Numbered from the stretch's first letter, positions 1 to 64,000 are shown. The stretch: 64,000 nt of DNA from Fibrobacter sp. (GCF_017551775.1 NZ_JAFZKX010000110.1:1-64000); one strand, 5' to 3'. Notes: generated by a model from the letters alone, not told the origin. Program-made: numbers and translations.

Positions 1-475
1 CGAATACGACAACTACAAGGCTGCCGTTTCCAAGGCTCCGAACGGCTCTTCGGGCGACTACCCGTGGGCAAAGTTCAAGCAGGGTGGCTGGGGCAAGACT
101 GTTGACCAGGAAACCGTCCTCCAGTCTACTGCCGCCATCAAGCTGAAGTTCGAAGGCACCGCCGGTACTTCCGGTGACTTCAACATCAGGCAGGTCGGTT
201 CTCTCGGCAAGTGCAGTAGCTGCGGTAGCGCATGCGGTATCGGGGACGTCAAGACTGTTGTCGCTTCTTCCGTCAAGGCTCAACTCTCTGACCGCGTCCT
301 CCACTTCCATGGCATCTCTTCTGCCAAGGCCGAAGTGACTAACCTTCAGGGCGAAGTCGTGAAGTCCGCCATCGTCAGTTCCACCATGGATCTCTCCGGC
401 CTCGACGCTGGCATCTACATGGTCCGCATCGCTGGCAAGAACGTGAACTTCGCTCAGAAGATTGTTCTCAAGTAA
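1..475 (+). CDS. C-terminal part of a secreted carbohydrate-binding-like protein (5' truncated by window)
   Basis: Open from the window edge in the frame beginning at base 2; stop at 473-475. The visible 157 residues hold the end of a beta-sandwich module (KFKQGGWGKT, then FEGTAGTSGDFNI) almost identical to the modules of the next gene, a short Cys-containing linker (CSSCGSACG), and a C-terminal module ending FAQKIVLK. The C-terminal module resembles the secretion/anchoring domain common on Fibrobacter exported proteins. The module itself recalls CBM11/CIA30-like galactose-binding folds; this is inference from the motif pattern only. It is a tandem paralogue of the downstream gene and has its own terminator, so the two are probably separate transcription units. 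Confidence 0.8.
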   Translation, partial: EYDNYKAAVSKAPNGSSGDYPWAKFKQGGWGKTVDQETVLQSTAAIKLKFEGTAGTSGDFNIRQVGSLGKCSSCGSACGIGDVKTVVASSVKAQLSDRVLHFHGISSAKAEVTNLQGEVVKSAIVSSTMDLSGLDAGIYMVRIAGKNVNFAQKIVLK

Positions 476-500
476 TAATCTGCTGATTGTAGAAATTCGG

Positions 501-530
501 CATCCCGGTCTTTGAACCGGGATGTTTTTT
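501..530 (+). terminator. Intrinsic terminator
   Basis: CATCCCGGT and its complement ACCGGGATG form a hairpin followed by a run of T. It sits 25 bases after the stop of the truncated gene. Confidence 0.8.
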
Positions 531-615
531 GTATGTAAAATAAAATTTCTTTTCGCAATAAATGAATGTATATTCTTGCTAGGGAAAAATCTTTTTTTTT
601 AAGGGGAGGTTCATT

Positions 616-3600
616 ATGAACAAACGAAGAGCACTTGGCGTTTTTGCCTGTGCAGCCACGGCGGCTTTTGCCGCAGGCAATGTTTCCAATGTACTTTATT
701 GGAATGGTGCAACAGATACCGAAAGTAGGGTTGAGACGGGTTCACCCAATCCTCATGCCGGCTATTGGTATGAATACAATGATTCAAATGACGGCGGAAC
801 GTCTAAATTTACATTCCCGTCAGATGTTGAAGAGAATGCCTACGGCAATTTCTTCGGCCCGCTTGTCGAGGCGTATGGGGGTGTCAAGGCCCATGTGGAG
901 CTTGGTGAGGGTTACGATTATCCGTATGCCGGCCTTGGCTTCAACATCTGGAACGAAGAGCAGGATGGCGCGGACATTTCGTCTTGGGGCGGAATCGTGA
1001 TTGGATATGAATCCACTCTTAGTTTCTCTGCCGAGCTCCAGGTCGAAAATGATAAGCTCGTGACCGAATACGACAATTTCAAGGCGCGACTTCCCAAGGC
1101 GCCTTCCGGTACTGAATATAGGCTTGATTGGTCAAAGTTCAAACAGGGTGGCTGGGGCAAGACTGCGCGTTTGAATTACGTTCTTGGTCACACCGCTGCT
1201 GTCAGGCTGGTGTTTGAAGGGAGCCCCGGCACGAGTGGCGACTTCCGTATAACCAGCATCAGGTCTATCAGGGGGAATGTCGATACGGTGATTACTCCGC
1301 GGCCCGATACAACTGTCATTGTGCCCGATACGACGGTTACTCCGCCCGATACGGGTTCCCATGTGGCGACTCGGTCCTCCGATACGCTCTATTGGGATGG
1401 CACTGTCGATACCGAAGGCAGGGTCTACACGGGTTCTGAAGATTTGACGGCCGGCTACTGGTACGGATTTGGCGATGCTAATGAATTTGGTTCTAGTTAC
1501 TGGAGCCGAAATGACTCGTCCAAAATTACATACCCGTCGGATGTCGAAGAGAATGTCTACGGCAATTTCTTCGGACCGCTTATCGAGGCGTATGGCGGCA
1601 TCAAGGGTAGTGTGATGCTTGGTGACGGCTATGACTATCCGTATGTCGGTGTCGGTTTCAACATCTGGAGCGAAAACCAGGAAGGCGTGGATATTTCGTC
1701 CTGGGGCGGCATCGCTCTTAAATATGAATCCACCCTCGGTTTTAGCGTAGAACTCGCGGTTGAAGATGAAAAGAACTATGTCCAATACGACAATTATATG
1801 GCGTCTATTCGCAAGTCTCCTACCGCTAGCGAAATTGTGCTTCCTTGGTCTAAGTTCAAGCAGGGAGGCTGGGGCACGGAAGTTAATAGGGATTCTGTCC
1901 TTGCCCGCGTGGCTGGTGTCAGGATCCGATTTGAAGGCACCGCTGGCACTTCTGGCGATTTCCGTATCATCGGCATCAGGTCGTTAGGGAAAGGTGCGGT
2001 TGTTCCGCCTGCTCCCGATACGACTGTCCATCCTGATCCTCACGTGACGGCACGCGTTTCCAATACGCTTTATTGGGATGGTGCTGTCGATACCGAAGGT
2101 CGTGTAGCAACTGGTTCGGGTGAATTGACTGCCGGTTACTGGTACGATTTCAGCGATTCTGAAGAAAATAATACTGTTTACTGTTACACACCTGACGGCA
2201 CGTCCAAAATTACATACCCGTCGGATGTCCATGAGAATGTCTACGGCAATTTCTTCGGCCCGCTCGTTGAGGCGTATGGCGGTGTCAAGGGCCATGTGGC
2301 GCTTGGTGAAGGCTGTGATTATCCGCATGCCGGTGTCGGCTTCAATATCTGGAGCGAAAACCAGGAAGGCGTGAATGTTTCGTCTTGGGGCGGCCTTGTG
2401 GTTAAATATGAATCCACCCTCGGTTTTAACCTAGAACTCGCGGTTGAAGATGAAAAGGAGTATGTCGATTACGACAATTACATGGCGTATCTTCCCAAGT
2501 CTCCTGCCGTTAGCGAAATTGTGCTTCCTTGGTCTAAGTTCAAGCAGGGAGGCTGGGGCACGTTGGTTGATAGGGATTCTGCCCTTGCTCGCATAGCTGC
2601 TGTCAGGTTCAGATTTGAAGGCACCGCAGGCACTTCTGGCGATTTCCGTATCATCAGCGTCAGGGCGATTGGGGGAGGAACGGTTGTTCCGCCGGCACCC
2701 GATACGACTATCCATGTGTCGTCTTTGACTTCCTATGAGCTTTATTGGGATGGCACTGTTGATACCGAAGGCCGCGTGGAAACCGGTTCTGAAGAAAGGA
2801 CCTCTGGTTACTGGTACGAATACGACGATGCAAATGACGGTGGTTCGTCCAAGATGATTTGGCCTTCCGATGTCGAAGAGAATGCTTACGGCAATTTCTT
2901 TGGCCCGCTTGTCGAAACGTATAACGGTGTCAAGGGTAGTGTGGTGCTCGGTGAAGGCTATGACTATCCGTATGCCGGTGTCGGCTTCAATATCTGGAGC
3001 GAAAACCAGGAAGGCGTGGATATCTCGTCTTGGGAAGGCATCGTGATTAAGTATGAATCCACCATAGGATTCCAAGTTGAACTTGGTGTCGAAAACCCAA
3101 GGGATATGACCGAATATGACGAATTCAAGGCTTATCTTCCCAAGTCTCCTACCGTTAGCGAAATTGTGCTTCCCTGGTCTAAGTTCAAGCAGGGTGGCTG
3201 GGGCAAGATTGCTGATATAAACAGTGTCCTTGGCAATACCGCTACGATCAGGTTCAAATTTGAAGGCACCGCTGGCACTTCTGGCAGTTTCCGCATCATT
3301 AGCGTCAGGTCGATTAAGAATGGTCCTAGCACGATTATCCCGCCCACACCGGTGAAGGAATTCGTTTCCAAGGGACTTTACTGGGATGGCGCGAAGGATG
3401 AACTGGGCAGGGTCAATACGGGCTCGAACACTGTGACTTACGGTTACTGGTACGAAGAGACCGACGAAAACGAGCATGGTCATTCCAAGTTCGTATGGCC
3501 GGCTAATGTCCATGAAAACGTGTACGGCAACTTCTTCGGACCGCTCGTCGAGACCTATCATGGCATCAAGGGCCGTGTGAAGCTGAATCGTGGTGCTCGT

Positions 3601-4248
3601 AATCCGTATGCAAGCCTCGGCTTCAACGTATGGAGCGAAAACCAGGAAGGTACGGATGTATCTGCTTGGGGTGGCATCGTGATCGAATATGAATCCACTG
3701 TCGATTTCTCTGTGGAACTCGTAACCGATGGCAACAAGAAGGACTCCTACTACGGTACCTATGCGGCGTCTGCTCCCAAGTCGTCCCGCCATCATACCCG
3801 TCAGTTGGTGCTTCCCTGGTCGAAGTTCAAGCGTTCTACTGGTTGGAACCGCTCGGTTGATAAGACTTCCGCCCTTAAGCACATCGCGGCAATTAAGATC
3901 AAGTTCGAAGGCCGTGCGGGCACCGTTGGCGATTTCCGCATAACCAAGATCAGGTCGATCAACAATAGCAGCGCTGTTGCCTTTAACAAGCCGGAACAAC
4001 ACGATATCGCATCTGTAAAGACCGTGGCCAGCCCGAAGGCGAATGCGGATATTACCCTTTCTGACCGCACGCTCTCGCTCCAGGGCATCACTGCCGGCAA
4101 GGTCGAGGTGAGAGACCTTAAGGGACATGTCGTGAAGTCTGTTGATGCAGGCTCCGCCGTGGATCTTTCCAGCCTCAAGGCCGGTGTCTACATGGTCCGC
4201 GTTGTTGGTCCGGGAATCGGGCTTGCAAAGAAGATTGTGTTGAAATAA
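616..4248 (+). CDS. Secreted protein with five tandem carbohydrate-binding-like modules
   Basis: 1210 residues; the start follows a strong AAGGGGAGG ribosome site. Residues 1-21 are a signal peptide (…AATAAFAAG). Five copies of a roughly 200-residue module begin near residues 25, 257, 484, 708 and 920, each with an LYW(D/N)G opening, NVYGNFFGPL(V/I)E, GFN(I/V)WSE(N)QEG, a YEST strand, WSKFKQGGWG and FEGTAGTSGDFRI. Linkers are Pro/Asp/Thr-rich (PDTTV). The last 70 residues are the C-terminal module ending AKKIVLK. There is no catalytic signature, so the likely role is polysaccharide or cell-surface adhesion. The fold guess (CBM11/CIA30-like) is inference. The fifth module is the most divergent, for example KFKRSTGW in place of KFKQGGWG. 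Confidence 0.85.
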   Translation: MNKRRALGVFACAATAAFAAGNVSNVLYWNGATDTESRVETGSPNPHAGYWYEYNDSNDGGTSKFTFPSDVEENAYGNFFGPLVEAYGGVKAHVELGEGYDYPYAGLGFNIWNEEQDGADISSWGGIVIGYESTLSFSAELQVENDKLVTEYDNFKARLPKAPSGTEYRLDWSKFKQGGWGKTARLNYVLGHTAAVRLVFEGSPGTSGDFRITSIRSIRGNVDTVITPRPDTTVIVPDTTVTPPDTGSHVATRSSDTLYWDGTVDTEGRVYTGSEDLTAGYWYGFGDANEFGSSYWSRNDSSKITYPSDVEENVYGNFFGPLIEAYGGIKGSVMLGDGYDYPYVGVGFNIWSENQEGVDISSWGGIALKYESTLGFSVELAVEDEKNYVQYDNYMASIRKSPTASEIVLPWSKFKQGGWGTEVNRDSVLARVAGVRIRFEGTAGTSGDFRIIGIRSLGKGAVVPPAPDTTVHPDPHVTARVSNTLYWDGAVDTEGRVATGSGELTAGYWYDFSDSEENNTVYCYTPDGTSKITYPSDVHENVYGNFFGPLVEAYGGVKGHVALGEGCDYPHAGVGFNIWSENQEGVNVSSWGGLVVKYESTLGFNLELAVEDEKEYVDYDNYMAYLPKSPAVSEIVLPWSKFKQGGWGTLVDRDSALARIAAVRFRFEGTAGTSGDFRIISVRAIGGGTVVPPAPDTTIHVSSLTSYELYWDGTVDTEGRVETGSEERTSGYWYEYDDANDGGSSKMIWPSDVEENAYGNFFGPLVETYNGVKGSVVLGEGYDYPYAGVGFNIWSENQEGVDISSWEGIVIKYESTIGFQVELGVENPRDMTEYDEFKAYLPKSPTVSEIVLPWSKFKQGGWGKIADINSVLGNTATIRFKFEGTAGTSGSFRIISVRSIKNGPSTIIPPTPVKEFVSKGLYWDGAKDELGRVNTGSNTVTYGYWYEETDENEHGHSKFVWPANVHENVYGNFFGPLVETYHGIKGRVKLNRGARNPYASLGFNVWSENQEGTDVSAWGGIVIEYESTVDFSVELVTDGNKKDSYYGTYAASAPKSSRHHTRQLVLPWSKFKRSTGWNRSVDKTSALKHIAAIKIKFEGRAGTVGDFRITKIRSINNSSAVAFNKPEQHDIASVKTVASPKANADITLSDRTLSLQGITAGKVEVRDLKGHVVKSVDAGSAVDLSSLKAGVYMVRVVGPGIGLAKKIVLK

Positions 4249-4272
4249 TCGGGTGATTTCGTTCACATATAG

Positions 4273-4304
4273 GCCCCGGGATGCGCTCTCGGGGCTTTTT
4301 TTTT
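4273..4304 (+). terminator. Intrinsic terminator
   Basis: GCCCCG/CGGGGC hairpin followed by nine T, 24 bases after the stop of the five-module gene. Confidence 0.85.
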
Positions 4305-4371
4305 GTTTATCTTGTAGATAAATCGCGAATAGTAAAGTATATTATGGGGTAAATAGATGAGGACTTTTGAA

Positions 4372-5766
4372 ATGAAGAAAAAACTGGTTTTTTCGGCTCT
4401 GACAATCGGTGCCGCAATGTTGTTTTCTGCCTGTGACGAGGAAGGTCCCGTTACTCCGGAACCGGTGCCCCCTCCGGCGAGCAGCGCGACGCTCCCGGTT
4501 TCATCTTCGTCCGTTTCCGGCCCTGGAGTAGTGCAGATGCCTTACGGCCTTCTTCCTACTACGGCGAACGTTACTGCTACTGGGGAATGGTATACCGCAT
4601 GGAAGACTACCTACTATAGGACTTACCAGCAAGAGGCTGCGCTTTATCCGGTGTTGGCGATGGACTGGACTTCTGTTTTCGGTACCTATGTCGCCGCAGG
4701 CATGTATCCTGCACGCATTATTTGGGATACCCAGAGCGACTCCTTCTGCGTTATCGACGAAAGTAACGACAACTACAAGAAGCGCGGTTGCACCGTGTCC
4801 GAGGCTATCGGTTACGGCATGTTGATTACGTTCTTTGCTAATGACATGGACGCCTTCAACTCCCTGTGGTACTACAGCAAGGGCTTCCGCGAATACCAGG
4901 GCGGCCCGAATCTGACCCCGTGGAAGATGGGTACGTATTCCTTTGAATCCCTCGTCATGCCTTCCAACGCCTCTTCGGCGACGGATGCTGACCTGGACAT
5001 CGCGACTGCCTTGATTCTCGCCTATTACAAGACGGGAAACACCCTGTACCTGAACGACGCCCTCCTGATTGCCGGTGCCATTTGGGACAACGAAATCAGC
5101 CCGTCGTTGTTGATCTATTCCGGAAACATGGCTACGTGGAAAAAGGACGGAAGCGCCTACAACCCGAGCTACTTCTCACCGATCGCGCTTAAGCTGTTTG
5201 CCCTTATCGACAACACCCATGACTGGACTGGCGTGCTGAACACGATGTACACCTATATGGCGGGCGTGCAGGCGAAGGGCCCCGGACTTCTCCCGGACTG
5301 GAGCGATGCAAACGGCAACGCTGTCGACCCGAAGAACGGTTCCGCGACGAACACCTATTACAGGTTCTTCCACGAGGCCGTGCGCGTGCCGTGGCGTATC
5401 GCATGGGATTACTACTGGACGCAGGATCCGCGAGCCGTACAGCTGCTTATGGGCATGAACACCTTTATCTCGGGCAAGACGAATGGCAACCCGAGCAAGC
5501 TCACTTCAGAAGCCGGTACGCATATCTATTCTGCGGTAGCGGGTAAGGCCGACAGTACGCTCAAGAAGGAAAACCTGCAGCCGCACTTCCATGGCGCATG
5601 GTGCCTTACGGGTATGGGCGTGAACCAGGCGTGGATTGACGGCTGTACGACAGAATTCAACGCGAGGACGATTTCTGGCTTCAGCTACTTCCCGCACATC
5701 CTCATGACGATGTTCAGTGAGCTGCTGAACGGCTTCTTCATCAAGCCCGCGCTGCTCCCGCTGTAA
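4372..5766 (+). CDS. Glycoside hydrolase family 8 lipoprotein (endoglucanase/xylanase-type)
   Basis: 464 residues. The start at 4372 is preferred over an ATG at 4357 because GAGGA lies 8 bases before it. The N-terminus is a lipoprotein signal with lipobox LFSAC, followed by a Pro/Ser-rich linker. Catalytic-domain marks of GH8 are SEAIGYGM near residue 143 (the Glu is the expected proton donor) and the DADLDIATALILA stretch near residue 205 (expected base region). Family members cleave beta-1,4-glucans or xylans by inversion. The protein would be anchored by lipid rather than carry the C-terminal module of its neighbours. Exact substrate cannot be read from sequence. Confidence 0.85.
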   Translation: MKKKLVFSALTIGAAMLFSACDEEGPVTPEPVPPPASSATLPVSSSSVSGPGVVQMPYGLLPTTANVTATGEWYTAWKTTYYRTYQQEAALYPVLAMDWTSVFGTYVAAGMYPARIIWDTQSDSFCVIDESNDNYKKRGCTVSEAIGYGMLITFFANDMDAFNSLWYYSKGFREYQGGPNLTPWKMGTYSFESLVMPSNASSATDADLDIATALILAYYKTGNTLYLNDALLIAGAIWDNEISPSLLIYSGNMATWKKDGSAYNPSYFSPIALKLFALIDNTHDWTGVLNTMYTYMAGVQAKGPGLLPDWSDANGNAVDPKNGSATNTYYRFFHEAVRVPWRIAWDYYWTQDPRAVQLLMGMNTFISGKTNGNPSKLTSEAGTHIYSAVAGKADSTLKKENLQPHFHGAWCLTGMGVNQAWIDGCTTEFNARTISGFSYFPHILMTMFSELLNGFFIKPALLPL

Positions 5767-5907
5767 TCCTGGCGCATCATGCCGCGGTTGCATGGCTGCG
5801 CAATATGGTACGTCATGCCGCCGCCGGGCTTTGCCCGGCAAGGGCATCCACTGGCTTTTTAACGTCCTGCAACCTCGCAGGGCGTTTTTTTGTATATGGG
5901 CTTTGCG

Positions 5908-6005
5908 CAGCGCCCCCTCGCCGGCAAGCTCAACCCCAGATTGATATCTGGGGCTTCGCTTTTGCCGCGCGAAGTCCTTGCCTGCGACTCTCGGCTTTTG
6001 TACAT
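5908..6005 (+). repeat. 98-bp direct repeat, copy 1
   Basis: Matches 6099-6196 with a single mismatch (GCGCG versus GCACG). It contains a perfect 8-bp hairpin CCCCAGAT-TGAT-ATCTGGGG at 5934-5953. The two copies are spaced 191 bp apart. Confidence 0.9.
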
Positions 6006-6098
6006 GGGCTTTGCATACGCAAAGCCATGGTTTGGCGCCTCGGTCGCATGTGGGTAAAGAAAGCTCGGGGGCGAAAAAGAGATTGCATTGGCGTAAGT

Positions 6099-6196
6099 CA
6101 GCGCCCCCTCGCCGGCAAGCTCAACCCCAGATTGATATCTGGGGCTTCGCTTTTGCCGCACGAAGTCCTTGCCTGCGACTCTCGGCTTTTGTACAT
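6099..6196 (+). repeat. 98-bp direct repeat, copy 2, abutting the BatD-like gene
   Basis: Second copy, with its hairpin at 6125-6144. It ends with TTTTGTACAT, immediately followed by TTTGTACAT and the apparent start codon of the next gene. Confidence 0.9.
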
Positions 6197-6205
6197 TTTG
6201 TACAT

Positions 6206-7132
6206 ATGGAAAATGATTCTTTGAATATGGATGCGGCGCAGGATAGCGCTGCAATCGGCGTGCAGGATTCTGCCGCAAACGCTGTGCCGGACTCCGCTCA
6301 GGCATCGCAGATAAGCATGCCCACTCCCGAACAGCTGGGCATTTCGGTGAAGGCCGGTCCCGAAGGCGGGATGCCCACGGTGACCGTGGGCGATACGTTC
6401 GATTTCCCGATCACGGTGAGTTGGAGCGTGCAGGGTAGCGCGCTCTTGGTGGTGCCTACGGGTTCCGCGAACGCGAAGGGCCTCACGCAGGTGGCCATGT
6501 CTCAGGAATCGGCGCGCTCCGTGAAAGACGGCAAGGAAATCGCCTCGATTACGTTTACCTACAAGATTGCGGCGCAGGATACGGGAAACCTGCATATACC
6601 CGCCATGCGGTTTGAAATCCCGACGCAAATGGGGCAGCCGCTCGATTTGCGGAGCGAGAGCGTGGATGTGCGTGTGAATGAACCCTTTAACCCGCTTCCG
6701 CTCGTGGTTGGCCTGGTTGTGGCCGTTTGCGTGCTTTTAGCGGGCCTGTGGCGCGCCCGCCGCCGTGCAGCGGCTCGTGCAGCCGCCGCCTCCAAAAATG
6801 CCGCCGAGAACGCCCTGCGCGAACGCATGATGGTCCTGAAACAGCGCGTGAATTCCGCAGACAGCCGCGAGTGGCTTTTGGAACTGGAAAGTATTTGCAA
6901 GGAATACGTTGCCGAAAAATTCGGGATTGCCGGTGAGGGTGCCGGAGATGCCTCCGCCGCCTCCGCTGTGAACCTGGACGCGATGGTTAAGGATGGCAAA
7001 CTCGAAGGCTGGGAATCGCTGGTCGAAGAATTCGCGCACGCCCGCTACGGCGGCGGCAAGCGCGACGGGTTCGAAAATCGCGAAACCTGGAAGGGCGCCA
7101 TGAAGCTCATGGGCGTATCCGAAGAAGAATAA
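6206..7132 (+). CDS. BatD-like membrane protein, apparently lacking its signal peptide
   Basis: 308 residues if started at the ATG at 6206. Layout: an Asp/Ala/Ser-rich N-terminus, an Ig-like region (residues about 45-155), one membrane span at about 163-182 (PLPLVVGLVVAVCVLLAGLW) followed by Arg-rich positive charge, then a helical cytoplasmic tail. This is the layout of BatD-like proteins of aerotolerance/MoxR-type clusters, where the Ig part is outside. No signal peptide or ribosome site is visible, and the 98-bp repeat sits directly upstream. The frame stays open to 5978, but that extension is repeat sequence. The 5' end may have been replaced. MoxR and DUF58 relatives occur at 14.6 and 23.2 kb. 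Confidence 0.55.
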   Translation: MENDSLNMDAAQDSAAIGVQDSAANAVPDSAQASQISMPTPEQLGISVKAGPEGGMPTVTVGDTFDFPITVSWSVQGSALLVVPTGSANAKGLTQVAMSQESARSVKDGKEIASITFTYKIAAQDTGNLHIPAMRFEIPTQMGQPLDLRSESVDVRVNEPFNPLPLVVGLVVAVCVLLAGLWRARRRAAARAAAASKNAAENALRERMMVLKQRVNSADSREWLLELESICKEYVAEKFGIAGEGAGDASAASAVNLDAMVKDGKLEGWESLVEEFAHARYGGGKRDGFENRETWKGAMKLMGVSEEE

Positions 7133-7140
7133 TCGGGTCC

Positions 7141-7572
7141 ATGAATATCATCCGGGTTACCAAAGAGAGCGAGCGTGCGGGTGCGTATTACGTGCGCATC
7201 CAGGCGATGATGCGCAAGCACCAGATCCCGCTCGATGCCGAAATCGACGCGAAGGATGGCGCGGACTGCAACTATGTCCTCGCTCTCGACGATATTTACC
7301 CGGTGGCCACATGCCGCTGGTTCGGCATAGACGGCGAATCTGCGGAAGTCGGGCGCGTCGTCGTATTGCCGGAATACCGGGGGCAGCACCTGGGCCGTTC
7401 CGTAGTCGCCGAAGCCGAAAAGTGGATGCGCGAAAAGGGCTTCAAAAAAGCCGTAATCTCCAGCCGCGAAGGGGTCGAGAATTTCTACAAAAAAATGGGT
7501 TACCGCTTCGAAGAGACCGGTAAACCGCATCATGACACGTTCCAGTGCGTGTACATGGAAAAATCCCTCTAA
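7141..7572 (+). CDS. GNAT-family N-acetyltransferase
   Basis: 143 residues, 8 bases after the BatD-like stop. The acetyl-CoA site is visible as VVLPEYRGQHLGRSVV (Q/R-x-x-G-x-G/A type loop), followed by the typical AEKWMREKGF helix, and KMGYRFEETG with HDTFQCVYMEK near the end, a pattern of the ElaA/YjcF-like group. The substrate is unknown. It is probably co-transcribed with the gene before it. Confidence 0.8.
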   Translation: MNIIRVTKESERAGAYYVRIQAMMRKHQIPLDAEIDAKDGADCNYVLALDDIYPVATCRWFGIDGESAEVGRVVVLPEYRGQHLGRSVVAEAEKWMREKGFKKAVISSREGVENFYKKMGYRFEETGKPHHDTFQCVYMEKSL

Positions 7573-7575
7573 ATT

Positions 7576-7606
7576 GCCCTTCAGGGCGGAAAAAGGCCTT
7601 TTTTTC
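7576..7606 (+). terminator. Probable intrinsic terminator
   Basis: GCCCT-TC-AGGGC hairpin followed by an AAAAAGGCCTTTTT palindrome and T-run just after the acetyltransferase stop. Confidence 0.55.
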
Positions 7607-7731
7607 AATGGTCGTGTATGCAAATTAAATGTTTTTAATAACAAATTGCGTTAAATGTATTGCAAATAAGGTAAACTTTTGTTACCTTTCCCGCAAAAAA
7701 AACACATAAACTGCAATTCAAGGGGATTTTT

Positions 7732-9750
7732 ATGAAAAAAATTCTATTAGTGTTGGCTGCGTCGTTGCTCGCGACGTATGCGATGGCGTCTGACTGGGTC
7801 CCGGGAGTGGAGGTTCTGACCGGTCATGAACAATACGAGAATAGAATCTTTGCCGATGCGCGCATGGGGGACGATATTGAACCGATTGTCGTGCGTTACA
7901 CCAATGTTAGGCATCATGAGGAATATGGCTTTGAAGATATTGGCTTGACTGTGCAATGGAATAGGGATACTTGCACGATTTTCGGAAAGCTTAAAAAAAA
8001 TTTGGATAATCGTAGAAAAGAAGCCGTCATTTTGTTACAGGGACCTAGTGTGACGGATACGGTCACAAGTATCATTACACTATTCTTGACGCCGGCAGGA
8101 GAACCGTACGCTAGGCTAGTTTCTGACAATATGGACCAGAGAATGGTCGTCGGTCGAGAAATCGAACCGATATATATTGAATATGGCAACGTCGCGCAGG
8201 TTATGCATCACACGGTCCCGTACGGACTCAATGTGGACGACAATCGGGATAAAGGATTAATCACAATCTCTGGAACCCTCCATGCATCGAATTGGCCTCA
8301 CACGAGGAATTATGGGATTCGCATGCTCACGTGGGAATACGATACGCTTGATGTTTCGGGTAGAGCCTTTATATTTGCGAATAACGATTCCACTGACCTG
8401 AGAATTGCAAAAAATGATTCGCAACATGTGGTTGTGGGTGACACCCTGGATATGGTCGAGTTCTTCTTCAACAATATGGTGGGAGAACCTGAAATCCTCT
8501 CTCCCATAATTGAACGTTATTATTTGCACGTCGATCGCGAACGTGGGAGCATGTCTCTTCTCGTACTAACCAAGCCCGATCTGGATTATGGGGCCTATGA
8601 GATTAAGGTCATTGCCAGGGGCGAAAACAATAACGACACGGCGAGGGTGACAGTTTTCATGAGAGGTCCGCTGGTGCCTACTGAGATTTCCATGACTTCT
8701 GATAATGGCGATCAGCATCTAACTGCCGGTGAATCTATCAAGACGATGTATTTCAATACCAAGAACGCAGAAAGGGTGATTGTGGATGGTTTCCCGGGAA
8801 CGGCCAATGTGAAAATTCAGGACGGCGTGGTGACTTTCAATGGAACCGTTGACCGCTCCGCCAATGGAAGGTACGCTGTCAGGGTTATTGCTGACGGCCC
8901 GGATATTGACGATACCGTCACGGTGTTTGTCACTGCAGATCCGTTGCCCATGATATTTGAACATGTCAGCGGTCCGGAAAGGCAGATGGTTATGCCCGGC
9001 GGTACTGTTGAACCTCTTGTGTTCCGCTATGACAACATTGCCTGGAACATTATTGAGAGTGATGGCCTCGGACTTGACGTTTCGATCGATACGGTGAATA
9101 ATCTTCTCACGCTTTACGGCAATGCGAACCTCGATATTCCGTACGGGGAATACACCTATACCATCAACGTCGTAGGGTATGATTCCACCAGGGCGAGTTT
9201 CGTCGCAAAATACGATCTCGTAGAATCGCTGCCGTCCAGCTCCAGCGTGGAGTCCTCGTCCAGCGTAGCGTCTTCTTCCAGCGTGGAGGAATCTAGCTCT
9301 AGCATTGTGGCTTCCAGCTCCAGCATAGTGCCGTCCAGCTCTAGCGTCGTACCGCCGTCGAGCTCTAGCGAGAAGTCTTCCTCCAGCTCCGCAAAGTCCA
9401 GCAGCAGCGAGAAGTCTTCTTCCAGTTCTGCCAAGTCCAGCAGTTCCTCTGCAAAGTCCTCTTCTAGCAAGGCCAAGTCCAGTTCTAGCGAAAAGGGCGA
9501 TGCAATTGTCGCTGCCGCTCTCCCGAACTTTGGGCTCGGCTACGTGAACAACGAACTGACGGTGACCTTGCCGAAGGCTTCGATGGTGCGCGTGCAGGTG
9601 TTCGACCTGATGGGCCACCGTGTAGAATCGTTCTCCGAATCGGTGAGCGCAACCAGGAGCTTTAGCCTTGCGCATCTGAACAAGGGTAGCTATGTGGTGC
9701 GTGTCGAAAGCGGCCGCATGGCACGCTCTGCAAAAATTGTGGTGAAGTAA
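7732..9750 (+). CDS. Secreted Ig-like repeat protein with polyserine linker and C-terminal sorting-type module
   Basis: 672 residues; AAGGGGA ribosome site before the ATG. Signal peptide 1-19 (…ATYAMAS). Five roughly 90-residue repeats follow, each opening with a Q-x(4-5)-G-x-x-I/V-E pattern and a Y.N strand (for example QRMVVGREIEPIYIEYGN). These look like putative Ig/cadherin-like folds. From about residue 500 to 588 there is a Ser-rich linker (SSSV/SSSSAKSSSSEK), then a C-terminal module ending ARSAKIVVK. No enzyme motif is present. Likely a cell-surface structural or adhesive protein; specific function not recognised. Confidence 0.8.
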   Translation: MKKILLVLAASLLATYAMASDWVPGVEVLTGHEQYENRIFADARMGDDIEPIVVRYTNVRHHEEYGFEDIGLTVQWNRDTCTIFGKLKKNLDNRRKEAVILLQGPSVTDTVTSIITLFLTPAGEPYARLVSDNMDQRMVVGREIEPIYIEYGNVAQVMHHTVPYGLNVDDNRDKGLITISGTLHASNWPHTRNYGIRMLTWEYDTLDVSGRAFIFANNDSTDLRIAKNDSQHVVVGDTLDMVEFFFNNMVGEPEILSPIIERYYLHVDRERGSMSLLVLTKPDLDYGAYEIKVIARGENNNDTARVTVFMRGPLVPTEISMTSDNGDQHLTAGESIKTMYFNTKNAERVIVDGFPGTANVKIQDGVVTFNGTVDRSANGRYAVRVIADGPDIDDTVTVFVTADPLPMIFEHVSGPERQMVMPGGTVEPLVFRYDNIAWNIIESDGLGLDVSIDTVNNLLTLYGNANLDIPYGEYTYTINVVGYDSTRASFVAKYDLVESLPSSSSVESSSSVASSSSVEESSSSIVASSSSIVPSSSSVVPPSSSSEKSSSSSAKSSSSEKSSSSSAKSSSSSAKSSSSKAKSSSSEKGDAIVAAALPNFGLGYVNNELTVTLPKASMVRVQVFDLMGHRVESFSESVSATRSFSLAHLNKGSYVVRVESGRMARSAKIVVK

Positions 9751-9759
9751 TCCGCTACT

Positions 9760-10092
9760 TTAGTGGATGTCCATCTTTGAAAAAAGATTCAGGACGGCGA
9801 CACCAGAAACAATCAAAATGAGCCCTACGATGGCTCCGAGATCCGGCATCTGCTTGAAGAAGCAGATGCCGCTTATCGTTATGAGGGCGACGCCCAATGC
9901 CGACCAGGTGGCATACGCGATGCCGATGGGAACGGTGCGCAGGCTGAGGCTCAGCAGGTAGAGCGATACTACATAGCAGAGTATCGAAAAGATGGAAGGA
10001 ACGATTTTCGTGAACTGCTCCGACATCTTGAGAAGTGTGGTGCCGGCAGTTTCTGTGATGATGGCTAGAAATAGAAAAAAGTAATTGAGCAT
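9760..10092 (-). CDS. Small multidrug resistance (SMR/EmrE-type) transporter
   Basis: 110 residues, the usual SMR length, starting at MLNYFFLFLAIITETAGTT. The Glu at residue 13 (AIITETAGT) is the conserved proton/drug-binding residue of the family; YATWSALGVALITISG matches the second and third helices. Four membrane spans are apparent. Longer upstream starts would add an implausible tail overlapping the divergent TfoX gene. Probable proton-coupled export of cationic compounds; whether it is a drug or a guanidinium exporter cannot be decided here. Confidence 0.85.
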   Translation of the reverse strand: MLNYFFLFLAIITETAGTTLLKMSEQFTKIVPSIFSILCYVVSLYLLSLSLRTVPIGIAYATWSALGVALITISGICFFKQMPDLGAIVGLILIVSGVAVLNLFSKMDIH

Positions 10093-10129
10093 GGAATTAA
10101 TATACAAATTAATTTCTATATTGAAGAAT

Positions 10130-10447
10130 ATGCCGAGTTCACAAAAATTCAGAGACCATGTAGTGGAACAGTTCAAGGGAGAGCTCCGCGTGACCACCCG
10201 CAAGATGATGGGCGAGTACATCCTTTACGCCGACGGAAAAGTCTTCGGCGGAATTTATGACGACCGCTTGTTGGTGAAGCCCGTGCCCGCGGCATTGAAA
10301 ATGCTCCCAGGTGCGAAAAAGCAGCTGCCCTATGAGGGCGCGAAGCCCATGCTCCGCATTACCGCAGAGCAGATAGAAGACAGCGCTTTCCTCGTGCAAC
10401 TCCTGGACGCCATGCTTCCGGAAGTCCCTGCACCGAAGAAGAAATAA
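10130..10447 (+). CDS. TfoX N-terminal domain protein
   Basis: 105 residues from MPSSQKFRDHV. The central part (VTTRKMMGEYILYADGKVFGGIYDDRLLVKP) matches the TfoX-N fold of competence regulator TfoX, with the C-terminal TfoX domain absent, as in many stand-alone members. The start at 10130 avoids overlap with the divergent SMR gene, whose start lies 37 bases away. The role of single-domain members is unclear. Confidence 0.8.
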   Translation: MPSSQKFRDHVVEQFKGELRVTTRKMMGEYILYADGKVFGGIYDDRLLVKPVPAALKMLPGAKKQLPYEGAKPMLRITAEQIEDSAFLVQLLDAMLPEVPAPKKK

Positions 10448-10632
10448 TCTTTTTGTCACCTCGAACCTATTTCGCAATTGTCACCCTGGAGCAAGCGTAG
10501 CGCCGCGATAGGGTCCATTGGGCGGCATCGTTTTAAATCCCGATGAACGTACGGGATCAGCAGATGTTCGGTGTTCCATTTTGTGCAAAATAAGATATCT
10601 TCATGAATATGGAGATGTTTAGGGGGCTGGTT

Positions 10633-11358
10633 ATGTTTTCGCCGAAACTGACATTGAGGGTTGTTCTGGTATGCGTGGGCATGCTGGTTTTCCCGGCGTG
10701 GGCGGGTTCCTCGAAAGCATCTAGCGAAGATGAAGCGCCTACCATGTTGGAAGTGGTTTTTGGCCTTGTTGATTGGGCAATCTCTTGCGACAAGGACGAT
10801 ACGCAATGCCAGCAGAGGAAGGCGGCCGACGAAAAACGGGCTGGCGAGGCGAGAGAGCGCGAACTCAAGGAGAAAAAGAAAAAGTGGAACGAGAAAAACC
10901 GGAGCTACAAGGACTATTATTTGGGATTGTCCTTGACGGCGCCGTTTGTTGCCGAAGATAGCGAGGTGATGTTCGGTCTGGAACTTGTTACGGGTCTAGT
11001 TTTCCGGTTTGGCGAATTTTACGCATCGATGGGCGGGGGCGCGAATGCGTCGATGGGTTTCTTCAATGGGGAGTTGTTCTACAGGCCTCCGATAGACATG
11101 AACGGCATCTGGAAAATTGCGCCTGAAATCGGTATTGGTTTGACATCCTATGAACCGTTCGATAGCGAAGATCGTGTTGAACCCCTGTACCATTATTCAG
11201 TGGGAGTGCGCTACGAGCATACGTTGCAGAGCAGGAAAAACATTATCGAAGACGAGGACGTGCTGATTAACGGCGTGAGCGTTGGCTGCGCCGTGTGGAT
11301 GAACTATGCCGATTTTGCGGGCGTCAAGTGCGATGTCCGCTTCGGGCTGTATTTGTGA
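10633..11358 (+). CDS. Exported hypothetical protein with charged coil and beta-rich C-terminus
   Basis: 241 residues starting at MFSPKLTL, chosen because AGGGGG lies just upstream; earlier in-frame ATGs lack a site. Signal peptide to about residue 21 (…VFPAWAG). Residues about 60-95 are Lys/Glu-rich and helical (KEKKKKWNEKN), and the rest alternates Gly/aromatic strands (YYLGLSLTAPF, FGEFYASMGGG, YHYSVGVRYEH), suggesting a small outer-membrane barrel. Not recognised further. Confidence 0.65.
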   Translation: MFSPKLTLRVVLVCVGMLVFPAWAGSSKASSEDEAPTMLEVVFGLVDWAISCDKDDTQCQQRKAADEKRAGEARERELKEKKKKWNEKNRSYKDYYLGLSLTAPFVAEDSEVMFGLELVTGLVFRFGEFYASMGGGANASMGFFNGELFYRPPIDMNGIWKIAPEIGIGLTSYEPFDSEDRVEPLYHYSVGVRYEHTLQSRKNIIEDEDVLINGVSVGCAVWMNYADFAGVKCDVRFGLYL

Positions 11359-11368
11359 TTCGCTTGAT

Positions 11369-12592
11369 TTAAAGTTCCCACCAGGGGACTGCCCACACGT
11401 TTTCTGATAACTTGTATGGAACAGGAGTGTTGCAGGCGACTATTCCCATGGCGATGTTCTCTTTAGGGAAAGAGTCCTTGAAAGATGCGAAACCTTTTGC
11501 ATCTTTCTTGGCTGGGTGTGAATCCAGTTTAATTTCTAGGGGGAATAGTTTCCCGTTGTATTCTAAAATCAAATCGACTTCGGCTCCTGCGTAGGTCCTG
11601 TAATGGTATAGCATTGGCCTTGCGCTCCAGGCGTTGATACGCTTGATGACTTCCATCACGACAAAGCTTTCAAAAATATGGCCGTACAACGGGTGAGACA
11701 TTAGAACTTCAGGTGAGTAGATTCCTTGCAGCTGGCAAAGGAAACCCGTATCCACAAAGTAACCCTTGCTTTTGCCCGAAATTTTCTTGATGGGGTTCCT
11801 GTTGAAGGGCGGTATAGAAACCCACTGGTATGTCGCTTCGCAGATGTTTTTCCAGCGGAGAGCAGTCGTCCTGTCGATTCCGAGGTCGCGCCCCAGTTCG
11901 CTTTCGTTTACCTCCTGTGCCGAAAGTGCCGAAAGCAGCCGTACGAATCGGGAGAACAAGGTCAGATTTGAAATTTCGGCTATGGTACGGACGTCGCGCT
12001 CGATATAGGTGCGCATGTAGCCCGTGAAATAATCGGGGATGAGCGAGTCGGGCATGTCAAGGATGCCTGGCATTCCGCCTCGCCAAAGAAGTTTCGCTAA
12101 CGCAGGGACTGATCCGTCACCAAAGTTGGAAAAATTGTCTGCCCCATCTTGCAACCATGCTTCCAATACGCCGCGTTCCTGTTTCTGGAACAATTCTTTA
12201 TAGCAAAGCGGGTAGAGGTCGAGAACGGCGACTCGCCCCGCCATGGATTCAGCTGCGCCGCGGAGAACATTCAGGTTTTGCGAAGCGCTCAGGTAGAACA
12301 TGGATTTGCGGGAATCGCTTGTATCGACAAATCGCTTGAGGGAGGCGAGCACTTGTGGAACATATTGCACTTCGTCCAAAAATCCGGGAATGGGCATCTG
12401 CCGCAAGAATAGATCCGGGTCGGCTTTTGCCCCGCGGATGTCTTCCACGGGGTCGAACGTGACCATGGACTCGCTTGGGACGAGTTCCTTGATAAGGGTC
12501 GTCTTGCCGACTTGCCTTGCGCCTGTCAGCAGTACGCAAGGAAAGTACTTGAATACGTTTTCGAGTCGGTTCTGGATGAAACGGTGCAGCAT
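11369..12592 (-). CDS. AAA ATPase with C-terminal DUF4143 domain
   Basis: 407 residues from MLHRFIQNRL, chosen for GGAGG 5 bases upstream. Walker A is LTGARQVGKTT near residue 25, the DEV of FLDEVQYVP is the Walker B region, and the C-terminal third has the nuclease-like DUF4143 pattern (YAGAEVDLILEYNGKLFPLEIKLD). Such ATPases are common, variable accessory genes in anaerobes; the cellular role is not established. It is divergent from the lipoprotein at 12850 across an inverted-repeat-rich spacer. Confidence 0.85.
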   Translation of the reverse strand: MLHRFIQNRLENVFKYFPCVLLTGARQVGKTTLIKELVPSESMVTFDPVEDIRGAKADPDLFLRQMPIPGFLDEVQYVPQVLASLKRFVDTSDSRKSMFYLSASQNLNVLRGAAESMAGRVAVLDLYPLCYKELFQKQERGVLEAWLQDGADNFSNFGDGSVPALAKLLWRGGMPGILDMPDSLIPDYFTGYMRTYIERDVRTIAEISNLTLFSRFVRLLSALSAQEVNESELGRDLGIDRTTALRWKNICEATYQWVSIPPFNRNPIKKISGKSKGYFVDTGFLCQLQGIYSPEVLMSHPLYGHIFESFVVMEVIKRINAWSARPMLYHYRTYAGAEVDLILEYNGKLFPLEIKLDSHPAKKDAKGFASFKDSFPKENIAMGIVACNTPVPYKLSENVWAVPWWEL

Positions 12593-12709
12593 GTAGCCTC
12601 CATTTTTATGGATAATATGCATAAAATTATAGGTAAAATCAATATTTATCTATAAAAATATGGATTACTTCCATAAAATTAAAGGTAATTGCGTTTTCCG
12701 GGCTTTATT

Positions 12710-12734
12710 AAAAGGTGGTATTGTACCACCTTTT
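12710..12734. promoter_or_regulatory. Perfect 11-bp inverted repeat in a divergent intergenic region
   Basis: AAAAGGTGGTA-TTG-TACCACCTTTT. It lies between the divergent starts at 12592 and 12850, where a terminator would have no upstream gene, so an operator is plausible. The T-rich right arm also allows a hairpin reading. Confidence 0.5.
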
Positions 12735-12758
12735 GGGCTGTTTCTTCTTTGAATATGT

Positions 12759-12792
12759 TTCTAAAATCTGTGTCTAGACACACTTTTTAGAA
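12759..12792. promoter_or_regulatory. 34-bp imperfect palindrome upstream of the 12850 lipoprotein
   Basis: Core GTGTCTAGACAC flanked by TTCTAAAA and TTTTAGAA, with two mismatched positions per half. Its centre is about 75 bases before the lipoprotein start. Candidate operator or hairpin. Confidence 0.45.
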
Positions 12793-12849
12793 GTAAAATG
12801 AGGACTTTAATGTTTTTATCTTTGCTCAAGGAAGATATTCTGGGGTAAA

Positions 12850-13500
12850 ATGCGCAAGATTCTTTTGTTGGCTGCGATGATGCTTGTGATGGCGGGGTGT
12901 TCCGGTCATCCTCCTTCCGCTGCTGCTTTTATGAGTATGAAGGAAAATGGGGCCTCCATTGTAGTTGGCGCTACGGCAAGAGTTGGTGATAATCATGAAG
13001 AGGGAAGGGTTGGAGATTATCATCATGGAGAGGGATATTGGAATTTCGATTTTTCAATGTTGGGTAGATTTGTTGATTTGCTAATTACTGGGATTGCGTT
13101 CGAAAATTATACGCCTAGAGGTATTTTTGGGGCGCATAGCCGATATGTCGGATTTCAAGGATGGGGAGGCGTGTCGATACATGCTGTTGATTATGAAAAT
13201 AATCCGGTTTTTGGTGGGATGATGCTTATGGAAGAGTATCCCGTAAACGAATACCTTAGAGTTGGTCTAAGTGAATATGTTTCTCGTAATGCATATAGTA
13301 TGAAAGATTTGTCTGATTTTCTGCCTGCTGCATGTTCCGGTTTTTATGGTGAAATCGGCGCAGGTGTTTATATGACATTTAGAAATTTGTCGTTGGAATT
13401 TCGATATGGCCGCGAACTTGAAAACCCGAATAATCGATTTTATTTTACGCTGAATTATCAATTCCAAATTATACGTATACGGGAAAAAAAGGAAAAATAA
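12850..13500 (+). CDS. Hypothetical lipoprotein
   Basis: 216 residues with a clear lipoprotein signal (LLLAAMMLVMAGCSG, Cys at 17) and a GGGGT ribosome site. The remainder is Gly/aromatic rich with alternating strands (FRNLSLEFRYGRE, FYFTLNYQFQI), compatible with a beta-barrel-like or lipocalin-like fold. Composition is more AT-rich than the neighbours. No family recognised. Confidence 0.7.
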   Translation: MRKILLLAAMMLVMAGCSGHPPSAAAFMSMKENGASIVVGATARVGDNHEEGRVGDYHHGEGYWNFDFSMLGRFVDLLITGIAFENYTPRGIFGAHSRYVGFQGWGGVSIHAVDYENNPVFGGMMLMEEYPVNEYLRVGLSEYVSRNAYSMKDLSDFLPAACSGFYGEIGAGVYMTFRNLSLEFRYGRELENPNNRFYFTLNYQFQIIRIREKKEK

Positions 13501-13562
13501 CGGCGTCAGGGATTGAAAGATAAAATGCTTGGATTCCTGGGGGTAGAACCTTTTCGATTTTT

Positions 13563-14339
13563 TTACGGGAAAAGGTGGCTTATGCTCAGTTCAAGAATTG
13601 CCGCGAATGCGAGCAGGGTTATCCCGTACTTGGGTCGGAGTTTTTTGATTATGGGGAAAAAAGTGTTGATGATGTATAGGGTGGATGAAATGAAGAAGCC
13701 GGTGGCAATAAGATATGCGGGCAATCCGGCACCGGAGTATAACAGGCCGTTGTAATTGCCGCTGAAAAATATTTCCAGAGAATAGAAGAAAAAGAATGAG
13801 GCTATGCTTAGGGCTATCTTGAAGTGCTTGAGCCAATAGCTGGGAGTGTCGTTGCCTGATGAACTGTCGTCTCTCCAAATGTAAACTTTGAAGAAGGGAA
13901 TGTAGGTCGAATACCAAAGGAAAATTCCGATTGCAGGGAGGTATTTGGCGAAGGACAAAAGCGGTCGTATTTTAATGTTCGAAATGAGCGAAGGATTGCG
14001 GACGATTTCGTCCATTAAGCAGCGACCTCCATGCCCTGATCCGAAGAGAAGCATGATAATGCAGAATACAAATGTGGCGGCGATGAGCAAAAGGAAGCCG
14101 ATTAGCCCGGTTTTGTCGAAAGGATTTTCGATTCTTCTTTTTTCCTCTTCTCGTTCCCTGGCGTTTCTGATTCTCCGTTCGCGGTCTTCAAGCGCCTCGA
14201 TGCGGGCCTTGACGATGTTTTGACGCTCGGGCGAGGGGTCTTTTTTGACGGCGTTGCGTTCTCGGTAAAGCATGGCAAGAGGCTTCTTGCGGATTTCGGC
14301 CTCGTAAATGCGGAGTTCTTTTTCGGTAAAAGATTTCAT
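13563..14339 (-). CDS. Hypothetical membrane protein with charged N-terminal coil
   Basis: 258 residues. Residues 1-70 are highly charged and helical (RKKPLAMLYRERNAVKK, EDRERRIRNAREREEEKRR), then four or more membrane spans (LIGFLLLIAATFVFCIIMLLF is the first). No signal peptide; the coil would be cytoplasmic. No family recognised. No strong ribosome site is seen before the ATG. Confidence 0.6.
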   Translation of the reverse strand: MKSFTEKELRIYEAEIRKKPLAMLYRERNAVKKDPSPERQNIVKARIEALEDRERRIRNAREREEEKRRIENPFDKTGLIGFLLLIAATFVFCIIMLLFGSGHGGRCLMDEIVRNPSLISNIKIRPLLSFAKYLPAIGIFLWYSTYIPFFKVYIWRDDSSSGNDTPSYWLKHFKIALSIASFFFFYSLEIFFSGNYNGLLYSGAGLPAYLIATGFFISSTLYIINTFFPIIKKLRPKYGITLLAFAAILELSISHLFP

Positions 14340-14611
14340 TTGTTGTCAATATATAAAAATGCTTGATTGTGCGGAATCGGGGCGTTGCGGGGTGTCCCCG
14401 CAGTGGGGGTACTGGAAGACCCGGCCCTTCGGCAGTGCTTCGACAAGCTCAGCATACCAGCTCAGGGACCTTGGCCGGGGCTGAAAGTAGGGGGAGGCCT
14501 CCCCCTTTTATATAATTCTGCCTACTTTCTACAGTCTATTTTGGGCGGACTTGCTTTTTTTTCGGCAAATTTTGTATTTTAATGTCCGTAAAAAATTTTA
14601 GAGGTACTCAC
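14340..14611. other. Intergenic spacer with repeat-like GC-rich sequence
   Basis: No gene. It contains a GC-rich segment with short inverted repeats (CGGGGTGTCCCCGC, and GCTTCGACAAGCTC near 14438) resembling dispersed intergenic repeats, and the perfect palindrome AGGGGGAGGCCTCCCCCT at 14489-14506 followed by TTTTA, possibly a terminator. The MoxR promoter presumably lies in the AT-rich last 100 bases. Confidence 0.5.
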
Positions 14612-15595
14612 ATGGATATTCAAGAACTTTCGGAAAAGGTGCGTCAGCAGAGCGCATTCTGCATGAACTTGCTGCGTGAAGTGGAAGGAACAGTTATTGG
14701 TCAGAAGGCTCTGGTCGAAAGCATTCTGACGGGCATTTTGGCCGACGGTCACGTGCTGCTGGAAGGCCTTCCGGGTCTTGCCAAGACGACTGCGGTGAAG
14801 GCTTTTGCCGATGCCGTTTCGCTCGACTTTAAGCGCATCCAGTTTACGCCCGATTTGCTCCCGGCCGACTTGCTGGGTACCACGATTTACAACTCGAAGG
14901 AAGCGAAGTTCGAGACCCGCAAGGGCCCGCTCTTCACGAACCTCGTGCTCGCCGATGAAATCAACCGTGCTCCGTCGAAGGTGCAGAGCGCCCTCCTCGA
15001 AGCCATGCAGGAACGCCACATCACCATCGGTGACGAGACGTTCAAGCTCGACGAACCGTTCCTGGTGCTTGCTACGCAGAACCCGATTGAGCAGGAAGGT
15101 ACGTATCCGCTGCCCGAAGCTCAGGTGGACCGTTTCCTGTTGAAGGTGAAGGTCAGCTACCCGAACAAGGCCGACGAAATGAAGATTCTCGATGCCGTTG
15201 CCGGTGCGGGCCTCCGTCAGCCGCAGGCTGTCGCCACGAAGGAAGACATTCTCGCCGCCCGCCAGCTGGTGAAGCAGGTGTACGTGGACGAACGTGTGCG
15301 CGAATACATCGTGAACCTCGTGCTCGCCACCCGCGATCCGGGTAGCATCAAGCGCAGCGACTTGGTCGGCTTCGTGGAAGTCGGTGCTTCTCCGCGTGCC
15401 TCTATCGGCCTCGCCCAGGCGGCAAAGGCCCATGCGTTCATTCAGGGCCGTGCCTACGTGACGCCGGAAGACGTGAAGGCCGTCGCGATGGAAGTACTCC
15501 GTCACCGCATCATTCTCAGCTACGAGGCCGAAGCGGAAGAAGTCTCCGCCGAAACCGTGGTGCAGAAGATTTTGGATTCTGTAGAGGTTCCTTAG
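14612..15595 (+). CDS. MoxR-family AAA+ ATPase
   Basis: 327 residues. The start at 14612 (MDIQELSEKV) follows AGAGGT. Walker A is EGLPGLAKTT near residue 50, the Walker B region is LVLADEINRAP near 112-120, with the family's FTPDLLPADLLGT and ATQNPIEQEGTYPLPEAQ(V)DRF motifs. MoxR proteins act as chaperone-like ATPases, usually encoded next to a DUF58 protein. Here the DUF58 gene is 8.5 kb away on the other strand, so the pair is split. Confidence 0.92.
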   Translation: MDIQELSEKVRQQSAFCMNLLREVEGTVIGQKALVESILTGILADGHVLLEGLPGLAKTTAVKAFADAVSLDFKRIQFTPDLLPADLLGTTIYNSKEAKFETRKGPLFTNLVLADEINRAPSKVQSALLEAMQERHITIGDETFKLDEPFLVLATQNPIEQEGTYPLPEAQVDRFLLKVKVSYPNKADEMKILDAVAGAGLRQPQAVATKEDILAARQLVKQVYVDERVREYIVNLVLATRDPGSIKRSDLVGFVEVGASPRASIGLAQAAKAHAFIQGRAYVTPEDVKAVAMEVLRHRIILSYEAEAEEVSAETVVQKILDSVEVP

Positions 15596-15652
15596 TGAGC
15601 TATCAGATAAAGGGCGTTGCGGTCGTATAAAACGTTGCGCCTTAGTGTCATC

Positions 15653-15681
15653 CTGGCTGTTTGTCGACAGCCAGTTTTTTT
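15653..15681 (+). terminator. Intrinsic terminator after moxR
   Basis: Perfect hairpin CTGGCTGT-TTGTCG-ACAGCCAG followed by seven T. It sits between the convergent moxR and queE genes and slightly overlaps the queE stop. Confidence 0.85.
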
Positions 15682-16357
15682 ATACCCCGCGCATGTCCGG
15701 ATTCCAAACAATCTTGTGCATTTGCACCTGGAACCGGGCGTTGTTTTCGGTCATGGCCCTGCTGCCGAGCATCCATTCGACGATGCGCTCGTAGGGAAGG
15801 GTTCCGAAAACCGGAGAAATGAAGATGTGCGGCATTGCGTTTGCGACCTTGCTTTGCGAGAGCCGAACCACTACGGATTCAGCCTCCTCGAGATCTTCGA
15901 TGCTCCCGACGACGAACTTGAGCGCATCCTGCGCGCCGAGCGTTTCGATGTTTTCCATCTTCATCTTCGAGGACATGCCGCTACTTTTGCATTTCCAGTC
16001 CATCGTGTAGAACAGGCCGGGCAGTTGCCACTTGCAAGGGACGGTTCCGTTCGTCTCGACATTCACGAGGAATCCGGACTTGCTCAGCCTGGCGAGCAGC
16101 TCGTCGACATCCTGGTGCAACAGCGGTTCGCCGCCCGTCAATGTAACGCTGTTTACGCTGGAACCGTCACGGTACGATTCTACTGCGGCGATAACCTCGT
16201 CAACGCTCATCGTCTTGTAATCGTCGCCTTCAACCGCATACATGGAATCGCAATAACTGCAGCGCAGGTTGCATCCGTGAAGCCTTACGAAAACGGCGGC
16301 AAGGCCCGTGCGCAGTCCTTCGCCTTCGATGCTCTTGAAAATTTCGGAGACTTTCAT
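15680..16357 (-). CDS. queE: 7-carboxy-7-deazaguanine synthase
   Basis: 225 residues from MKVSEIFKSIEGEG. The radical-SAM motif is HGCNLRCSYCD (CxxxCxxC with the shortened spacing of QueE), followed by TLTGGEPLLH and an ETNGT motif. It converts 6-carboxytetrahydropterin to 7-carboxy-7-deazaguanine in the queuosine/7-deazaguanine pathway. The start overlaps the queD stop by ATGA, showing translational coupling within queC-queD-queE. Confidence 0.95.
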   Translation of the reverse strand: MKVSEIFKSIEGEGLRTGLAAVFVRLHGCNLRCSYCDSMYAVEGDDYKTMSVDEVIAAVESYRDGSSVNSVTLTGGEPLLHQDVDELLARLSKSGFLVNVETNGTVPCKWQLPGLFYTMDWKCKSSGMSSKMKMENIETLGAQDALKFVVGSIEDLEEAESVVVRLSQSKVANAMPHIFISPVFGTLPYERIVEWMLGSRAMTENNARFQVQMHKIVWNPDMRGV

Positions 16358-16683
16358 TTTTCGTATTCGACGGTGTTGCCTTCGCTTTCCTGGATTTGCA
16401 CCTTGTAGCAGTGCGGCACGCGGTCGCAAATCCAGCGCGCGATGTTTTCGGCGGTGGGGTTGACGTCAATTACGTCGTTTAGGAACTGATGGTCCAGCTT
16501 GCCGTGAACCAGTTCTTTGATGCTCGAAAAGTCTACTACCATGCCGTTCTCGTCGAGCGTTTCGGACTGGCAATATACGGTGATAATCCAGTTGTGGCCA
16601 TGCAGGCCGCGGCACTTGCTTTCGTACGGGAGCGAGAGCATGTGCGCTCCCGAAATTTCCATGCGCTTGATAACCTTGTACAT
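16354..16683 (-). CDS. queD: 6-carboxytetrahydropterin synthase
   Basis: 109 residues from MYKVIKRMEISGAHML. Zinc ligands are the His of SGAHML and the two of GLHGHNW; the catalytic Cys is in ESKCRGLHGH, and the Glu pair lies toward the C-terminus. It makes 6-carboxytetrahydropterin from dihydroneopterin triphosphate, the first committed step to preQ0. Located 2 bases after queC and overlapping queE. Confidence 0.95.
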   Translation of the reverse strand: MYKVIKRMEISGAHMLSLPYESKCRGLHGHNWIITVYCQSETLDENGMVVDFSSIKELVHGKLDHQFLNDVIDVNPTAENIARWICDRVPHCYKVQIQESEGNTVEYEK

Positions 16684-16685
16684 GA

Positions 16686-17339
16686 TTACGCTCCGTATTT
16701 CGTGGTGTCGGTGATGCCCGCTTCGGCGAGGGCCGCCTTGCGTTCGATGCATGTGGCGCATTTGCCGCAGTGGATTTCTTCGCCCTTGTAGCAAGACCAG
16801 GTTTCGCTGTAATCAATGCCGAGCGTTTTGCCGCGGCGGGCGATATCCGCCTTCGAAATTTCGGTGTAGGGGGCGTCGATGATGATGCCCGCGTAAGTGC
16901 CGGCCGCAATCGCGTTCGACATGTGGTCTACAAAAGACTTGCGGCAATCGGGATACACTTCGTGATCGCCGAAATGGTTCGCCATCATTACCTTGGTGAG
17001 CCCCTTGCTTTCGGCAAGGCCCGCCGCGACCGACAGCATGATTCCGTTGCGGAACGGCACCACCGTCGACTTCATGTTCTCGGAGGCGTAGCTGCCCTCG
17101 GGTATCGCGTCCGCGCCCGAAAGCAGTGACGACGAGAAGTATTCCTGCATGAACTTCAGAGGAATCGTGATATGCGGAATGCCAAGCTTTTCGCAGTGGA
17201 ATTTTGCGAAGGGAATTTCTTTGTGGTTGTGGTTGCTGCCGTAGTCAAAAGAGACGGCGAGCGCGATTTCTGTCGCACGGTCGTAGAGCAGCGTGACGCT
17301 GTCCATGCCGCCGGACAAAATCAGCAGTGCGTTTTTCAT
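16686..17339 (-). CDS. queC: 7-cyano-7-deazaguanine (preQ0) synthase
   Basis: 217 residues. The P-loop-like PP motif is ILSGGMDSVT near residue 8; the C-terminal zinc knuckle is SCYKGEEIHCGKCATC. It forms preQ0 from 7-carboxy-7-deazaguanine with ammonia and ATP. AGGAG lies 6 bases before the ATG, and that site is the 3' end of a probable preQ1-I riboswitch. First gene of the queC-queD-queE operon; queF and tgt are not in the window. Confidence 0.95.
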   Translation of the reverse strand: MKNALLILSGGMDSVTLLYDRATEIALAVSFDYGSNHNHKEIPFAKFHCEKLGIPHITIPLKFMQEYFSSSLLSGADAIPEGSYASENMKSTVVPFRNGIMLSVAAGLAESKGLTKVMMANHFGDHEVYPDCRKSFVDHMSNAIAAGTYAGIIIDAPYTEISKADIARRGKTLGIDYSETWSCYKGEEIHCGKCATCIERKAALAEAGITDTTKYGA

Positions 17340-17344
17340 CGGGG

Positions 17345-17385
17345 CTCCTAGTTTTGTTTAAAGTCAGGATGGGTTTCGAACTGAC
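17345..17385 (-). promoter_or_regulatory. Probable preQ1-I riboswitch controlling queCDE
   Basis: Reading the minus strand: stem GTCAG/CTGAC enclosing a 13-nt loop with the TTCG…ACCCATC look of the class, then an A-rich tail AAACAAAACTAGGAG. The tail carries the ribosome site of queC, as expected for translational control by pseudoknot formation. The match is to the general preQ1-I layout by eye; a covariance search was not possible. Confidence 0.7.
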
Positions 17386-17403
17386 TGGTGCCAAATATAA
17401 AAA

Positions 17404-18513
17404 TTACGGCTTGATGTTCAAAGACTTCTCGTAGATGAAGTCGACGTCTTCGGGGCTGATTGGGCCAGGAGCGAGGTCTAGCTTGGAGCGGTTCACCTTC
17501 ATGGCTGCAGCGAACTTGTCGCGCATTTCCCGCGTGACGGCGTATGTCCCGATGAGGTTCTGGAGCATGGCGGTGAAATCGTCAATGTTCTTGAGACCCA
17601 GAAGCGAGAGGATTTTTTCGACATCGCCGGGAACGAATTTCGCGCATACCTCGGTGTATGCGGCAAGGAAGTAGCCTACCGCGGGCCCGTGCGGAACGCC
17701 TGCGTTGAGCGTGAGATCGTAGCTCATTCCGTGCGGCAATGTGGTGCTTGTGTGGGCGATGGACATGCCGGCGATTGTCGAGGTGAGCATGAGCTTTTCG
17801 TACAGGTTCGCGTCGATGTCCTTGTCGGAAAGGAGCGCGCTTTTGCATTCGCCCCAGAGCCTGAGCCCGTATTCCGGGAACATGCGGTTGAACGCGTTCG
17901 ATTTGACGTTGAGGATGCTTTCGACCATGTGGGACAGGGCGTCGACGGCGGTATTTACAACTAGGGCCTTCTTTGCGGATGCGAGATACTTCCCGTCGAC
18001 AAGCGCGAGCGCGGGGAAAATTCTGTGCGGGATGCTTTTCTTGAGATGTATCTTGTGGTTCGTGATGATGGCGACAGGTGTCGCTTCGGAACCCGTTCCG
18101 CAGGTGGTTGGGACTGCTACGACAGGCGCATGGCTTAGCGGACGGTTCGGTGCCTTGTGCAGGTCGTCTGCATCTACGCTTGGGTTCGAGAGGAGCAGCG
18201 CCGCGGCCTTCGCGGCGTCGATGGCGGAACCGCCCCCGATACCGATTACGAAGTCTGCTTCGAAATCCCTTGCTGCCTGTGCCGCCTTCCTCACCGTGTC
18301 CGTAGACGGGTTCTCTTCGACCTCGTTAAAAATCTGGAACGGGATATGCTCCGCATCCAATGCGCCGGTCACGTCGTCCAGGGAGCCGTTTGCCGCGGCG
18401 GAGTGGCGCCCCGTCATGATGAGCGCGCGCTTGCCGATTGCCTGAAAATCCTGTGTGTGGTTCTTGACGCAGTCGTTCTCGATGTAGATGTCTGTGGGAA
18501 CAAAAAAGCGCAT
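17404..18513 (-). CDS. Iron-containing alcohol dehydrogenase
   Basis: 369 residues; AGGAG 6 bases before the ATG. The nucleotide-binding motif is FVIGIGGGSAIDAAK near residue 95. Likely metal ligands are the Asp and His of VNTAVDALSHMVES, His of TTLPHGMSYDLT and His of AGVPHGPAVGYF. This is the group III ADH signature. Such enzymes interconvert aldehydes or ketones with alcohols using NAD(P)H. The substrate cannot be read. It stands alone, upstream of the que operon on the same strand. Confidence 0.9.
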   Translation of the reverse strand: MRFFVPTDIYIENDCVKNHTQDFQAIGKRALIMTGRHSAAANGSLDDVTGALDAEHIPFQIFNEVEENPSTDTVRKAAQAARDFEADFVIGIGGGSAIDAAKAAALLLSNPSVDADDLHKAPNRPLSHAPVVAVPTTCGTGSEATPVAIITNHKIHLKKSIPHRIFPALALVDGKYLASAKKALVVNTAVDALSHMVESILNVKSNAFNRMFPEYGLRLWGECKSALLSDKDIDANLYEKLMLTSTIAGMSIAHTSTTLPHGMSYDLTLNAGVPHGPAVGYFLAAYTEVCAKFVPGDVEKILSLLGLKNIDDFTAMLQNLIGTYAVTREMRDKFAAAMKVNRSKLDLAPGPISPEDVDFIYEKSLNIKP

Positions 18514-18651
18514 GCGTGACTCCTTGGACTTTTCCCCAAATATAGTTCATCGCCTTCCGGTATCGCGAAAATCGCCACAACCATGTGTAATGTTTCTTGC
18601 GCAAAAAGCTACATTGGCATACAGGCAAACAAACTTCAGGCAGGTCCGCTC

Positions 18652-18897
18652 ATGGAAGAGACTTTCAAGACTAGAGGCGTATGCGCCACTACAATCCAGT
18701 TCACCCGCGATGGTGACAAGATTCGCAACATTCGCTTTACTGGCGGTTGCAACGGGAACCTCAAGGCTATTGCGAAACTCTGCGAAGGCATGGCTGCCGA
18801 AGATATCGCGGCAAAACTGCTCGGCAATACCTGCGGCGGCAAGCCCACTTCGTGCGCAGACCAGCTGGCGAGAGCGGTACTCGGGCGCGAACCGTAA
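18652..18897 (+). CDS. TSCPD domain protein (four-cysteine type)
   Basis: 81 residues from MEETFKTRGVC; AGGCAGG lies upstream. Four cysteines are spaced as in the small TSCPD/TIGR03905 family (GVCAT, GGCNGN, NTCGGK, TSCADQ). The domain also occurs at the end of vitamin-B12-dependent ribonucleotide reductases, but stand-alone members have no assigned function; metal or nucleotide-reductase association is inference. Confidence 0.85.
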   Translation: MEETFKTRGVCATTIQFTRDGDKIRNIRFTGGCNGNLKAIAKLCEGMAAEDIAAKLLGNTCGGKPTSCADQLARAVLGREP

Positions 18898-18912
18898 TAT
18901 TATATTTAAAGC

Positions 18913-19560
18913 ATGAGCGAAAATAAGATTCCCAATCCGAATACGGTGCACCCGATTGCGGGCTACGACAAGGAAATCTATGTCAAGCCCACCATCAAGA
19001 ACCCGAACATCATCGTCGGGGATTTTACCTACATTGCGGACTCGGAATTCGAAAGTCACGTGACGCACCATTACGACTTTATCGGCGACAAGCTCATCAT
19101 CGGGAAGTTCTGCCAGATAGCCGCGGGCGTGGAGTTCGTGATGAACGGCGCGAACCACCAGATGAATGCGGTTTCGACTTTCCCGTTCTACACCCTCGAA
19201 GGCTGGAATATGCAACCGCCTGCTGCAAGCGATATGCACTTCAGGGGCGATACCGTCATCGGGAACGACGTGTGGATTGGGCAGAATGCGACCATCTTGC
19301 CGGGCGTGCGTATCGGCGACGGCGCCATCATCGGCGCGAACAGTGTCGTCGGCAGCGACGTGGAGCCCTACACGGTCGTGGTCGGGAATCCGGCGAAGCA
19401 ATTGCGCTACCGCTTTGACGAGGAGTTGACGGAACTGCTCCTGAAATTCAAGTGGTGGGACAAGCCCGTCGAAGAAATCAACGCGCTGATTCCGGTACTC
19501 ACGAACAGCGATTTGGACTGGGTGAAAAAAGAACTGAAAAAGAGAATGAGCGACGAGTAA
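18913..19560 (+). CDS. Vat/CatB-like xenobiotic O-acetyltransferase (hexapeptide repeat)
   Basis: 215 residues. Motifs DKLIIGKFCQIAAGVEFVMNGANHQM and GNDVWIGQNATILPGVRIGDGAIIGANSVV are those of streptogramin/chloramphenicol-type left-handed beta-helix acetyltransferases; the His of GANHQM is the expected catalytic base. Many chromosomal members are of unknown substrate, so a resistance role is possible but unproven. It follows the TSCPD gene by 15 bases. Confidence 0.88.
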   Translation: MSENKIPNPNTVHPIAGYDKEIYVKPTIKNPNIIVGDFTYIADSEFESHVTHHYDFIGDKLIIGKFCQIAAGVEFVMNGANHQMNAVSTFPFYTLEGWNMQPPAASDMHFRGDTVIGNDVWIGQNATILPGVRIGDGAIIGANSVVGSDVEPYTVVVGNPAKQLRYRFDEELTELLLKFKWWDKPVEEINALIPVLTNSDLDWVKKELKKRMSDE

Positions 19561-19578
19561 ACTTTGGGTGGGAACGAA

Positions 19579-20322
19579 GTGTCGTTGAAAAGAAAAAGAG
19601 TCACTTGTCTGCTTGTCGTTATCGCCATCCTTGCGGCTTCTTTTCTGGTGATGGACTGGCTGCTCTTTTTCCGTTGTGGCGCGGTCGAACAATGCCTCGT
19701 TGGGGGGAGCGCTTACCAGAATGTCGCGAAGTTCGCGGTCACGGTCATCGCCGCGCTTGTCGTTTTCCTCATCGGCAAGGATTGCCTTTCTTCAAGGGAC
19801 AGGACGTTCTTGCAGGCGGCATTTGTGATGGCTGTATGCGCCGATTTCTGCATGAAGATTGTTTCCGGCTACGCCCTGGTGGGCATCGGCTTTTTTATGG
19901 CGGTGCAGACGCTGCTTATCGTTCGGCATACGCGTAGGAACGATGGCGACAACAGTTTCCCGCGGATATTGTGCATCCCGTTCGGTGCGGGGTTGCTCGC
20001 GGCGGCGCTTGCCGTGTCGGGCGTATTCAGTGGCCCGAAGCTCCCGATAGTGGCCGCATACGGCGTGTTCGTCATCTGCTCGCTCATTGCTGCCTGCGGG
20101 GCTTCCCAAAAAGGCTTTTTCCCCGCAGGGAACGCGCGGCAAATCAAGTGGGGGATGATTCTGTTCTTCTGCTGCGATGTGTGCGTTGGCGTTTCGGGTT
20201 TGGTCTCGGCAGACCATAGCGTCCAGGAAGTTGTCGCCACGGTGGCGCACAACCTCGTTTGGATGTTCTACACTCCGGCGCTTGTCCTGCTTGCCCTTAG
20301 CGGCTACAGGCAGGACGCCTGA
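19579..20322 (+). CDS. Multi-span membrane protein, possibly YhhN-like
   Basis: 247 residues from a GTG at 19579 (GGTGGG upstream); a TTG at 19564 is the alternative. About eight hydrophobic helices. AFVMAVCADFCMKIV and the following GFFMAVQTLLIVRHTR resemble the conserved part of YhhN/TMEM86-type lysoplasmalogenase-like proteins, but the match is weak. Its stop codon directly touches the stop of the convergent flavodoxin gene with no spacer. Confidence 0.55.
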   Translation: MSLKRKRVTCLLVVIAILAASFLVMDWLLFFRCGAVEQCLVGGSAYQNVAKFAVTVIAALVVFLIGKDCLSSRDRTFLQAAFVMAVCADFCMKIVSGYALVGIGFFMAVQTLLIVRHTRRNDGDNSFPRILCIPFGAGLLAAALAVSGVFSGPKLPIVAAYGVFVICSLIAACGASQKGFFPAGNARQIKWGMILFFCCDVCVGVSGLVSADHSVQEVVATVAHNLVWMFYTPALVLLALSGYRQDA

Positions 20323-21531
20323 TTACTTGTACGGTTTGCTGTCCAGCGGTTCGGTGCAGCCCCATTCCTTGGCGAACTCCTTGAATTTCTTTTTCAGCAC
20401 GAGCTTGAACAGGAGTTTGATCAGTATGCGGAACGGACACGGAATCTGCTCCGGCCCGGTAAACTTCTTTACCTCCGGCGCAAGGAAACCGCCTTTTTCG
20501 ATGAAGTATTCGCCCATGCCGCGGTAGGGCAACAGAACAGCCTTGGTCTGTTTCTCGTTGAACATGCGGATCATGAAGCTTCCGCCCCTCACGAGGCATC
20601 CGCCGTAAGTGCAGCCGAACTGTGCGGGTAGCGATTTCAGGAACTTTTCGCCCAGACGGAGCTGGTGGCCTTCTTCGAAACCGCTGTGCAGCATGAACGA
20701 GAGCTGTGCCGGCTGCTGGCGTTTCGTGGGGAGCGTTTCCAGAAATTCGAGCAAAGTGCCGGGGACGCATTCCACATAGAGCGGCAATGCAATGATGATG
20801 CGGCTGTTTGTCATGAACGCTTCGCGCGCGGCGTCCCACTCCGAACGGTTCGAAAGCGAATAGAGCTCGTAGGTGGCTTTCGCTTCGTCCAGCCCCTTGG
20901 TGAACGATTGCAGAATCTTGTCCGTGTTGCTGAACTTTCTGGCGCGCGGGCTTCCGTTGATGATGACGATGTGCTTGATTTGCGTGAAGTCGTTCGGTGT
21001 TTTGGCTTGCGCGATTTCGCGCGAAGTCTCGACTTGTTGAGCAGCGCTGCTTGATTCCTTGTCCAGCGCAATTACGCCAAGCGAATGCCCGCCGATGTTT
21101 GCCGCCGTGCGTTCGCACCAATCTTCGAGCAGTTTCTGGTCTCCGTTGCCTTTGTAAATCAGGCCCACGTTCATCGCATGGTAACGTAGCTCATGGCGCA
21201 TCCATCCGCCGCGGAACGTGAGGTACATGTTCAGCATCGGCATGATGCGGTCCAGAACCCTTTTGCCGCGGTAATCGACGAACCCGAAGCGGGTATCCGA
21301 TACAATCCACAGGTTGTCCGTTTTCACCAGCTTCTTGACGATGCTTTCGTAGTCGTCCTTGATGCTGCATACGCCCGGAGTCTTGAGCCAGCACTGGTTA
21401 CAGCCGATGCAGTGCGCAATTCTCATGCTTGCGGTGTTTATGATTTCGACTTTGGTGCCCTTGCCCGCGACAATCGCATTGATCTGCTCCGAGTAATCAC
21501 CCGATTCCAGTGTGTTCAATACTAAGGTCAT
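20323..21531 (-). CDS. Tandem flavodoxin/NADPH-dependent FMN reductase-like fusion protein
   Basis: 402 residues. The start at 21531 is chosen because AAGGA lies 6 bases upstream, too close for the ATG at 21537. Two flavodoxin-like halves: residues 1-165, with a Cys-rich CIGCNQCWLKTPGVC motif of iron-sulfur-flavoprotein type, and about 188-350, opening IVIINGSPRARKFSNTDKIL (FMN phosphate loop). The final 50 residues are basic. The first half keeps the Cys cluster but a weaker phosphate loop. Probable redox role; partner unknown. Confidence 0.75.
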   Translation of the reverse strand: MTLVLNTLESGDYSEQINAIVAGKGTKVEIINTASMRIAHCIGCNQCWLKTPGVCSIKDDYESIVKKLVKTDNLWIVSDTRFGFVDYRGKRVLDRIMPMLNMYLTFRGGWMRHELRYHAMNVGLIYKGNGDQKLLEDWCERTAANIGGHSLGVIALDKESSSAAQQVETSREIAQAKTPNDFTQIKHIVIINGSPRARKFSNTDKILQSFTKGLDEAKATYELYSLSNRSEWDAAREAFMTNSRIIIALPLYVECVPGTLLEFLETLPTKRQQPAQLSFMLHSGFEEGHQLRLGEKFLKSLPAQFGCTYGGCLVRGGSFMIRMFNEKQTKAVLLPYRGMGEYFIEKGGFLAPEVKKFTGPEQIPCPFRILIKLLFKLVLKKKFKEFAKEWGCTEPLDSKPYK

Positions 21532-21570
21532 ATGCATTCCTTTTTTGTCTTTTAATATAACATAAGAAAA

Positions 21571-22071
21571 TCAACTGAGCTTGTTTCCCAACCAGTGCGC
21601 AAATCTCAGGTTTGCCGCAATGGTTGCAAGCCCGATTGCCGCCAACAGGGCGATTTTCCCGTAACTTGTTTCGCCGCAGATGTTGTCTATGCAAAAAAGC
21701 GAGTAGGGAATGAGCAGGATAGACGTGATAAGCCCGGGAATGTAATCCCTTACGATGATACCTTGAACAAGATGGATAACAAAATGGATGGAGAAAGCCA
21801 GGAACAATGCAATCCACAATTCATTGGCGTACGGCCCGCCGACGAGAATATATGCTGTCGCGATGAGCAACAGTACCAGCTCTTCAAGGACGGCGATTGA
21901 GAACGCCTTGGTCGAAAGGCCGCTTAAGTGAAAGACGATGCGCTTGGCTCTTGGGAATCTCCTGAGCAAATCCTCCTTGTGCGTCGACATCCATTTGTGT
22001 TGCACGACGATTTCTTCAACGTCATGAACGATGAATGCGAGAGGGAAGGAAATAATCAAAAACAAGTCCAT
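21571..22071 (-). CDS. HXXEE-domain membrane protein
   Basis: 166 residues from MDLFLIISFPLAF, preferred because AGGA lies 6 bases upstream; ATGs at 22098/22095 are alternatives. The family motif HDVEE is at about residues 16-20, and further conserved His (IHFVIHLVQ) and Asn (AANLRFAHW) lie in later spans. Five to six membrane helices. Function of the family is unknown. Confidence 0.8.
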   Translation of the reverse strand: MDLFLIISFPLAFIVHDVEEIVVQHKWMSTHKEDLLRRFPRAKRIVFHLSGLSTKAFSIAVLEELVLLLIATAYILVGGPYANELWIALFLAFSIHFVIHLVQGIIVRDYIPGLITSILLIPYSLFCIDNICGETSYGKIALLAAIGLATIAANLRFAHWLGNKLS

Positions 22072-22177
22072 AGGGAGTCCTAGTACATCTATCATCATAT
22101 GTAACACTTCTGGTTGTAAAAAGTGTCACCGCCAGATAAAAAATCCACCCCAAAAGGTATGGGGTGGACTGTAGGTG

Positions 22178-23005
22178 CTATTCTATGGGAATCTGGATGA
22201 CCGAGAGCCATTTTTCGGGGTCTTCTTGGTTCCAGGCTCCGTCGATATAGCTGGTGCGGGGTTTGCCCGCGATTTTGTAGCCCTTTTCTTCGATATAGCG
22301 GAATGCTTCGATGAACGACTCGTAGAATCGTTCGTAAGGGCCGACGTGCTTCATGCAGAGCGCCTTGGGCACGGCCGGAATGCGCTTGAAATGAATGATG
22401 TCGCTGTCGGTTCCCATTTCTTCTACTTGTTCGCAGTATTCGATATCAACATCTGTCGGCGTGTATTCCTTGTTGTGCTCGATGGTAAAGCAATAGCCGG
22501 GTTTGGGGCACTTGCAATTGAGGCGCTTCATCTCGGGGCCGATTTTCTCGTAGCACATGGGGCCAAGCGCTTCGAAGTTGGGGATGATTTCTCGATGACT
22601 TGCCACGATGATTTCTGGCAGAGGCTGGACACTGAATTTTTCCATGGTGTTCATTTCCTTTAGAGAATTCTTCCAGTTGAGCAGTTGGTCGCGGCGGGCA
22701 ATCAAAAGTTTTAGTTGCTTTTCCGTTTCCTTGATTTTCTCTTCCATCTGATGGATGTTTGGCGTGTGCGAGTTATCTTCGTACAGTTCCTTGACTTCAT
22801 CCAGCGAGAATCCGAGCTTTTGCAAGTCGCGGATATTTTGCAACTTCTGCATCTGATCGATACTGTAGTAACGGTACCCCGTCCAATTGTCCACGTCGTG
22901 GGGCAATAGCAGACCTTTCTGTTCGTAGTGACGCAAGGTTTTTACTGTCACTCGCATCAACTGGGAGAACTCTCCGATTTTAAGTTTGGTTTTGTAGTTT
23001 GTCAT
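22178..23005 (-). CDS. MerR-family regulator with GyrI-like effector domain
   Basis: 275 residues. N-terminal MerR helix-turn-helix (KIGEFSQLMRVTVKTLRHYEQKGLL), a dimerising coiled coil around residues 75-115 (HQMEEKIKETEKQLKLL), and a C-terminal GyrI/BmrR-like ligand domain. BmrR-type proteins sense lipophilic compounds and act on promoters with a long spacer. The target is not evident; the adjacent HXXEE gene on the same strand is downstream. Confidence 0.88.
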   Translation of the reverse strand: MTNYKTKLKIGEFSQLMRVTVKTLRHYEQKGLLLPHDVDNWTGYRYYSIDQMQKLQNIRDLQKLGFSLDEVKELYEDNSHTPNIHQMEEKIKETEKQLKLLIARRDQLLNWKNSLKEMNTMEKFSVQPLPEIIVASHREIIPNFEALGPMCYEKIGPEMKRLNCKCPKPGYCFTIEHNKEYTPTDVDIEYCEQVEEMGTDSDIIHFKRIPAVPKALCMKHVGPYERFYESFIEAFRYIEEKGYKIAGKPRTSYIDGAWNQEDPEKWLSVIQIPIE

Positions 23006-23149
23006 CGTACGATTTTGGTTAGGATTCGAATCTGCTATAAATATAAGGCCAGCCCTAAGGGACGAGTCAAGAGGGAAATGTCAAAAAGACTAGAAAAAAA
23101 TCGCCGTGGATGCCGGCGATGTTTTCTATTCGAATATTTTTGCGGTTCC

Positions 23150-24040
23150 CTACATTCTCGCAGCTTTCGCTCTACGGCGGAAGTGCTCGATAAGCGGGGC
23201 CACGGTTTCCTTGAAGTCGTCGTGCGTCTCGATGCGCACGAAGTCGATGGACATGCGCTGGAACAGTTCCTTGGTCGCCTTGCCCTGGCGCTTGGCTTCG
23301 CGGGCGAACGCTTCGCGGAAGGCTGCATCGCCGGTGTCGATAAGGAGCGTCTCGCCGGTTTCGGGGTCCTCGAGTTCTACGAGGCCCGCGGGCGGGAGTT
23401 CCATTTCGCGCGGGTCCACCACGGAGACCGCAAGCACGTCGTGGCGCTTGCGCAGGATCTTGAATGCGTTCTCGAAACCTTCGTCCAAGAAGTCGCTCAT
23501 CACCACGACGACGGCACGACGGTTCAGAATCTTGCCGGCATATTCCAGCGCCACCTGCGTGTTCGTGCCGTGGTGCTGCGGCTTGAAGTAAAGGATTTCA
23601 CGGATAAGCCGCAGCACGTGCTTGCGGCCCTTCTCCGGCGGGATAAACAGTTCGACCTGGTCGGTGTAGATTAAAAGCCCCACCTTGTCGTTGTTCTTGA
23701 TGGCGGCAAAGGCGAGCAAGGCGGTGAGGGTCGCCATGACCTCTCCCTTCATCTGCTTGCCCGAACCGAATTCCGAACTGCTGGACGCGTCGACCATCAA
23801 GAGCATGGTCATTTCGCGTTCTTCGATAAACTTCTTCACATAAGGCGTGCCGGTACGTGCCGTCACGTTCCAGTCGATGGTGCGTACGTCGTCGCCCGGC
23901 ATGTACTCGCGGACCTCGCTGAATTCCATACCGTTCCCCTTGAAGGAACTGTGGTAGGCGCCGGTCATCACGGTGTCGAGCGTGCCGCGAACGGAAAGTT
24001 CGATGCGGCTGACTGTCTTTAAAACTTCTTTATCAAGCAT
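23150..24040 (-). CDS. DUF58 domain protein (MoxR partner type)
   Basis: 296 residues from MLDKEVLKTV; upstream residues are not protein-like. The signature FSEVREYMPGDDVRTIDWNVTARTG is diagnostic of DUF58, and MLLMVDASSSSEFGS is the VWA-like metal site. Usually paired with a MoxR ATPase; the only MoxR here is 8.5 kb away. No membrane span, so it is the short soluble type. Confidence 0.9.
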   Translation of the reverse strand: MLDKEVLKTVSRIELSVRGTLDTVMTGAYHSSFKGNGMEFSEVREYMPGDDVRTIDWNVTARTGTPYVKKFIEEREMTMLLMVDASSSSEFGSGKQMKGEVMATLTALLAFAAIKNNDKVGLLIYTDQVELFIPPEKGRKHVLRLIREILYFKPQHHGTNTQVALEYAGKILNRRAVVVVMSDFLDEGFENAFKILRKRHDVLAVSVVDPREMELPPAGLVELEDPETGETLLIDTGDAAFREAFAREAKRQGKATKELFQRMSIDFVRIETHDDFKETVAPLIEHFRRRAKAARM

Positions 24041-24057
24041 TTGCCTAGAATATACAA

Positions 24058-24190
24058 AAAACTGCGCAGAAGAACCAGAAGTCATGCTGGCCCTGCCCAC
24101 CGTCATGCTGACGCTTGGTCACCCTGAGGACGCTCAGGGCAGCATCAGAAATAAACCTTCCGGCCCTGCCCTTCGTCAGGGTGACGATGG
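24058..24190. repeat. Dispersed-type intergenic repeat segment
   Basis: Repeated GTCATGCTG/GTCACCCTGAG phrases and a perfect hairpin CCCTGAG-GACG-CTCAGGG at 24122-24139, followed by a related inverted phrase (CCCTTCGTCAGGGTGAC). A similar GTCACCCTGGAGC phrase occurs near 10478. The look is of a small non-coding dispersed repeat. Confidence 0.5.
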
Positions 24191-24193
24191 AAC

Positions 24194-24225
24194 AAAAAAG
24201 CCTCCGGCATTACTACCGGGGCTTG
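24194..24225 (-). terminator. Intrinsic terminator for hsp20
   Basis: On the minus strand AAGCCCCGG-loop-CCGGAGGCTT followed by a T-run; 48 bases downstream of the hsp20 stop. Confidence 0.8.
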
Positions 24226-24272
24226 GGTATTTTAAGGAGAACGATGAATGGAGTATATCTATGAATCGCGGG

Positions 24273-24653
24273 TTAACCGATGGTCAACTTGCGAGCCGCG
24301 GCCTGAGCCTTTTTCGACAAGTCGAATTTCAGGATGCCGTTTTCCAGCGAGACCTTGATGTTCTCGGTGTCGATGTCGTCGGCAAGCCTGAAGCTGCGCT
24401 CGAAGGTGAACTTTTCGTCTTTGCTGCGGACGCGCGTCGCCTTCACGGTGATGATGTTCTTTTCGACCTGGATGTCCATGTCTTCTTTCTTCACGCCCGG
24501 GAGTTCGACTTCCAATGCGAAGCCGTTTTCGGTCTCGTAGTAGTCGGCCTTCGGCGTGTAGGTGCATTCGCCCTTGGCGGCTTCGGCGTTCAAGTTGTCA
24601 AGGAAGTTCTGGATACCATAGAATGCAGTGGGAAGAATCTGAGCGTTGATCAT
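24273..24653 (-). CDS. Hsp20/alpha-crystallin small heat-shock protein
   Basis: 126 residues from MINAQILPTAF; AGAGGT lies 7 bases upstream. The alpha-crystallin domain runs from about residue 38, with the ELPGVKKEDMDIQVEKN and LENGILKFDLSKK motifs (GxL replaced by GIL). The IxI-type tail is short (RKLTIG). ATP-independent holdase for unfolding proteins. A sigma-54-like promoter is visible upstream; no CIRCE element is seen. Confidence 0.93.
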   Translation of the reverse strand: MINAQILPTAFYGIQNFLDNLNAEAAKGECTYTPKADYYETENGFALEVELPGVKKEDMDIQVEKNIITVKATRVRSKDEKFTFERSFRLADDIDTENIKVSLENGILKFDLSKKAQAAARKLTIG

Positions 24654-24721
24654 AATTTTACCTCTTTTGGTTGCGGACCCGGTTTTTGGCCTGGCCCATT
24701 GTTTCTTGTTCACTCTCCTAT

Positions 24722-24739
24722 AAGCGAACTTCGTGCCAA
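24722..24739 (-). promoter_or_regulatory. Candidate sigma-54 (-24/-12) promoter of hsp20
   Basis: Minus strand TTGGCACG-AAGT-TCGCTT fits the consensus TGGCACG-N4-TTGCW with one mismatch in the -12 element. It lies about 70 bases before the hsp20 start. No enhancer-binding regulator gene is adjacent. Confidence 0.4.
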
Positions 24740-24840
24740 AAAGGGAATATGACGTACAAATCTGCAAAAACTGTCTTTTTTCGCCGAAAAACGCCACTTT
24801 TGTGCCAAAACCATGCCAAACCCGCATCAATCCATTTCAT

Positions 24841-24882
24841 AAAAAAACGCGCCTGTTTCACTCACGAAACAGGTGCGCTTTT
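24841..24882 (-). terminator. Intrinsic terminator for the 24927 esterase gene
   Basis: Stem GCGCCTGTTTC/GAAACAGGTGCGC with loop ACTCAC, A-tract on the left side giving a T-run for minus-strand transcripts; the right side also has a short T-run. Confidence 0.8.
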
Positions 24883-24926
24883 CAAAATGAACGGAAAATT
24901 TCCGGTGAACCTGGGATAGAACGGGG

Positions 24927-26411
24927 CTAGAACTGCGTGATAAATTCCCAGGCGGTGGGTGTTGTCCACACCTTGCCGTCGTCGCTGGCGTTGTATGCGT
25001 GTTTACCGTCGAATGTGCACCACTTCACGGGGAAGCGCGGGTCGACCGTCTTGTAGTCGTAGCACACATGATTGCCGGTGCCGGAGTATTCTTCGGCTTC
25101 TTCGTCTCTGGCGTCAGTGAAGTTGCCATCCGCGTCAGGTTTTCCGTTGTTCTTCAGGATCCTGTCGCGGGCACTGCGGCCGAGTTTGGGCGTACAAAGT
25201 TCGTCTCCCATGCCGACAGTCCCCATCCAGGCGATGGGAAGTCCCTTGTTCTTGGGCAAGTAAATCACTTGGTCCATCGTGGCGAATACCACCACGCCGC
25301 GCAGGCGGTCCTGGAAATCCTGTGCAAGGGAGTTACTGAACATGGCGCCGAAGCTGAACCCGACGGAGAACACGCGCGATGTATCGACGCAGAGGTTCTC
25401 GTTCAGGTAGGTGAGGAATTCGCCGAAGAAGACGTGGTCCTTGTCGTCCCCGCATCGCCATGGATTCTCTGTTTCTTTCCCGGATCTATCTGTTTCGGTC
25501 GTGTAGCCGTGCGGCGCCACGAAGATGGTGTTTTCCTTGGCGCCCGACTGGTTGCGTAATCCGTAGTAGGATTCCCTCTTTGCCACAGCCTCGGCGGAAC
25601 CGCCCATATAGTGCATGCCGAACACCAGGCGGTAGGGCTTGTTCTTGTCGTAGTTCTCGGGCATGGTGAGATAGACTTCGTGCTCAACGCCGCCGCCTGT
25701 GAACTTGAAGTAGTCCTTGAGCGTATTGTCCTTGCCACAGCCCTTACTCGGGGTGGGGGCGTTACCCATGGCATAGCCGAATGCGTAGGTCTGCTCGGTG
25801 GCTGCCGCGGTGAGTTTCAGTTCGAGAGTCGTGTCGAGCGTGGTGAGCGGGACGGTGAGCGTGTCGAAACCTTCGGCGACAACCCGGAGCGCTTCATCCT
25901 TCTGGATTTCCTTCAGCAGGGCGCGGCCGCTCTCGCTGAACGTGGCGCTGTAGTTGCCGTTCGCGGTAAAGCGGATGGCCTGCTTCGCGCTGCCTACGGA
26001 GACCTGTGCCACATAGGCGCCCCTGGCCTTCACGCCGGAAGTGAGGTCCACCTGGCCGGAACCGTAGAGGGTCTGCTTGAATACCTGGTTGCCCATGAGG
26101 TCGAAAATCCTGACCGTCACGGGGGAGTTCCCGCTTTGCGAGAACGAGAGTATACCGGAATTTATGCTGATGAAGCCCGGAGTGTGCGAGGCTGCGATGG
26201 CCTCGGGCGGTGTGGATTCATCTTCATGAATGGAGAATTTGCCGTCGTTGTCCGTGACGGTCGATTTGTTCTCCTTGATGAGGGTGACTTGCGCCCCGGC
26301 AACGGCCTTGTTCGAATTGTCCTTGACGGTTCCGCTGATAGTATATGCGGAAGCCGCAGTGAATGCTGTTGTCAGCATGACAGGAATAATAAGTGAGTAT
26401 GCTCTCCTCAT
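24927..26411 (-). CDS. Secreted esterase (feruloyl/PHB-depolymerase-like) with N-terminal accessory domains
   Basis: 494 residues; AAAGGAG 6 bases before the start. Signal peptide (…TAFTAASAYT). Residues about 24-65 form a carboxypeptidase-regulatory-like domain (ISGTVKDNSNKAVAGAQVTL). About 80-165 resemble the C-terminal sorting module (VTVRIFDLMGNQVFKQ … GAYVAQVSVG) but in an internal position. The C-terminal alpha/beta hydrolase has the nucleophile elbow VGFSFGAM and fits the LpqC/CE1-type esterase group. Likely removes acyl or feruloyl groups from plant polysaccharide; substrate is inferred. A close paralogue follows upstream on the same strand. Confidence 0.82.
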   Translation of the reverse strand: MRRAYSLIIPVMLTTAFTAASAYTISGTVKDNSNKAVAGAQVTLIKENKSTVTDNDGKFSIHEDESTPPEAIAASHTPGFISINSGILSFSQSGNSPVTVRIFDLMGNQVFKQTLYGSGQVDLTSGVKARGAYVAQVSVGSAKQAIRFTANGNYSATFSESGRALLKEIQKDEALRVVAEGFDTLTVPLTTLDTTLELKLTAAATEQTYAFGYAMGNAPTPSKGCGKDNTLKDYFKFTGGGVEHEVYLTMPENYDKNKPYRLVFGMHYMGGSAEAVAKRESYYGLRNQSGAKENTIFVAPHGYTTETDRSGKETENPWRCGDDKDHVFFGEFLTYLNENLCVDTSRVFSVGFSFGAMFSNSLAQDFQDRLRGVVVFATMDQVIYLPKNKGLPIAWMGTVGMGDELCTPKLGRSARDRILKNNGKPDADGNFTDARDEEAEEYSGTGNHVCYDYKTVDPRFPVKWCTFDGKHAYNASDDGKVWTTPTAWEFITQF

Positions 26412-26541
26412 GTCGACTCCTTTCCCATACCCTGTTAAGTGTGCCCCTTTAATTTATAAAAAAAACATACAAAAAGATTGCGATAATTAAAAGTTTACGG
26501 GGTTTCAGTCGTAATTTGTCCAAAAAAGGCAAAAAAAACAT

Positions 26542-26574
26542 AAAAAAGTGAACGGCCCCCGTTGCCGGGGACCG
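26542..26574 (-). terminator. Intrinsic terminator for the 26603 esterase gene
   Basis: Minus strand CGGTCCCCG-GCAA-CGGGGGCCG then TTCACTTTTTT, 28 bases after the stop. Confidence 0.85.
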
Positions 26575-26602
26575 CTCTGGGTTTGGTTATGGAGAGTACT
26601 AT

Positions 26603-28108
26603 CTAGAACTGTTCGAAGAATTTGTGAACTTCTTCGGGGACCCAAGTGTTCTGCCAGTTGCCGTTGTCGTAAGCGGTCCACTGGTGCGGTCCGTTCCAGC
26701 TGCAGAACTTGACCGGGAAGCGTTCGTCAACCGTCGTGAAGTCGTAGCAGAGGTGACCGCTGCCGCCGACTTCCTTCGGAGTTTCAGCGCTGGCGTCAGA
26801 GAAGTTTCCGTCGGCGTCAGCCTTTCCGTTGTTCTTGAGGATTCTCTTGACGGCGCTGTTCTTGGCGCGGTTATAGTCGCAAGTACCGTCGTTCTTGCCA
26901 TGCACGGCCATCCAGGCAATCGGCTTGCCCTTGTTCGTCGGCAGGTAGATGTTGTAGTCGGCGGTGGCGTAGACGGCCACGGCGCGGATGCGGTCCTGGA
27001 AGTCCTGTGCGAGGGAGTTGGTGACCATGGCGCCGAAGCTGAACCCTGTCACGAACACGCGGGAGGTGTCGATGCAGTAGTTTTCTTCGAGGAGCGTCAG
27101 GAGTTCGCCAAAGAAGATGTGGTCCTTATCGTCACCGGTGCGCCACGGCATAAAGTCGGTATCGCCACGCGGTGCAACGAAGATATAGTTGTTGTCCTTG
27201 TCGAGGTTCTGCTGACCATAGTACGGACTCGGGTGATCCTGGTCCGGAGTATGGTTCGTGAAGTCTTCGGCGTTGGAACCCATGCAGTGCATGGCGAAGA
27301 GAATCTTGTACGGTTTGGTCTTGTCGTAGTTCTTCGGAAGCGTTATCCAGAATTCGCGATTGAGGCCGGCGCTCGTCATGCCGTACTTCTTGGCGTTGCT
27401 GTTTTGGCCTGTGGACTGGAGCTTGGAATCGACACCGCAGCCCTTACTCGGGGTCGGGTCGTTCTTCAATGCATAGCCGAACTTGTAGGTCGGTGCGGGC
27501 GGCACGGTCTTCTTCAATTGCACGTTGACGGTCGTGTCGAGAGTGCCGAGAGGTACGGAAAGCGTGTCGAAACCTTCGGCGACAAACTGGAGCGTTTCAC
27601 CCTGCTGGATTTCCTTGAGGAGGGCGTGTCCCTGTGCGTCGAAGGAAGTGGCGTAGCTGCCGTTCGTGGTGAAGCGGATGTTCTGCTTCGCGCTACCCAT
27701 GGTAACCTGCGCGTAGTAGGAACCCATCGCGTTCGTGCCCGTGCGGAGGTCGACTTCGCCTGCGCCGTAGAGCGTCTGGTTCAGCACCTGGTGGCCGACG
27801 GCGTCAAAAATCCTGACCTGTACGGGTGCGTTGCCGCTCTGCGAGTAAGAAAGAATACCGGAATTGATGCTGATGTAACCGGGCTTGACGGCGGATGCCT
27901 GAATCCCGATAGGCGGTATTTCGGCCTCGTCTTCGTGGATGGTGTACTTGCCGGCTTCGTCAGTCGTGGCGTTCTTGTTTTCCTTGACAAGAGTTACGGC
28001 TGCGCCCTTGATGGCCTGGCCGTCTTCGTCAGTTACTTTACCGGATACTGTATAAGCAAATGCAGAACTTACTGCAAGTGCAGAAATAAACAACGGAAGA
28101 TGTTTCAT
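26603..28108 (-). CDS. Second secreted esterase, paralogue of the 24927 gene
   Basis: 501 residues from MKHLPLFISALAVSSAFAY, chosen for the AAAGGAG site just upstream. Same order of parts: signal peptide, carboxypeptidase-regulatory-like domain (VSGKVTDEDGQAIKGAAVTL), an internal sorting-like module (VQVRIFDAVGHQVLNQT), then the alpha/beta hydrolase with nucleophile elbow TGFSFGAM and a MHCMGSNAED region. Strong residue-level similarity to the neighbour, so a tandem duplication. Each copy has its own terminator and ribosome site, so they are probably separately expressed. Confidence 0.82.
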   Translation of the reverse strand: MKHLPLFISALAVSSAFAYTVSGKVTDEDGQAIKGAAVTLVKENKNATTDEAGKYTIHEDEAEIPPIGIQASAVKPGYISINSGILSYSQSGNAPVQVRIFDAVGHQVLNQTLYGAGEVDLRTGTNAMGSYYAQVTMGSAKQNIRFTTNGSYATSFDAQGHALLKEIQQGETLQFVAEGFDTLSVPLGTLDTTVNVQLKKTVPPAPTYKFGYALKNDPTPSKGCGVDSKLQSTGQNSNAKKYGMTSAGLNREFWITLPKNYDKTKPYKILFAMHCMGSNAEDFTNHTPDQDHPSPYYGQQNLDKDNNYIFVAPRGDTDFMPWRTGDDKDHIFFGELLTLLEENYCIDTSRVFVTGFSFGAMVTNSLAQDFQDRIRAVAVYATADYNIYLPTNKGKPIAWMAVHGKNDGTCDYNRAKNSAVKRILKNNGKADADGNFSDASAETPKEVGGSGHLCYDFTTVDERFPVKFCSWNGPHQWTAYDNGNWQNTWVPEEVHKFFEQF

Positions 28109-28249
28109 CTTCGACTCTCCTTTGTTGTGCTGAAACCCATAACACATGGTGAAAATAATCAAAAAAATTAGAAAAATGCCGTTTTTTTGCAAAAAAGCCA
28201 TGGACAATTTATCCATAGCTTGTAAAATGTTTGTTTACAAATGCAAAAT

Positions 28250-29542
28250 CTAGTCGAGTTTTCCCTGGTACAGGTCGAGAATTTTGCGGGCGAGGAGGCT
28301 CGAATATTTGGCGTTCACGAGGGTCACCTGGGCCTTTTCGAGGTTGTTCTTCTGGGTGAGGTAGTCGGTGTAGGTGAGGGCGCCCGCGTTGCGCTGTTCT
28401 TCGGCGACCTGGAGCGCCTCGGTTTCGGCCTGAACCTGGAGCATGGCGGCCTTCCACTGGAGGTCGGCGCTCACCGCGTTGACGTAGAGCTTCTCGACGC
28501 TGTTCTCGAGGCTTTTGGCCGTCTCCTGCATGGAGAGCCGGGACTGCGTCTCGTTGACCTGGGCAAGCAGGACCTTGTTTTCGGTTGCCCCGCCGTCGAT
28601 GATGGGGATGTTTATGCCCAGCGAGATGGAGTTCTGCCAGCCTTTCTTGAGCTGGTCACCATAGGCGCCGGATTCCCAGGCCTGCAGTCCGGTGCTGGAA
28701 TTTGCCCCGAGGGTCACCGAGATGGAGCTGCCCTTGCCTGCGACTTCGGTATTCTTCTTGGCGGCGCGGATGGCGATGCTGTCGGACTTGAGGCCCGGGT
28801 GCGCTTCCTTGACGGCACCCTGCAGTTCGGCGAGCGTCGGCAGCGCCTCGATGGAATCGGGACTTTCGATGGCCAGTTCCGGAGCCGCGACCTCGAACTC
28901 TTCGCCGTCGGGCAGTTCCAGGAGCTGGCGGAGCGTCGTCTTCGCCGTGCTGACGGAGAGCTGCGCCGAGAGTTCGGCGACCTGCTTCTGCAGCACGTTG
29001 GACTGGCTCTGCGTGAGGTCCTTCTTGGTGATGGAGCCCGCTTCGAAAAGTTTGCCGAAATGTTCGAATTCTGCGGTGGAAAGTTCGACGGACGCGTGCG
29101 CCGTGCGCAGGTTCTCGCTTGCGGCGAGCAGGTTCATATAGGCGTTCAGCACGCTTTCCTGGACGTTGCGTTCCGTCTGCTTCGTCTCGAACTTTGTCGC
29201 CTCGCGGTTGAGGCGGCTCGCTTCCACGTTCAGGCTGCGGGAACCGCCGTCCCATAGCGTGTACGAGCCCGAAATGCCCACGCTCAGGCGGTAATGGTCT
29301 TCGTCGTCGACAAAGGGATGGTCGAAAAGGGTGTTCTGTATGCTGGCGGAGAGGGTCGGGTAACGGCCGACTTCTGCCTGTTTGACGTTAATTTCGGACT
29401 GCTGCTCGCGGAGTTTCGCGGATTCGAGCGAGAGGCTCTTTTCCTTTGCCTGCTTGAGGCATGCGTCGAGAGTCCACGTGTCTGCGTGTACCACTGCCGC
29501 CGTCGCGATAATCCCGAGAATGATTGCCTTCGTGTTGTTCAT
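28250..29542 (-). CDS. TolC-family outer-membrane channel protein
   Basis: 430 residues with a signal peptide (…ATAAVVHAD). Two repeated halves of long alpha-helical hairpins with the family marks LDACLKQAKEKSLSLESAKL, VGRYPTLSAS, and LGINIPIIDGGATENKV. Such proteins form the trans-periplasmic duct of efflux or type I secretion systems. No membrane-fusion protein or pump gene is adjacent; the nearest ABC pair is at 44.8-46.7 kb. No clear ribosome site before the ATG. Confidence 0.88.
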   Translation of the reverse strand: MNNTKAIILGIIATAAVVHADTWTLDACLKQAKEKSLSLESAKLREQQSEINVKQAEVGRYPTLSASIQNTLFDHPFVDDEDHYRLSVGISGSYTLWDGGSRSLNVEASRLNREATKFETKQTERNVQESVLNAYMNLLAASENLRTAHASVELSTAEFEHFGKLFEAGSITKKDLTQSQSNVLQKQVAELSAQLSVSTAKTTLRQLLELPDGEEFEVAAPELAIESPDSIEALPTLAELQGAVKEAHPGLKSDSIAIRAAKKNTEVAGKGSSISVTLGANSSTGLQAWESGAYGDQLKKGWQNSISLGINIPIIDGGATENKVLLAQVNETQSRLSMQETAKSLENSVEKLYVNAVSADLQWKAAMLQVQAETEALQVAEEQRNAGALTYTDYLTQKNNLEKAQVTLVNAKYSSLLARKILDLYQGKLD

Positions 29543-29601
29543 GCTATTTAGATGCGCGGGGACGCAAATCCGTTGCCCCGGGATGATAAGATAATAAAAA
29601 A

Positions 29602-29633
29602 CGAAAAAGGCCCGACAATGCGGACCTTTTTCG
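29602..29633 (-). terminator. Terminator after tRNA-Val
   Basis: Minus strand AAAAAGGTCCG-CATTGT-CGGGCCTTTTT hairpin immediately after the tRNA 3' end. Confidence 0.85.
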
Positions 29634-29635
29634 AG

Positions 29636-29710
29636 TGGACGGTACTGGATTTGAACCAGTGACCTCTGCCGTGTGAAAGCAGCGCTCTAAACCAACTGAG
29701 CTAACCGTCC
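29636..29710 (-). tRNA. tRNA-Val (anticodon CAC)
   Basis: Minus strand: acceptor stem GGACGGT/ACCGTCC, D-arm GCTCAGTTGGTTTAGAGC, anticodon stem CTGCT/GGCAG with loop TTCACAC (anticodon CAC), T-arm ACTGGTTCAAATCCAGT. CCA is not encoded. Confidence 0.95.
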
Positions 29711-29788
29711 GAAAGAGTAGCGCAAATATATAAAAGGAATTGCCGGTTGTCAAGGGGTTGCCGCTTCGCGACCGTTCCTTGGGCTAAC

Positions 29789-29871
29789 CTAGTTACTGGT
29801 CGCTAGTTTATAGTTTGGCGGCGTAGCCGCGATTATTTAAACTAATAACTAGTAACTATTGACTAGTAACT
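29789..29871. repeat. Imperfect inverted repeat of TAGTTACTAGT phrases
   Basis: The left arm GTTACTGGTCGCTAGTT is nearly complementary to the right arm AACTATTGACTAGTAAC, with an inner GCGGCGTAGCCGC hairpin. It sits in the spacer between the tRNA and the PtsN-like gene. Looks like a small dispersed intergenic element. Confidence 0.5.
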
Positions 29872-29883
29872 GCACCGCAGGCG

Positions 29884-30348
29884 TTACAGGTACTTGTCCT
29901 CGGCGGCGCGGAGGATGGTCAGGAATTCCGTGGGGGTTTTCGAGGCGATGAGGTCCTTGCGGACGTTTCCGTCGGCCAGGAGGCGGCTCACGGAAGAGAG
30001 CGCCTTGAGGTGCGGGCCCACGGTGTTGCCCGGGCTCACGATAAGGATGAGCAGGTAGACCGGTTCCCCGTCGAAGGACTGGAAATCGAGTCCCTTCTCG
30101 ACCGTGGCGGCGACCATGCACATACGGTCGACGTAGTCGATCTTCGCATGGGGAACTGCAAGTCCGCATCCGATACCTGTGGAACGGCTCTGTTCGCGGT
30201 TCCAGACGGCCTCGAATATCTCGTCCCTGTGCTCGAGCTTGTAGGCATTGCACAAGGTGTCCACAAGCTCGTTCAGGATGGCTTCCTTGGTGTCGCTTGC
30301 GGAATTGATCAAGATACAATTGTCGACGAATCTTTCAGAAAGACGCAT
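29884..30348 (-). CDS. PTS EIIA domain protein (PtsN/fructose type)
   Basis: 154 residues. The phosphoryl-accepting His is in GLAVPHAKIDYVDR near residue 67, and the EIIA-2 fold marks EAVWNREQSRSTGIGCG and LLILIVSPGNTVGPHLKAL are present. Stand-alone, no EIIB/EIIC nearby, so a regulatory (PtsN-like) role is more likely than sugar uptake. Confidence 0.88.
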   Translation of the reverse strand: MRLSERFVDNCILINSASDTKEAILNELVDTLCNAYKLEHRDEIFEAVWNREQSRSTGIGCGLAVPHAKIDYVDRMCMVAATVEKGLDFQSFDGEPVYLLILIVSPGNTVGPHLKALSSVSRLLADGNVRKDLIASKTPTEFLTILRAAEDKYL

Positions 30349-30467
30349 GTTCCTTATTCCTTGTTTTCTATTCCATGTAATATTTTAGAAAAATAAACGC
30401 TTTTTTTGGGGCATTGTAGCGTTTAAATAAGATTTTGGCCGAAAAATGTATGAAATTTGCGAAAAAA

Positions 30468-31232
30468 CTAGAACTTTTGGATAAAACCGAGCGTTTCGAA
30501 GGGAGAATTCAGGTTTTCGAGGTTCTTGAGGGCCTTTTCTGAGGAGGCGACGTCTATCTGGCCGGGGGCCTGCGCCTGCCCGATGGAGGCGTACGTGAGG
30601 TTCGCGCCTTCTTTGAGCGACCAGATGCGGCTCGCCTTTCCGGTTTCGCCCATCCCGAAGGCGGCGAAAAGTTCGAATTCGTGCGCATGGATGCGGGTGA
30701 ATTTGTACAGGCGTTCGCAGTCGTTCTCGCTGTTGCTCATGGCGGCGATCTTGAGACCGTCGGCTTTGACGCGCAGGCAATCGCGGGCGAAGTCTTCCAG
30801 TTCCTGCTGGTTCGGGATGCGCAAAAAGTTGTGCTGCGAGATGAGGATGTGCGTCTTGCGGAGGTCGGCGATGTTCCTCAGGTCGTGCAGGCAATGCAGA
30901 CAGTCGTGTTCGAGGTCGAGCCAATCGGGCGCTTCGGGCGCCTTGAGGATCTCGGACCAGCGGGGAAGCCTGCTGTAGGCGAGCCTGTCGGGATATTCGC
31001 CGCCATCGCGCTCCAGGCGTATTGTGCCTATCTGCATGGCGTGCGGCGCGACTTTGCGTACGCGTGCCGAAAGTTCGGGCCAAACCTTTTCGTCAAAAAA
31101 GTCGTACCGGATTTCGAGCGCGTTGCATGCCTCGATGTCCAGGAATACGGGGTGCATCGGGTCCGCTTCGATCGCGGAGAGCGCTTCTGGGCCGACAAGG
31201 CCTACCAGGTATTTTTTTTCGGATTTGACCAT
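30468..31232 (-). CDS. aroD: Type I 3-dehydroquinate dehydratase
   Basis: 254 residues from MVKSEKKYLVGLVG. The Schiff-base Lys is in ADGLKIAAM, and FGMGETGKASRIWSLKEGANLTYASI is the characteristic C-terminal strand and loop; a catalytic His is likely in the LDLEHDC segment. It converts 3-dehydroquinate to 3-dehydroshikimate in aromatic amino-acid synthesis. The sequence is divergent from model enzymes. No other aro genes adjacent, no ribosome site evident. Confidence 0.78.
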   Translation of the reverse strand: MVKSEKKYLVGLVGPEALSAIEADPMHPVFLDIEACNALEIRYDFFDEKVWPELSARVRKVAPHAMQIGTIRLERDGGEYPDRLAYSRLPRWSEILKAPEAPDWLDLEHDCLHCLHDLRNIADLRKTHILISQHNFLRIPNQQELEDFARDCLRVKADGLKIAAMSNSENDCERLYKFTRIHAHEFELFAAFGMGETGKASRIWSLKEGANLTYASIGQAQAPGQIDVASSEKALKNLENLNSPFETLGFIQKF

Positions 31233-31389
31233 GCTGCAAAAGATAGCATTTTTGTGCGGGCCGGTTATGTTGCTCCCTGCGGGGAAAAAGCGATAATAAT
31301 GCGTAGAAAGGGCGGTGTTTCGCATGGCGGCGGCTGTGCGGTTCTTTCAAGATTTCTAAATTTTGGGCATAAAAAATAAAGGATGCTTT

Positions 31390-31971
31390 ATGGCAGATTG
31401 TAACGAGAAGAAAGAAAACCAGGTTCCCGATATGATGAAGAAGGCCGAGGAGTTCCTCGCGTCCAAGCGCCGCATTTTTTTGTGGGGCGGAGTCGATGAC
31501 GAGAGCGCCGAACGCATCGTGAAGCAGCTCCTGTACCTTGATTCGCTGAACCACGACGACATCGTGTTCTTCATCAACAGCCCGGGCGGCGTGATTTCGA
31601 GCGGCCTTGCCATCTACGACTGCATGAATGCCATCCAGAGCGACGTGGTTACGGTTTGCTGCGGCCAGGCTGCCTCGATGGGCGCCGTGCTGCTCACCGC
31701 CGGTGCGAAGGGCAAGCGCGTCGCATGGCCGAACGCCCGCATCATGATTCACCAGCCGCTCATCCACGGCGAGATTGTGGCGCCTGCGAGCGACATCCAG
31801 ATTCAGGCCGAAGAAATGCTGCGCATCCGCGGCATCACGGGCAAGATTTTGGCCGAGACCTCGGGACACACCATCGAGGAAATCGACCGCGACACCGAAC
31901 GCGACAACTTCATGAGCGCCGAAGAGGCCAAGAAGTACGGCCTTGTGGACAAGGTCGAGAGCCTCGTTTAA
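31390..31971 (+). CDS. clpP: ATP-dependent Clp protease proteolytic subunit
   Basis: 193 residues; AAAGGA lies 6 bases before the start at MADCNEKKEN. The catalytic Ser is in CGQAASMGAVLL, the His in NARIMIHQPL, and the Asp follows in EEIDRDTERDNFMSAEEAKKYG. FFINSPGGVISSGLAIYD is the handle/substrate strand. It forms the tetradecameric barrel with a Clp ATPase; no clpX or clpA is adjacent. Followed by ftsY after 15 bases. Confidence 0.95.
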   Translation: MADCNEKKENQVPDMMKKAEEFLASKRRIFLWGGVDDESAERIVKQLLYLDSLNHDDIVFFINSPGGVISSGLAIYDCMNAIQSDVVTVCCGQAASMGAVLLTAGAKGKRVAWPNARIMIHQPLIHGEIVAPASDIQIQAEEMLRIRGITGKILAETSGHTIEEIDRDTERDNFMSAEEAKKYGLVDKVESLV

Positions 31972-31986
31972 TACGGAAGTTTTGTA

Positions 31987-32907
31987 ATGGGATTTTTTTC
32001 CGCTATCAAGAGCGGGCTTGCCAAGACCCGCGACGCCCTCATGGGCGAACTCAAGGGCATTGTCGGTGCTGGCAAGATTACCGACGATACGCTCGAGGAA
32101 CTCGAGGAACACCTGATTAAGGCGGACGTGGGCGTGGAAGCCGCGTTCCTCTTGACGGATGCTCTGCGTGAACAGGCGCTGGGCAAGTCGCTTACTACCG
32201 AGCAGGTGCTCGACATCATGCGGAACGAGGCGGAACGCCTTCTGAAGGACCCGCCGCCGTTCGAACTCAAGGGCAAGCCGCACGTGGTGCTGGTCATCGG
32301 CGTGAACGGCGCCGGCAAGACGACCACCATCGGCAAGCTCGCCGCCCGCTGGATTGGCGAAGGCAAGAAGGTGATGATCGCCGCCTGCGATACCTTCCGT
32401 GCCGCAGCCATCGAACAGCTCGAGACATGGGCCGAGCGTAGCGGTGCCGAGTTCGTGAAGCATCAGGAAGGCTCCGACCCTGCGGCAGTGGCGTTCGACG
32501 CCTGCCAGGCCGCCGTTGCCCGCGGGTGCGATGTGGTGCTGATTGACACCGCGGGCCGCCTGCACAACAAAGATTACCTGATGGAAGAGCTCAAGAAGAT
32601 TGTGCGCGTGGTGAAGAAGGTGAACCCGGATTTCCCGCACGACATGTGGCTCGTGATTGACGGCAACACCGGACAGAACACCATCAACCAGACGAAGATT
32701 TTCAACCAGAGCTTCCCGCTGACGGGCCTCGTGGTCACCAAGCTCGACGGGACCGCGCGTGGAGGTGCGGTTCTCAGCATCGCGAGTTCTCTGCAGATTC
32801 CCATCCGCTGGATTGGCATGGGCGAGCGCATCGACCAGCTCGTCCCGTTCAGCAAGGCCGAATACGTGGAAGGCCTTTTCGAGAACGCGCTGGAAGAGCA
32901 GCCTTAG
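31987..32907 (+). CDS. ftsY: Signal recognition particle receptor FtsY
   Basis: 306 residues, the short form without a long acidic N-terminus. NG domain: G1 loop GVNGAGKTTTIGKLA near residue 104, G3 region DTAGRLHNKDYLMEELKK, G4 TKLDGTARGG. It docks ribosome-SRP complexes to the translocon. Likely co-transcribed with clpP and the two genes that follow. Confidence 0.97.
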   Translation: MGFFSAIKSGLAKTRDALMGELKGIVGAGKITDDTLEELEEHLIKADVGVEAAFLLTDALREQALGKSLTTEQVLDIMRNEAERLLKDPPPFELKGKPHVVLVIGVNGAGKTTTIGKLAARWIGEGKKVMIAACDTFRAAAIEQLETWAERSGAEFVKHQEGSDPAAVAFDACQAAVARGCDVVLIDTAGRLHNKDYLMEELKKIVRVVKKVNPDFPHDMWLVIDGNTGQNTINQTKIFNQSFPLTGLVVTKLDGTARGGAVLSIASSLQIPIRWIGMGERIDQLVPFSKAEYVEGLFENALEEQP

Positions 32908-32924
32908 CGCGGGGAACCTTCACG

Positions 32925-33296
32925 ATGATGCGCCGGCTTTCCTCATTCGCCTTGTTCGCCGCATTCGCGGTTGCTGTCGCGACTGCTCCGGCGGTGCTTG
33001 TGGGGTGCGGGAACGATGCGCCTACGCCCGATGAACGGCTCGTGAGCGCCTATGTCGAGGTGCGCATGGTGGAACAGACGTACGGGGGCGAATCCCCGGC
33101 GGCTCGGCTTGCGCGCAAGACCGTTCTCGAAAAATACGGTTATACCCGCGAATCATTTGCTGCGGCCTGCGACAAGGTGCTGGATGACGAGACCATGTGG
33201 GTGCCCTTCCAGCAGGCGGTTGTCGACCGCATCGACTCGCTGCTCGGGATTCCGAAGGCGACGAAGGACCCGAAAAAGAAAGAGGACAAGAAATGA
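32925..33296 (+). CDS. Small lipoprotein, DUF4296-like
   Basis: 123 residues with a lipoprotein signal (TAPAVLVGCGND, Cys near 28). The body is alpha-helical (DERLVSAYVEVRMVEQTY … VLEKYGYTRESFAAACDKVL), the pattern of the DUF4296-type lipoproteins, and ends with a Lys-rich tail. Its stop overlaps the start of the thioredoxin-like gene by ATGA. Function unknown. Confidence 0.7.
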   Translation: MMRRLSSFALFAAFAVAVATAPAVLVGCGNDAPTPDERLVSAYVEVRMVEQTYGGESPAARLARKTVLEKYGYTRESFAAACDKVLDDETMWVPFQQAVVDRIDSLLGIPKATKDPKKKEDKK

Positions 33297-33781
33297 GCCG
33301 CAACGTCGTGAAATGCGCAAGGATTATGGCCGCGGCGCTACTCCTTATGGCGTGCGCCTCCTTTGCCGCCCCGAAGAGCCAGCCGCTTGTCAAGTGGATG
33401 GACTATACCGCGGCGCTCGAGAAGGCGAAGAAGGAACCGAAGCTCATATTCGTGGACATGTATGCGGACTGGTGCATCCCGTGCCGCGCGATGGACGCGA
33501 CGGTTTATTCCGACCCGTCGGTCGCTTCGCTTCTGAACAACAGGTTTTACGCGGTCAAGCTCGATGCCGAATCGCAGGATTCCATCGTGTGCGACGGTCA
33601 GAAGAAGACGGTCAAGCGTTGCTACTTCGATGTGTGGGAATTGAGCGTGTTGCCGGCCTTCGTTCTCGTGGCGCCGAAAGGTCTTACTATATTGACGGTA
33701 TCGGATTCCATGAGTCCGCAAGATATGAAGTCTCTTCTTTTGCAGTTCTTGATTAAAGAAGAGGAGTGGATAAAAAGATGA
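33293..33781 (+). CDS. Periplasmic thioredoxin-fold protein
   Basis: 162 residues. The start at 33293 overlaps the preceding stop, with GAGGA upstream. Signal peptide or lipid-type leader (LLLMACASFAA). Redox motif YADWCIPCRAMD near residue 64, and the cis-Pro in ELSVLPAFVLV. It resembles DsbD-gamma/thioredoxin_7-type thiol reductases. Two further Cys (VCDG, KRCYF) lie between. Stop overlaps the next start. Confidence 0.83.
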   Translation: MSRNVVKCARIMAAALLLMACASFAAPKSQPLVKWMDYTAALEKAKKEPKLIFVDMYADWCIPCRAMDATVYSDPSVASLLNNRFYAVKLDAESQDSIVCDGQKKTVKRCYFDVWELSVLPAFVLVAPKGLTILTVSDSMSPQDMKSLLLQFLIKEEEWIKR

Positions 33782-34929
33782 GCGGTGATGTCTATTTCTA
33801 TTTGCAGGTGGCGTTCTGGGCGCTAGTGTTCCTGCTGGCGCTGTGCTACGGGATTTTCCCCGTGACGCTCCCGTTCGTGAGCGAACTGTTCAAGCGCCGC
33901 CACCGCGACATCGACGAGAACTTTGAACTGCCGAACGTGTCGCTTTTGATTTCGGCGTATAACGAGGAAGGCGTCATCGAACGCAAGATCCAGAACATTC
34001 TGGAAATTGACTACCCCAAGGAAAAGCTCGAGGTGCTGATTGGCGACGACGGTTCCGCCGACCGTACCGCGGAAATTGTCGCAAAGTACGCGGACAGGGG
34101 CATTACGCTCGTGAAGGCTCCGAAGAACGCGGGCAAGGCGGCGATGCTCAATCGCCTGCATAAAATCGCGAAGGGCGAAATTCTCGTGTTCTGCGATGCG
34201 AACACGATGTTCTTCCCCAATGTGGTCCGCAAGCTCGTGGCGCCTTTCGAAGACCGCAAAATCGGTTGCGCCTGCGGGCACCTTATCCTTTCGGACAAGA
34301 GCGGGAGCGTGCTCGGTCAGGGCGAAAGTTCGTATTGGGACCTGGAATCCGAAATCAAGAAGTTCGAGGGAATCCTCGACAGGCTTATCGGCGGTAACGG
34401 AGCCCTTTACGCCATCAGGCGCGAGCTCTACACGGAACTGCCCGTGAAGAAGAGCGTCATGGACGACTTCTTCATCACCACGAAAATTCTGCAGAAGGGC
34501 GGCTACTGCACGTTCGTCTCCAGCGCCATCGGTACGGAACAGACCTCCAAGGAAAGCATCGGCGAATTCCGCCGCAAAGTGCGCATCGGCCGCGCGAATT
34601 TCAACTACCTGTGGTCTTACCTGCCGCTGCTGAACCCGTTCCGCCCGCTGCTCGCCTACCTGTTCTTCTCGCACAAGATCCTGCGCTGGTTCTCTCCGCA
34701 CATCCTTATTCTCTTGTTTGTGCTGAACGCGCTGCTGCTCCCCTGTGGCGTGGTGTACTGCGTGAGCTTTGGCCTCATGCTGATTACGACGCTCCTCTGC
34801 GCGATGAAGGTTGTCCCGAGCGGTTATTACTTCATGTCGATGAATCTCGCCCTGCTGAAGGGATTCTTCCTTTCGTTCTGCCGCGAAAAGAGCGGCGGGT
34901 GGGCGCGCGAAGCCCGAACTGATGAGTGA
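33778..34929 (+). CDS. Membrane glycosyltransferase, family 2
   Basis: 383 residues from ATG 33778 (GAGGAG upstream; a GTG at 33766 is too close to that site). N-terminal span, then a GT2 domain with ISAYNEE, GDDGSADRT, the DAN metal motif (VFCDANTMF), a DDFF acceptor motif and RRKVRIGRANF in place of QxxRW. Three or four C-terminal spans. This is the layout of processive surface-polysaccharide or glycolipid synthases. Product unknown. Confidence 0.88.
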   Translation: MSGDVYFYLQVAFWALVFLLALCYGIFPVTLPFVSELFKRRHRDIDENFELPNVSLLISAYNEEGVIERKIQNILEIDYPKEKLEVLIGDDGSADRTAEIVAKYADRGITLVKAPKNAGKAAMLNRLHKIAKGEILVFCDANTMFFPNVVRKLVAPFEDRKIGCACGHLILSDKSGSVLGQGESSYWDLESEIKKFEGILDRLIGGNGALYAIRRELYTELPVKKSVMDDFFITTKILQKGGYCTFVSSAIGTEQTSKESIGEFRRKVRIGRANFNYLWSYLPLLNPFRPLLAYLFFSHKILRWFSPHILILLFVLNALLLPCGVVYCVSFGLMLITTLLCAMKVVPSGYYFMSMNLALLKGFFLSFCREKSGGWAREARTDE

Positions 34930-35008
34930 GCCTTTTAGGCGGCTGTCGAAGAAGTCGCTTTTGACGGAAGGGAATTAGGAATTATATTTTAGCTGGAGTA
35001 TCCGCGGT

Positions 35009-35467
35009 ATGAAAAAATTCCTGGCAGCCATCTTGTTCTCTATTGCATTCACCGTCGTTCCGGCGAACGCCTTCACCATGGACCTGCAGGGCGGTATCGC
35101 TAACCACGTGAGCGAACTCACGAAGTTCAACATGAGCTTCTATGGACATTGGTGGTACCCGATCGACCAGATGCTCTTCGTGGGCGTCGGCGGCGGTTAC
35201 CAGGAACTCGACAACGTCGGGTACGTTCCGCTTTCTGGCAGCCTGTGGGTGCGCCTCCCCATCGGGCGGCAGGTGCTCCCGGTAGCGACCGGCGATATCG
35301 GGTACATGATTGGCAAGCGTCACCAGATGTTCTGGCGCGCGGGCGGCGGAATCGATATCAAGAACGGTGACCTTTCTTCCATCCTGGTGATGGCCGGGTA
35401 CCAGTTCCTCAACCATGTCGGGCATGGGTACATCTATTTCCACGCGGGAATTCTCGTAGAAATTTAA
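35009..35467 (+). CDS. Exported small beta-barrel-like protein
   Basis: 152 residues; signal peptide (…VVPANAFTMD). Remainder has alternating amphipathic strands with Gly turns (MLFVGVGGGYQEL, LSGSLWVRLPIG, SILVMAGYQFL, GYIYFHAGILVEI), an OmpW/OmpX-like pattern. No family recognised with confidence. Last gene before the AT-rich region. Confidence 0.65.
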   Translation: MKKFLAAILFSIAFTVVPANAFTMDLQGGIANHVSELTKFNMSFYGHWWYPIDQMLFVGVGGGYQELDNVGYVPLSGSLWVRLPIGRQVLPVATGDIGYMIGKRHQMFWRAGGGIDIKNGDLSSILVMAGYQFLNHVGHGYIYFHAGILVEI

Positions 35468-35514
35468 AACAGCTGCCGACGCCGATGGCGCCTTTGATTT
35501 TTTTTGGGGAAAGT

Positions 35515-35781
35515 ATGAACTTTGCAAAAACAACCGCATGTGCTTTTTTAGCGCTTGTCGCAATTGCATCTTTTGCTGCAAAACCTGTAGGTAGAGGCAA
35601 ACTGAATTCGCTTAAAGAAACATTATTGAAAAAAGGAAAGCCGTTCCAGATAAAATATGCTGGTGGCATCGACATGGGTGAGTACATGGATGATGACGAG
35701 GATTCTGAAAGGACTGTTTTCTTGCTTGATTCTCTAGTGAAAGCGCAAAGAAACAATCCTCTTAAAAAACAGGGGCGTTAA
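35515..35781 (+). CDS. Small exported hypothetical protein
   Basis: 88 residues from ATG 35515, GGGGAAAG upstream. Signal peptide (FLALVAIASFAA), then a basic stretch (KETLLKKGKPFQIKY) and an acidic patch (EYMDDDEDSE). It ends 3 bases before the next start, so the two are probably co-expressed. No family recognised. Confidence 0.6.
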   Translation: MNFAKTTACAFLALVAIASFAAKPVGRGKLNSLKETLLKKGKPFQIKYAGGIDMGEYMDDDEDSERTVFLLDSLVKAQRNNPLKKQGR

Positions 35782-35784
35782 CAT

Positions 35785-36240
35785 ATGAGAATTTTTGTTT
35801 CTATTTTGCTTCTAACCATCTCTAGCGCATTATGTGCGGAGCGAAATCTAGAGTGTTCCTCGTTTGAAAAAAATGCAACAGTGATGTCGGATGATGTAAT
35901 TCGATCGTTGAGCAAGGTTGTTGACGATTCACTTTACTCAAGATGGAAAGATAAAAACTTTATTGTTGACTACAGGCATTGGTATGCTTGTGCTTGTGCC
36001 TGTGAGGATAAATATGAGCTTCAGTCAAAAAAAAATCAAAATTTAAGTTGGATTTTTAATTATTGTGCTCTCCCGGATTCAATGGTTGTCTTTTATGAGG
36101 ACAGCTTGGAATACATGATTTTAAGGAAAAATGAAAAACTTTATCTTATGATAGAAAAACTAAAAGATGAAATTGACAGATACGATAGTCTTTTATGTGA
36201 TTCTGCTGCATCTTTTGGGCGCGGCTTTATTTTTAAATGA
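35785..36240 (+). CDS. Cys-rich exported hypothetical protein
   Basis: 151 residues, signal peptide (VSILLLTISSALC). Seven or more cysteines, including a CACACEDK run, suggest a disulfide-bonded periplasmic protein. AT-rich codon use marks the start of the low-GC island. No family recognised; a periplasmic immunity role is one possibility given the Rhs debris downstream. Confidence 0.6.
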   Translation: MRIFVSILLLTISSALCAERNLECSSFEKNATVMSDDVIRSLSKVVDDSLYSRWKDKNFIVDYRHWYACACACEDKYELQSKKNQNLSWIFNYCALPDSMVVFYEDSLEYMILRKNEKLYLMIEKLKDEIDRYDSLLCDSAASFGRGFIFK

Positions 36241-36292
36241 ATAAATACATCCTTCTGTTTTTTTTAACTCCAAATAGAGAGAAATAAAATCT

Positions 36293-36394
36293 ATGAAGTT
36301 TTTTTGGGGGGATTTCTTTCTTTTGATTGCGATAATTTGTGCAATAAAGACAAAACATATTGGTTATAATGGATATAATATGGTAGAACATTAA
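36293..36394 (+). CDS. Very small membrane peptide or gene remnant
   Basis: 33 residues (MKFFWGDFFLLIAIICAIKT…), with a GAGAG site upstream. One hydrophobic helix. It could be a real small protein, but more likely the 5' fragment of a decayed exported gene, since protein-like sequence continues in another frame (LEWSEPKKNGRLHYGEE) after it. Confidence 0.3.
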   Translation: MKFFWGDFFLLIAIICAIKTKHIGYNGYNMVEH

Positions 36395-36470
36395 GTGATC
36401 TCGAGTGGTCTGAACCGAAAAAAAATGGTAGATTACATTATGGGGAAGAATGATAGTTACCGAGAATTTT

Positions 36471-36995
36471 ATGATGATAATGAAATCTGCAGAGAGAGGG
36501 ATAAAAATTTTTATCACGCTTTTCTTTATCTTTTTGATGCTTCTAGAATACTCTTGCGAAAATGGGGGCCGTTATCCCGTTATGAAAGAGAAGCAATTAG
36601 TTGAAGATATGTTCAAAGAAAAAAAGATAGAATGTGAAATAGCGGCAAAGGAAATGTCCTGGCTCGAAGAACCTATAGATGTATCTTTTTGGAAAGTATT
36701 TATCCTCGGCTATCATGGAATGTACCGCGTATATGATGTTCTGTATACAAATGAATTGGGAAGAAAAAATAAATTCATTACATATAAGTTTCCATTCACA
36801 TATGGACTTGATGTTCCTGTTGAAGAGACCTCTCTTCTCTTTGAAGAAACTCGCGATGCGATTAAGATTTATTATGATAAAGAACCTGTCGGTGGCTTTG
36901 TTGTTGAAAACAACCCTTTTTCCAAAAAGATTCTATTTGAGCAAAAGAGTAATTTCAATGATATTGTAAGAACTGATGAAGCGTGCTATTACTGA
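36471..36995 (+). CDS. Exported protein of the NPFSK family (unit member A1)
   Basis: 174 residues if started at ATG 36471; ATGs at 36450 and 36480 are alternatives. Hydrophobic leader ending in a lipobox-like LLEYSC. Family marks shared with the genes at 38102 and 39057: an early CEI/CKIEG strand (here ECEIAAKEM), a Tyr-rich strand (AIKIYYDKEPVG), then NNPFSKKILFEQ, and a C-terminal Cys. Periplasmic or lipid-anchored. Followed 14 bases later by a small membrane protein. Function unknown; immunity protein suspected. Confidence 0.6.
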   Translation: MMIMKSAERGIKIFITLFFIFLMLLEYSCENGGRYPVMKEKQLVEDMFKEKKIECEIAAKEMSWLEEPIDVSFWKVFILGYHGMYRVYDVLYTNELGRKNKFITYKFPFTYGLDVPVEETSLLFEETRDAIKIYYDKEPVGGFVVENNPFSKKILFEQKSNFNDIVRTDEACYY

Positions 36996-37009
36996 AAGAA
37001 AGGATGACT

Positions 37010-37339
37010 ATGAAAGAAAAAAGTTTAATTGATAGGTTATTGTCCTTGTCTGCATCAGTAATGCTGTTTTTATTTTCATTGCGGTATATTGTATGTTTCT
37101 TTTATTTTGAAGAAAATACGTTTTGGTTTACTATACTTTGTTTTTCTGGATTTCTGTACTTGTTGTCTTCAATTCTTTTGATGCTTGATTTCTTTAATGT
37201 GAATTTAAAATGTGTAAAAGGAAAATTTTGGCTTCCCCTGTTTTTGGCAGGTTTTATTCCAAAGTGCCTTATCCTTTTTCTTGTGCCCGCTTTTCAACTT
37301 GCCCCTTTTTTCCTTGAAGAACTTAAATTGTTCGGTTAA
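37010..37339 (+). CDS. Small three-to-four-span membrane protein (unit member B1)
   Basis: 109 residues from ATG 37010, with AAAGGA 5 bases upstream. Helices SASVMLFLFSLRYIVCFFYF, the LYLLSSILLMLDFFNVNL segment and FIPKCLILFLVPAF. The SS(I/V)..L.(D/E)…(N/G)V pattern recurs in the genes at 38659 and 39572, so the three are related. Always placed after an NPFSK-type exported gene. Confidence 0.6.
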   Translation: MKEKSLIDRLLSLSASVMLFLFSLRYIVCFFYFEENTFWFTILCFSGFLYLLSSILLMLDFFNVNLKCVKGKFWLPLFLAGFIPKCLILFLVPAFQLAPFFLEELKLFG

Positions 37340-37440
37340 AAAATGAAATGTTTTTCTACTATATTTAACCTTAATTGAAAAATATAAAATTATTCATTGG
37401 AATAAGGAATCGAATTTGCCCCGAGCAGAATTTTAAGCAG

Positions 37441-37487
37441 GCTTGTTCTTGTTTGGTTAATTGTGTTTATTGGTTGGTGTTAATTTT
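37441..37487 (+). pseudogene. 47-bp remnant of a unit-B gene 3' end
   Basis: Nearly identical to 38874-38920, the last codons of the 38659 gene; both encode LVLVWLIVF(I/V)GWC followed by, or near, a stop. No upstream remainder of the gene is recognisable here. It indicates duplication and deletion within the array. Confidence 0.7.
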
Positions 37488-37552
37488 AAGGCTGTTGAGG
37501 ATTGTGCGAATGAAATTCCGATTAAATAAGAAAAACATTGGAGAGCCAGTAC

Positions 37553-38032
37553 GTGAGAAATATTAAAAAATTTTCTTTTGGAAAGAAAATAATTTATTTA
37601 GTGCTTTTTTTTCTTGTCATTATTTCGTGTTTTATTTTTAAAATAAAACAATTTTCATTTTGCATGGACTTAAAGAATTGTCCAATTGACAATGGAATCT
37701 TATTGTATGAAAATTATTTGGACTCATTAGAGTTGTTTATTGTAAAAGGTGGAGAAGGGAATGCAGTGGATTATTTTTTGTATAATGGATTTCAAATTTA
37801 TTGTGTTTCCGATACATCCTCTTCAATATTGAACCCTCAAGGAGTGTGGGATGGCAAATTTGAAGGTTCAAGTCTTGTTTATTTAAGACCATATATTGCA
37901 GATGATGTTTTATTACTCAGAATTAGGAAAAAGTTGGATTTATTTTATTTGGTCGAAATAAATGAAAACTTGGTCGATGTTACATACCAGTTCTTCACAA
38001 CTCATAGTTGTGGTAAAAAGTTTGTTAACTAA
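37553..38032 (+). CDS. Membrane-anchored hypothetical protein
   Basis: 159 residues from GTG 37553, chosen because GGAGAG lies 7 bases upstream; the TTG at 37538 lacks a site. One N-terminal span (IIYLVLFFLVIISCFIF) after a basic segment, then a mostly extracytoplasmic domain with several Cys. Not obviously in the NPFSK family. AT-rich. Confidence 0.55.
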   Translation: MRNIKKFSFGKKIIYLVLFFLVIISCFIFKIKQFSFCMDLKNCPIDNGILLYENYLDSLELFIVKGGEGNAVDYFLYNGFQIYCVSDTSSSILNPQGVWDGKFEGSSLVYLRPYIADDVLLLRIRKKLDLFYLVEINENLVDVTYQFFTTHSCGKKFVN

Positions 38033-38101
38033 CTAAATAAAATTTTGTATTTTCCAATTATGACAATATAGAGGAAAATTAATTAAAGACTACTGTTTTT
38101 G

Positions 38102-38662
38102 ATGAAAGCGACTGTTTTTAACAAATATGTTTATCTGTTTTGGGAAAACCTCACTAAAATAGGTGTGGTTTTGTTTACGCTGGTATATGTTTTCTTTTTA
38201 GGCATGTGTTGCGGGACCGAATACTCTGAGGGACTGCCTTACACTCTGTTGAAGTCTCGAGACACTGATGGTCAACTTTCCTCTTGTGAAATTGAAGGGA
38301 GAAAAATATATCATTACAAGAAAACGAAAAAGATTGATGGCTTGCAATATTATTATCGAGGCGATAAAGACGTTAAGGATGAGTGGGGGCTTGTGTATGA
38401 AGATGAAAAAGGTCACCATCCGTTAGTATCTGTTTTAGTCCCCTTTCAACAATCGTCTGGTTTAGTGTTTTTCGTTTTCGATAAGCCCAATGAGTATACG
38501 GTCTATTATTATTTAAACAAGGAGGGTGATCAAATTGACAGTATTTGGGTTGACGTGCAGCCCTTTTCGAAAGAAGTTGTGCTCAGAAAATTAAATCCGC
38601 CTGATTTTAACGAACCGTATATGGAGAATGCGACTTGTTTTGTAGATAGGGGGCAAAGATGA
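38102..38662 (+). CDS. Exported protein of the NPFSK family (unit member A2)
   Basis: 186 residues. N-terminal span (IGVVLFTLVYVFFLGMCCG), then SSCEIEGRKIYHYKK (compare VCKIEGKKVQQ in the 39057 gene), a Tyr-rich strand TVYYYLNKEGDQI, VDVQPFSKEVVLRKL, and a Cys near the end. Stop overlaps the start of the 38659 gene by ATGA, showing tight coupling with a unit-B membrane protein. Confidence 0.65.
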   Translation: MKATVFNKYVYLFWENLTKIGVVLFTLVYVFFLGMCCGTEYSEGLPYTLLKSRDTDGQLSSCEIEGRKIYHYKKTKKIDGLQYYYRGDKDVKDEWGLVYEDEKGHHPLVSVLVPFQQSSGLVFFVFDKPNEYTVYYYLNKEGDQIDSIWVDVQPFSKEVVLRKLNPPDFNEPYMENATCFVDRGQR

Positions 38663-38922
38663 TATCAAAAATATTGTCCATTCTGTGTATTTTAGCGCTG
38701 TGTGTCGATGCTGTAATTGAGATTCAGCATTTTTTGTTGGACGCCTCTTTTGATAGTTTTAGCTTAATTTGGGTAATGCGTTGTTTTGTTATTCTGCTTA
38801 TGATTGTTTCGGCTGTAGCCCTGTTTGTTGAAACGATAAATGTACGTGTTCGGTTTTTACCAAGAAAGCTATGGCTTGTTCTTGTTTGGTTAATTGTGTT
38901 CGTTGGTTGGTGCCAATTGTAG
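38659..38922 (+). CDS. Small membrane protein (unit member B2)
   Basis: 87 residues, three hydrophobic helices (KILSILCILALCVDAVIEI, the VMRCFVILLMIVSAVALFVE segment and LWLVLVWLIVFVGW). Shares the VSAV.L..(E/D)..(N/G)V core with the 39572 gene. Starts within the stop of unit A2. Confidence 0.65.
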   Translation: MISKILSILCILALCVDAVIEIQHFLLDASFDSFSLIWVMRCFVILLMIVSAVALFVETINVRVRFLPRKLWLVLVWLIVFVGWCQL

Positions 38923-38970
38923 TGCCCGCCGAATTGATGCAAAAATTGCAACTTTAAATCGTAAAAAGCT

Positions 38971-39005
38971 TATAAGCTCCTGAAAATTTCCTATGATTGG
39001 AGTGG
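38971..39005 (+). pseudogene. Rhs-gene scar 1
   Basis: Encodes KLLKISYDWSG, then drifts into unrelated sequence and a stop. The same phrase recurs at 40320-40352 and 41350-41378 (KRLKISYD…). At the larger copy it is continuous with an Rhs core end, so this is taken as a short leftover of an Rhs gene. Confidence 0.55.
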
Positions 39006-39056
39006 TGTTACAATTTTAAACCATAATCATATTGTATGTGGATTAGTATTTAATTT

Positions 39057-39575
39057 ATGAAAATATTTGAAGCCATCCTTAAATTTTTAATAGTACTTGG
39101 TTTTATTATTGGAACAATTTTGTGGTATTTTATTTTGCCCGGAACAGATAAAGGGGTCGATAACTTCCTCAAATCTATTCCATCAGAAGAAAAGATGGAA
39201 AGAGTATGTAAAATTGAAGGCAAAAAGGTGCAACAAAACAACGAGAGATTACCTCCTAGTATGTTGAACAGATACTTTAATGGAGGTCATTGTTTTTATA
39301 TAGAAAGTTCGTTTTATTATACAGATACTACAAAGTCGAACGAGTTTGGCGAAATTTTAAACTTTCGATCTCCGCTCATTTGTAATGGCCTTGGTGGTCT
39401 TTCAAAGATTGCCATTGAGGAATACCCTGACAAATTTATTTTCTATTACACAAAAGAATCACAGGATGGTTTCTCCGTTATTCATAACCCGTTTTCTAAA
39501 GAAATCGTATTTGAGCAGGTATCTGATTCAGAATTGAACAAAATTGAAAATAAACTTTGTGAGTTTGGAATATGA
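39057..39575 (+). CDS. Exported protein of the NPFSK family (unit member A3)
   Basis: 172 residues. N-terminal span (ILKFLIVLGFIIGTILWYFIL), VCKIEGKKVQQ, a Tyr-rich strand (KFIFYYTKESQDG), then IHNPFSKEIVFEQVSD and a terminal Cys (ENKLCEFGI). Closest relative in the window is A1. It begins 52 bases after an Rhs scar and overlaps unit B3 by ATGA. Confidence 0.65.
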   Translation: MKIFEAILKFLIVLGFIIGTILWYFILPGTDKGVDNFLKSIPSEEKMERVCKIEGKKVQQNNERLPPSMLNRYFNGGHCFYIESSFYYTDTTKSNEFGEILNFRSPLICNGLGGLSKIAIEEYPDKFIFYYTKESQDGFSVIHNPFSKEIVFEQVSDSELNKIENKLCEFGI

Positions 39576-39856
39576 AATTGAATGTTTTGACAGATAAGGT
39601 TCTTTCTGCTCTATGTTTTTTTGTGTTGTCTATAGATGCAATAAGGGATTTGTATTTTTATATCTGTTATCGCGAACAATTTTTTGCAAAGGTTCTTTGT
39701 GCTTTTTCAAGCTGTTTTTATCTTGTCTCTGCCGTGTATCTTGTTCTTGATCTATTCGGTGTAAAGAACGTTCGTTCATATATGTGGATGTGTTTTTTTG
39801 CATTTGGTCTTGTACTAGATGCGCTGTATTATTTGATTGCTATTGTTGCTAGTTGA
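39572..39856 (+). CDS. Small membrane protein (unit member B3)
   Basis: 94 residues with helices VLSALCFFVLSIDAIRDLYF, the FYLVSAVYLVLDLFGV segment and MWMCFFAFGLVLDALYYLIA. The VSAVYLVLDLFGV core matches B1 and B2. Translationally coupled to A3 by the ATGA overlap. Confidence 0.65.
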   Translation: MKLNVLTDKVLSALCFFVLSIDAIRDLYFYICYREQFFAKVLCAFSSCFYLVSAVYLVLDLFGVKNVRSYMWMCFFAFGLVLDALYYLIAIVAS

Positions 39857-39869
39857 CCTTAGATTATAT

Positions 39870-39905
39870 AAGTGGATGGAATATTCTCCGCTTGAGAACG
39901 CGTGA
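39870..39905 (+). pseudogene. Rhs-gene scar 2
   Basis: Encodes KWMEYSPLENA then a stop. This matches the EFMQYPPLENT phrase of the larger Rhs remnant at 40350-40392, with about 20 nearly identical bases (CTCCGCTTGAGAA). Placed just before another small membrane gene. Confidence 0.55.
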
Positions 39906-39942
39906 ACTATTTTAATCCGATTTTCGGAATGGGAACTTCAGA

Positions 39943-40241
39943 ATGTTTTATTTTGTGATTTATTTTATTGCAAGTATTCCTTTTATTGCCGTGTTTCAAA
40001 TTCATGTTTTCGCATTGAATAAAACGAAGAAATTTAAGTTCTGGCATTTTTTTTACAAATATTAACAGCCCCTATTAGTGTTTTTTCTTTTTTTGGTCCA
40101 GCTTTTTTAGGACTTTGTATAAATGATTCTGAGATTAGAGAAGGAATTGCTATTTACACGACTTCCTTAGTTAGTCTGTTTAACATGAGCGTTTTTTTTT
40201 ATGAATTAGTTAAATATGGAAAAGAAAAATATAAGAAGTAA
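39943..40241 (+). pseudogene. Small membrane protein split by a -1 frameshift at a T8 run
   Basis: The first frame gives MFYFVIYFIASIPFIAVFQI… and stops at 40063-40065. The -1 frame after the run of eight T at 40047-40054 continues …LQILTAPISVFSFFGPAFLG … to a stop at 40239-40241. Joined, they make a plausible 100-residue protein with three spans and a basic tail (KEKYKK). The site T-TTT-TTT is a classic slippery heptamer, so programmed or transcriptional slippage is possible. Otherwise it is a decayed gene. Confidence 0.55.
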
Positions 40242-40299
40242 CTGGATTATGTAGAAGTTCAATAAGAGAGCCGCATGGTAGCTATATCCATAGCTGAAT

Positions 40300-40813
40300 T
40301 TTCCCCAAAAGGTCGCCCCAAGCGCCTGAAAATTCCTATGATTGGAGAGGTATGCCTGTTGAATTCATGCAATATCCTCCGCTTGAGAATACGGGAGTAT
40401 CCGGTGATACTTTGTTCAGGCTGACGGTTGCCTACGACTACCGCAGTTTCGGCGAGCAGGTTGTTCTCTCGGAACCTGCCGACAAGGTGACCGAGAACTT
40501 CACCGGCAAGGAACTGGATGACGAAACCGTACCGAACTACTTCGGCGCGAGATATCTCGACCCGATTGATGCCGATGCCACTTATATAGACAACTATTCT
40601 GGTCAAATTGAGTGTCAAATAACAGGAAAGTTTAATGGCAATTCTAGTCCTGCACAGAATTTGCTACATGAAATGGTTAGTCATGGCATTCCAATAATGT
40701 TAGATGACAGAGATTCCACAGCATCTGCTGTTGAAGAGGAACAGAAGGCTGTTGATGGTGTTTTCCCTGTTGATGTACCTGATCATATAATAGACCGACG
40801 TTATGAGGAATAA
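40300..40813 (+). pseudogene. 3' end of an Rhs-repeat gene with a short HEx3H C-terminal domain
   Basis: From about 40300 the frame reads SPKGRPKRLKI, then a one-base deletion in the AAATTCC stretch (AAATTTCC in the sister copies) shifts it. After the shift it continues SYDWRGMPVEF … YPPLENT … LTVAYDYRSFGEQV … NFTGKELDDETVPNYFGARY, which is the conserved Rhs core end. Near 40575 base composition changes from GC-rich to AT-rich, and about 75 new residues follow with LLHEMVSHGIPIM, an HEx3H motif like metallopeptidase tips. No intact upstream Rhs exists in the window, so this is an orphan tip. The stop overlaps the next start (TAATG). Confidence 0.75.
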
Positions 40814-41343
40814 TGAAAATCTTTCTACAGCTAATCATACTTGCTTCTTTAGGTGAGTTTGCATATTGCAAATGTGTTGGCCGAATAGAGGACAATATCC
40901 CTAGTGGTATTATGCTTAAAATACAAAGCAATCAAAAAGATGGGCAATGCTGGACGAATGCAGTTGGTTATATCTATCAATTAACGGAAAACGAAAACAA
41001 TATATTTATAAAACTGTTGCCCCCAACAGGTAAAATAGTTGGTAATAATACGAAGGAAGTATGGCATGTAGAATTTCACCGTATAAAACCAATTCAAAAA
41101 AACGATTATGTTGTTCTTGAATGGAAAAATATGGGGAAAAAGGCGAATAATCAACATGATTTTCGTAGAGATAATTTCGCTCCTATCGATAGGATAAAGA
41201 AGGGACAAAAATTGATTATAGATATACCTTGTCTCGACGAAAAAACTGCTAAAGAAGCGCGGCCTTTTAATATATCAAAACCTTTGTATCCGACGCTTCG
41301 TTGTGAAATTGCTCCGGCTGACAAGGATTATTTTAGCGAATAA
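40813..41343 (+). CDS. Exported protein coupled to the Rhs tip; probable cognate immunity protein
   Basis: 176 residues. Starts in TAATG with the Rhs-tip stop, GAGGAA just upstream. Signal peptide (LQLIILASLGEFAYC), mature part with several Cys and a basic middle, no membrane span. Position directly after a toxin-like Rhs tip is typical of immunity genes, and a periplasmic location would fit a peptidase acting there. No family recognised; the immunity role is inferred from context. Confidence 0.65.
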   Translation: MKIFLQLIILASLGEFAYCKCVGRIEDNIPSGIMLKIQSNQKDGQCWTNAVGYIYQLTENENNIFIKLLPPTGKIVGNNTKEVWHVEFHRIKPIQKNDYVVLEWKNMGKKANNQHDFRRDNFAPIDRIKKGQKLIIDIPCLDEKTAKEARPFNISKPLYPTLRCEIAPADKDYFSE

Positions 41344-41349
41344 AAATTC

Positions 41350-41461
41350 CAAGCGCCTGAAAATTTCCTATGATCGGAAAAAGGTCTTGCCCGTTTACGA
41401 TTTGACGGTAAATGATACCCTGTACAAGATTAAGCCGAATCGGATATATTCGGCCGATAGT
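41350..41461 (+). pseudogene. Rhs-related scar 3
   Basis: Encodes SKRLKISYDRKKVLPVYDL and continues for about 37 residues, then runs antisense into the 3' end of the lipoprotein gene at 41462. The first 27 bases repeat the other Rhs scars. Marks the right edge of the low-GC island. Confidence 0.5.
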
Positions 41462-42202
41462 TTAATAAAGCGCTTCGTCGACGTAGATGCTGGTATCTAT
41501 AGGAATATCGCCGAGGCTGGGGAAGAATTCAATGTTCTCCGTTTTTTGTTTGTCGAGGCATGATTTCTTGATTGTATTGAATGATGCTGCGATATCCATT
41601 ACCGACATGCATTCGTCTTGCAGACATGCGCTAAAGCCTATGGTGGGCGTGTAAGAAGTGCCGGCTTTCTTTATGTGCTGGCTGGGGCTTGCGATAAAGA
41701 ATTCTTGGCTTACTTCGATAAGGCATCCCTTGTTGATGCGGTACGATATATAACTGGTGGTGGTGTCGCGGCCGTTGTTATCGGTGTATCTGTAGGCGTA
41801 GTTCCAGGTATCCTGATTCATGATGTCAAGGCGGTCACAGAAGGTCCCCGTCGGGTCGAAACGGTATTGCTCGTTGGTGGCCCAGCCGCTCGATGATGAA
41901 CTTTCCGGTGTCGGTGTCGAGCTTGTATCTAGGGACGACCAGGTTACGGGACTGGGGCATTCGCCGTAATAACTGGGACGCCCGAGGGCTTCATTCTTGG
42001 TTATAAATTCGCTTGCAATGTCACCTACGCTGCTGGAACTTGTTTTCCCTGAATTGCCGGAGCCGTTGTTCCCTGAACTGCTGGAGGTAATGTCGCTTTC
42101 TGGTTGTTCCTGATTGCTGGGAGACGTGCTTGAGCCGTCGTCGCAGGCGATGAATGTAGTCATTGCGAATGTAAAGAAGAACCCCAAAAGAACTTTGTAC
42201 AT
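41462..42202 (-). CDS. Ser-rich hypothetical lipoprotein
   Basis: 246 residues; AAGGAG upstream. Lipobox TTFIACDDG, then Ser/Gly-rich linkers (TSSSSGNNGSGNSGKTSSSS, PESSSSSGW) typical of Fibrobacter exported proteins, and a C-terminal domain with paired Cys (GECPSP, GTFCDRL, KGCLIEV, SACLQDECM). No family recognised. Its 3' end borders the Rhs scar. Confidence 0.72.
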   Translation of the reverse strand: MYKVLLGFFFTFAMTTFIACDDGSSTSPSNQEQPESDITSSSSGNNGSGNSGKTSSSSVGDIASEFITKNEALGRPSYYGECPSPVTWSSLDTSSTPTPESSSSSGWATNEQYRFDPTGTFCDRLDIMNQDTWNYAYRYTDNNGRDTTTSYISYRINKGCLIEVSQEFFIASPSQHIKKAGTSYTPTIGFSACLQDECMSVMDIAASFNTIKKSCLDKQKTENIEFFPSLGDIPIDTSIYVDEALY

Positions 42203-42230
42203 ACAGAAAATCTCCTTGGCCCATAATTTA

Positions 42231-42275
42231 CAAAAAAAGAAGAATCCCCGCCTAAAAAATGAAGGCGGGGATTCT
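42231..42275 (-). terminator. Strong intrinsic terminator of pflB
   Basis: AGAATCCCCGCCT and AGGCGGGGATTCT form a perfect 13-bp stem; the T-run on the minus strand corresponds to A-rich 42231-42239. It lies between pflB and the lipoprotein start. Confidence 0.92.
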
Positions 42276-42294
42276 TGATAAAGGCGGTAAACGA

Positions 42295-44553
42295 CTACAG
42301 CACGCCGTGGCAGGTGCGGCTGATGACGTCGTCCTGCTGTTCCTTCGTCAAGGAGAGGAACTTGACGGCGTAGCCGGAAACGCGGATGGTGAAGTTCGCG
42401 TATTCGGGCTTTTCCGGGTGGGCCTGCGCGTCGAGGAGCTTTTCCACGCCGAACACGTTCACGTTCAGGTGGTGTGCGCCCTGGTCGAAGTAGCCGTCCA
42501 TCACGGTCACGAGCTTCTGGGAGCGTTCCTCGTCGCTATGGCCGAGGGCGTTCGGGCTGATGGTCTGCGTGTTGCTGATGCCGTCGAGCGCGTACTCGTA
42601 GGGGAGTTTCGCGACGGAGTTGAGCGATGCCAAGAGGCCGTTCTTTTCGGCGCCGTAGCTCGGGTTTGCACCGGGAGCGAACGGGGCGTGGGCCGGGCGG
42701 CCATCGGGGAGGCTGCCGGTTGCCTTTCCGTACACGACGTTGCTGGTAATCGTGAGGATGGAGGTCGTGGGTTCCGCATCACGGTAGGTGTGGTGCTTCT
42801 TGACCTTTCCGATGAATTCCTTGAGGAGCCATACTGCGATTTCGTCGGCGCGGTCGTCGTCGTTGCCGTACTTCGGGAAGTCGCCTTCGACTTGGAAGTC
42901 CTTGGCAAGGCCGTTTTCGCCGCGGATGACCTTGACCTTTGCGTACTTGATGGCGCAGAGGCTGTCGACCACGTGGCTGAAGCCCGCGATACCCGTCGCG
43001 AACGTGCGGCGCACATAGGTATCGATGAGGGCGAGTTCCGCGGCTTCGTAGTAGTACTTGTCGTGCATGTAATGGATGAGGTTCAGCGTATTCACGTAGA
43101 TACCCGCGAGCCATTCGAGCATGATGTCGTACTTGTGCATCACTTCGTCGTAGTTCAGGTAGTCACCCGTAATCGGGGCGAGTTCGGGGCCAATCTGCAT
43201 GCCGGGCACGAGACCTGCTTCTTCGTCCTTGCCGCCGTTGATGGCGTAGAGGAGGGCCTTGGCGAGGTTCGCGCGGGCACCGAAGAACTGCATTTCCTTG
43301 CCGGTCTGCGTCGCGGAAACGCAGCAGCAGATGCTGTAGTCGTCACCCCAAACCGGGCGCATCACGTCGTCGTTTTCGTACTGGATCGAGCTGGTCGTCA
43401 CAGAAATGAACGCGGCGTATTCCTTGAAGTTTTCGGGCAGGCGCTTGGTGTAGAGAACGGTGAGGTTCGGCTCCGGAGAGGGGCCCATGTTCTCGAGCGT
43501 ATGCAAGAAGCGGAAGTCGTTCTTGGTGACCATGGAGCGTCCGTCCTGGCCCATGCCGGCGACTTCGAGGGTTGCCCACACCGGGTCGCCGCTGAAGAGC
43601 TGGTTGTAGGACTCGATACGGGCGAATTTCACCATGCGGAACTTCATGACCATGTGGTCCACGAGTTCCTGCGCTTCGCTTTCGGTGAGCGCGCCGTTCT
43701 TGAGGTCGCGTTCGATATAAATGTCGAGGAAGGTCGAGATGCGGCCCACGCTCATGGCGGCGCCGTTCTGCGTCTTGATGGCGGAAAGGTAGCCGAAGTA
43801 GAGCCACTGGAAGGCTTCGCGGGCGTTGGTGGCGGGCTTCGAGATGTCGAAACCGTAGCTTGCGGCCATCACCTTCATGGCCTTGAGGGCCTTGATCTGT
43901 TCTGCAACTTCTTCGCGCAGGCGGATGACGTCGTCGGTCATGGTGCCGTCGCCAACGTGGGCGAGGTCATTCTGCTTCTGCTTGATGATGTAGTCGATAC
44001 CGTAGAGGGCAACGCGGCGGTAGTCGCCCACGATGCGCCCGCGGCCGTAAGTATCCGGAAGACCGGTGAGCAAGTGAGCCTTGCGGACGGCGCGGATTTC
44101 GGGAGTGTAGCAGTCGAACACGCCCTGGTTGTGCGTCTTGTGGTAATCGGTGAAAATCTTGTGCAGCTCGGGGCTCGGCGTGTAGCCGTACTGCTGGCAG
44201 GATTCTTCTGCCATCTTGATGCCGCCGAACGGCATGAATGCGCGCTTGAGCGGCTTGTCGGTCTGCAAGCCCACGACCTTCTCGAGGTCCTTGAGGGATT
44301 CGCTGATGTAGCCCGGCTTATGGCTCGTAATCGTCGAAACGATATCGGTGTCCATGTCGAGCACGCCGCCCTTCTTGCGTTCTTCGGCCTGCAGCTTCTG
44401 GAGCTCGCCCCAAAGTTTTTCAGTGGCGTCGGTCGGACCCGCCAAAAATTCCTTGCCGCCTTCGTATGCGGTGTAGTTACGTTGGATGAAATCGCGGACG
44501 TTGATTTCGCTCTGCCAGAGTCCGCCGTTAAAGCCTTTCCAAGCTTCACTCAT
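42295..44553 (-). CDS. pflB: Formate C-acetyltransferase (pyruvate formate-lyase)
   Basis: 752 residues from [17 protein letters not shown] 6 bases upstream. Catalytic Cys pair in [14 protein letters not shown], glycyl-radical motif [12 protein letters not shown] near the C-terminus. It cleaves pyruvate with CoA to acetyl-CoA and formate under anaerobic conditions. The radical-generating activase gene (pflA) is not adjacent and not seen in this window. Formate is a known minor product of Fibrobacter fermentation. Confidence 0.97.
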
Positions 44554-44762
44554 TATGTACCTCTTTGCTCGGAACCCTACACCCATATAAGCGGGTCCGA
44601 GGCTTTTGTTTCTTTGTTTTTTCTTACAATGCAATATAGAAAGTTTGCGGTCCTGGGTACGAGGATTGAATTGTGGAAATGGCGCTGCCGGCAGGGGCCT
44701 GCAACGCGGGTCTCTCGTAACCTTTTACAAATCAATGAATTAGGTTTGCAGTGTGAGGGAAA

Positions 44763-45976
44763 TCACTCGAACCGGAGCGCCTCGATGGGGTCTAGCCGGC
44801 TCGCCTTGCGGGCAGGGTACCACCCGAAAAATACGCCGGTAGCAAAGCATACGCCGAAGCTCACGATGACGCTCATCGCCGATACGCTCATGGGCCAGTT
44901 CATCACGTTCTTCACGATTTCGGAGGCGGCGACTCCGAGCGCGATTCCGATGGCACCGCCGAGCAGGCTGATGATGACGGATTCGAAGAGAAACTGGAGG
45001 AGAATGTCGCGGCCGCGCGCGCCGATGGCCATGCGGAGCCCGATTTCCTTGGTGCGTTCGGTAACGGAGACGTACATGATGTTCATGATGCCGATGCCGC
45101 CTACAAACAAGCTAATGCCCGCGATGGCGGTGAGCACCAGCGAAAGCAGGTCCGACGTGCTCGTGACCATCGTAATCATTTCTTCTTGCGTGAAGATGCG
45201 GAATGGGTCGGTGGGCTTTGTCCAGCTGCGGCGTTCCTTGAGGATGCCCATGATTTCTTCGGTCGCCTTCTCGGCATAGCCTTCGCCGATGGAGTTCGCG
45301 AGAATCTGGCGTATCTTGGTCGTCGCGCCGAAGCGTTTCATCACGGTCTGGTAGGGCGTGAAAATCACGTCGTCCTGGTCCTGCCCGAAATCGCCTGAGC
45401 CCTTCGCCTTGAGGGTGCCGATGACTTTCAGCGGGATGTTCTTGTAGCGGATGGTTTTCCCGATGGGGTCCGTGTCCGCGAAGAGGTTCTTGACGACGGT
45501 CTGCCCGATGACGCAGACTTTCGCCATGCGGTCGGTTTCGTCGTCGAACATCACGCCGTCAGCGATTTCGTAGTTGCGTATCTTGAGGTAGTCGGCCGAC
45601 ACGCCGGAAAGGCTCGTGGGGGAGTTGTTGTTCCCGACGATCGCCTGCCCGCCCACGGAAATCAGGGGCGAAACGGCGTCGATGTAGGTGGCTTCCTTGC
45701 GGAGCGCTATCACGTCTTCTTCTTCGAGCGTCTCGGTGGAACTGCTCGCGTCCATCTGCACGCCGCCGCGCCTGCTCTGGTTCGGCATGATGGTGATGGC
45801 GTTCGTGCCCATCGCGGTCATCTGCTCCTTGATGGATTTTTTGGAGCCTTCGCCCATCGCGACCATGGTGATCACGGCGGCAACGCCGATGACGATGCCG
45901 AGCACGGAAAGAAAGGTACGCATGCGGTTGCGGAGCAGCGCCTTGAGGGAAATCTTTATGAGAGTAATCGGGCCCA

Positions 45977-45977
<1 letters not shown>
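44763..45977 (-). CDS. MacB/FtsX-type ABC transporter permease
   Basis: 404 residues. N-terminal span after MGPITLIKISLKALLRNRMR, a large periplasmic MacB-PCD-like domain (residues about 45-270), and three C-terminal spans with IGLRMAIGARGRDILLQFLFE, the FtsX hallmark. The start overlaps the ATPase stop by TAATG. The substrate is unknown; no membrane-fusion protein gene (macA) is next to it, so it may act in lipoprotein or peptide handling or with a distant adaptor. Confidence 0.9.
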
Positions 45978-46744
<767 letters not shown>

Positions 46745-46772
46745 TAATTTAGATGCTCTTGCCGATGTTTCC

Positions 46773-46801
46773 GTTGCATTTCGGCCCTAAGATAAATATC
46801 T
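46773..46801 (+). promoter_or_regulatory. Candidate sigma-70 promoter for the Wzc-OmpA unit
   Basis: TTGCAT, 17 bases, TATCTT. It points toward the kinase gene, leaving a leader of about 140 bases that contains a terminator-like hairpin. Confidence 0.45.
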
Positions 46802-46814
46802 TTATAGAGGTTGT

Positions 46815-46870
46815 GTGGCGAAAAGCTGGTTGCGAAGGCTAACCAGAAGTCGCCACGTTTTGTTTTTTTT
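46815..46870 (+). terminator. Terminator-like hairpin in the leader of the Wzc-like gene (possible attenuator)
   Basis: Stacked stems GTGGCG/CGCCAC and CTGGTT/AACCAG followed by TTTTGTTTTTTTT. There is no upstream gene on this strand to terminate, since the ABC ATPase is divergent. It lies between the promoter and the start at 46948, so it may regulate read-through. Confidence 0.6.
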
Positions 46871-46947
46871 CTAGCTTTCTTGGGTAGTATGCGCTGTCCC
46901 TGAAATTGCGTATGTTGTCGCATGACAAGGACTTGGAGATATTGTTG

Positions 46948-49071
46948 ATGGAAAATAAGGTTGCACAGAGTGCCGTCGCTCCGAAGCCCGATGACGATGA
47001 AATCGATATTCTAGAAATATTGGTTTTTCTCAAGAGCAAGTGGCGATTCTTGATAATCTTTTTGATTCTGGGCGTCATCGCCGGCGGGATCGCGTCCATG
47101 TGGATGCGTCCGGCCTATAGCAGCGATATCTTGCTCCAGGTCGATGTCAAGGGCAACAAGTCTGTCAAGGCGCTCGGCGAAATGGGCGCCCTTCTGGATG
47201 CGTCTTCCCCGTCCGAAGCCGAAATGCAATTGCTCAAGAGCCGCATGGTGCTCGCTTCCGTGGTGGAAGAGGAACGCATCTGCTTCTCGGCCAATCCGCT
47301 CAACAAGATGGACCGCCTGCTGCACCGCGAAGGGCGAATGGACCTCGAATACCTGAAGATCCCGAAGTCCGTAAGCCAGGCGGGCATGAAGATTTACGCC
47401 CGTGTCCTCGCCGATACGTCCTCGTTCGAAATCTTGGACGACGACGAGAAGGTGATTCTGAAGGGTGTCGTGGGCGAGACGTACCGCCAGCCCTATGCGG
47501 GTGATTCGCTCATCGTGTGCGTGCGCTCCATAAAGGCGACTGCGGGCCAGATGTTCCTGCTTGCGGCTATCCATCCTCAGATTGCGGTCGCGGGCCTCCT
47601 CAAGAGCCTGAACGTCGCCGAGGAGGGCAAGAATTCCGGCATCATCCGCGTGAAGATGACCCACAAGTATTCCGACCGCGTGGCGGAAATCCTCAATTCG
47701 GTCGCCAATACCTACCTCAAGCAGAATATCGAGATGCGTAGCGCCGAGGCGAAGAAGACCCTCGAGTTCCTGGAAGAACAGCTCCCGGGCGTGAAGGCAA
47801 AGCTTGATTCCGCGGAACACAAGCTGACCTCGTACCGCCATACGAAGGGCACGATCGACCTTTCGGGCGAAACGCGCGTGCACCTCCAGAAAGATGTCGA
47901 ACTGCAGCAGAAGCTCCTGGAACTCGAACAGAAGAAGCAGGAGGCGCTCAGGCTGTTCCAGGCGGAACACCCGACCATCCGTACCATCGAGCAGCAGCAG
48001 GCCAAGCTCAGGGGCGAACTCGCGAAGCAGCAGAAGGCTGCGGCGAAGCTCCCGCTCACCCAGCAGGAAGTCCTTTCCCTGCAAGAAGAGGTGGAAGTCA
48101 ACAACAGGCTCTACACGAACCTCCTGAACAATATCCAGCAGCTCCGCGTGGTACAGGCGGGCGAAGTCGGGAACGTGCGTATTGTGGACCGCGCCTATGT
48201 GCCTATCAAGCCCAGCAAGCCCAACCGCAAGCTCATCTTCTTGGGCGTGGTGTTCGGCTTCCTACTTTTCGGCTGCGCTCTCGTGCTCGTGCGCCGCATG
48301 ACCCAGAACGGCGTCGCCAGCAGCAGCGAACTTGAACTTGCGACTGGCATCGGCGTATACGGCAAGCTCCCGTTGATAGGGAAGGATACCGTCAACAACG
48401 TGCTCAAGCCTGTCGTACACGAAAACCCCGACGAACCTTTCGCCGAAGGCATTCGCGCCCTCAGGACCGCCCTCGAGTTCTCCCTGATGATGGACAAGGA
48501 CAAGGTGCTCATGGTTACGGGCCTTGTCGAGGGCGTGGGCAAGTCTTTCGTTTCTATAAACCTCGCGAGTTCCTTCGCCATGTCGGGCAAGAAGGTGCTG
48601 CTCGTGGACATGGACCTTCGCCGTGGCCACATGTTCGAACGCAGCCACAAGGGCCTCTGCGAGATGCTCCGTACCGACAATTACTCCGACGAGTACATCG
48701 AGAAGGTTTTCGAGAACTTCCATGTGCTGGCCTCCGGCAAGCGCGTGGTGAACCCGGGTGACCTGCTTGGCAAGGACCGCTTCGGGAAGTTCCTCGATAT
48801 CGCCCGCTCCCAGTACGACCTGATTATCCTGGATACGCCGCCGGTGTTCCAGTGCAGCGATGCGCTGCTCGTCGAAAAGTACGTAGACCATATTTTGTGC
48901 GTGCTCAAGCATGCCTCGCATTCCATGGAAAGCATCCAGGATGCGCTCGCCATGTTCGACCGCAGTACAGACAAACCTTTGCCGAAGGCGTTCGTGTTCA
49001 ACAAGTGTGAACGCAACCGCTCGGGGTATGGCTATGGTGGAAACTATGGCTATTACCACAGGAAGTATTAA
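46948..49071 (+). CDS. Wzc-like bacterial tyrosine kinase / polysaccharide co-polymerase
   Basis: 707 residues from MENKVAQ (GGAG upstream; an ATG at 46912 would add 12 residues). Wzz domain: first span FLIIFLILGVIAGGIASMW, periplasmic coiled coil around residues 255-400, second span IFLGVVFGFLLFGCALVLV. Cytoplasmic BY-kinase: Walker A GLVEGVGKS, Walker A' VLLVDMDLRRG, Walker B LIILDTPP, and a C-terminal Tyr cluster (GYGYGGNYGYYHRKY). Controls chain length and export of surface polysaccharide. No other polysaccharide genes adjoin it. Confidence 0.92.
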   Translation: MENKVAQSAVAPKPDDDEIDILEILVFLKSKWRFLIIFLILGVIAGGIASMWMRPAYSSDILLQVDVKGNKSVKALGEMGALLDASSPSEAEMQLLKSRMVLASVVEEERICFSANPLNKMDRLLHREGRMDLEYLKIPKSVSQAGMKIYARVLADTSSFEILDDDEKVILKGVVGETYRQPYAGDSLIVCVRSIKATAGQMFLLAAIHPQIAVAGLLKSLNVAEEGKNSGIIRVKMTHKYSDRVAEILNSVANTYLKQNIEMRSAEAKKTLEFLEEQLPGVKAKLDSAEHKLTSYRHTKGTIDLSGETRVHLQKDVELQQKLLELEQKKQEALRLFQAEHPTIRTIEQQQAKLRGELAKQQKAAAKLPLTQQEVLSLQEEVEVNNRLYTNLLNNIQQLRVVQAGEVGNVRIVDRAYVPIKPSKPNRKLIFLGVVFGFLLFGCALVLVRRMTQNGVASSSELELATGIGVYGKLPLIGKDTVNNVLKPVVHENPDEPFAEGIRALRTALEFSLMMDKDKVLMVTGLVEGVGKSFVSINLASSFAMSGKKVLLVDMDLRRGHMFERSHKGLCEMLRTDNYSDEYIEKVFENFHVLASGKRVVNPGDLLGKDRFGKFLDIARSQYDLIILDTPPVFQCSDALLVEKYVDHILCVLKHASHSMESIQDALAMFDRSTDKPLPKAFVFNKCERNRSGYGYGGNYGYYHRKY

Positions 49072-49088
49072 CACACAAAGGAGAATAG

Positions 49089-51551
49089 ATGAAGAAATCA
49101 ATCGTTCTTTCACTACTAGCCGTTGGCCTGGCCTTCGCCCAAAGCGGGTTGATGGCTGGATCCGACGGTCTTCACCAGCAGAACGCCTACACGCTGGGCC
49201 AGTGGAATCTCGCCATTGGCGTGGGCGGCGACCTCGCGCTGGATTCCTGGAGCCTGAGCCGTGGCGGTGCTTATACCTCCAACGGCAAGACCCATGGGCT
49301 CAACGAATGGGACGGCTCCCTTTCTGGCAGAGTCAATCTGGGACTCGGTTTGTTCGACTTCTTGGATGTGGGTGCTAGCCTTCCGCTTTACTACGAGCAC
49401 GCTAACGATGAGTCTGGCGTTGCTGGGTGGTACGAAATGTGGACGACCAGCCGTGGCGACCTCGACCTGTGGTTGAAGGCCCGCATCCCGTTCGACGACG
49501 ACCGCGTTTTCGGACTTGCTGCCATGTTTGACTTCTACATCCCGACGGGTGAAACCTCTGCGGGTATGCGTCCCCGCCACGCCTGGTACCTGAACGACCA
49601 GGGCATCACGCATCCGTTTACCGCCGATGCGTTTGCGGTGGCCGGAACCCTCGTGATGACTCTCGACTTCTCCAAGGTGAACGTGCCCTTCCGCTGGAAC
49701 GGCCATGCCGGCTTCGTGTATGCGACTGGCGAAGGCGAAGCCAATACGTTCGTCTATGGCACGGGCATCAACTGGCTCCCGCTCTCCTGGTTGGACGCCT
49801 TTGTTGAATACTCTGGCGAATTCCGCGTAGAGAAGACGGGCTATCCGCGTGACCCGCTGGAAGACCCGATGCTCATTACTCCGGGTCTCCGCTTCCACCT
49901 GCCGGCGAACATCGACTTCGCTATTGGTCTGGATGTGGCTGTTCGCGCTCTCAGGAACTTCCGCTATGACTACCAGAAGGAAATGAAGAACGTCGACGAC
50001 TACACCGTCCACTACATGGATGAAAAGGGTCACAGGGCTACTTACGGTTATGTCCCGACTCCGCTCTATGCCGGTACTGCCGCCCTCACCATGCGCTTTG
50101 GCGACAACAAGAAGGATTCCGACGGCGATGGCGTGCTCGACAGCAAGGATAGCTGCTCCAGCACTCCGTCCGGTGCCGTGGTCGACTCCGTGGGTTGCCC
50201 GCTCGACGGCGACAAGGATGGCGTTCTCGATGGATTCGACAAGTGCCCGGGTACTCCGGAAGGCGCAACCATCGACTCTGTCGGCTGCCCGTTCGATTCT
50301 GACAATGATGGCGTTTACGACGGTATCGACAAGTGCGCCAACACCAAGCCCGGTGCAAGCGTCGGTATCAATGGCTGCGAAGGTGACTTCGACGGCGACG
50401 GTGTGGAAGATTCCTTCGACCGCTGCCCGAATACCAGGGCCGGCGCTCCGGTTGACTCCGCAGGCTGCCCGCTCGATAACGACAAGGACGGCGTTGCCGA
50501 CGATCTGGACAAGTGTGCCGATACTCCGGCTGGCTTTACGGTCGATTCTACCGGCTGCCCGCTTGATGCCGACAAGGATGGCGTGCCCGATGTTCTCGAC
50601 AAGTGCCCGAATACTCCGGCTGGCGTGCCTGTTGATACTCTTGGCTGCGCTGCTGATGCCGACAAGGATGGCGTTGCCGACGCTATTGACAAGTGCCCGG
50701 GTACCAAGCCTGGTGCTCAGGTGAACGCTGAAGGCTGCGAAGGCGACTTCGACGGCGACGGAATTCCGGATGCCGTTGACCAGTGCCCGAATACCAAGGC
50801 CGGCGTGCCTGTCGATACTACTGGCTGCCCGTCTGATGCTGACAAGGATGGCGTGTTCGACGTGAACGACAAGTGCCCGAATACTCCTGCCGGAACGACG
50901 GTCGACAACACCGGTTGCGCCGCTGACTTCGACAAGGATGGCATCTCCGATGATCAGGACAAGTGCCCGAACACCAAGCCCGGCGTGAAGGTCGACACGA
51001 ACGGCTGCCCGCTCGATGAAGACAAGGACGGCGTGCCCGATGGCATTGACCAGTGTGCCGGTACTCAGAACGGTGCTCCGGTTGACTCCGTGGGTTGCCC
51101 GCTCGATACCGACAGGGACGGCGTGGCCGATTACCAGGACAAGTGCCCGAACACCATCGAAGGTGTGAAGATCGACAAGAAGGGCTGCCCGGTCAACAAG
51201 AAGGAAGATCTCGAACGCCTCAAGAAGGGCATCCAGTTCAAGACCGGTTCTTCCAAGCTGACCAAGGCCAGCTACAAGACTCTCAACCAGATTATCAAGT
51301 TGCTGCAGAAGTACGAATCCGCCAAGCTCGAAATCCAGGGTCATACCGACAATACGGGTTCCGACGTGGCCAACAAGAGGATTTCTCAGGAACGTGCCGA
51401 TGCCGTGGCCAGCTACTTCACCCAGAAGGGTATCTCTGCTGACCGCATTCGCGCCATGGGCTACGGCTCCGAAATGCCGATTGCCGACAACAAGACAAAG
51501 TCTGGCCGCTCCAAGAACCGCCGCGTGGAACTCGTCCCCTTCCAGGACTAA
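49089..51551 (+). CDS. OmpA-family protein with twelve thrombospondin type-3 repeats
   Basis: 820 residues, 17 bases after the kinase; AAAGGAG upstream. Signal peptide (SLLAVGLAFAQS). Residues about 20-335 form an outer-membrane barrel-like region. About 338-700 carry twelve calcium-binding type-3 repeats (D.D.DGV.D..D.CP.T..G..V...GCP). The C-terminal OmpA domain has the peptidoglycan-binding IQGHTDNTGSDVANKRISQ. Links outer membrane to cell wall. The repeat array would act as a calcium-stiffened spacer. Shares the transcript with the kinase, so a role in surface-polysaccharide anchoring is possible. Confidence 0.92.
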   Translation: MKKSIVLSLLAVGLAFAQSGLMAGSDGLHQQNAYTLGQWNLAIGVGGDLALDSWSLSRGGAYTSNGKTHGLNEWDGSLSGRVNLGLGLFDFLDVGASLPLYYEHANDESGVAGWYEMWTTSRGDLDLWLKARIPFDDDRVFGLAAMFDFYIPTGETSAGMRPRHAWYLNDQGITHPFTADAFAVAGTLVMTLDFSKVNVPFRWNGHAGFVYATGEGEANTFVYGTGINWLPLSWLDAFVEYSGEFRVEKTGYPRDPLEDPMLITPGLRFHLPANIDFAIGLDVAVRALRNFRYDYQKEMKNVDDYTVHYMDEKGHRATYGYVPTPLYAGTAALTMRFGDNKKDSDGDGVLDSKDSCSSTPSGAVVDSVGCPLDGDKDGVLDGFDKCPGTPEGATIDSVGCPFDSDNDGVYDGIDKCANTKPGASVGINGCEGDFDGDGVEDSFDRCPNTRAGAPVDSAGCPLDNDKDGVADDLDKCADTPAGFTVDSTGCPLDADKDGVPDVLDKCPNTPAGVPVDTLGCAADADKDGVADAIDKCPGTKPGAQVNAEGCEGDFDGDGIPDAVDQCPNTKAGVPVDTTGCPSDADKDGVFDVNDKCPNTPAGTTVDNTGCAADFDKDGISDDQDKCPNTKPGVKVDTNGCPLDEDKDGVPDGIDQCAGTQNGAPVDSVGCPLDTDRDGVADYQDKCPNTIEGVKIDKKGCPVNKKEDLERLKKGIQFKTGSSKLTKASYKTLNQIIKLLQKYESAKLEIQGHTDNTGSDVANKRISQERADAVASYFTQKGISADRIRAMGYGSEMPIADNKTKSGRSKNRRVELVPFQD

Positions 51552-51562
51552 CCGCGACTAGG

Positions 51563-51615
51563 TTCTAGGAATTCCTAGAAATTGAAAAACGTCCGCTTCG
51601 GCGGGCGTTTTTTTT
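51563..51615 (+). terminator. Intrinsic terminator preceded by an 18-bp palindrome
   Basis: AACGTCCGC-TTCG-GCGGGCGTT with nine T at 51588-51616. The perfect palindrome TTCTAGGAATTCCTAGAA (51563-51580) sits just before it. Confidence 0.85.
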
Positions 51616-51630
51616 TGTATTAGAGTTTTT

Positions 51631-52047
51631 TTATTTCTTGAAAACCCACTTTTTGTAGAGGGTGTAGCTCACGAGCACGTAGACGATGTTTGCCACGATG
51701 TTGGCGAAGAACGTTGGCTTCATGAACTGCGAAATCCACACGGTGAACTCGTGGAGCGCCCCCACATGGGCGAGCATGTACTTTGTGCCTTCGAGTGCCG
51801 CGAGGTTGAGCCCGTAGCTGCACAGGAAAACGATTGCGAATCGGAGAACTTCGGTGCGCTTCTGGTTGTGGCTCTTGAAATTCCAGATGCGGTTCATGAG
51901 GTAGCTGTTGATGCCGCCCGCGACGAACCCGAGGAAATTCGAAAGTTCGACGTTCCAGTTCAGCCACTGGTGCAGAATCCACACGGTGGCGAGCGTGATG
52001 AGCGTGTTCATGACGCCGATGGCGTTGTATTTGATAAAGTGAAGCAC
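51631..52047 (-). CDS. GtrA-family membrane protein
   Basis: 138 residues with four spans. Family marks: FIKYNAIGVMNTLITLATVWIL, NFLGFVAGGINSYLMNRIWNFKS and a basic C-terminus (YTLYKKWVFKK). GtrA proteins are thought to flip or carry polyprenyl-linked sugars for cell-surface glycosylation. Divergent from the CoA-transferase gene. Confidence 0.92.
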   Translation of the reverse strand: MLHFIKYNAIGVMNTLITLATVWILHQWLNWNVELSNFLGFVAGGINSYLMNRIWNFKSHNQKRTEVLRFAIVFLCSYGLNLAALEGTKYMLAHVGALHEFTVWISQFMKPTFFANIVANIVYVLVSYTLYKKWVFKK

Positions 52048-52079
52048 AGACGGGAAGATAGTAAATCTATCTTTAGCGC

Positions 52080-53570
52080 ATGAATTGGATTGAAGGCAAA
52101 AAGTGCGATGCCGCTGCTGCGGCCGAAATGATTCAGGACGGTGACATTCTCGGGGTTTCGGGCTTTACGCTCGCCGGTTACCCCAAGGCGGTCCCGCTCG
52201 CGCTAGCCGCCCGCGCCGAAAAACTGCATGCCGCGGGCGAGAAGTTCCAGGTGACGCTCTATGCGGGCGCTTCTACCGGCGACAGCTGCGATGGTGCTCT
52301 CGCACGCGCGGGCGCTCTCAAGCTCCGCATGCCTTACCAGAGCAACCCGAGCCTCCGCAAGGGAATAAACGACGGGAGCATCCGCTACATCGATGCGCAT
52401 CTAGGCAAGATGGGCTACCTCGTGCGTACGGGTACCATACCTGCGCCTACTGTCGCCGTGATCGAAGTGAGCGCCATATTGCCGGACGGCCGCGTGTGCC
52501 TTTCTACTTCGGGCGGAAATTCCGTATGCTACCTGGAAATGGCCCCGAAAATCATCCTGGAACTGAATACGCGCCTGGGCGATAGCTGCATCGGCATGCA
52601 CGATGACGCCCTGCCCGAACTTCCGCCGCATGCGAGGCCCCTGCCGGTATATTCCGCAGGCGACCGCGTCGGCAACGATTTTGTCAAGATAGATACGAAT
52701 AAAGTAATCGCCATCGTCGAAAATGACGGTTTTGACGAGGTGACGCCTTTTGTGCAGCCCGACGAAGTCTCGAAGAACATCGGCGAACGCATTTTGGACT
52801 TCATCCGGTTCGAGGAATCGCACGGCAGGCTCCCGAAGGGAATGGCCTACCAGAGCGGAGTCGGGAAGGTCGCGAATGCGGTGCTTTGCGCGATGGCCGA
52901 CGATGACCGCCTCGGGCGTATCGACCTGTTTACCGAAGTCATTCAGGAGGCGGTGCTCCCGCTTTTGAAGAAGGGCAAGCTCGGGGTGGCGAGCGGTACG
53001 GCGCTCACGCTTTCACAGGCCGCCCAGCAGGAATTCGTGCAGAACGCCTCCGAGTGGAAAAAACATTTTGTGCTGCGCCAGCAGGAAGTGAGCAACAGTC
53101 CCGATGTCATCCGCCGCGTGGGCGTGATTTCGATGAATACGGCCCTCGAAGCCGACATTTTCGGGAACGTGAACAGCAGTCTCGTGTGCGGCTCGGCGAT
53201 GATGAACGGGATTGGCGGCGCGGCGGATTTCGCCCGCAATTGCGCTCTCGGGTTCTTCTTGACGCCGTCTGTCGCAAAGGGCGGCGCCATCAGCAGCATC
53301 GTGCCCTACGTGAGCCATGTGGACCATACGGAACACGACACCCAGATTTTCGTGACGGAGCAGGGCCTTGCCGACCTCCGCGGGCTTTCTACCGAAGAAC
53401 GCGCAAGGCTCATTATCAAGAACTGCGTACACCCCGATTTCAAGGACGAAATGACCGAATTCTTGGAATACGGCCTGCGCCATGCCAAGGGACAGCACCT
53501 GCCTTTGCCGTTGGACAGGGCTTTCGAGATGCATTTGCGCTTCTTGGCGACCGGAAACATGAAAAAATAA
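52080..53570 (+). CDS. Acetyl-CoA hydrolase/transferase family protein (succinate/acetate CoA-transferase type)
   Basis: 496 residues. The catalytic Glu is in SMNTALEADIFGNVNSS, the CoA-binding Gly loop is NGIGGAADFARN, and the N-terminal GVSGFTLAGYPKAVP is typical of Cat1/AarC-like enzymes. It probably moves CoA between succinyl-CoA and acetate, fitting a succinate- and acetate-producing fermenter. Substrate preference is inferred. Confidence 0.92.
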   Translation: MNWIEGKKCDAAAAAEMIQDGDILGVSGFTLAGYPKAVPLALAARAEKLHAAGEKFQVTLYAGASTGDSCDGALARAGALKLRMPYQSNPSLRKGINDGSIRYIDAHLGKMGYLVRTGTIPAPTVAVIEVSAILPDGRVCLSTSGGNSVCYLEMAPKIILELNTRLGDSCIGMHDDALPELPPHARPLPVYSAGDRVGNDFVKIDTNKVIAIVENDGFDEVTPFVQPDEVSKNIGERILDFIRFEESHGRLPKGMAYQSGVGKVANAVLCAMADDDRLGRIDLFTEVIQEAVLPLLKKGKLGVASGTALTLSQAAQQEFVQNASEWKKHFVLRQQEVSNSPDVIRRVGVISMNTALEADIFGNVNSSLVCGSAMMNGIGGAADFARNCALGFFLTPSVAKGGAISSIVPYVSHVDHTEHDTQIFVTEQGLADLRGLSTEERARLIIKNCVHPDFKDEMTEFLEYGLRHAKGQHLPLPLDRAFEMHLRFLATGNMKK

Positions 53571-53654
53571 TAAGGCCATCCTCCTACCTATGTAAAAAAA
53601 TGTTATTTTAAGGGTGTACACTCCCGCATGGGAGTGTGGATTGGGTAGGATTTT

Positions 53655-55601
53655 ATGGCAAAGAAAAGAGGAGACTTTAGGGATTCAGTTCCCGTGTGGT
53701 TCGTGCTATGCGCGGCGTTTTTCCTGTGCGCTGCTTGCGGCGGTGATTCGGGTGCTTCTTCTGACCCCGAAGAAGATGAGGAAATTTCTTCAGCCGTAGA
53801 CGAATCCCACAGGTTTTCGGGGAGAAGTTCTTCTTCGCGCGGTTTCTTCTATTCATCGAGGCATCATTCTTCTTCCTCTAGGGGCTCGGGTCGAGATACT
53901 ATTGCGGATACGATCCTCAACGTGAAATCGTCTTCTTATAAGGTTTCCCGTGTGTTCCTGGGTGATTATATTGCGCCGCTCTTTGATTCCAGGAATGCTA
54001 CCACGACGGCTCAGGTTTTCGACAAGAATGCGACATCTTGCAAGTTTGCTTTGGCATCGGACAAGGGCTGCACATTCTCCGAATCCGGAATCGAGGTCTC
54101 GTTCGACAACTTTGCGTTCTTGGATCCTTCTGCTACAGGGAAAATCTCGCTTTCTGCAATCAAGCAGGTTTCAAACGAAGATAGCGTTGGCGTGGATTTC
54201 TTTACGCACCTGCAGGCGGTTCGCGCAAGCATCCATATGGAAAGATCGACCTATGCGAGTTCCTCGGACCCCCTGAAGGCTTCCCTAGATGCGGGTGCTA
54301 GCGATATTTGGAAGTCATTCGACATGGATGCTCCCGTTGGTTCGAAAGATTCCGCTGGTGCGATGCTCGCCCTGCATATGATGATTTACGAAGCCCTGCT
54401 GGACAAGGGTGCTACCTTCCTGGATTCTATTGCGAATAATATTGGGACGAGCGGCCGCTGGAAAAGTTCCTCGGTGCCCGCCTCCATTGCGGATTTGATG
54501 ATCTTGGCCGATGCCGTGGATGGCTATGCGGGCCTGCGCAGTAAGTTTGCGGCGACAAGCGGTGCGAATTCCGGTTTCGAGAAGCACCTGCAGACGTTCT
54601 ACCAGCAGGAATTGGGCGTCGAAGCCTGCAAGGCTAGCAATGCGAACAAGATTCTCAAGGTGACGAACACCCATAGCCGCTATGCGGTGACGGACATTTC
54701 GGACTATTCGAAGGTCAAGGAACGCTTTGCCTGCAACAGCGCTGGCAAAATCTTCCTCGTGCCCGACAGCCTCAAGGATTTGTACGGCCTCGGCACCGGC
54801 AAGGAAGGCGATGTGCGCGTGGGCGGCTTCACCGGGAACCACTATTATACATATGAGAAGGGTTCCTGGAGGACTGCGACCGCACTGGAAAAGGATTCTT
54901 ACTTTGTCCTGACTTCGGCGACGTCCGTCTTTACCGACATCAAGGATGTCTATGAAGGAATCAAGCCGAACGAGCGCGTTATTTTCGTGCTGAGGCATGC
55001 GGAACGCGGTGACGACACGAGCAAGGGCGGGACGCTTACCTCGAACGGCAAGACCCAATCGAGCGACGTGGGCAAGAGGCTCACCAAGTTCTCCGAAGAT
55101 TTCGTGCTCGGCGCGTCGGAATTCCTGCGTGCGCATCAGACCGTGGAGAATATCGCAATCGGGCGAGGCCAGCAGTCCTCTATCCGTGACACGTTCCCCG
55201 AACTCAACGACGACTGGTACATTAAGGACATGGATGCTAGCGAGAAGGCGAAGTCCGAATGCGGTGGCGGTTGGGAACTGACTTCCAAGTATGCCTACAC
55301 CGGCGCTTACACGACCGGACCCAACGCCGCGTTCTACAAGCTGAACGAACGTTCCGTGGAACTCATCGAGGACGTGCTCCTTGCCAAGTACAACGACCCG
55401 TCGCAGAGGTTCATTATCTTGAGTTCGCACGACAAGGTGATGGTGCCCTTGGTTGTCTACTGTACCAATTTCAAGGTAAACCTCAAGAAACATGATGGCG
55501 GAAAATGGCTCAACTATCTGGCCGGAATCGCCATAATCATCGATGAACTCGGGAACCGGCGGTATGTCCCCATAAAGGGCCTTAGTTCGGCATATATGTA
55601 G
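53655..55601 (+). CDS. Lipoprotein with C-terminal histidine-phosphatase domain (paralogue 1)
   Basis: 648 residues; TAGGA 5 bases upstream. Lipobox FLCAACGGD, Ser/Arg/His-rich linker, a middle region shared in outline with the next gene (TASVxxx-type NxxT/MxxHLQA strand VDFFTHLQAVRASI, and a DAGASDIW/GSKDSAGAML helical part), an FACNSAGKIFLV-like strand, and the phosphatase: RVIFVLRHAERGDDTSKGG from about residue 443, a second His in ILSSHDKVMVPL. Histidine phosphatases use the RH motif His as phosphoryl acceptor. First of four tandem relatives. Natural substrate unknown. Confidence 0.82.
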   Translation: MAKKRGDFRDSVPVWFVLCAAFFLCAACGGDSGASSDPEEDEEISSAVDESHRFSGRSSSSRGFFYSSRHHSSSSRGSGRDTIADTILNVKSSSYKVSRVFLGDYIAPLFDSRNATTTAQVFDKNATSCKFALASDKGCTFSESGIEVSFDNFAFLDPSATGKISLSAIKQVSNEDSVGVDFFTHLQAVRASIHMERSTYASSSDPLKASLDAGASDIWKSFDMDAPVGSKDSAGAMLALHMMIYEALLDKGATFLDSIANNIGTSGRWKSSSVPASIADLMILADAVDGYAGLRSKFAATSGANSGFEKHLQTFYQQELGVEACKASNANKILKVTNTHSRYAVTDISDYSKVKERFACNSAGKIFLVPDSLKDLYGLGTGKEGDVRVGGFTGNHYYTYEKGSWRTATALEKDSYFVLTSATSVFTDIKDVYEGIKPNERVIFVLRHAERGDDTSKGGTLTSNGKTQSSDVGKRLTKFSEDFVLGASEFLRAHQTVENIAIGRGQQSSIRDTFPELNDDWYIKDMDASEKAKSECGGGWELTSKYAYTGAYTTGPNAAFYKLNERSVELIEDVLLAKYNDPSQRFIILSSHDKVMVPLVVYCTNFKVNLKKHDGGKWLNYLAGIAIIIDELGNRRYVPIKGLSSAYM

Positions 55602-55625
55602 TTGATTTTTTGAGGGGAATTACTA

Positions 55626-57935
55626 TTGTTCTTTTTTATGAAGACGTATTGGCCATTAGCACTAATCGCCCTTTTTCTCGTATGCTGTACTTCTGAAAAT
55701 CCGGCATCAGACGACCCCGTAGACGGGGATTCGTCGTCGAGCAGCTATGAGGTATCGGGGTCGAGCGGTGGTCATCATCATCACCGCAGTAGCAGCAGTT
55801 CTGGCGCCAATCCGGGAAAGCCCGACGTTGTCCAGGATACGCTTATTCACGATACGACGACGGTGAGCGATGTGGACGATCTTCCCGAATGTACTTCCGC
55901 CAAAGAGGGCGAATCATTCTTGGTGAAAAGCGAGAACATCCTCCGCTTTTGCGTGGGCGGGGAATGGATCGCCTCCGATGTGGTGAAGGAATTTTTTGAA
56001 TTGGGATGCCGCGACGGCATGCTCGTGCTTAATGGCGCCGGCGAGGAGACTGTAGAATCGAGCTCGTCGCATGGCACTACCTCGCCCTGGGGCGGGAACT
56101 ACGGCAATTTCGGTGGCCAGAACAATTCGACCATCGATTCGCTTTCCGAACCGCGCATGGTTGGCGTTCATATTTCGGGTGCCGCACAGAAGGGCCCGTT
56201 CCGTTACGGGACTTCGGTAAAGATTGTGGAACTCGACAGCATGCAGCGTCTGGGCGATTCCAAGCGCACCCACAGGACCTGCATTACGGATGCCTCCGGA
56301 AATTACAGTTTCGACAGCGTCGACCTCGTATCCCCGTACCTGCGTATTGAAGCGAACGGGTATTTCCAGAACGAACTTACCGGCGGAATCTCGTCGCATA
56401 CGGTTACGCTGAAGGCGGTCGTAGACGTGACGAACCGCGATACGGTAAACGTGAACATGCTGACGCACATGGAAGCCGAGCGCGTGCTGAAACTCGTGGA
56501 GAACAGCGGCAACAACCAGCCTATACGCACGGTGAAGGCGCAGGCCCTCAAGGAAATCCTTTCTTCGTTCGAAATAAGACTCGGCGGATCGTCTGGCGGA
56601 ACCGGCGGCGGTGGCTATGGCGGCTTTGGCGGTTGGGGCCAGCAACAGCAGACGACTACCTCTACGGATGGCCGCTTTGCGGAAGATATCAGCCTGTTCG
56701 ACGGTGACGAATACAGCGCGGCTCTCCTTGCCGTATCCATCATGATGCAGCGCAAGGGGTCTGGCAGCGAAATGCTCCAGTACGCATCGGGTATCGCTGA
56801 ACGCATTAAGGGCAACGGCAACTGGGACGACAACAACGCGAAGGCGGACCTTGCCGACTGGCTCATGGTGCTTGATACGAGCGGAGCGTATGAGACCATC
56901 AGGTCGAATGTGGCGAGCTGGAACAAGGGAACGGTCCCTGATTTCGAAAAGCACCTGCGCAATTTCTGGACGGGCATTTACCAGTTCGGCAGTTGCAGTT
57001 CCATGAATGCGGGTACGGTCAAGTACGTGAACAACAGCCTGAGCAAGTTCTTTATCTCGTATTACGAACAGCCCGAAGGCACGCGCACGCGCTTCATATG
57101 CGATGCCGAGACGCACCAGTGGCGTACCGCGACCGATATCGAGAAGGATACGGTCGGGTTTGGCCGGGGCGACTACGACGGACAAATTCGCAACGGCAAG
57201 ATCAATGCCGACAGGTACTATGTTTACGAACAGAGTAAGGGCAAGTGGCGCGAGGCTACGAGCGACGATATCCAGGAATTCGAAGATATCAAGGATGTTT
57301 ATGCGAGCCTCGGTGCCGGCGAACGCGTCATATTCATCTTGCGCCATGCCGAACGCGGCGACGATACGGGCAAGAACGGCCACCTGACTTCCAACGGCAA
57401 AAAGCAGTCCCAGAGCGTGGGCGAAAAGCTCAAGGGCGGCGATATCGTGTTCGCGAATTCTACCTACACGCGCAGTAAGGAAACTTGCGAGAGCTTCGCT
57501 ACTGGCGCAGGTGCGACCTATGCCGAGAATACCATCGAAGAACTGGATGGCGAATGGTACGTGAAGAACGATTCCAAGTTCGAAAGCTACAAGAATTCGG
57601 ATGGCGGCGGCTGGGTGGTCGTTTCCGCATACGCCTATAAGGGTGCTTACACGGATGCCTTCTATGATTTTGACAGCCGCAGCGAAGAGTTCCTGAACGA
57701 AGTGGTGAAGCCCGGTTTTGCGAGGGCGAACAACCGCGTACAGGTGTGGATTTCGCACGACGTGCTGGTTACGCCGATAACGGTTTACTTTACGAATAAA
57801 AAGGTCAACCTGCGCTATTTCGATACAAAGCGCTGGATCAATTATCTTGCGGGTATTGCCATCATCATGGACAGCAGCGGAAACTTCCGCTATGTGCCTG
57901 TGCGTGGCCTTGACAATGGGACGATGACTATGTAA
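55626..57935 (+). CDS. Lipoprotein with C-terminal histidine-phosphatase domain (paralogue 2)
   Basis: 769 residues from TTG 55626, chosen because GAGGGG lies 8 bases upstream; the ATG at 55638 is 20 bases from it. Lipobox FLVCCTS, Ser/His-rich linker, a Cys pair module (DLPECTSAKEGESFLVK … RFCVGGEW), a folded domain (GPFRYGTSVKIVEL, ITDASGNYSFDSVDL), a Gly-rich insert near residue 320 (GGTGGGGYGGFGGW), and the phosphatase with IFILRHAERGDDTGKNG plus the second His in WISHDVLVTP. Ends WINYLAGIAIIM…YVPVRGLD like its neighbours. Confidence 0.82.
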   Translation: MFFFMKTYWPLALIALFLVCCTSENPASDDPVDGDSSSSSYEVSGSSGGHHHHRSSSSSGANPGKPDVVQDTLIHDTTTVSDVDDLPECTSAKEGESFLVKSENILRFCVGGEWIASDVVKEFFELGCRDGMLVLNGAGEETVESSSSHGTTSPWGGNYGNFGGQNNSTIDSLSEPRMVGVHISGAAQKGPFRYGTSVKIVELDSMQRLGDSKRTHRTCITDASGNYSFDSVDLVSPYLRIEANGYFQNELTGGISSHTVTLKAVVDVTNRDTVNVNMLTHMEAERVLKLVENSGNNQPIRTVKAQALKEILSSFEIRLGGSSGGTGGGGYGGFGGWGQQQQTTTSTDGRFAEDISLFDGDEYSAALLAVSIMMQRKGSGSEMLQYASGIAERIKGNGNWDDNNAKADLADWLMVLDTSGAYETIRSNVASWNKGTVPDFEKHLRNFWTGIYQFGSCSSMNAGTVKYVNNSLSKFFISYYEQPEGTRTRFICDAETHQWRTATDIEKDTVGFGRGDYDGQIRNGKINADRYYVYEQSKGKWREATSDDIQEFEDIKDVYASLGAGERVIFILRHAERGDDTGKNGHLTSNGKKQSQSVGEKLKGGDIVFANSTYTRSKETCESFATGAGATYAENTIEELDGEWYVKNDSKFESYKNSDGGGWVVVSAYAYKGAYTDAFYDFDSRSEEFLNEVVKPGFARANNRVQVWISHDVLVTPITVYFTNKKVNLRYFDTKRWINYLAGIAIIMDSSGNFRYVPVRGLDNGTMTM

Positions 57936-57955
57936 CAGTAACTGGATGGGTGGTT

Positions 57956-59011
57956 ATGAAATATGGGTGTCTTCTTGCTGCTGTCGCAGGCTTGAGTCTT
58001 CAGGCGTGCCTTGTCGCATGCGACGGCGAAACTTCCAATTCCGCGAATTGCGAAACGGACTGCTTCGAAACGGTCGTGCGCGATTCTGTCGTCATTCGCG
58101 ACTCCGTTGTCGTACGCGATTCGGTGGTTATCCGGGATTCCGTAGTCCTCCGCGATAGCGTGCGGCTCATCGACAGTTTGCGGATTTTGGATAGCATTTA
58201 CGTGAAGGATAGTATTCGCGTAAAGGACAGCGTCCATGTGAAAGACTGCATACGCATAATCGACAGCGTCGAAGTCGCGGACACCTCCGTCGATCGGAGG
58301 AGCCTTATCGCCCGCTATGTGGAACAGTCGGCGGTGAAGGAATTTGTCCCGCTGGAGTCGGTGCTCGGGAACCTGGCCGAAGACGAGAAGGTTATCGTAT
58401 TGTTGCGCCATGCCGAACGCGGAGACGACTATTCTTCGACCGGCCCTCTGAACGATAACGGAAAGGAACAGTCCGAAGCTCTGGGCAAGAAGCTTGTCGG
58501 CGACCTGGATATTTATTATGCGGCATCGCATGCGACGCGCACGCTGCAGACTTGCACCTACATTGCCAAGGCCCGCGGCGAGAAGAATGCGGTCGTCGAT
58601 ACGATTGAACTTTTGGGCGGCCTCTGGTTCGTGAAGGATTCCGTCGTCTACAACAAGGCCAAGAAGGACCATGACGGAAGCTGGAACGTGACTACCAAGT
58701 GGTTGTACGAGGGCTCGTATGCCGATGCGTTCTACGACGTGGCGCCGCGCAGTGCGGAATACCTGGATAGTATAATTATCCCGGCCATGGAAAAGTCAGG
58801 GAAGCGCATGGGACTCTTCATTTCGCACGACCTGGTTTTATTGCCGATCGTGGTCTATGTTTCGGACAGGAATATAGACATGAAATATTACAAGTCGAGT
58901 TCGAAACGCTGGCTGAATTATCTTGCCGGCTTGGCGATTGTCCTGAAATCGGACGGGACGCTCGTCTTTTATGCGGTGAAGGGGCTCGATTCGGGAACGA
59001 TGAAGAATTGA
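57956..59011 (+). CDS. Lipoprotein histidine phosphatase with hexad-repeat stalk (paralogue 3)
   Basis: 351 residues from ATG 57956; a GTG at 57950 is the alternative. Lipobox near LVACDGE. Residues about 40-110 are about twelve hexads of the form (R/K/I)DS(V/I/L)xx (RDSVVI, RDSVVL, KDSIRV…), which probably form an extended or beta-solenoid stalk and replace the N-terminal domains of the sisters. The phosphatase starts at VIVLLRHAERGDDYSSTG; second His in FISHDLVLLP. The shortest of the four. Confidence 0.82.
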   Translation: MKYGCLLAAVAGLSLQACLVACDGETSNSANCETDCFETVVRDSVVIRDSVVVRDSVVIRDSVVLRDSVRLIDSLRILDSIYVKDSIRVKDSVHVKDCIRIIDSVEVADTSVDRRSLIARYVEQSAVKEFVPLESVLGNLAEDEKVIVLLRHAERGDDYSSTGPLNDNGKEQSEALGKKLVGDLDIYYAASHATRTLQTCTYIAKARGEKNAVVDTIELLGGLWFVKDSVVYNKAKKDHDGSWNVTTKWLYEGSYADAFYDVAPRSAEYLDSIIIPAMEKSGKRMGLFISHDLVLLPIVVYVSDRNIDMKYYKSSSKRWLNYLAGLAIVLKSDGTLVFYAVKGLDSGTMKN

Positions 59012-59042
59012 CCCAAAATGGAAAAAACTAGTATTTGAGTTA

Positions 59043-61172
59043 ATGAATAAAAATAGATGGTATGTTGGATGTTTGGCGGCCGCCATGGCTGTCGCGTTTG
59101 TCGTGGGTTGCGGCGGCGGTGAAAGCGTGGTGCCCGGTGAGGATGTTCCCGAAAAGACCTCCTTTTTTGATACGCTCATGGTGCAGGGGGCAGGCGACTT
59201 GCCCGGTTGCGACGGGAGCCGCGAGGGGCGCGCTTTTTTTGTCCGCAACGACAACCTTGCGCATTTCTGCGTGAACGGCGTGTGGCGCAAGGCAAGCGAC
59301 TCGACGGACTTTAGCATTACCTGCAGCGACGGCTTTTTGCATGCGGTGGGGAAGGTTGTGCATGAACCGACGCCCATGCTGGATACGGTCCGCTATTCGG
59401 GCCTGTTGAACGCTTCGGTGCTGGGAACTGTGCAAAACGGCCCCTTCGTCTTCGGGGCTTCGGTTGCGCTTAGGAATTCCAACGAGAGCAATTTTTATCG
59501 GAGCGATGATGCCTATTCTCCCATTGGGGAAGCCTGCGTGCTCGCAAATGATGGTCGCTATAGGCTAGAAGATATTACCACGAATTCGAACTACGTGAAG
59601 ATTTCTGCCACGGGTTATTACAGGAACATCGTTACGGGTAGAGTTTCCGATAACCCTGTGACACTTTCTGCGTTATCAAAGGTTGCGGGTTCCTTCGATG
59701 AGTTCGGCATTGCGGTGCTGACCCAGAACCGGGACTCCATAAATGTGAACGTGCTGACGCATCTGGAAATCCCGCGCATCGAACAGCTCGCGATGAACCA
59801 CATTGAATTCGGTGCGGCAAAGGCGCAGGCGGAACGCGAAATCTTTGCGGCCTTCGGTATCGATACGGCGCAGCTCTACTCGCAGAACTTTTACACGGAT
59901 GGCCGCATGGAAAAGCCTGTCGCCGAGGATTTGGACCTGGTCGGGAATACGGATTACAGTGCGGCGCTCCTCGCCATCGCGGCGATGCTTCAGGGTGACC
60001 GCAATGAAGGCGACATGATGAATTTCATCAACAACCTCGCCGAAGACATCAAGGGCGACGGCGTATGGAACGACCCGAACTGGAAAATCAAGATTGCGGA
60101 CTGGGTCGTGGGCATGGATTCCAGCTGGAAGTATAACGACATCAGGAATAACGTGTCGGCATGGGGCGTGGGGCCAGTCCCGAATTTCGAAAAGTACATG
60201 CGGGCGTTCTTCCCGATTGCCTACGGGTTTGAACCGTGTGGCGCGTCGAATGCGGGGAAGGTCACCTACGTGAACCAGGGCCAGAGCGTTTATTTCGCGA
60301 ACGACTACGAGCATGCGGACCACTCGCGGGTGCGCTTCATCTGCGATGCGAACGGATTCCAGTGGCGCGTCGCGACCGCCATCGAGAAGGATACCGCGGG
60401 CTTTGGCGCGGGTGAATACGACCGTGAAATTCGCGAAGGCCGCGTGAATCACGACACCTACTACATTTTCGATAGCGGCAAGTGGCGCGTCGCGACCCCG
60501 CAGGAGGCCGACGGCTTTACCGATATCGCGGAGGTGTATGCGAACCTCAAGTCTAACGAGAAGGCGGTATTCATCATCCGGCACAGCGAACGCACGAATG
60601 ATACGGGCCCGAGCGGCCACCTGACCGATAACGGGAAGAAGTATGCCCGCGAACTCGGGGAGCGCATTGCCGCCGTCGGCAAGGAAGATTTCTATTTCGG
60701 TTATTCGGGCTACACGCGCACGCAGGAAACCTGCGAGGGAATCGCGCAGGGCAAGGGACAGGCGAACTACAGCCTCGATGTCCTCCCGTATATGGACGGC
60801 GCCTGGTACGTGAAAGATGCCGACAAGGCCGACGCCTACGTGGATTCCGAAGGCGGTTGGGAAGTGTACTCCAGGTATGCCTTTACCGGTGCGTACGATG
60901 ATGCGTTCTACGATTTGGAGACGCGCAGCGAACAGTTGCTCAAGGACGAGATTCTTGCGAATATCTCGAGCATGAAGCGCGTGAACGTCATGTGCACGCA
61001 CGATTACCTGGTGGTGCCGCTGCTCGCGTACACGACCGACGGACATGCGAACGTGCGCTATTACGAAAAATACCGCTGGGTCAATTACATGGCCGGAGTC
61101 GCGATGATTATCTCTGCCGACGGTTCCGTGCGCTATATTCCCGTGAAGGGACTTGACTCGGGAACGATGTAG
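59043..61172 (+). CDS. Lipoprotein with C-terminal histidine-phosphatase domain (paralogue 4)
   Basis: 709 residues. Lipobox AFVVGCGGG. Same parts as paralogue 2: DLPGCDGSREGRAFFVR … HFCVNGVW module, NGPFVFGASVAL domain, NVLTHLEIPRIEQ strand, the FICDANGFQWR strand, then the phosphatase. The active-site phrase is FIIRHSERTNDTG (Ser replacing Ala after the catalytic His), second His in CTHDYLVVPL. Ends YIPVKGLDSGTM. Followed 14 bases later by the Y-family polymerase gene. Confidence 0.82.
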   Translation: MNKNRWYVGCLAAAMAVAFVVGCGGGESVVPGEDVPEKTSFFDTLMVQGAGDLPGCDGSREGRAFFVRNDNLAHFCVNGVWRKASDSTDFSITCSDGFLHAVGKVVHEPTPMLDTVRYSGLLNASVLGTVQNGPFVFGASVALRNSNESNFYRSDDAYSPIGEACVLANDGRYRLEDITTNSNYVKISATGYYRNIVTGRVSDNPVTLSALSKVAGSFDEFGIAVLTQNRDSINVNVLTHLEIPRIEQLAMNHIEFGAAKAQAEREIFAAFGIDTAQLYSQNFYTDGRMEKPVAEDLDLVGNTDYSAALLAIAAMLQGDRNEGDMMNFINNLAEDIKGDGVWNDPNWKIKIADWVVGMDSSWKYNDIRNNVSAWGVGPVPNFEKYMRAFFPIAYGFEPCGASNAGKVTYVNQGQSVYFANDYEHADHSRVRFICDANGFQWRVATAIEKDTAGFGAGEYDREIREGRVNHDTYYIFDSGKWRVATPQEADGFTDIAEVYANLKSNEKAVFIIRHSERTNDTGPSGHLTDNGKKYARELGERIAAVGKEDFYFGYSGYTRTQETCEGIAQGKGQANYSLDVLPYMDGAWYVKDADKADAYVDSEGGWEVYSRYAFTGAYDDAFYDLETRSEQLLKDEILANISSMKRVNVMCTHDYLVVPLLAYTTDGHANVRYYEKYRWVNYMAGVAMIISADGSVRYIPVKGLDSGTM

Positions 61173-61186
61173 ACTATATTTCAAGT

Positions 61187-62575
61187 GTGGAAAATCGGAC
61201 TTACGCAGCCATAGACTTGAAGTCTTTCTTTGCCTCGGTGGAATGCATCCTCCGGGGCATTGACCCGTTGAAGGCGAAGCTCGTGGTGGCCGACGAGAGC
61301 CGCACCGAGAAGACGATTTGCCTTGCGGTGACGCCTGCCCTGAAGGCTTACGGGATTCCGGGACGAGCCCGCCTTTTCGAGGTGAACCAGAAGTTGCGCG
61401 AGGTGGAGCGCCGCACGGGCGAGAAGGTCGAATATATAATTGCGAAGCCGCAGATGGCCAAGTATGTGGAGTATTCCACGAAGGTTTACAACGTTTACCT
61501 GAAGTACGTGAGCGCCGAAGATATTCACGCCTATTCCATCGATGAATGTTTTTTGGACTTGACGCGTTATCTGAAATTGTATAAGAAGTCGGCGCGCGAA
61601 TTGGTGAAGATGATTATCCAGGACGTATTTACGACCACGGGAATCACGGCGACGGGCGGAATCGGCACGAACCTTTACTTGTGCAAGATTGCGATGGATA
61701 TCATGGCGAAGCACGTGGATGCCGACGCGGACGGCGTGCGCATTGCGGAACTTGACGAGATGAGTTACCGCGGGCAGCTCTGGTCGCACCAGCCGATAAC
61801 GAGCTTTTGGCAGGTGGGCCGCGGGATTGCGGCGCGCCTTGAAAAATGCAACCTGAATGGTGGCCGGGGAATCCGAACGATGGGCGATATCGCGCGCGTG
61901 AGCGTGAAGAACCCTGATGCGCTGTACAAGATGTTCGGCGTGAATGCGGAAATCCTGATCGACCATGCATGGGGTTATGAACCCTGCTCGATTGCCGATA
62001 TCAAGAAGGCGAAACCCCGGAGCCGCAGTACCGGCGAGGGCCAGGTTCTGCAAGACCCGTACAGCTTCGAGAAGGCGCGCCTCGTGGTGCGCGAGATGGT
62101 CGATACCGTCTCGATGGCGCTGGTCGAGCACAACCTGGTCGCGAAGGGAATGGTGCTTACGGTGGGCTACGACCGCGAAAATGTGGACAAGGGAATTTAC
62201 CGCGGCGAGACTGTGGTGGATTATTACGGACGCACGATTCCGAAGCCCGCTCACGGCACGGCATCCCTCGGGCATTATTCCAGTTCGCAGTCCGCTTTTG
62301 CCGAAGCGGTGATGAACCTTTATGACCGCATCGTGAACCCTGCGCTTACGGTGCGTCGCCTGAACCTCGTGGCAATTGACGTGGTGGACGAAAGCAACGA
62401 AGGTTTCGACCTGTTCACCGACGTGCAGAAGCAAGAACGTGAAAAGAAGCGTTTGAAGGCGGAACTCATGATAAAGAAGCGTTTTGGCAAGAACGCCATC
62501 GTGAAGGGCATGGACTTGCAGGAAGGCGCCACCACCGTCGAACGCAACGGGCAAATCGGAGGCCACCGTGCGTGA
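61187..62575 (+). CDS. Y-family DNA polymerase (UmuC/UvrX-like)
   Basis: 462 residues from GTG 61187. Palm motifs AAIDLKSFFASVEC (first catalytic Asp) and AYSIDECFLDLT (Asp-Glu), then TATGGIGTNLYLCKIAMDI and the helix-hairpin-helix thumb; the little-finger domain follows. The C-terminal tail includes a KQEREKKRLKAEL helix. Translesion polymerase of the type paired with YolD-like proteins in Clostridia/Bacilli. The ribosome site is weak. No LexA box was recognised upstream. Confidence 0.9.
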   Translation: MENRTYAAIDLKSFFASVECILRGIDPLKAKLVVADESRTEKTICLAVTPALKAYGIPGRARLFEVNQKLREVERRTGEKVEYIIAKPQMAKYVEYSTKVYNVYLKYVSAEDIHAYSIDECFLDLTRYLKLYKKSARELVKMIIQDVFTTTGITATGGIGTNLYLCKIAMDIMAKHVDADADGVRIAELDEMSYRGQLWSHQPITSFWQVGRGIAARLEKCNLNGGRGIRTMGDIARVSVKNPDALYKMFGVNAEILIDHAWGYEPCSIADIKKAKPRSRSTGEGQVLQDPYSFEKARLVVREMVDTVSMALVEHNLVAKGMVLTVGYDRENVDKGIYRGETVVDYYGRTIPKPAHGTASLGHYSSSQSAFAEAVMNLYDRIVNPALTVRRLNLVAIDVVDESNEGFDLFTDVQKQEREKKRLKAELMIKKRFGKNAIVKGMDLQEGATTVERNGQIGGHRA

Positions 62576-62789
62576 CGATTACAAGGACATCATCGACTTG
62601 CCGTATCCACGGAACGACTGGAACTTTCTCATGAAGCATCCGCGCATGAGCGTGGCGGACCGTGCGAAGATTTTCCACCCGTTTGCGGCGTTGCGCGGGC
62701 ATTCCGAGGCGTTGGACGCTACGGCGGAACGCAAGCAAGATGCGGTCGAGAACGAGCTTACGCTGGATGACCAGAATTTTGGTGCCTAA
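62568..62789 (+). CDS. YolD-like protein, polymerase partner
   Basis: 73 residues from GTG 62568; GGAGG 5 bases upstream, overlapping the polymerase 3' end by 8 bases. The phrase MSVADRAKIFHPFAALRGHSEAL matches the small YolD-like family commonly found right after UvrX-type Y-family polymerases. Role presumed accessory to translesion synthesis. Confidence 0.78.
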   Translation: MRDDYKDIIDLPYPRNDWNFLMKHPRMSVADRAKIFHPFAALRGHSEALDATAERKQDAVENELTLDDQNFGA

Positions 62790-62931
62790 ATTTGATGCGT
62801 AGTTTTTTTGCGGAATTTTCGTTATAGTAAAAATCTATAGCAATCTATAAGAAAGTAGTATTGGTTATGGCCTTGTGCTATACCCCCCGTTTTTTTATTT
62901 TTGTGCCGCCTTTCTAACATGGAGGTGTTGT

Positions 62932-64000
62932 ATGGAAAAACGCACGGGTCTCTTTTCAAACGGAATTATCTGGTTCGGAGTCGCCATCTCGGTTTCGGAA
63001 ATCGAGGCGGGCATCGAAATCGGTGCCGCGTCTGCACCGGGTTCCCTGTGGCTCCCGCTGATTCTCGGTCACGTCTTGGGTGGCGTCTTGCTCTTTTTCG
63101 TGGGCCTTATCGGGGCGCGTGTCCGCCTGAACGCGATGGAGACGACCGCATCTACGTTCGGCAAGTACGGTTCCAAGTTCTTCGCTGCGCTGAACGTGTT
63201 CCAGCTGCTCGCTTGGGTGGCCGTGCTGAATGCGCAAGGTGCTTCGGCTTTGGCGGGCCTCAACCTGCCCATTTCTTTCCCGCTCACGTGCGTCATCCTT
63301 GCGGTGTTTATCGCCGTCTGGGTTTTCGTGGGGCTCAAGCGTTCCGCGAACGTGACGACGGTCGTGATGGCGGCGCTCGCGATATTGCTTGCTGTTCTTT
63401 CCGTGAAGTTGTTCGGACTCAATGGCGCCGAAGGCACGGCCGTCGCCGGCAATGTTGCCGGGGCCGCCGCTGGCAGCGCCACGCTTCTCAGCTTCTGGAA
63501 CATCTTCGAGATTTCCATCGCCATGCCCATCTCGTGGCTGCCGGTAATTTCGGACTACACGAAGGATGTTGAAAAACCGGTGAAGGCTACGGCGGTTTCC
63601 GCGGCGGCCTACACGTTCGCGAGCCTCTGGATGTACATTCTCGGCATACAGATTGCGGGTATCGGTACCGGCACCAGCATCGCGCAGGCCATTCTCCTCG
63701 CGGGTCTCGGCATCCCGGGCATCATCATCGTAGTGCTTTCTACCATCACGACGAATTTCCTTGCGGCAAATTCTGCGGGTGAATCCTCGAAGGCGATTTA
63801 CGGCAAGATCAACCCGAAAATCGCGGGCGTCGTAGTGAGCCTCCTGAGTGCGGCTCTCGCCATTTCGGGAATCATGGAACACTACATCAGCTTCCTCTAC
63901 CTCATCGCTTCTGTGTTCGCGCCCATGGCAGCCGTGTTGCTCGTGTCGTTCTACTTCGGGAATGATGCCGTGCGCGGTTCTAGCGCGACGGGCAAGGCTT
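62932..64000 (+). CDS. NCS1-family permease, CytX-like (3' end beyond window)
   Basis: 356 codons visible, still open at the window end. GGAGGTG lies before the ATG. At least nine hydrophobic spans, starting with NGIIWFGVAISVSEIEAGI; the NCS1 pattern WFG.A(I)S..E and the ISDYTKDVEKP loop point to the CytX hydroxymethylpyrimidine/cytosine transporter group. CytX genes are often behind TPP riboswitches, but none is recognisable in the 142-base upstream spacer. Substrate uncertain. Confidence 0.8.
   Translation, partial: MEKRTGLFSNGIIWFGVAISVSEIEAGIEIGAASAPGSLWLPLILGHVLGGVLLFFVGLIGARVRLNAMETTASTFGKYGSKFFAALNVFQLLAWVAVLNAQGASALAGLNLPISFPLTCVILAVFIAVWVFVGLKRSANVTTVVMAALAILLAVLSVKLFGLNGAEGTAVAGNVAGAAAGSATLLSFWNIFEISIAMPISWLPVISDYTKDVEKPVKATAVSAAAYTFASLWMYILGIQIAGIGTGTSIAQAILLAGLGIPGIIIVVLSTITTNFLAANSAGESSKAIYGKINPKIAGVVVSLLSAALAISGIMEHYISFLYLIASVFAPMAAVLLVSFYFGNDAVRGSSATGKA

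Follow-up and report, generated by a model that had tools for sequence, protein, structure and literature searches.

Three A-B gene pairs in a decayed Rhs array of Fibrobacter are probable orphan immunity modules against an Ntox44-like toxin domain

Introduction

Orphan immunity proteins that protect against foreign toxins are known (PMC10539506, PMC12247911). In Serratia, an orphan Rhs immunity protein protects against a foreign Rhs toxin (PMC10539506), and in Staphylococcus aureus the membrane protein pair ExiC-ExiD confers immunity to EsxX and is also carried as orphans (PMC12744356). Among the toxin domains, Ntox44 was described by the motifs DxK, GNxxxG, and DxxxD in a survey that gives no immunity family for it (Zhang et al. 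2012, PMC3482391), and it carries the label ribonuclease in a later survey (PMC9134191).

Here, we analysed one strand of 64,000 nucleotides from Fibrobacter sp. (GCF_017551775.1 NZ_JAFZKX010000110.1:1-64000; the window), in which three two-gene units each combine an anchored exported protein (A) with a small membrane protein (B). A sequence-only reading had proposed that this exported-plus-membrane module could be a two-component immunity system or another self-contained envelope module. Our comparison with related loci (L numbers) and genomes (G numbers) leads us to regard the A-B units as probable orphan immunity modules directed against Rhs proteins that end in an Ntox44-like toxin domain, the toxin itself having been lost. 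Orphan immunity and membrane immunity pairs are a known kind of system, and the A and B families are new.

Results

Three homologous A-B pairs on separate branches

The ORF calls recovered all six genes at the starts given by the sequence-only reading (Table 1), and the ATGA coupling that it had noted in two pairs was found at A2/B2 and A3/B3. The A1 and B1 genes are separated by a gap of 14 bases, or overlap instead if B1 starts at the GTG at 36983. The three A proteins are mutually homologous, and so are the three B proteins, as had been proposed: against shuffled sequence, the A scores were 125 for A1-A3 (z 16.5), 92 for A2-A3 (z 10.8), and 63 for A1-A2 (z 5.5), the B scores were 101 for B1-B3 (z 9.4), 68 for B1-B2 (z 5.0), and 60 for B2-B3 (z 4.7), and control pairs with unrelated neighbours stayed below z 2.5 in the same shuffling test. 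The motifs ascribed to A held in part, with PFSK present in all three proteins and IEGxK exact only in A2 (IEGRK) and A3 (IEGKK), A1 having CEIAAKE.

In the A tree, the window copies fall into three separate branches, with relatives at L066/L067, L063/L064, and L065. Since A1, A2, and A3 lie on different branches and each has relatives in other genomes, the units are not recent tandem duplicates. Pairwise dN/dS values of 0.16-0.32 for A2, B2, A3, and B3, which as pairwise values cannot separate the lineages, suggest constraint on these four genes.

Table 1. Features of the window and of the related loci (positions in the window unless a locus is named)
Feature	Position	Strand	Remarks
W, short exported protein	35485..35781	+	partial relative in L072 array, 47% over 53 aa
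Y, exported protein	35785..36240	+	relatives in Rhs arrays L072, L104; protein identity 68%, 52%
A1	36471..36995	+	anchored exported immunity-like protein
B1	37010..37339	+	small protein, spans predicted from hydropathy
Scrap of lost B gene, 3' end	37440..37483	+	44 bp, 88.6% identical to B end in L064
X, anchored exported protein	37538-38032		164 aa; lies between B1 and A2; regions read contain no relative
A2	38102..38662	+	protein identity 74-77% with A of L064 and L063
B2	38659..38922	+	ATGA overlap with A2; identity 78-79% with B of L064 and L063
Rhs scar, LKISYDW core segment	38979..39006	+	93-96% identity to Rhs ORFs of L064, L072, L104
A3	39057..39575	+	identity 60% with A of L065
B3	39572..39856	+	ATGA overlap with A3; identity 57% with B of L065
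Frameshifted copy of the 95-aa membrane protein behind an Rhs tip in L064	39956..40248	+	79.6% over 294 bp; match changes frame
Rhs scar, LKISYDWRGMPVEF segment	40318..40367	+	88-97% identity to Rhs ORFs of L064, L072, L104
Rhs fragment, core piece and end of a different tip (HEMVSH)	40352..40813	+	core protein match 70-79%
Z, exported protein	40813..41343	+	overlaps Rhs fragment end
Rhs scar	41345..41378	+	85-94% identity to Rhs ORFs
Y relatives	L072 10452-10925; L104 11103-11543		
Stretch with Z relative	L072 8587-10433		in L072 array
A fusions	L080 9464-10654; L083 5536-6711; L090 11130-12368		fusion partner ~215 aa, lipoprotein-like, own membrane span
Ntox44 tip, then membrane-anchored protein	L116 922-2040; L117 1249-2238		Ntox44 match at curated level

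Predicted architecture of A and B

The predicted make-up of the pair agrees with the exported and multi-span proteins described by the sequence-only reading, with A consisting of an N-terminal anchor and an exported domain and B of three predicted membrane spans. The N-terminus of A is a hydrophobic helix preceded by basic residues, from which the rest of the protein is predicted to lie outside the cytoplasm. In the AlphaFold model of A1 (built from 12 sequences, pLDDT 78.6), a helix at residues 2-30 is followed by a beta-rich domain, and a fold search with this model returned no significant match in the PDB or in viral structure libraries. All 48 A genes of the regions read encode a Cys near residue 55, and a C-terminal Cys is found in the full-length unfused A proteins, including the four whose alignment rows were trimmed before it; these two conserved Cys residues suggest a disulfide and, with it, a periplasmic location. 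A division in which A alone would be a lipoprotein and A accompanied by B a membrane-anchored protein was considered, but the lipobox signal is too irregular to support it.

Sequence searches gave no match above chance for A in Pfam, NCBIfam, or the PDB and no match above the cut-off for B in Pfam or NCBIfam; GAD-like and MGTA_C matches were weak, concerned single members, lay below the cut-off, and were dropped. Fused forms were found for both families, with A placed behind another lipoprotein-like domain at L080, L083, and L090 and B placed ahead of a Z-like domain at L073, L076, and L077. In the regions read, the lipoprotein-like partner of the A fusions was seen only in fused form.

Distribution and association of the two families

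The family sample comprised 111 genomes, of which 80 belong to the genus Fibrobacter. Profiles built from the three window copies detected A in 26 and B in 24 of the 111 genomes, and a 20-row A profile detected 47 genes in 25 genomes, all of one genus (25 of the 80 Fibrobacter genomes); the search with the latter profile found no A in the other genera of the phylum. The nearest named relatives of the window genome are rumen Fibrobacter MAGs, and plasmid searches with A1 and with the toxin tip described below gave no match.

Within the regions read, B directly follows 36 of the 48 A genes, usually overlapping them, 11 A genes stand without B, and one last A gene is truncated close to the end of its contig. 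B adjoins A in every case (36/36) and was never found alone, so the two families do not occur mostly apart, an outcome that would have spoken against the sequence-only reading. On the A tree, about three events of gain or loss suffice to explain where B is present. The pairs occupy many different sites, often among housekeeping genes such as those for topoisomerase or helicase.

At five loci, A directly follows a shared Rhs tip

At four loci (L064, L072, L084, and L104), A is immediately preceded by an Rhs ORF, in which the Rhs core (TIGR03696) was matched just before the C-terminal tip with 39.8-57.8 bits (cut-off 32.5). All four Rhs ORFs carry the same tip, with 40 invariant columns. A search with this tip across the 111 genomes found two further places only, namely a tip remnant at L068, located 23 bases before an A gene, and a distant tip outside the genus, in G105, with the gene of an unrelated lipoprotein behind it. 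All five sites of this tip in the genus have A immediately downstream, in the immunity position; four of these loci, from different genomes, defined the tip family and the fifth did not. The family genomes hold about 155 Rhs core matches among the matches listed, and if five A genes were distributed at random over 155 Rhs sites, every one of the five tips would be hit about 1 time in 1e9. The tip-adjoining A genes are only 5 of the 48, and of these toxin-linked genes one (L064) is accompanied by B and the other four are not. The gene order at L064 alternates as RHS-A-B-RHS-154 aa-RHS-95 aa-RHS-137 aa.

The A-linked tips gave no Pfam match, including to the Ntox44 model (PF15607). The tip is strongly related to the G105 tip (hhalign E 4e-8), and the latter matches Ntox44 weakly (E 5e-4, 21.4 bits, under the cut-off of 24); a direct comparison of tip and Ntox44 was not significant, and only the bridge via G105 holds. 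Like Ntox44, the tips carry DxK (4/4) and GNxxxG (3/4, L084 having GNAIWD) in this order; unlike Ntox44, they do not keep DxxxD. The A-linked tip can thus be said to resemble Ntox44, bridged by the tip from the other genus. Its structure, predicted from two sequences, reached a pLDDT of 31.

Separately, two Fibrobacter genomes carry Ntox44 tips at the curated level (L116 and L117, Table 1), and the homologous membrane-anchored proteins behind them are a candidate for another Ntox44 immunity family. Homology of A to these proteins, or to the lipoprotein behind the G105 tip, was rejected (profile comparison probability 0.3%).

Decay of the Rhs array around the window units

Sequence comparison indicates that the island at about 35485-41380 is an Rhs tip/immunity array like the toxin-bearing ones, but in a decayed state, with several immunity-like genes in a row and a broken Rhs fragment among them. 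The location next to Rhs debris claimed by the sequence-only reading was confirmed by an Rhs core fragment at 40422-40566, which is the genome's only Rhs match (19.2 bits, below the cut-off), and by three short scars of 28-50 bp from the LKISYDWRGMPVEF part of the core (at 38979, 40318, and 41345). The scars lie close to the start of displaced tips at L064, L065, L072, and L104. No Rhs core above the cut-off and no matching tip were found in the window genome, a draft of 114 contigs from which a repeat may have been lost; as the genome has no intact Rhs gene or tip and the array is decayed, the A-B copies are best read as orphans.

The stretch comprising A2-B2 and the following scar is 84% identical to L064 over 887 bp, and the right flank of the island (885 bp) is 99.4% identical to L072, which places the toxin-bearing array of G087 at the same site. 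On its other flank, G087 shows the same neighbours, followed by Y and a piece of Rhs at the contig end. In G027, the flanking genes for an outer-membrane protein and a pyruvate-formate-lyase-like protein lie about 100 bp apart and the island is absent, and in G020 two other genes occupy the site.

Y is probably another orphan immunity gene. Its family is small and, in the regions read, occurs only in Rhs arrays or their debris. Z probably encodes the immunity protein for the HEMVSH tip; relatives of Z occur in the L072 array and also as the C-terminal part of the 471-aa B fusions of L073, L076, and L077. The HEMVSH fragment and Z (40352-41343) form a second toxin-immunity relic, and the B-Z fusions resemble a combined immunity protein.

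Discussion

The gene context of A points most readily to an immunity protein for this Rhs tip that acts outside the cytoplasm, and this assignment is well supported by its position directly downstream of the tip at every site in the genus. B probably serves as an accessory and not as an obligatory half, since it never leaves A, yet most toxin-linked A genes lack it. The proposed two-component immunity system is supported only in part, strongly for A, with B present at one of the five toxin-linked loci. Mechanistically, the N-terminal helix, or in some members perhaps a lipid, would anchor A, and the beta domain of A, probably stabilised by a disulfide and facing the periplasm, would bind the incoming toxin before the toxin acts. 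Where present, B with its three spans, usually co-translated with A, may hold or assist A at the inner membrane, and orphan copies with diverged A domains could protect against tip variants of neighbours. A bolder version seems to us rather unlikely: here an obligate A-B complex in the inner membrane would catch Ntox44-like toxins in the periplasm with its exported part, as the first immunity system for this class, and stacks of diverged orphan pairs would let rumen Fibrobacter resist several variants delivered without type VI.

A lesser but real chance belongs to the view that A alone confers immunity and that B is a separate membrane gene travelling with it, either a second immunity protein against a membrane-acting toxin or a regulator. 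The toxin-linked A genes without B fit this view, as do the three genomes in which B is fused to Z, which is itself immunity-like, yet B is never without A and usually overlaps it, and the few gains or losses in the A tree mark B as a stable companion.

We consider it improbable that the pairs are an envelope module unrelated to toxins, with a stress or surface function for example, that was caught in Rhs arrays by recombination. Most A-B pairs do stand beside housekeeping genes, in places conserved across many species, and such orthologous pairs could serve otherwise than in immunity; a random choice of Rhs sites, however, would hardly put A behind every tip of the genus, and the patchy presence and the diverged multiple copies at many sites are typical of orphan immunity. 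There is likewise little likelihood that the window copies are merely non-functional relics. Broken neighbours (the 95-aa gene, the Rhs fragment, and the B scrap) and a genome without the matching toxin are what decaying debris would show, but all six ORFs are intact, the start/stop overlap is kept in two pairs, and the dN/dS values, although pairwise and unable to separate lineages, argue against decay. Orphan immunity against the Ntox44-like tip is thus the reading that we prefer.

With this reading, A becomes a candidate family of antidotes to Ntox44-like toxins, a class that had no immunity protein in the 2012 survey, and the anchored exported nature of A hints at the place where it encounters the toxin, a clue to the toxin target. 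The findings also suggest that cellulose-degrading bacteria of the rumen retain arrays of diverged antidotes once the weapon is lost. Rhs core genes are common in Fibrobacter, though the type VI sheath gene VipB (PF05943) occurs only in other genera of the family: a profile search of the 111 genomes found it in 12, none of them of the genus Fibrobacter. The presence of Rhs genes in a genus without this sheath gene raises the question of how its Rhs toxins are delivered.

Among the described systems, ExiC-ExiD is similar to A-B, as compared by description, in consisting of two co-encoded membrane proteins that protect against a toxin from outside and are known as orphans; both of its proteins are polytopic and the toxin is another one, whereas here A is exported with a single anchor and only B is polytopic. 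The Serratia Rhs immunity gene (PMC10539506) shares with A the position directly downstream of an Rhs tip and the existence of an orphan copy, but the Serratia proteins act singly and counter NADase tips that arrive by type VI secretion, whereas the present case involves a pair, another tip, and a genus without the type VI sheath gene. The rAID arrays of Bacteroidales (PMC12247911) similarly contain orphan immunity genes that have diverged from the cognate ones; they are recombinase-associated and encode SUKH proteins, whereas the window island encodes exported and membrane proteins, and no recombinase was noticed among its ORFs. Finally, polyimmunity loci (Zhang et al. 2012, PMC3482391) resemble the island in their stretches of unlike immunity genes and their fused immunity domains, and differ in being described as never interrupted by toxin cassettes, whereas the window retains an Rhs fragment and scars.
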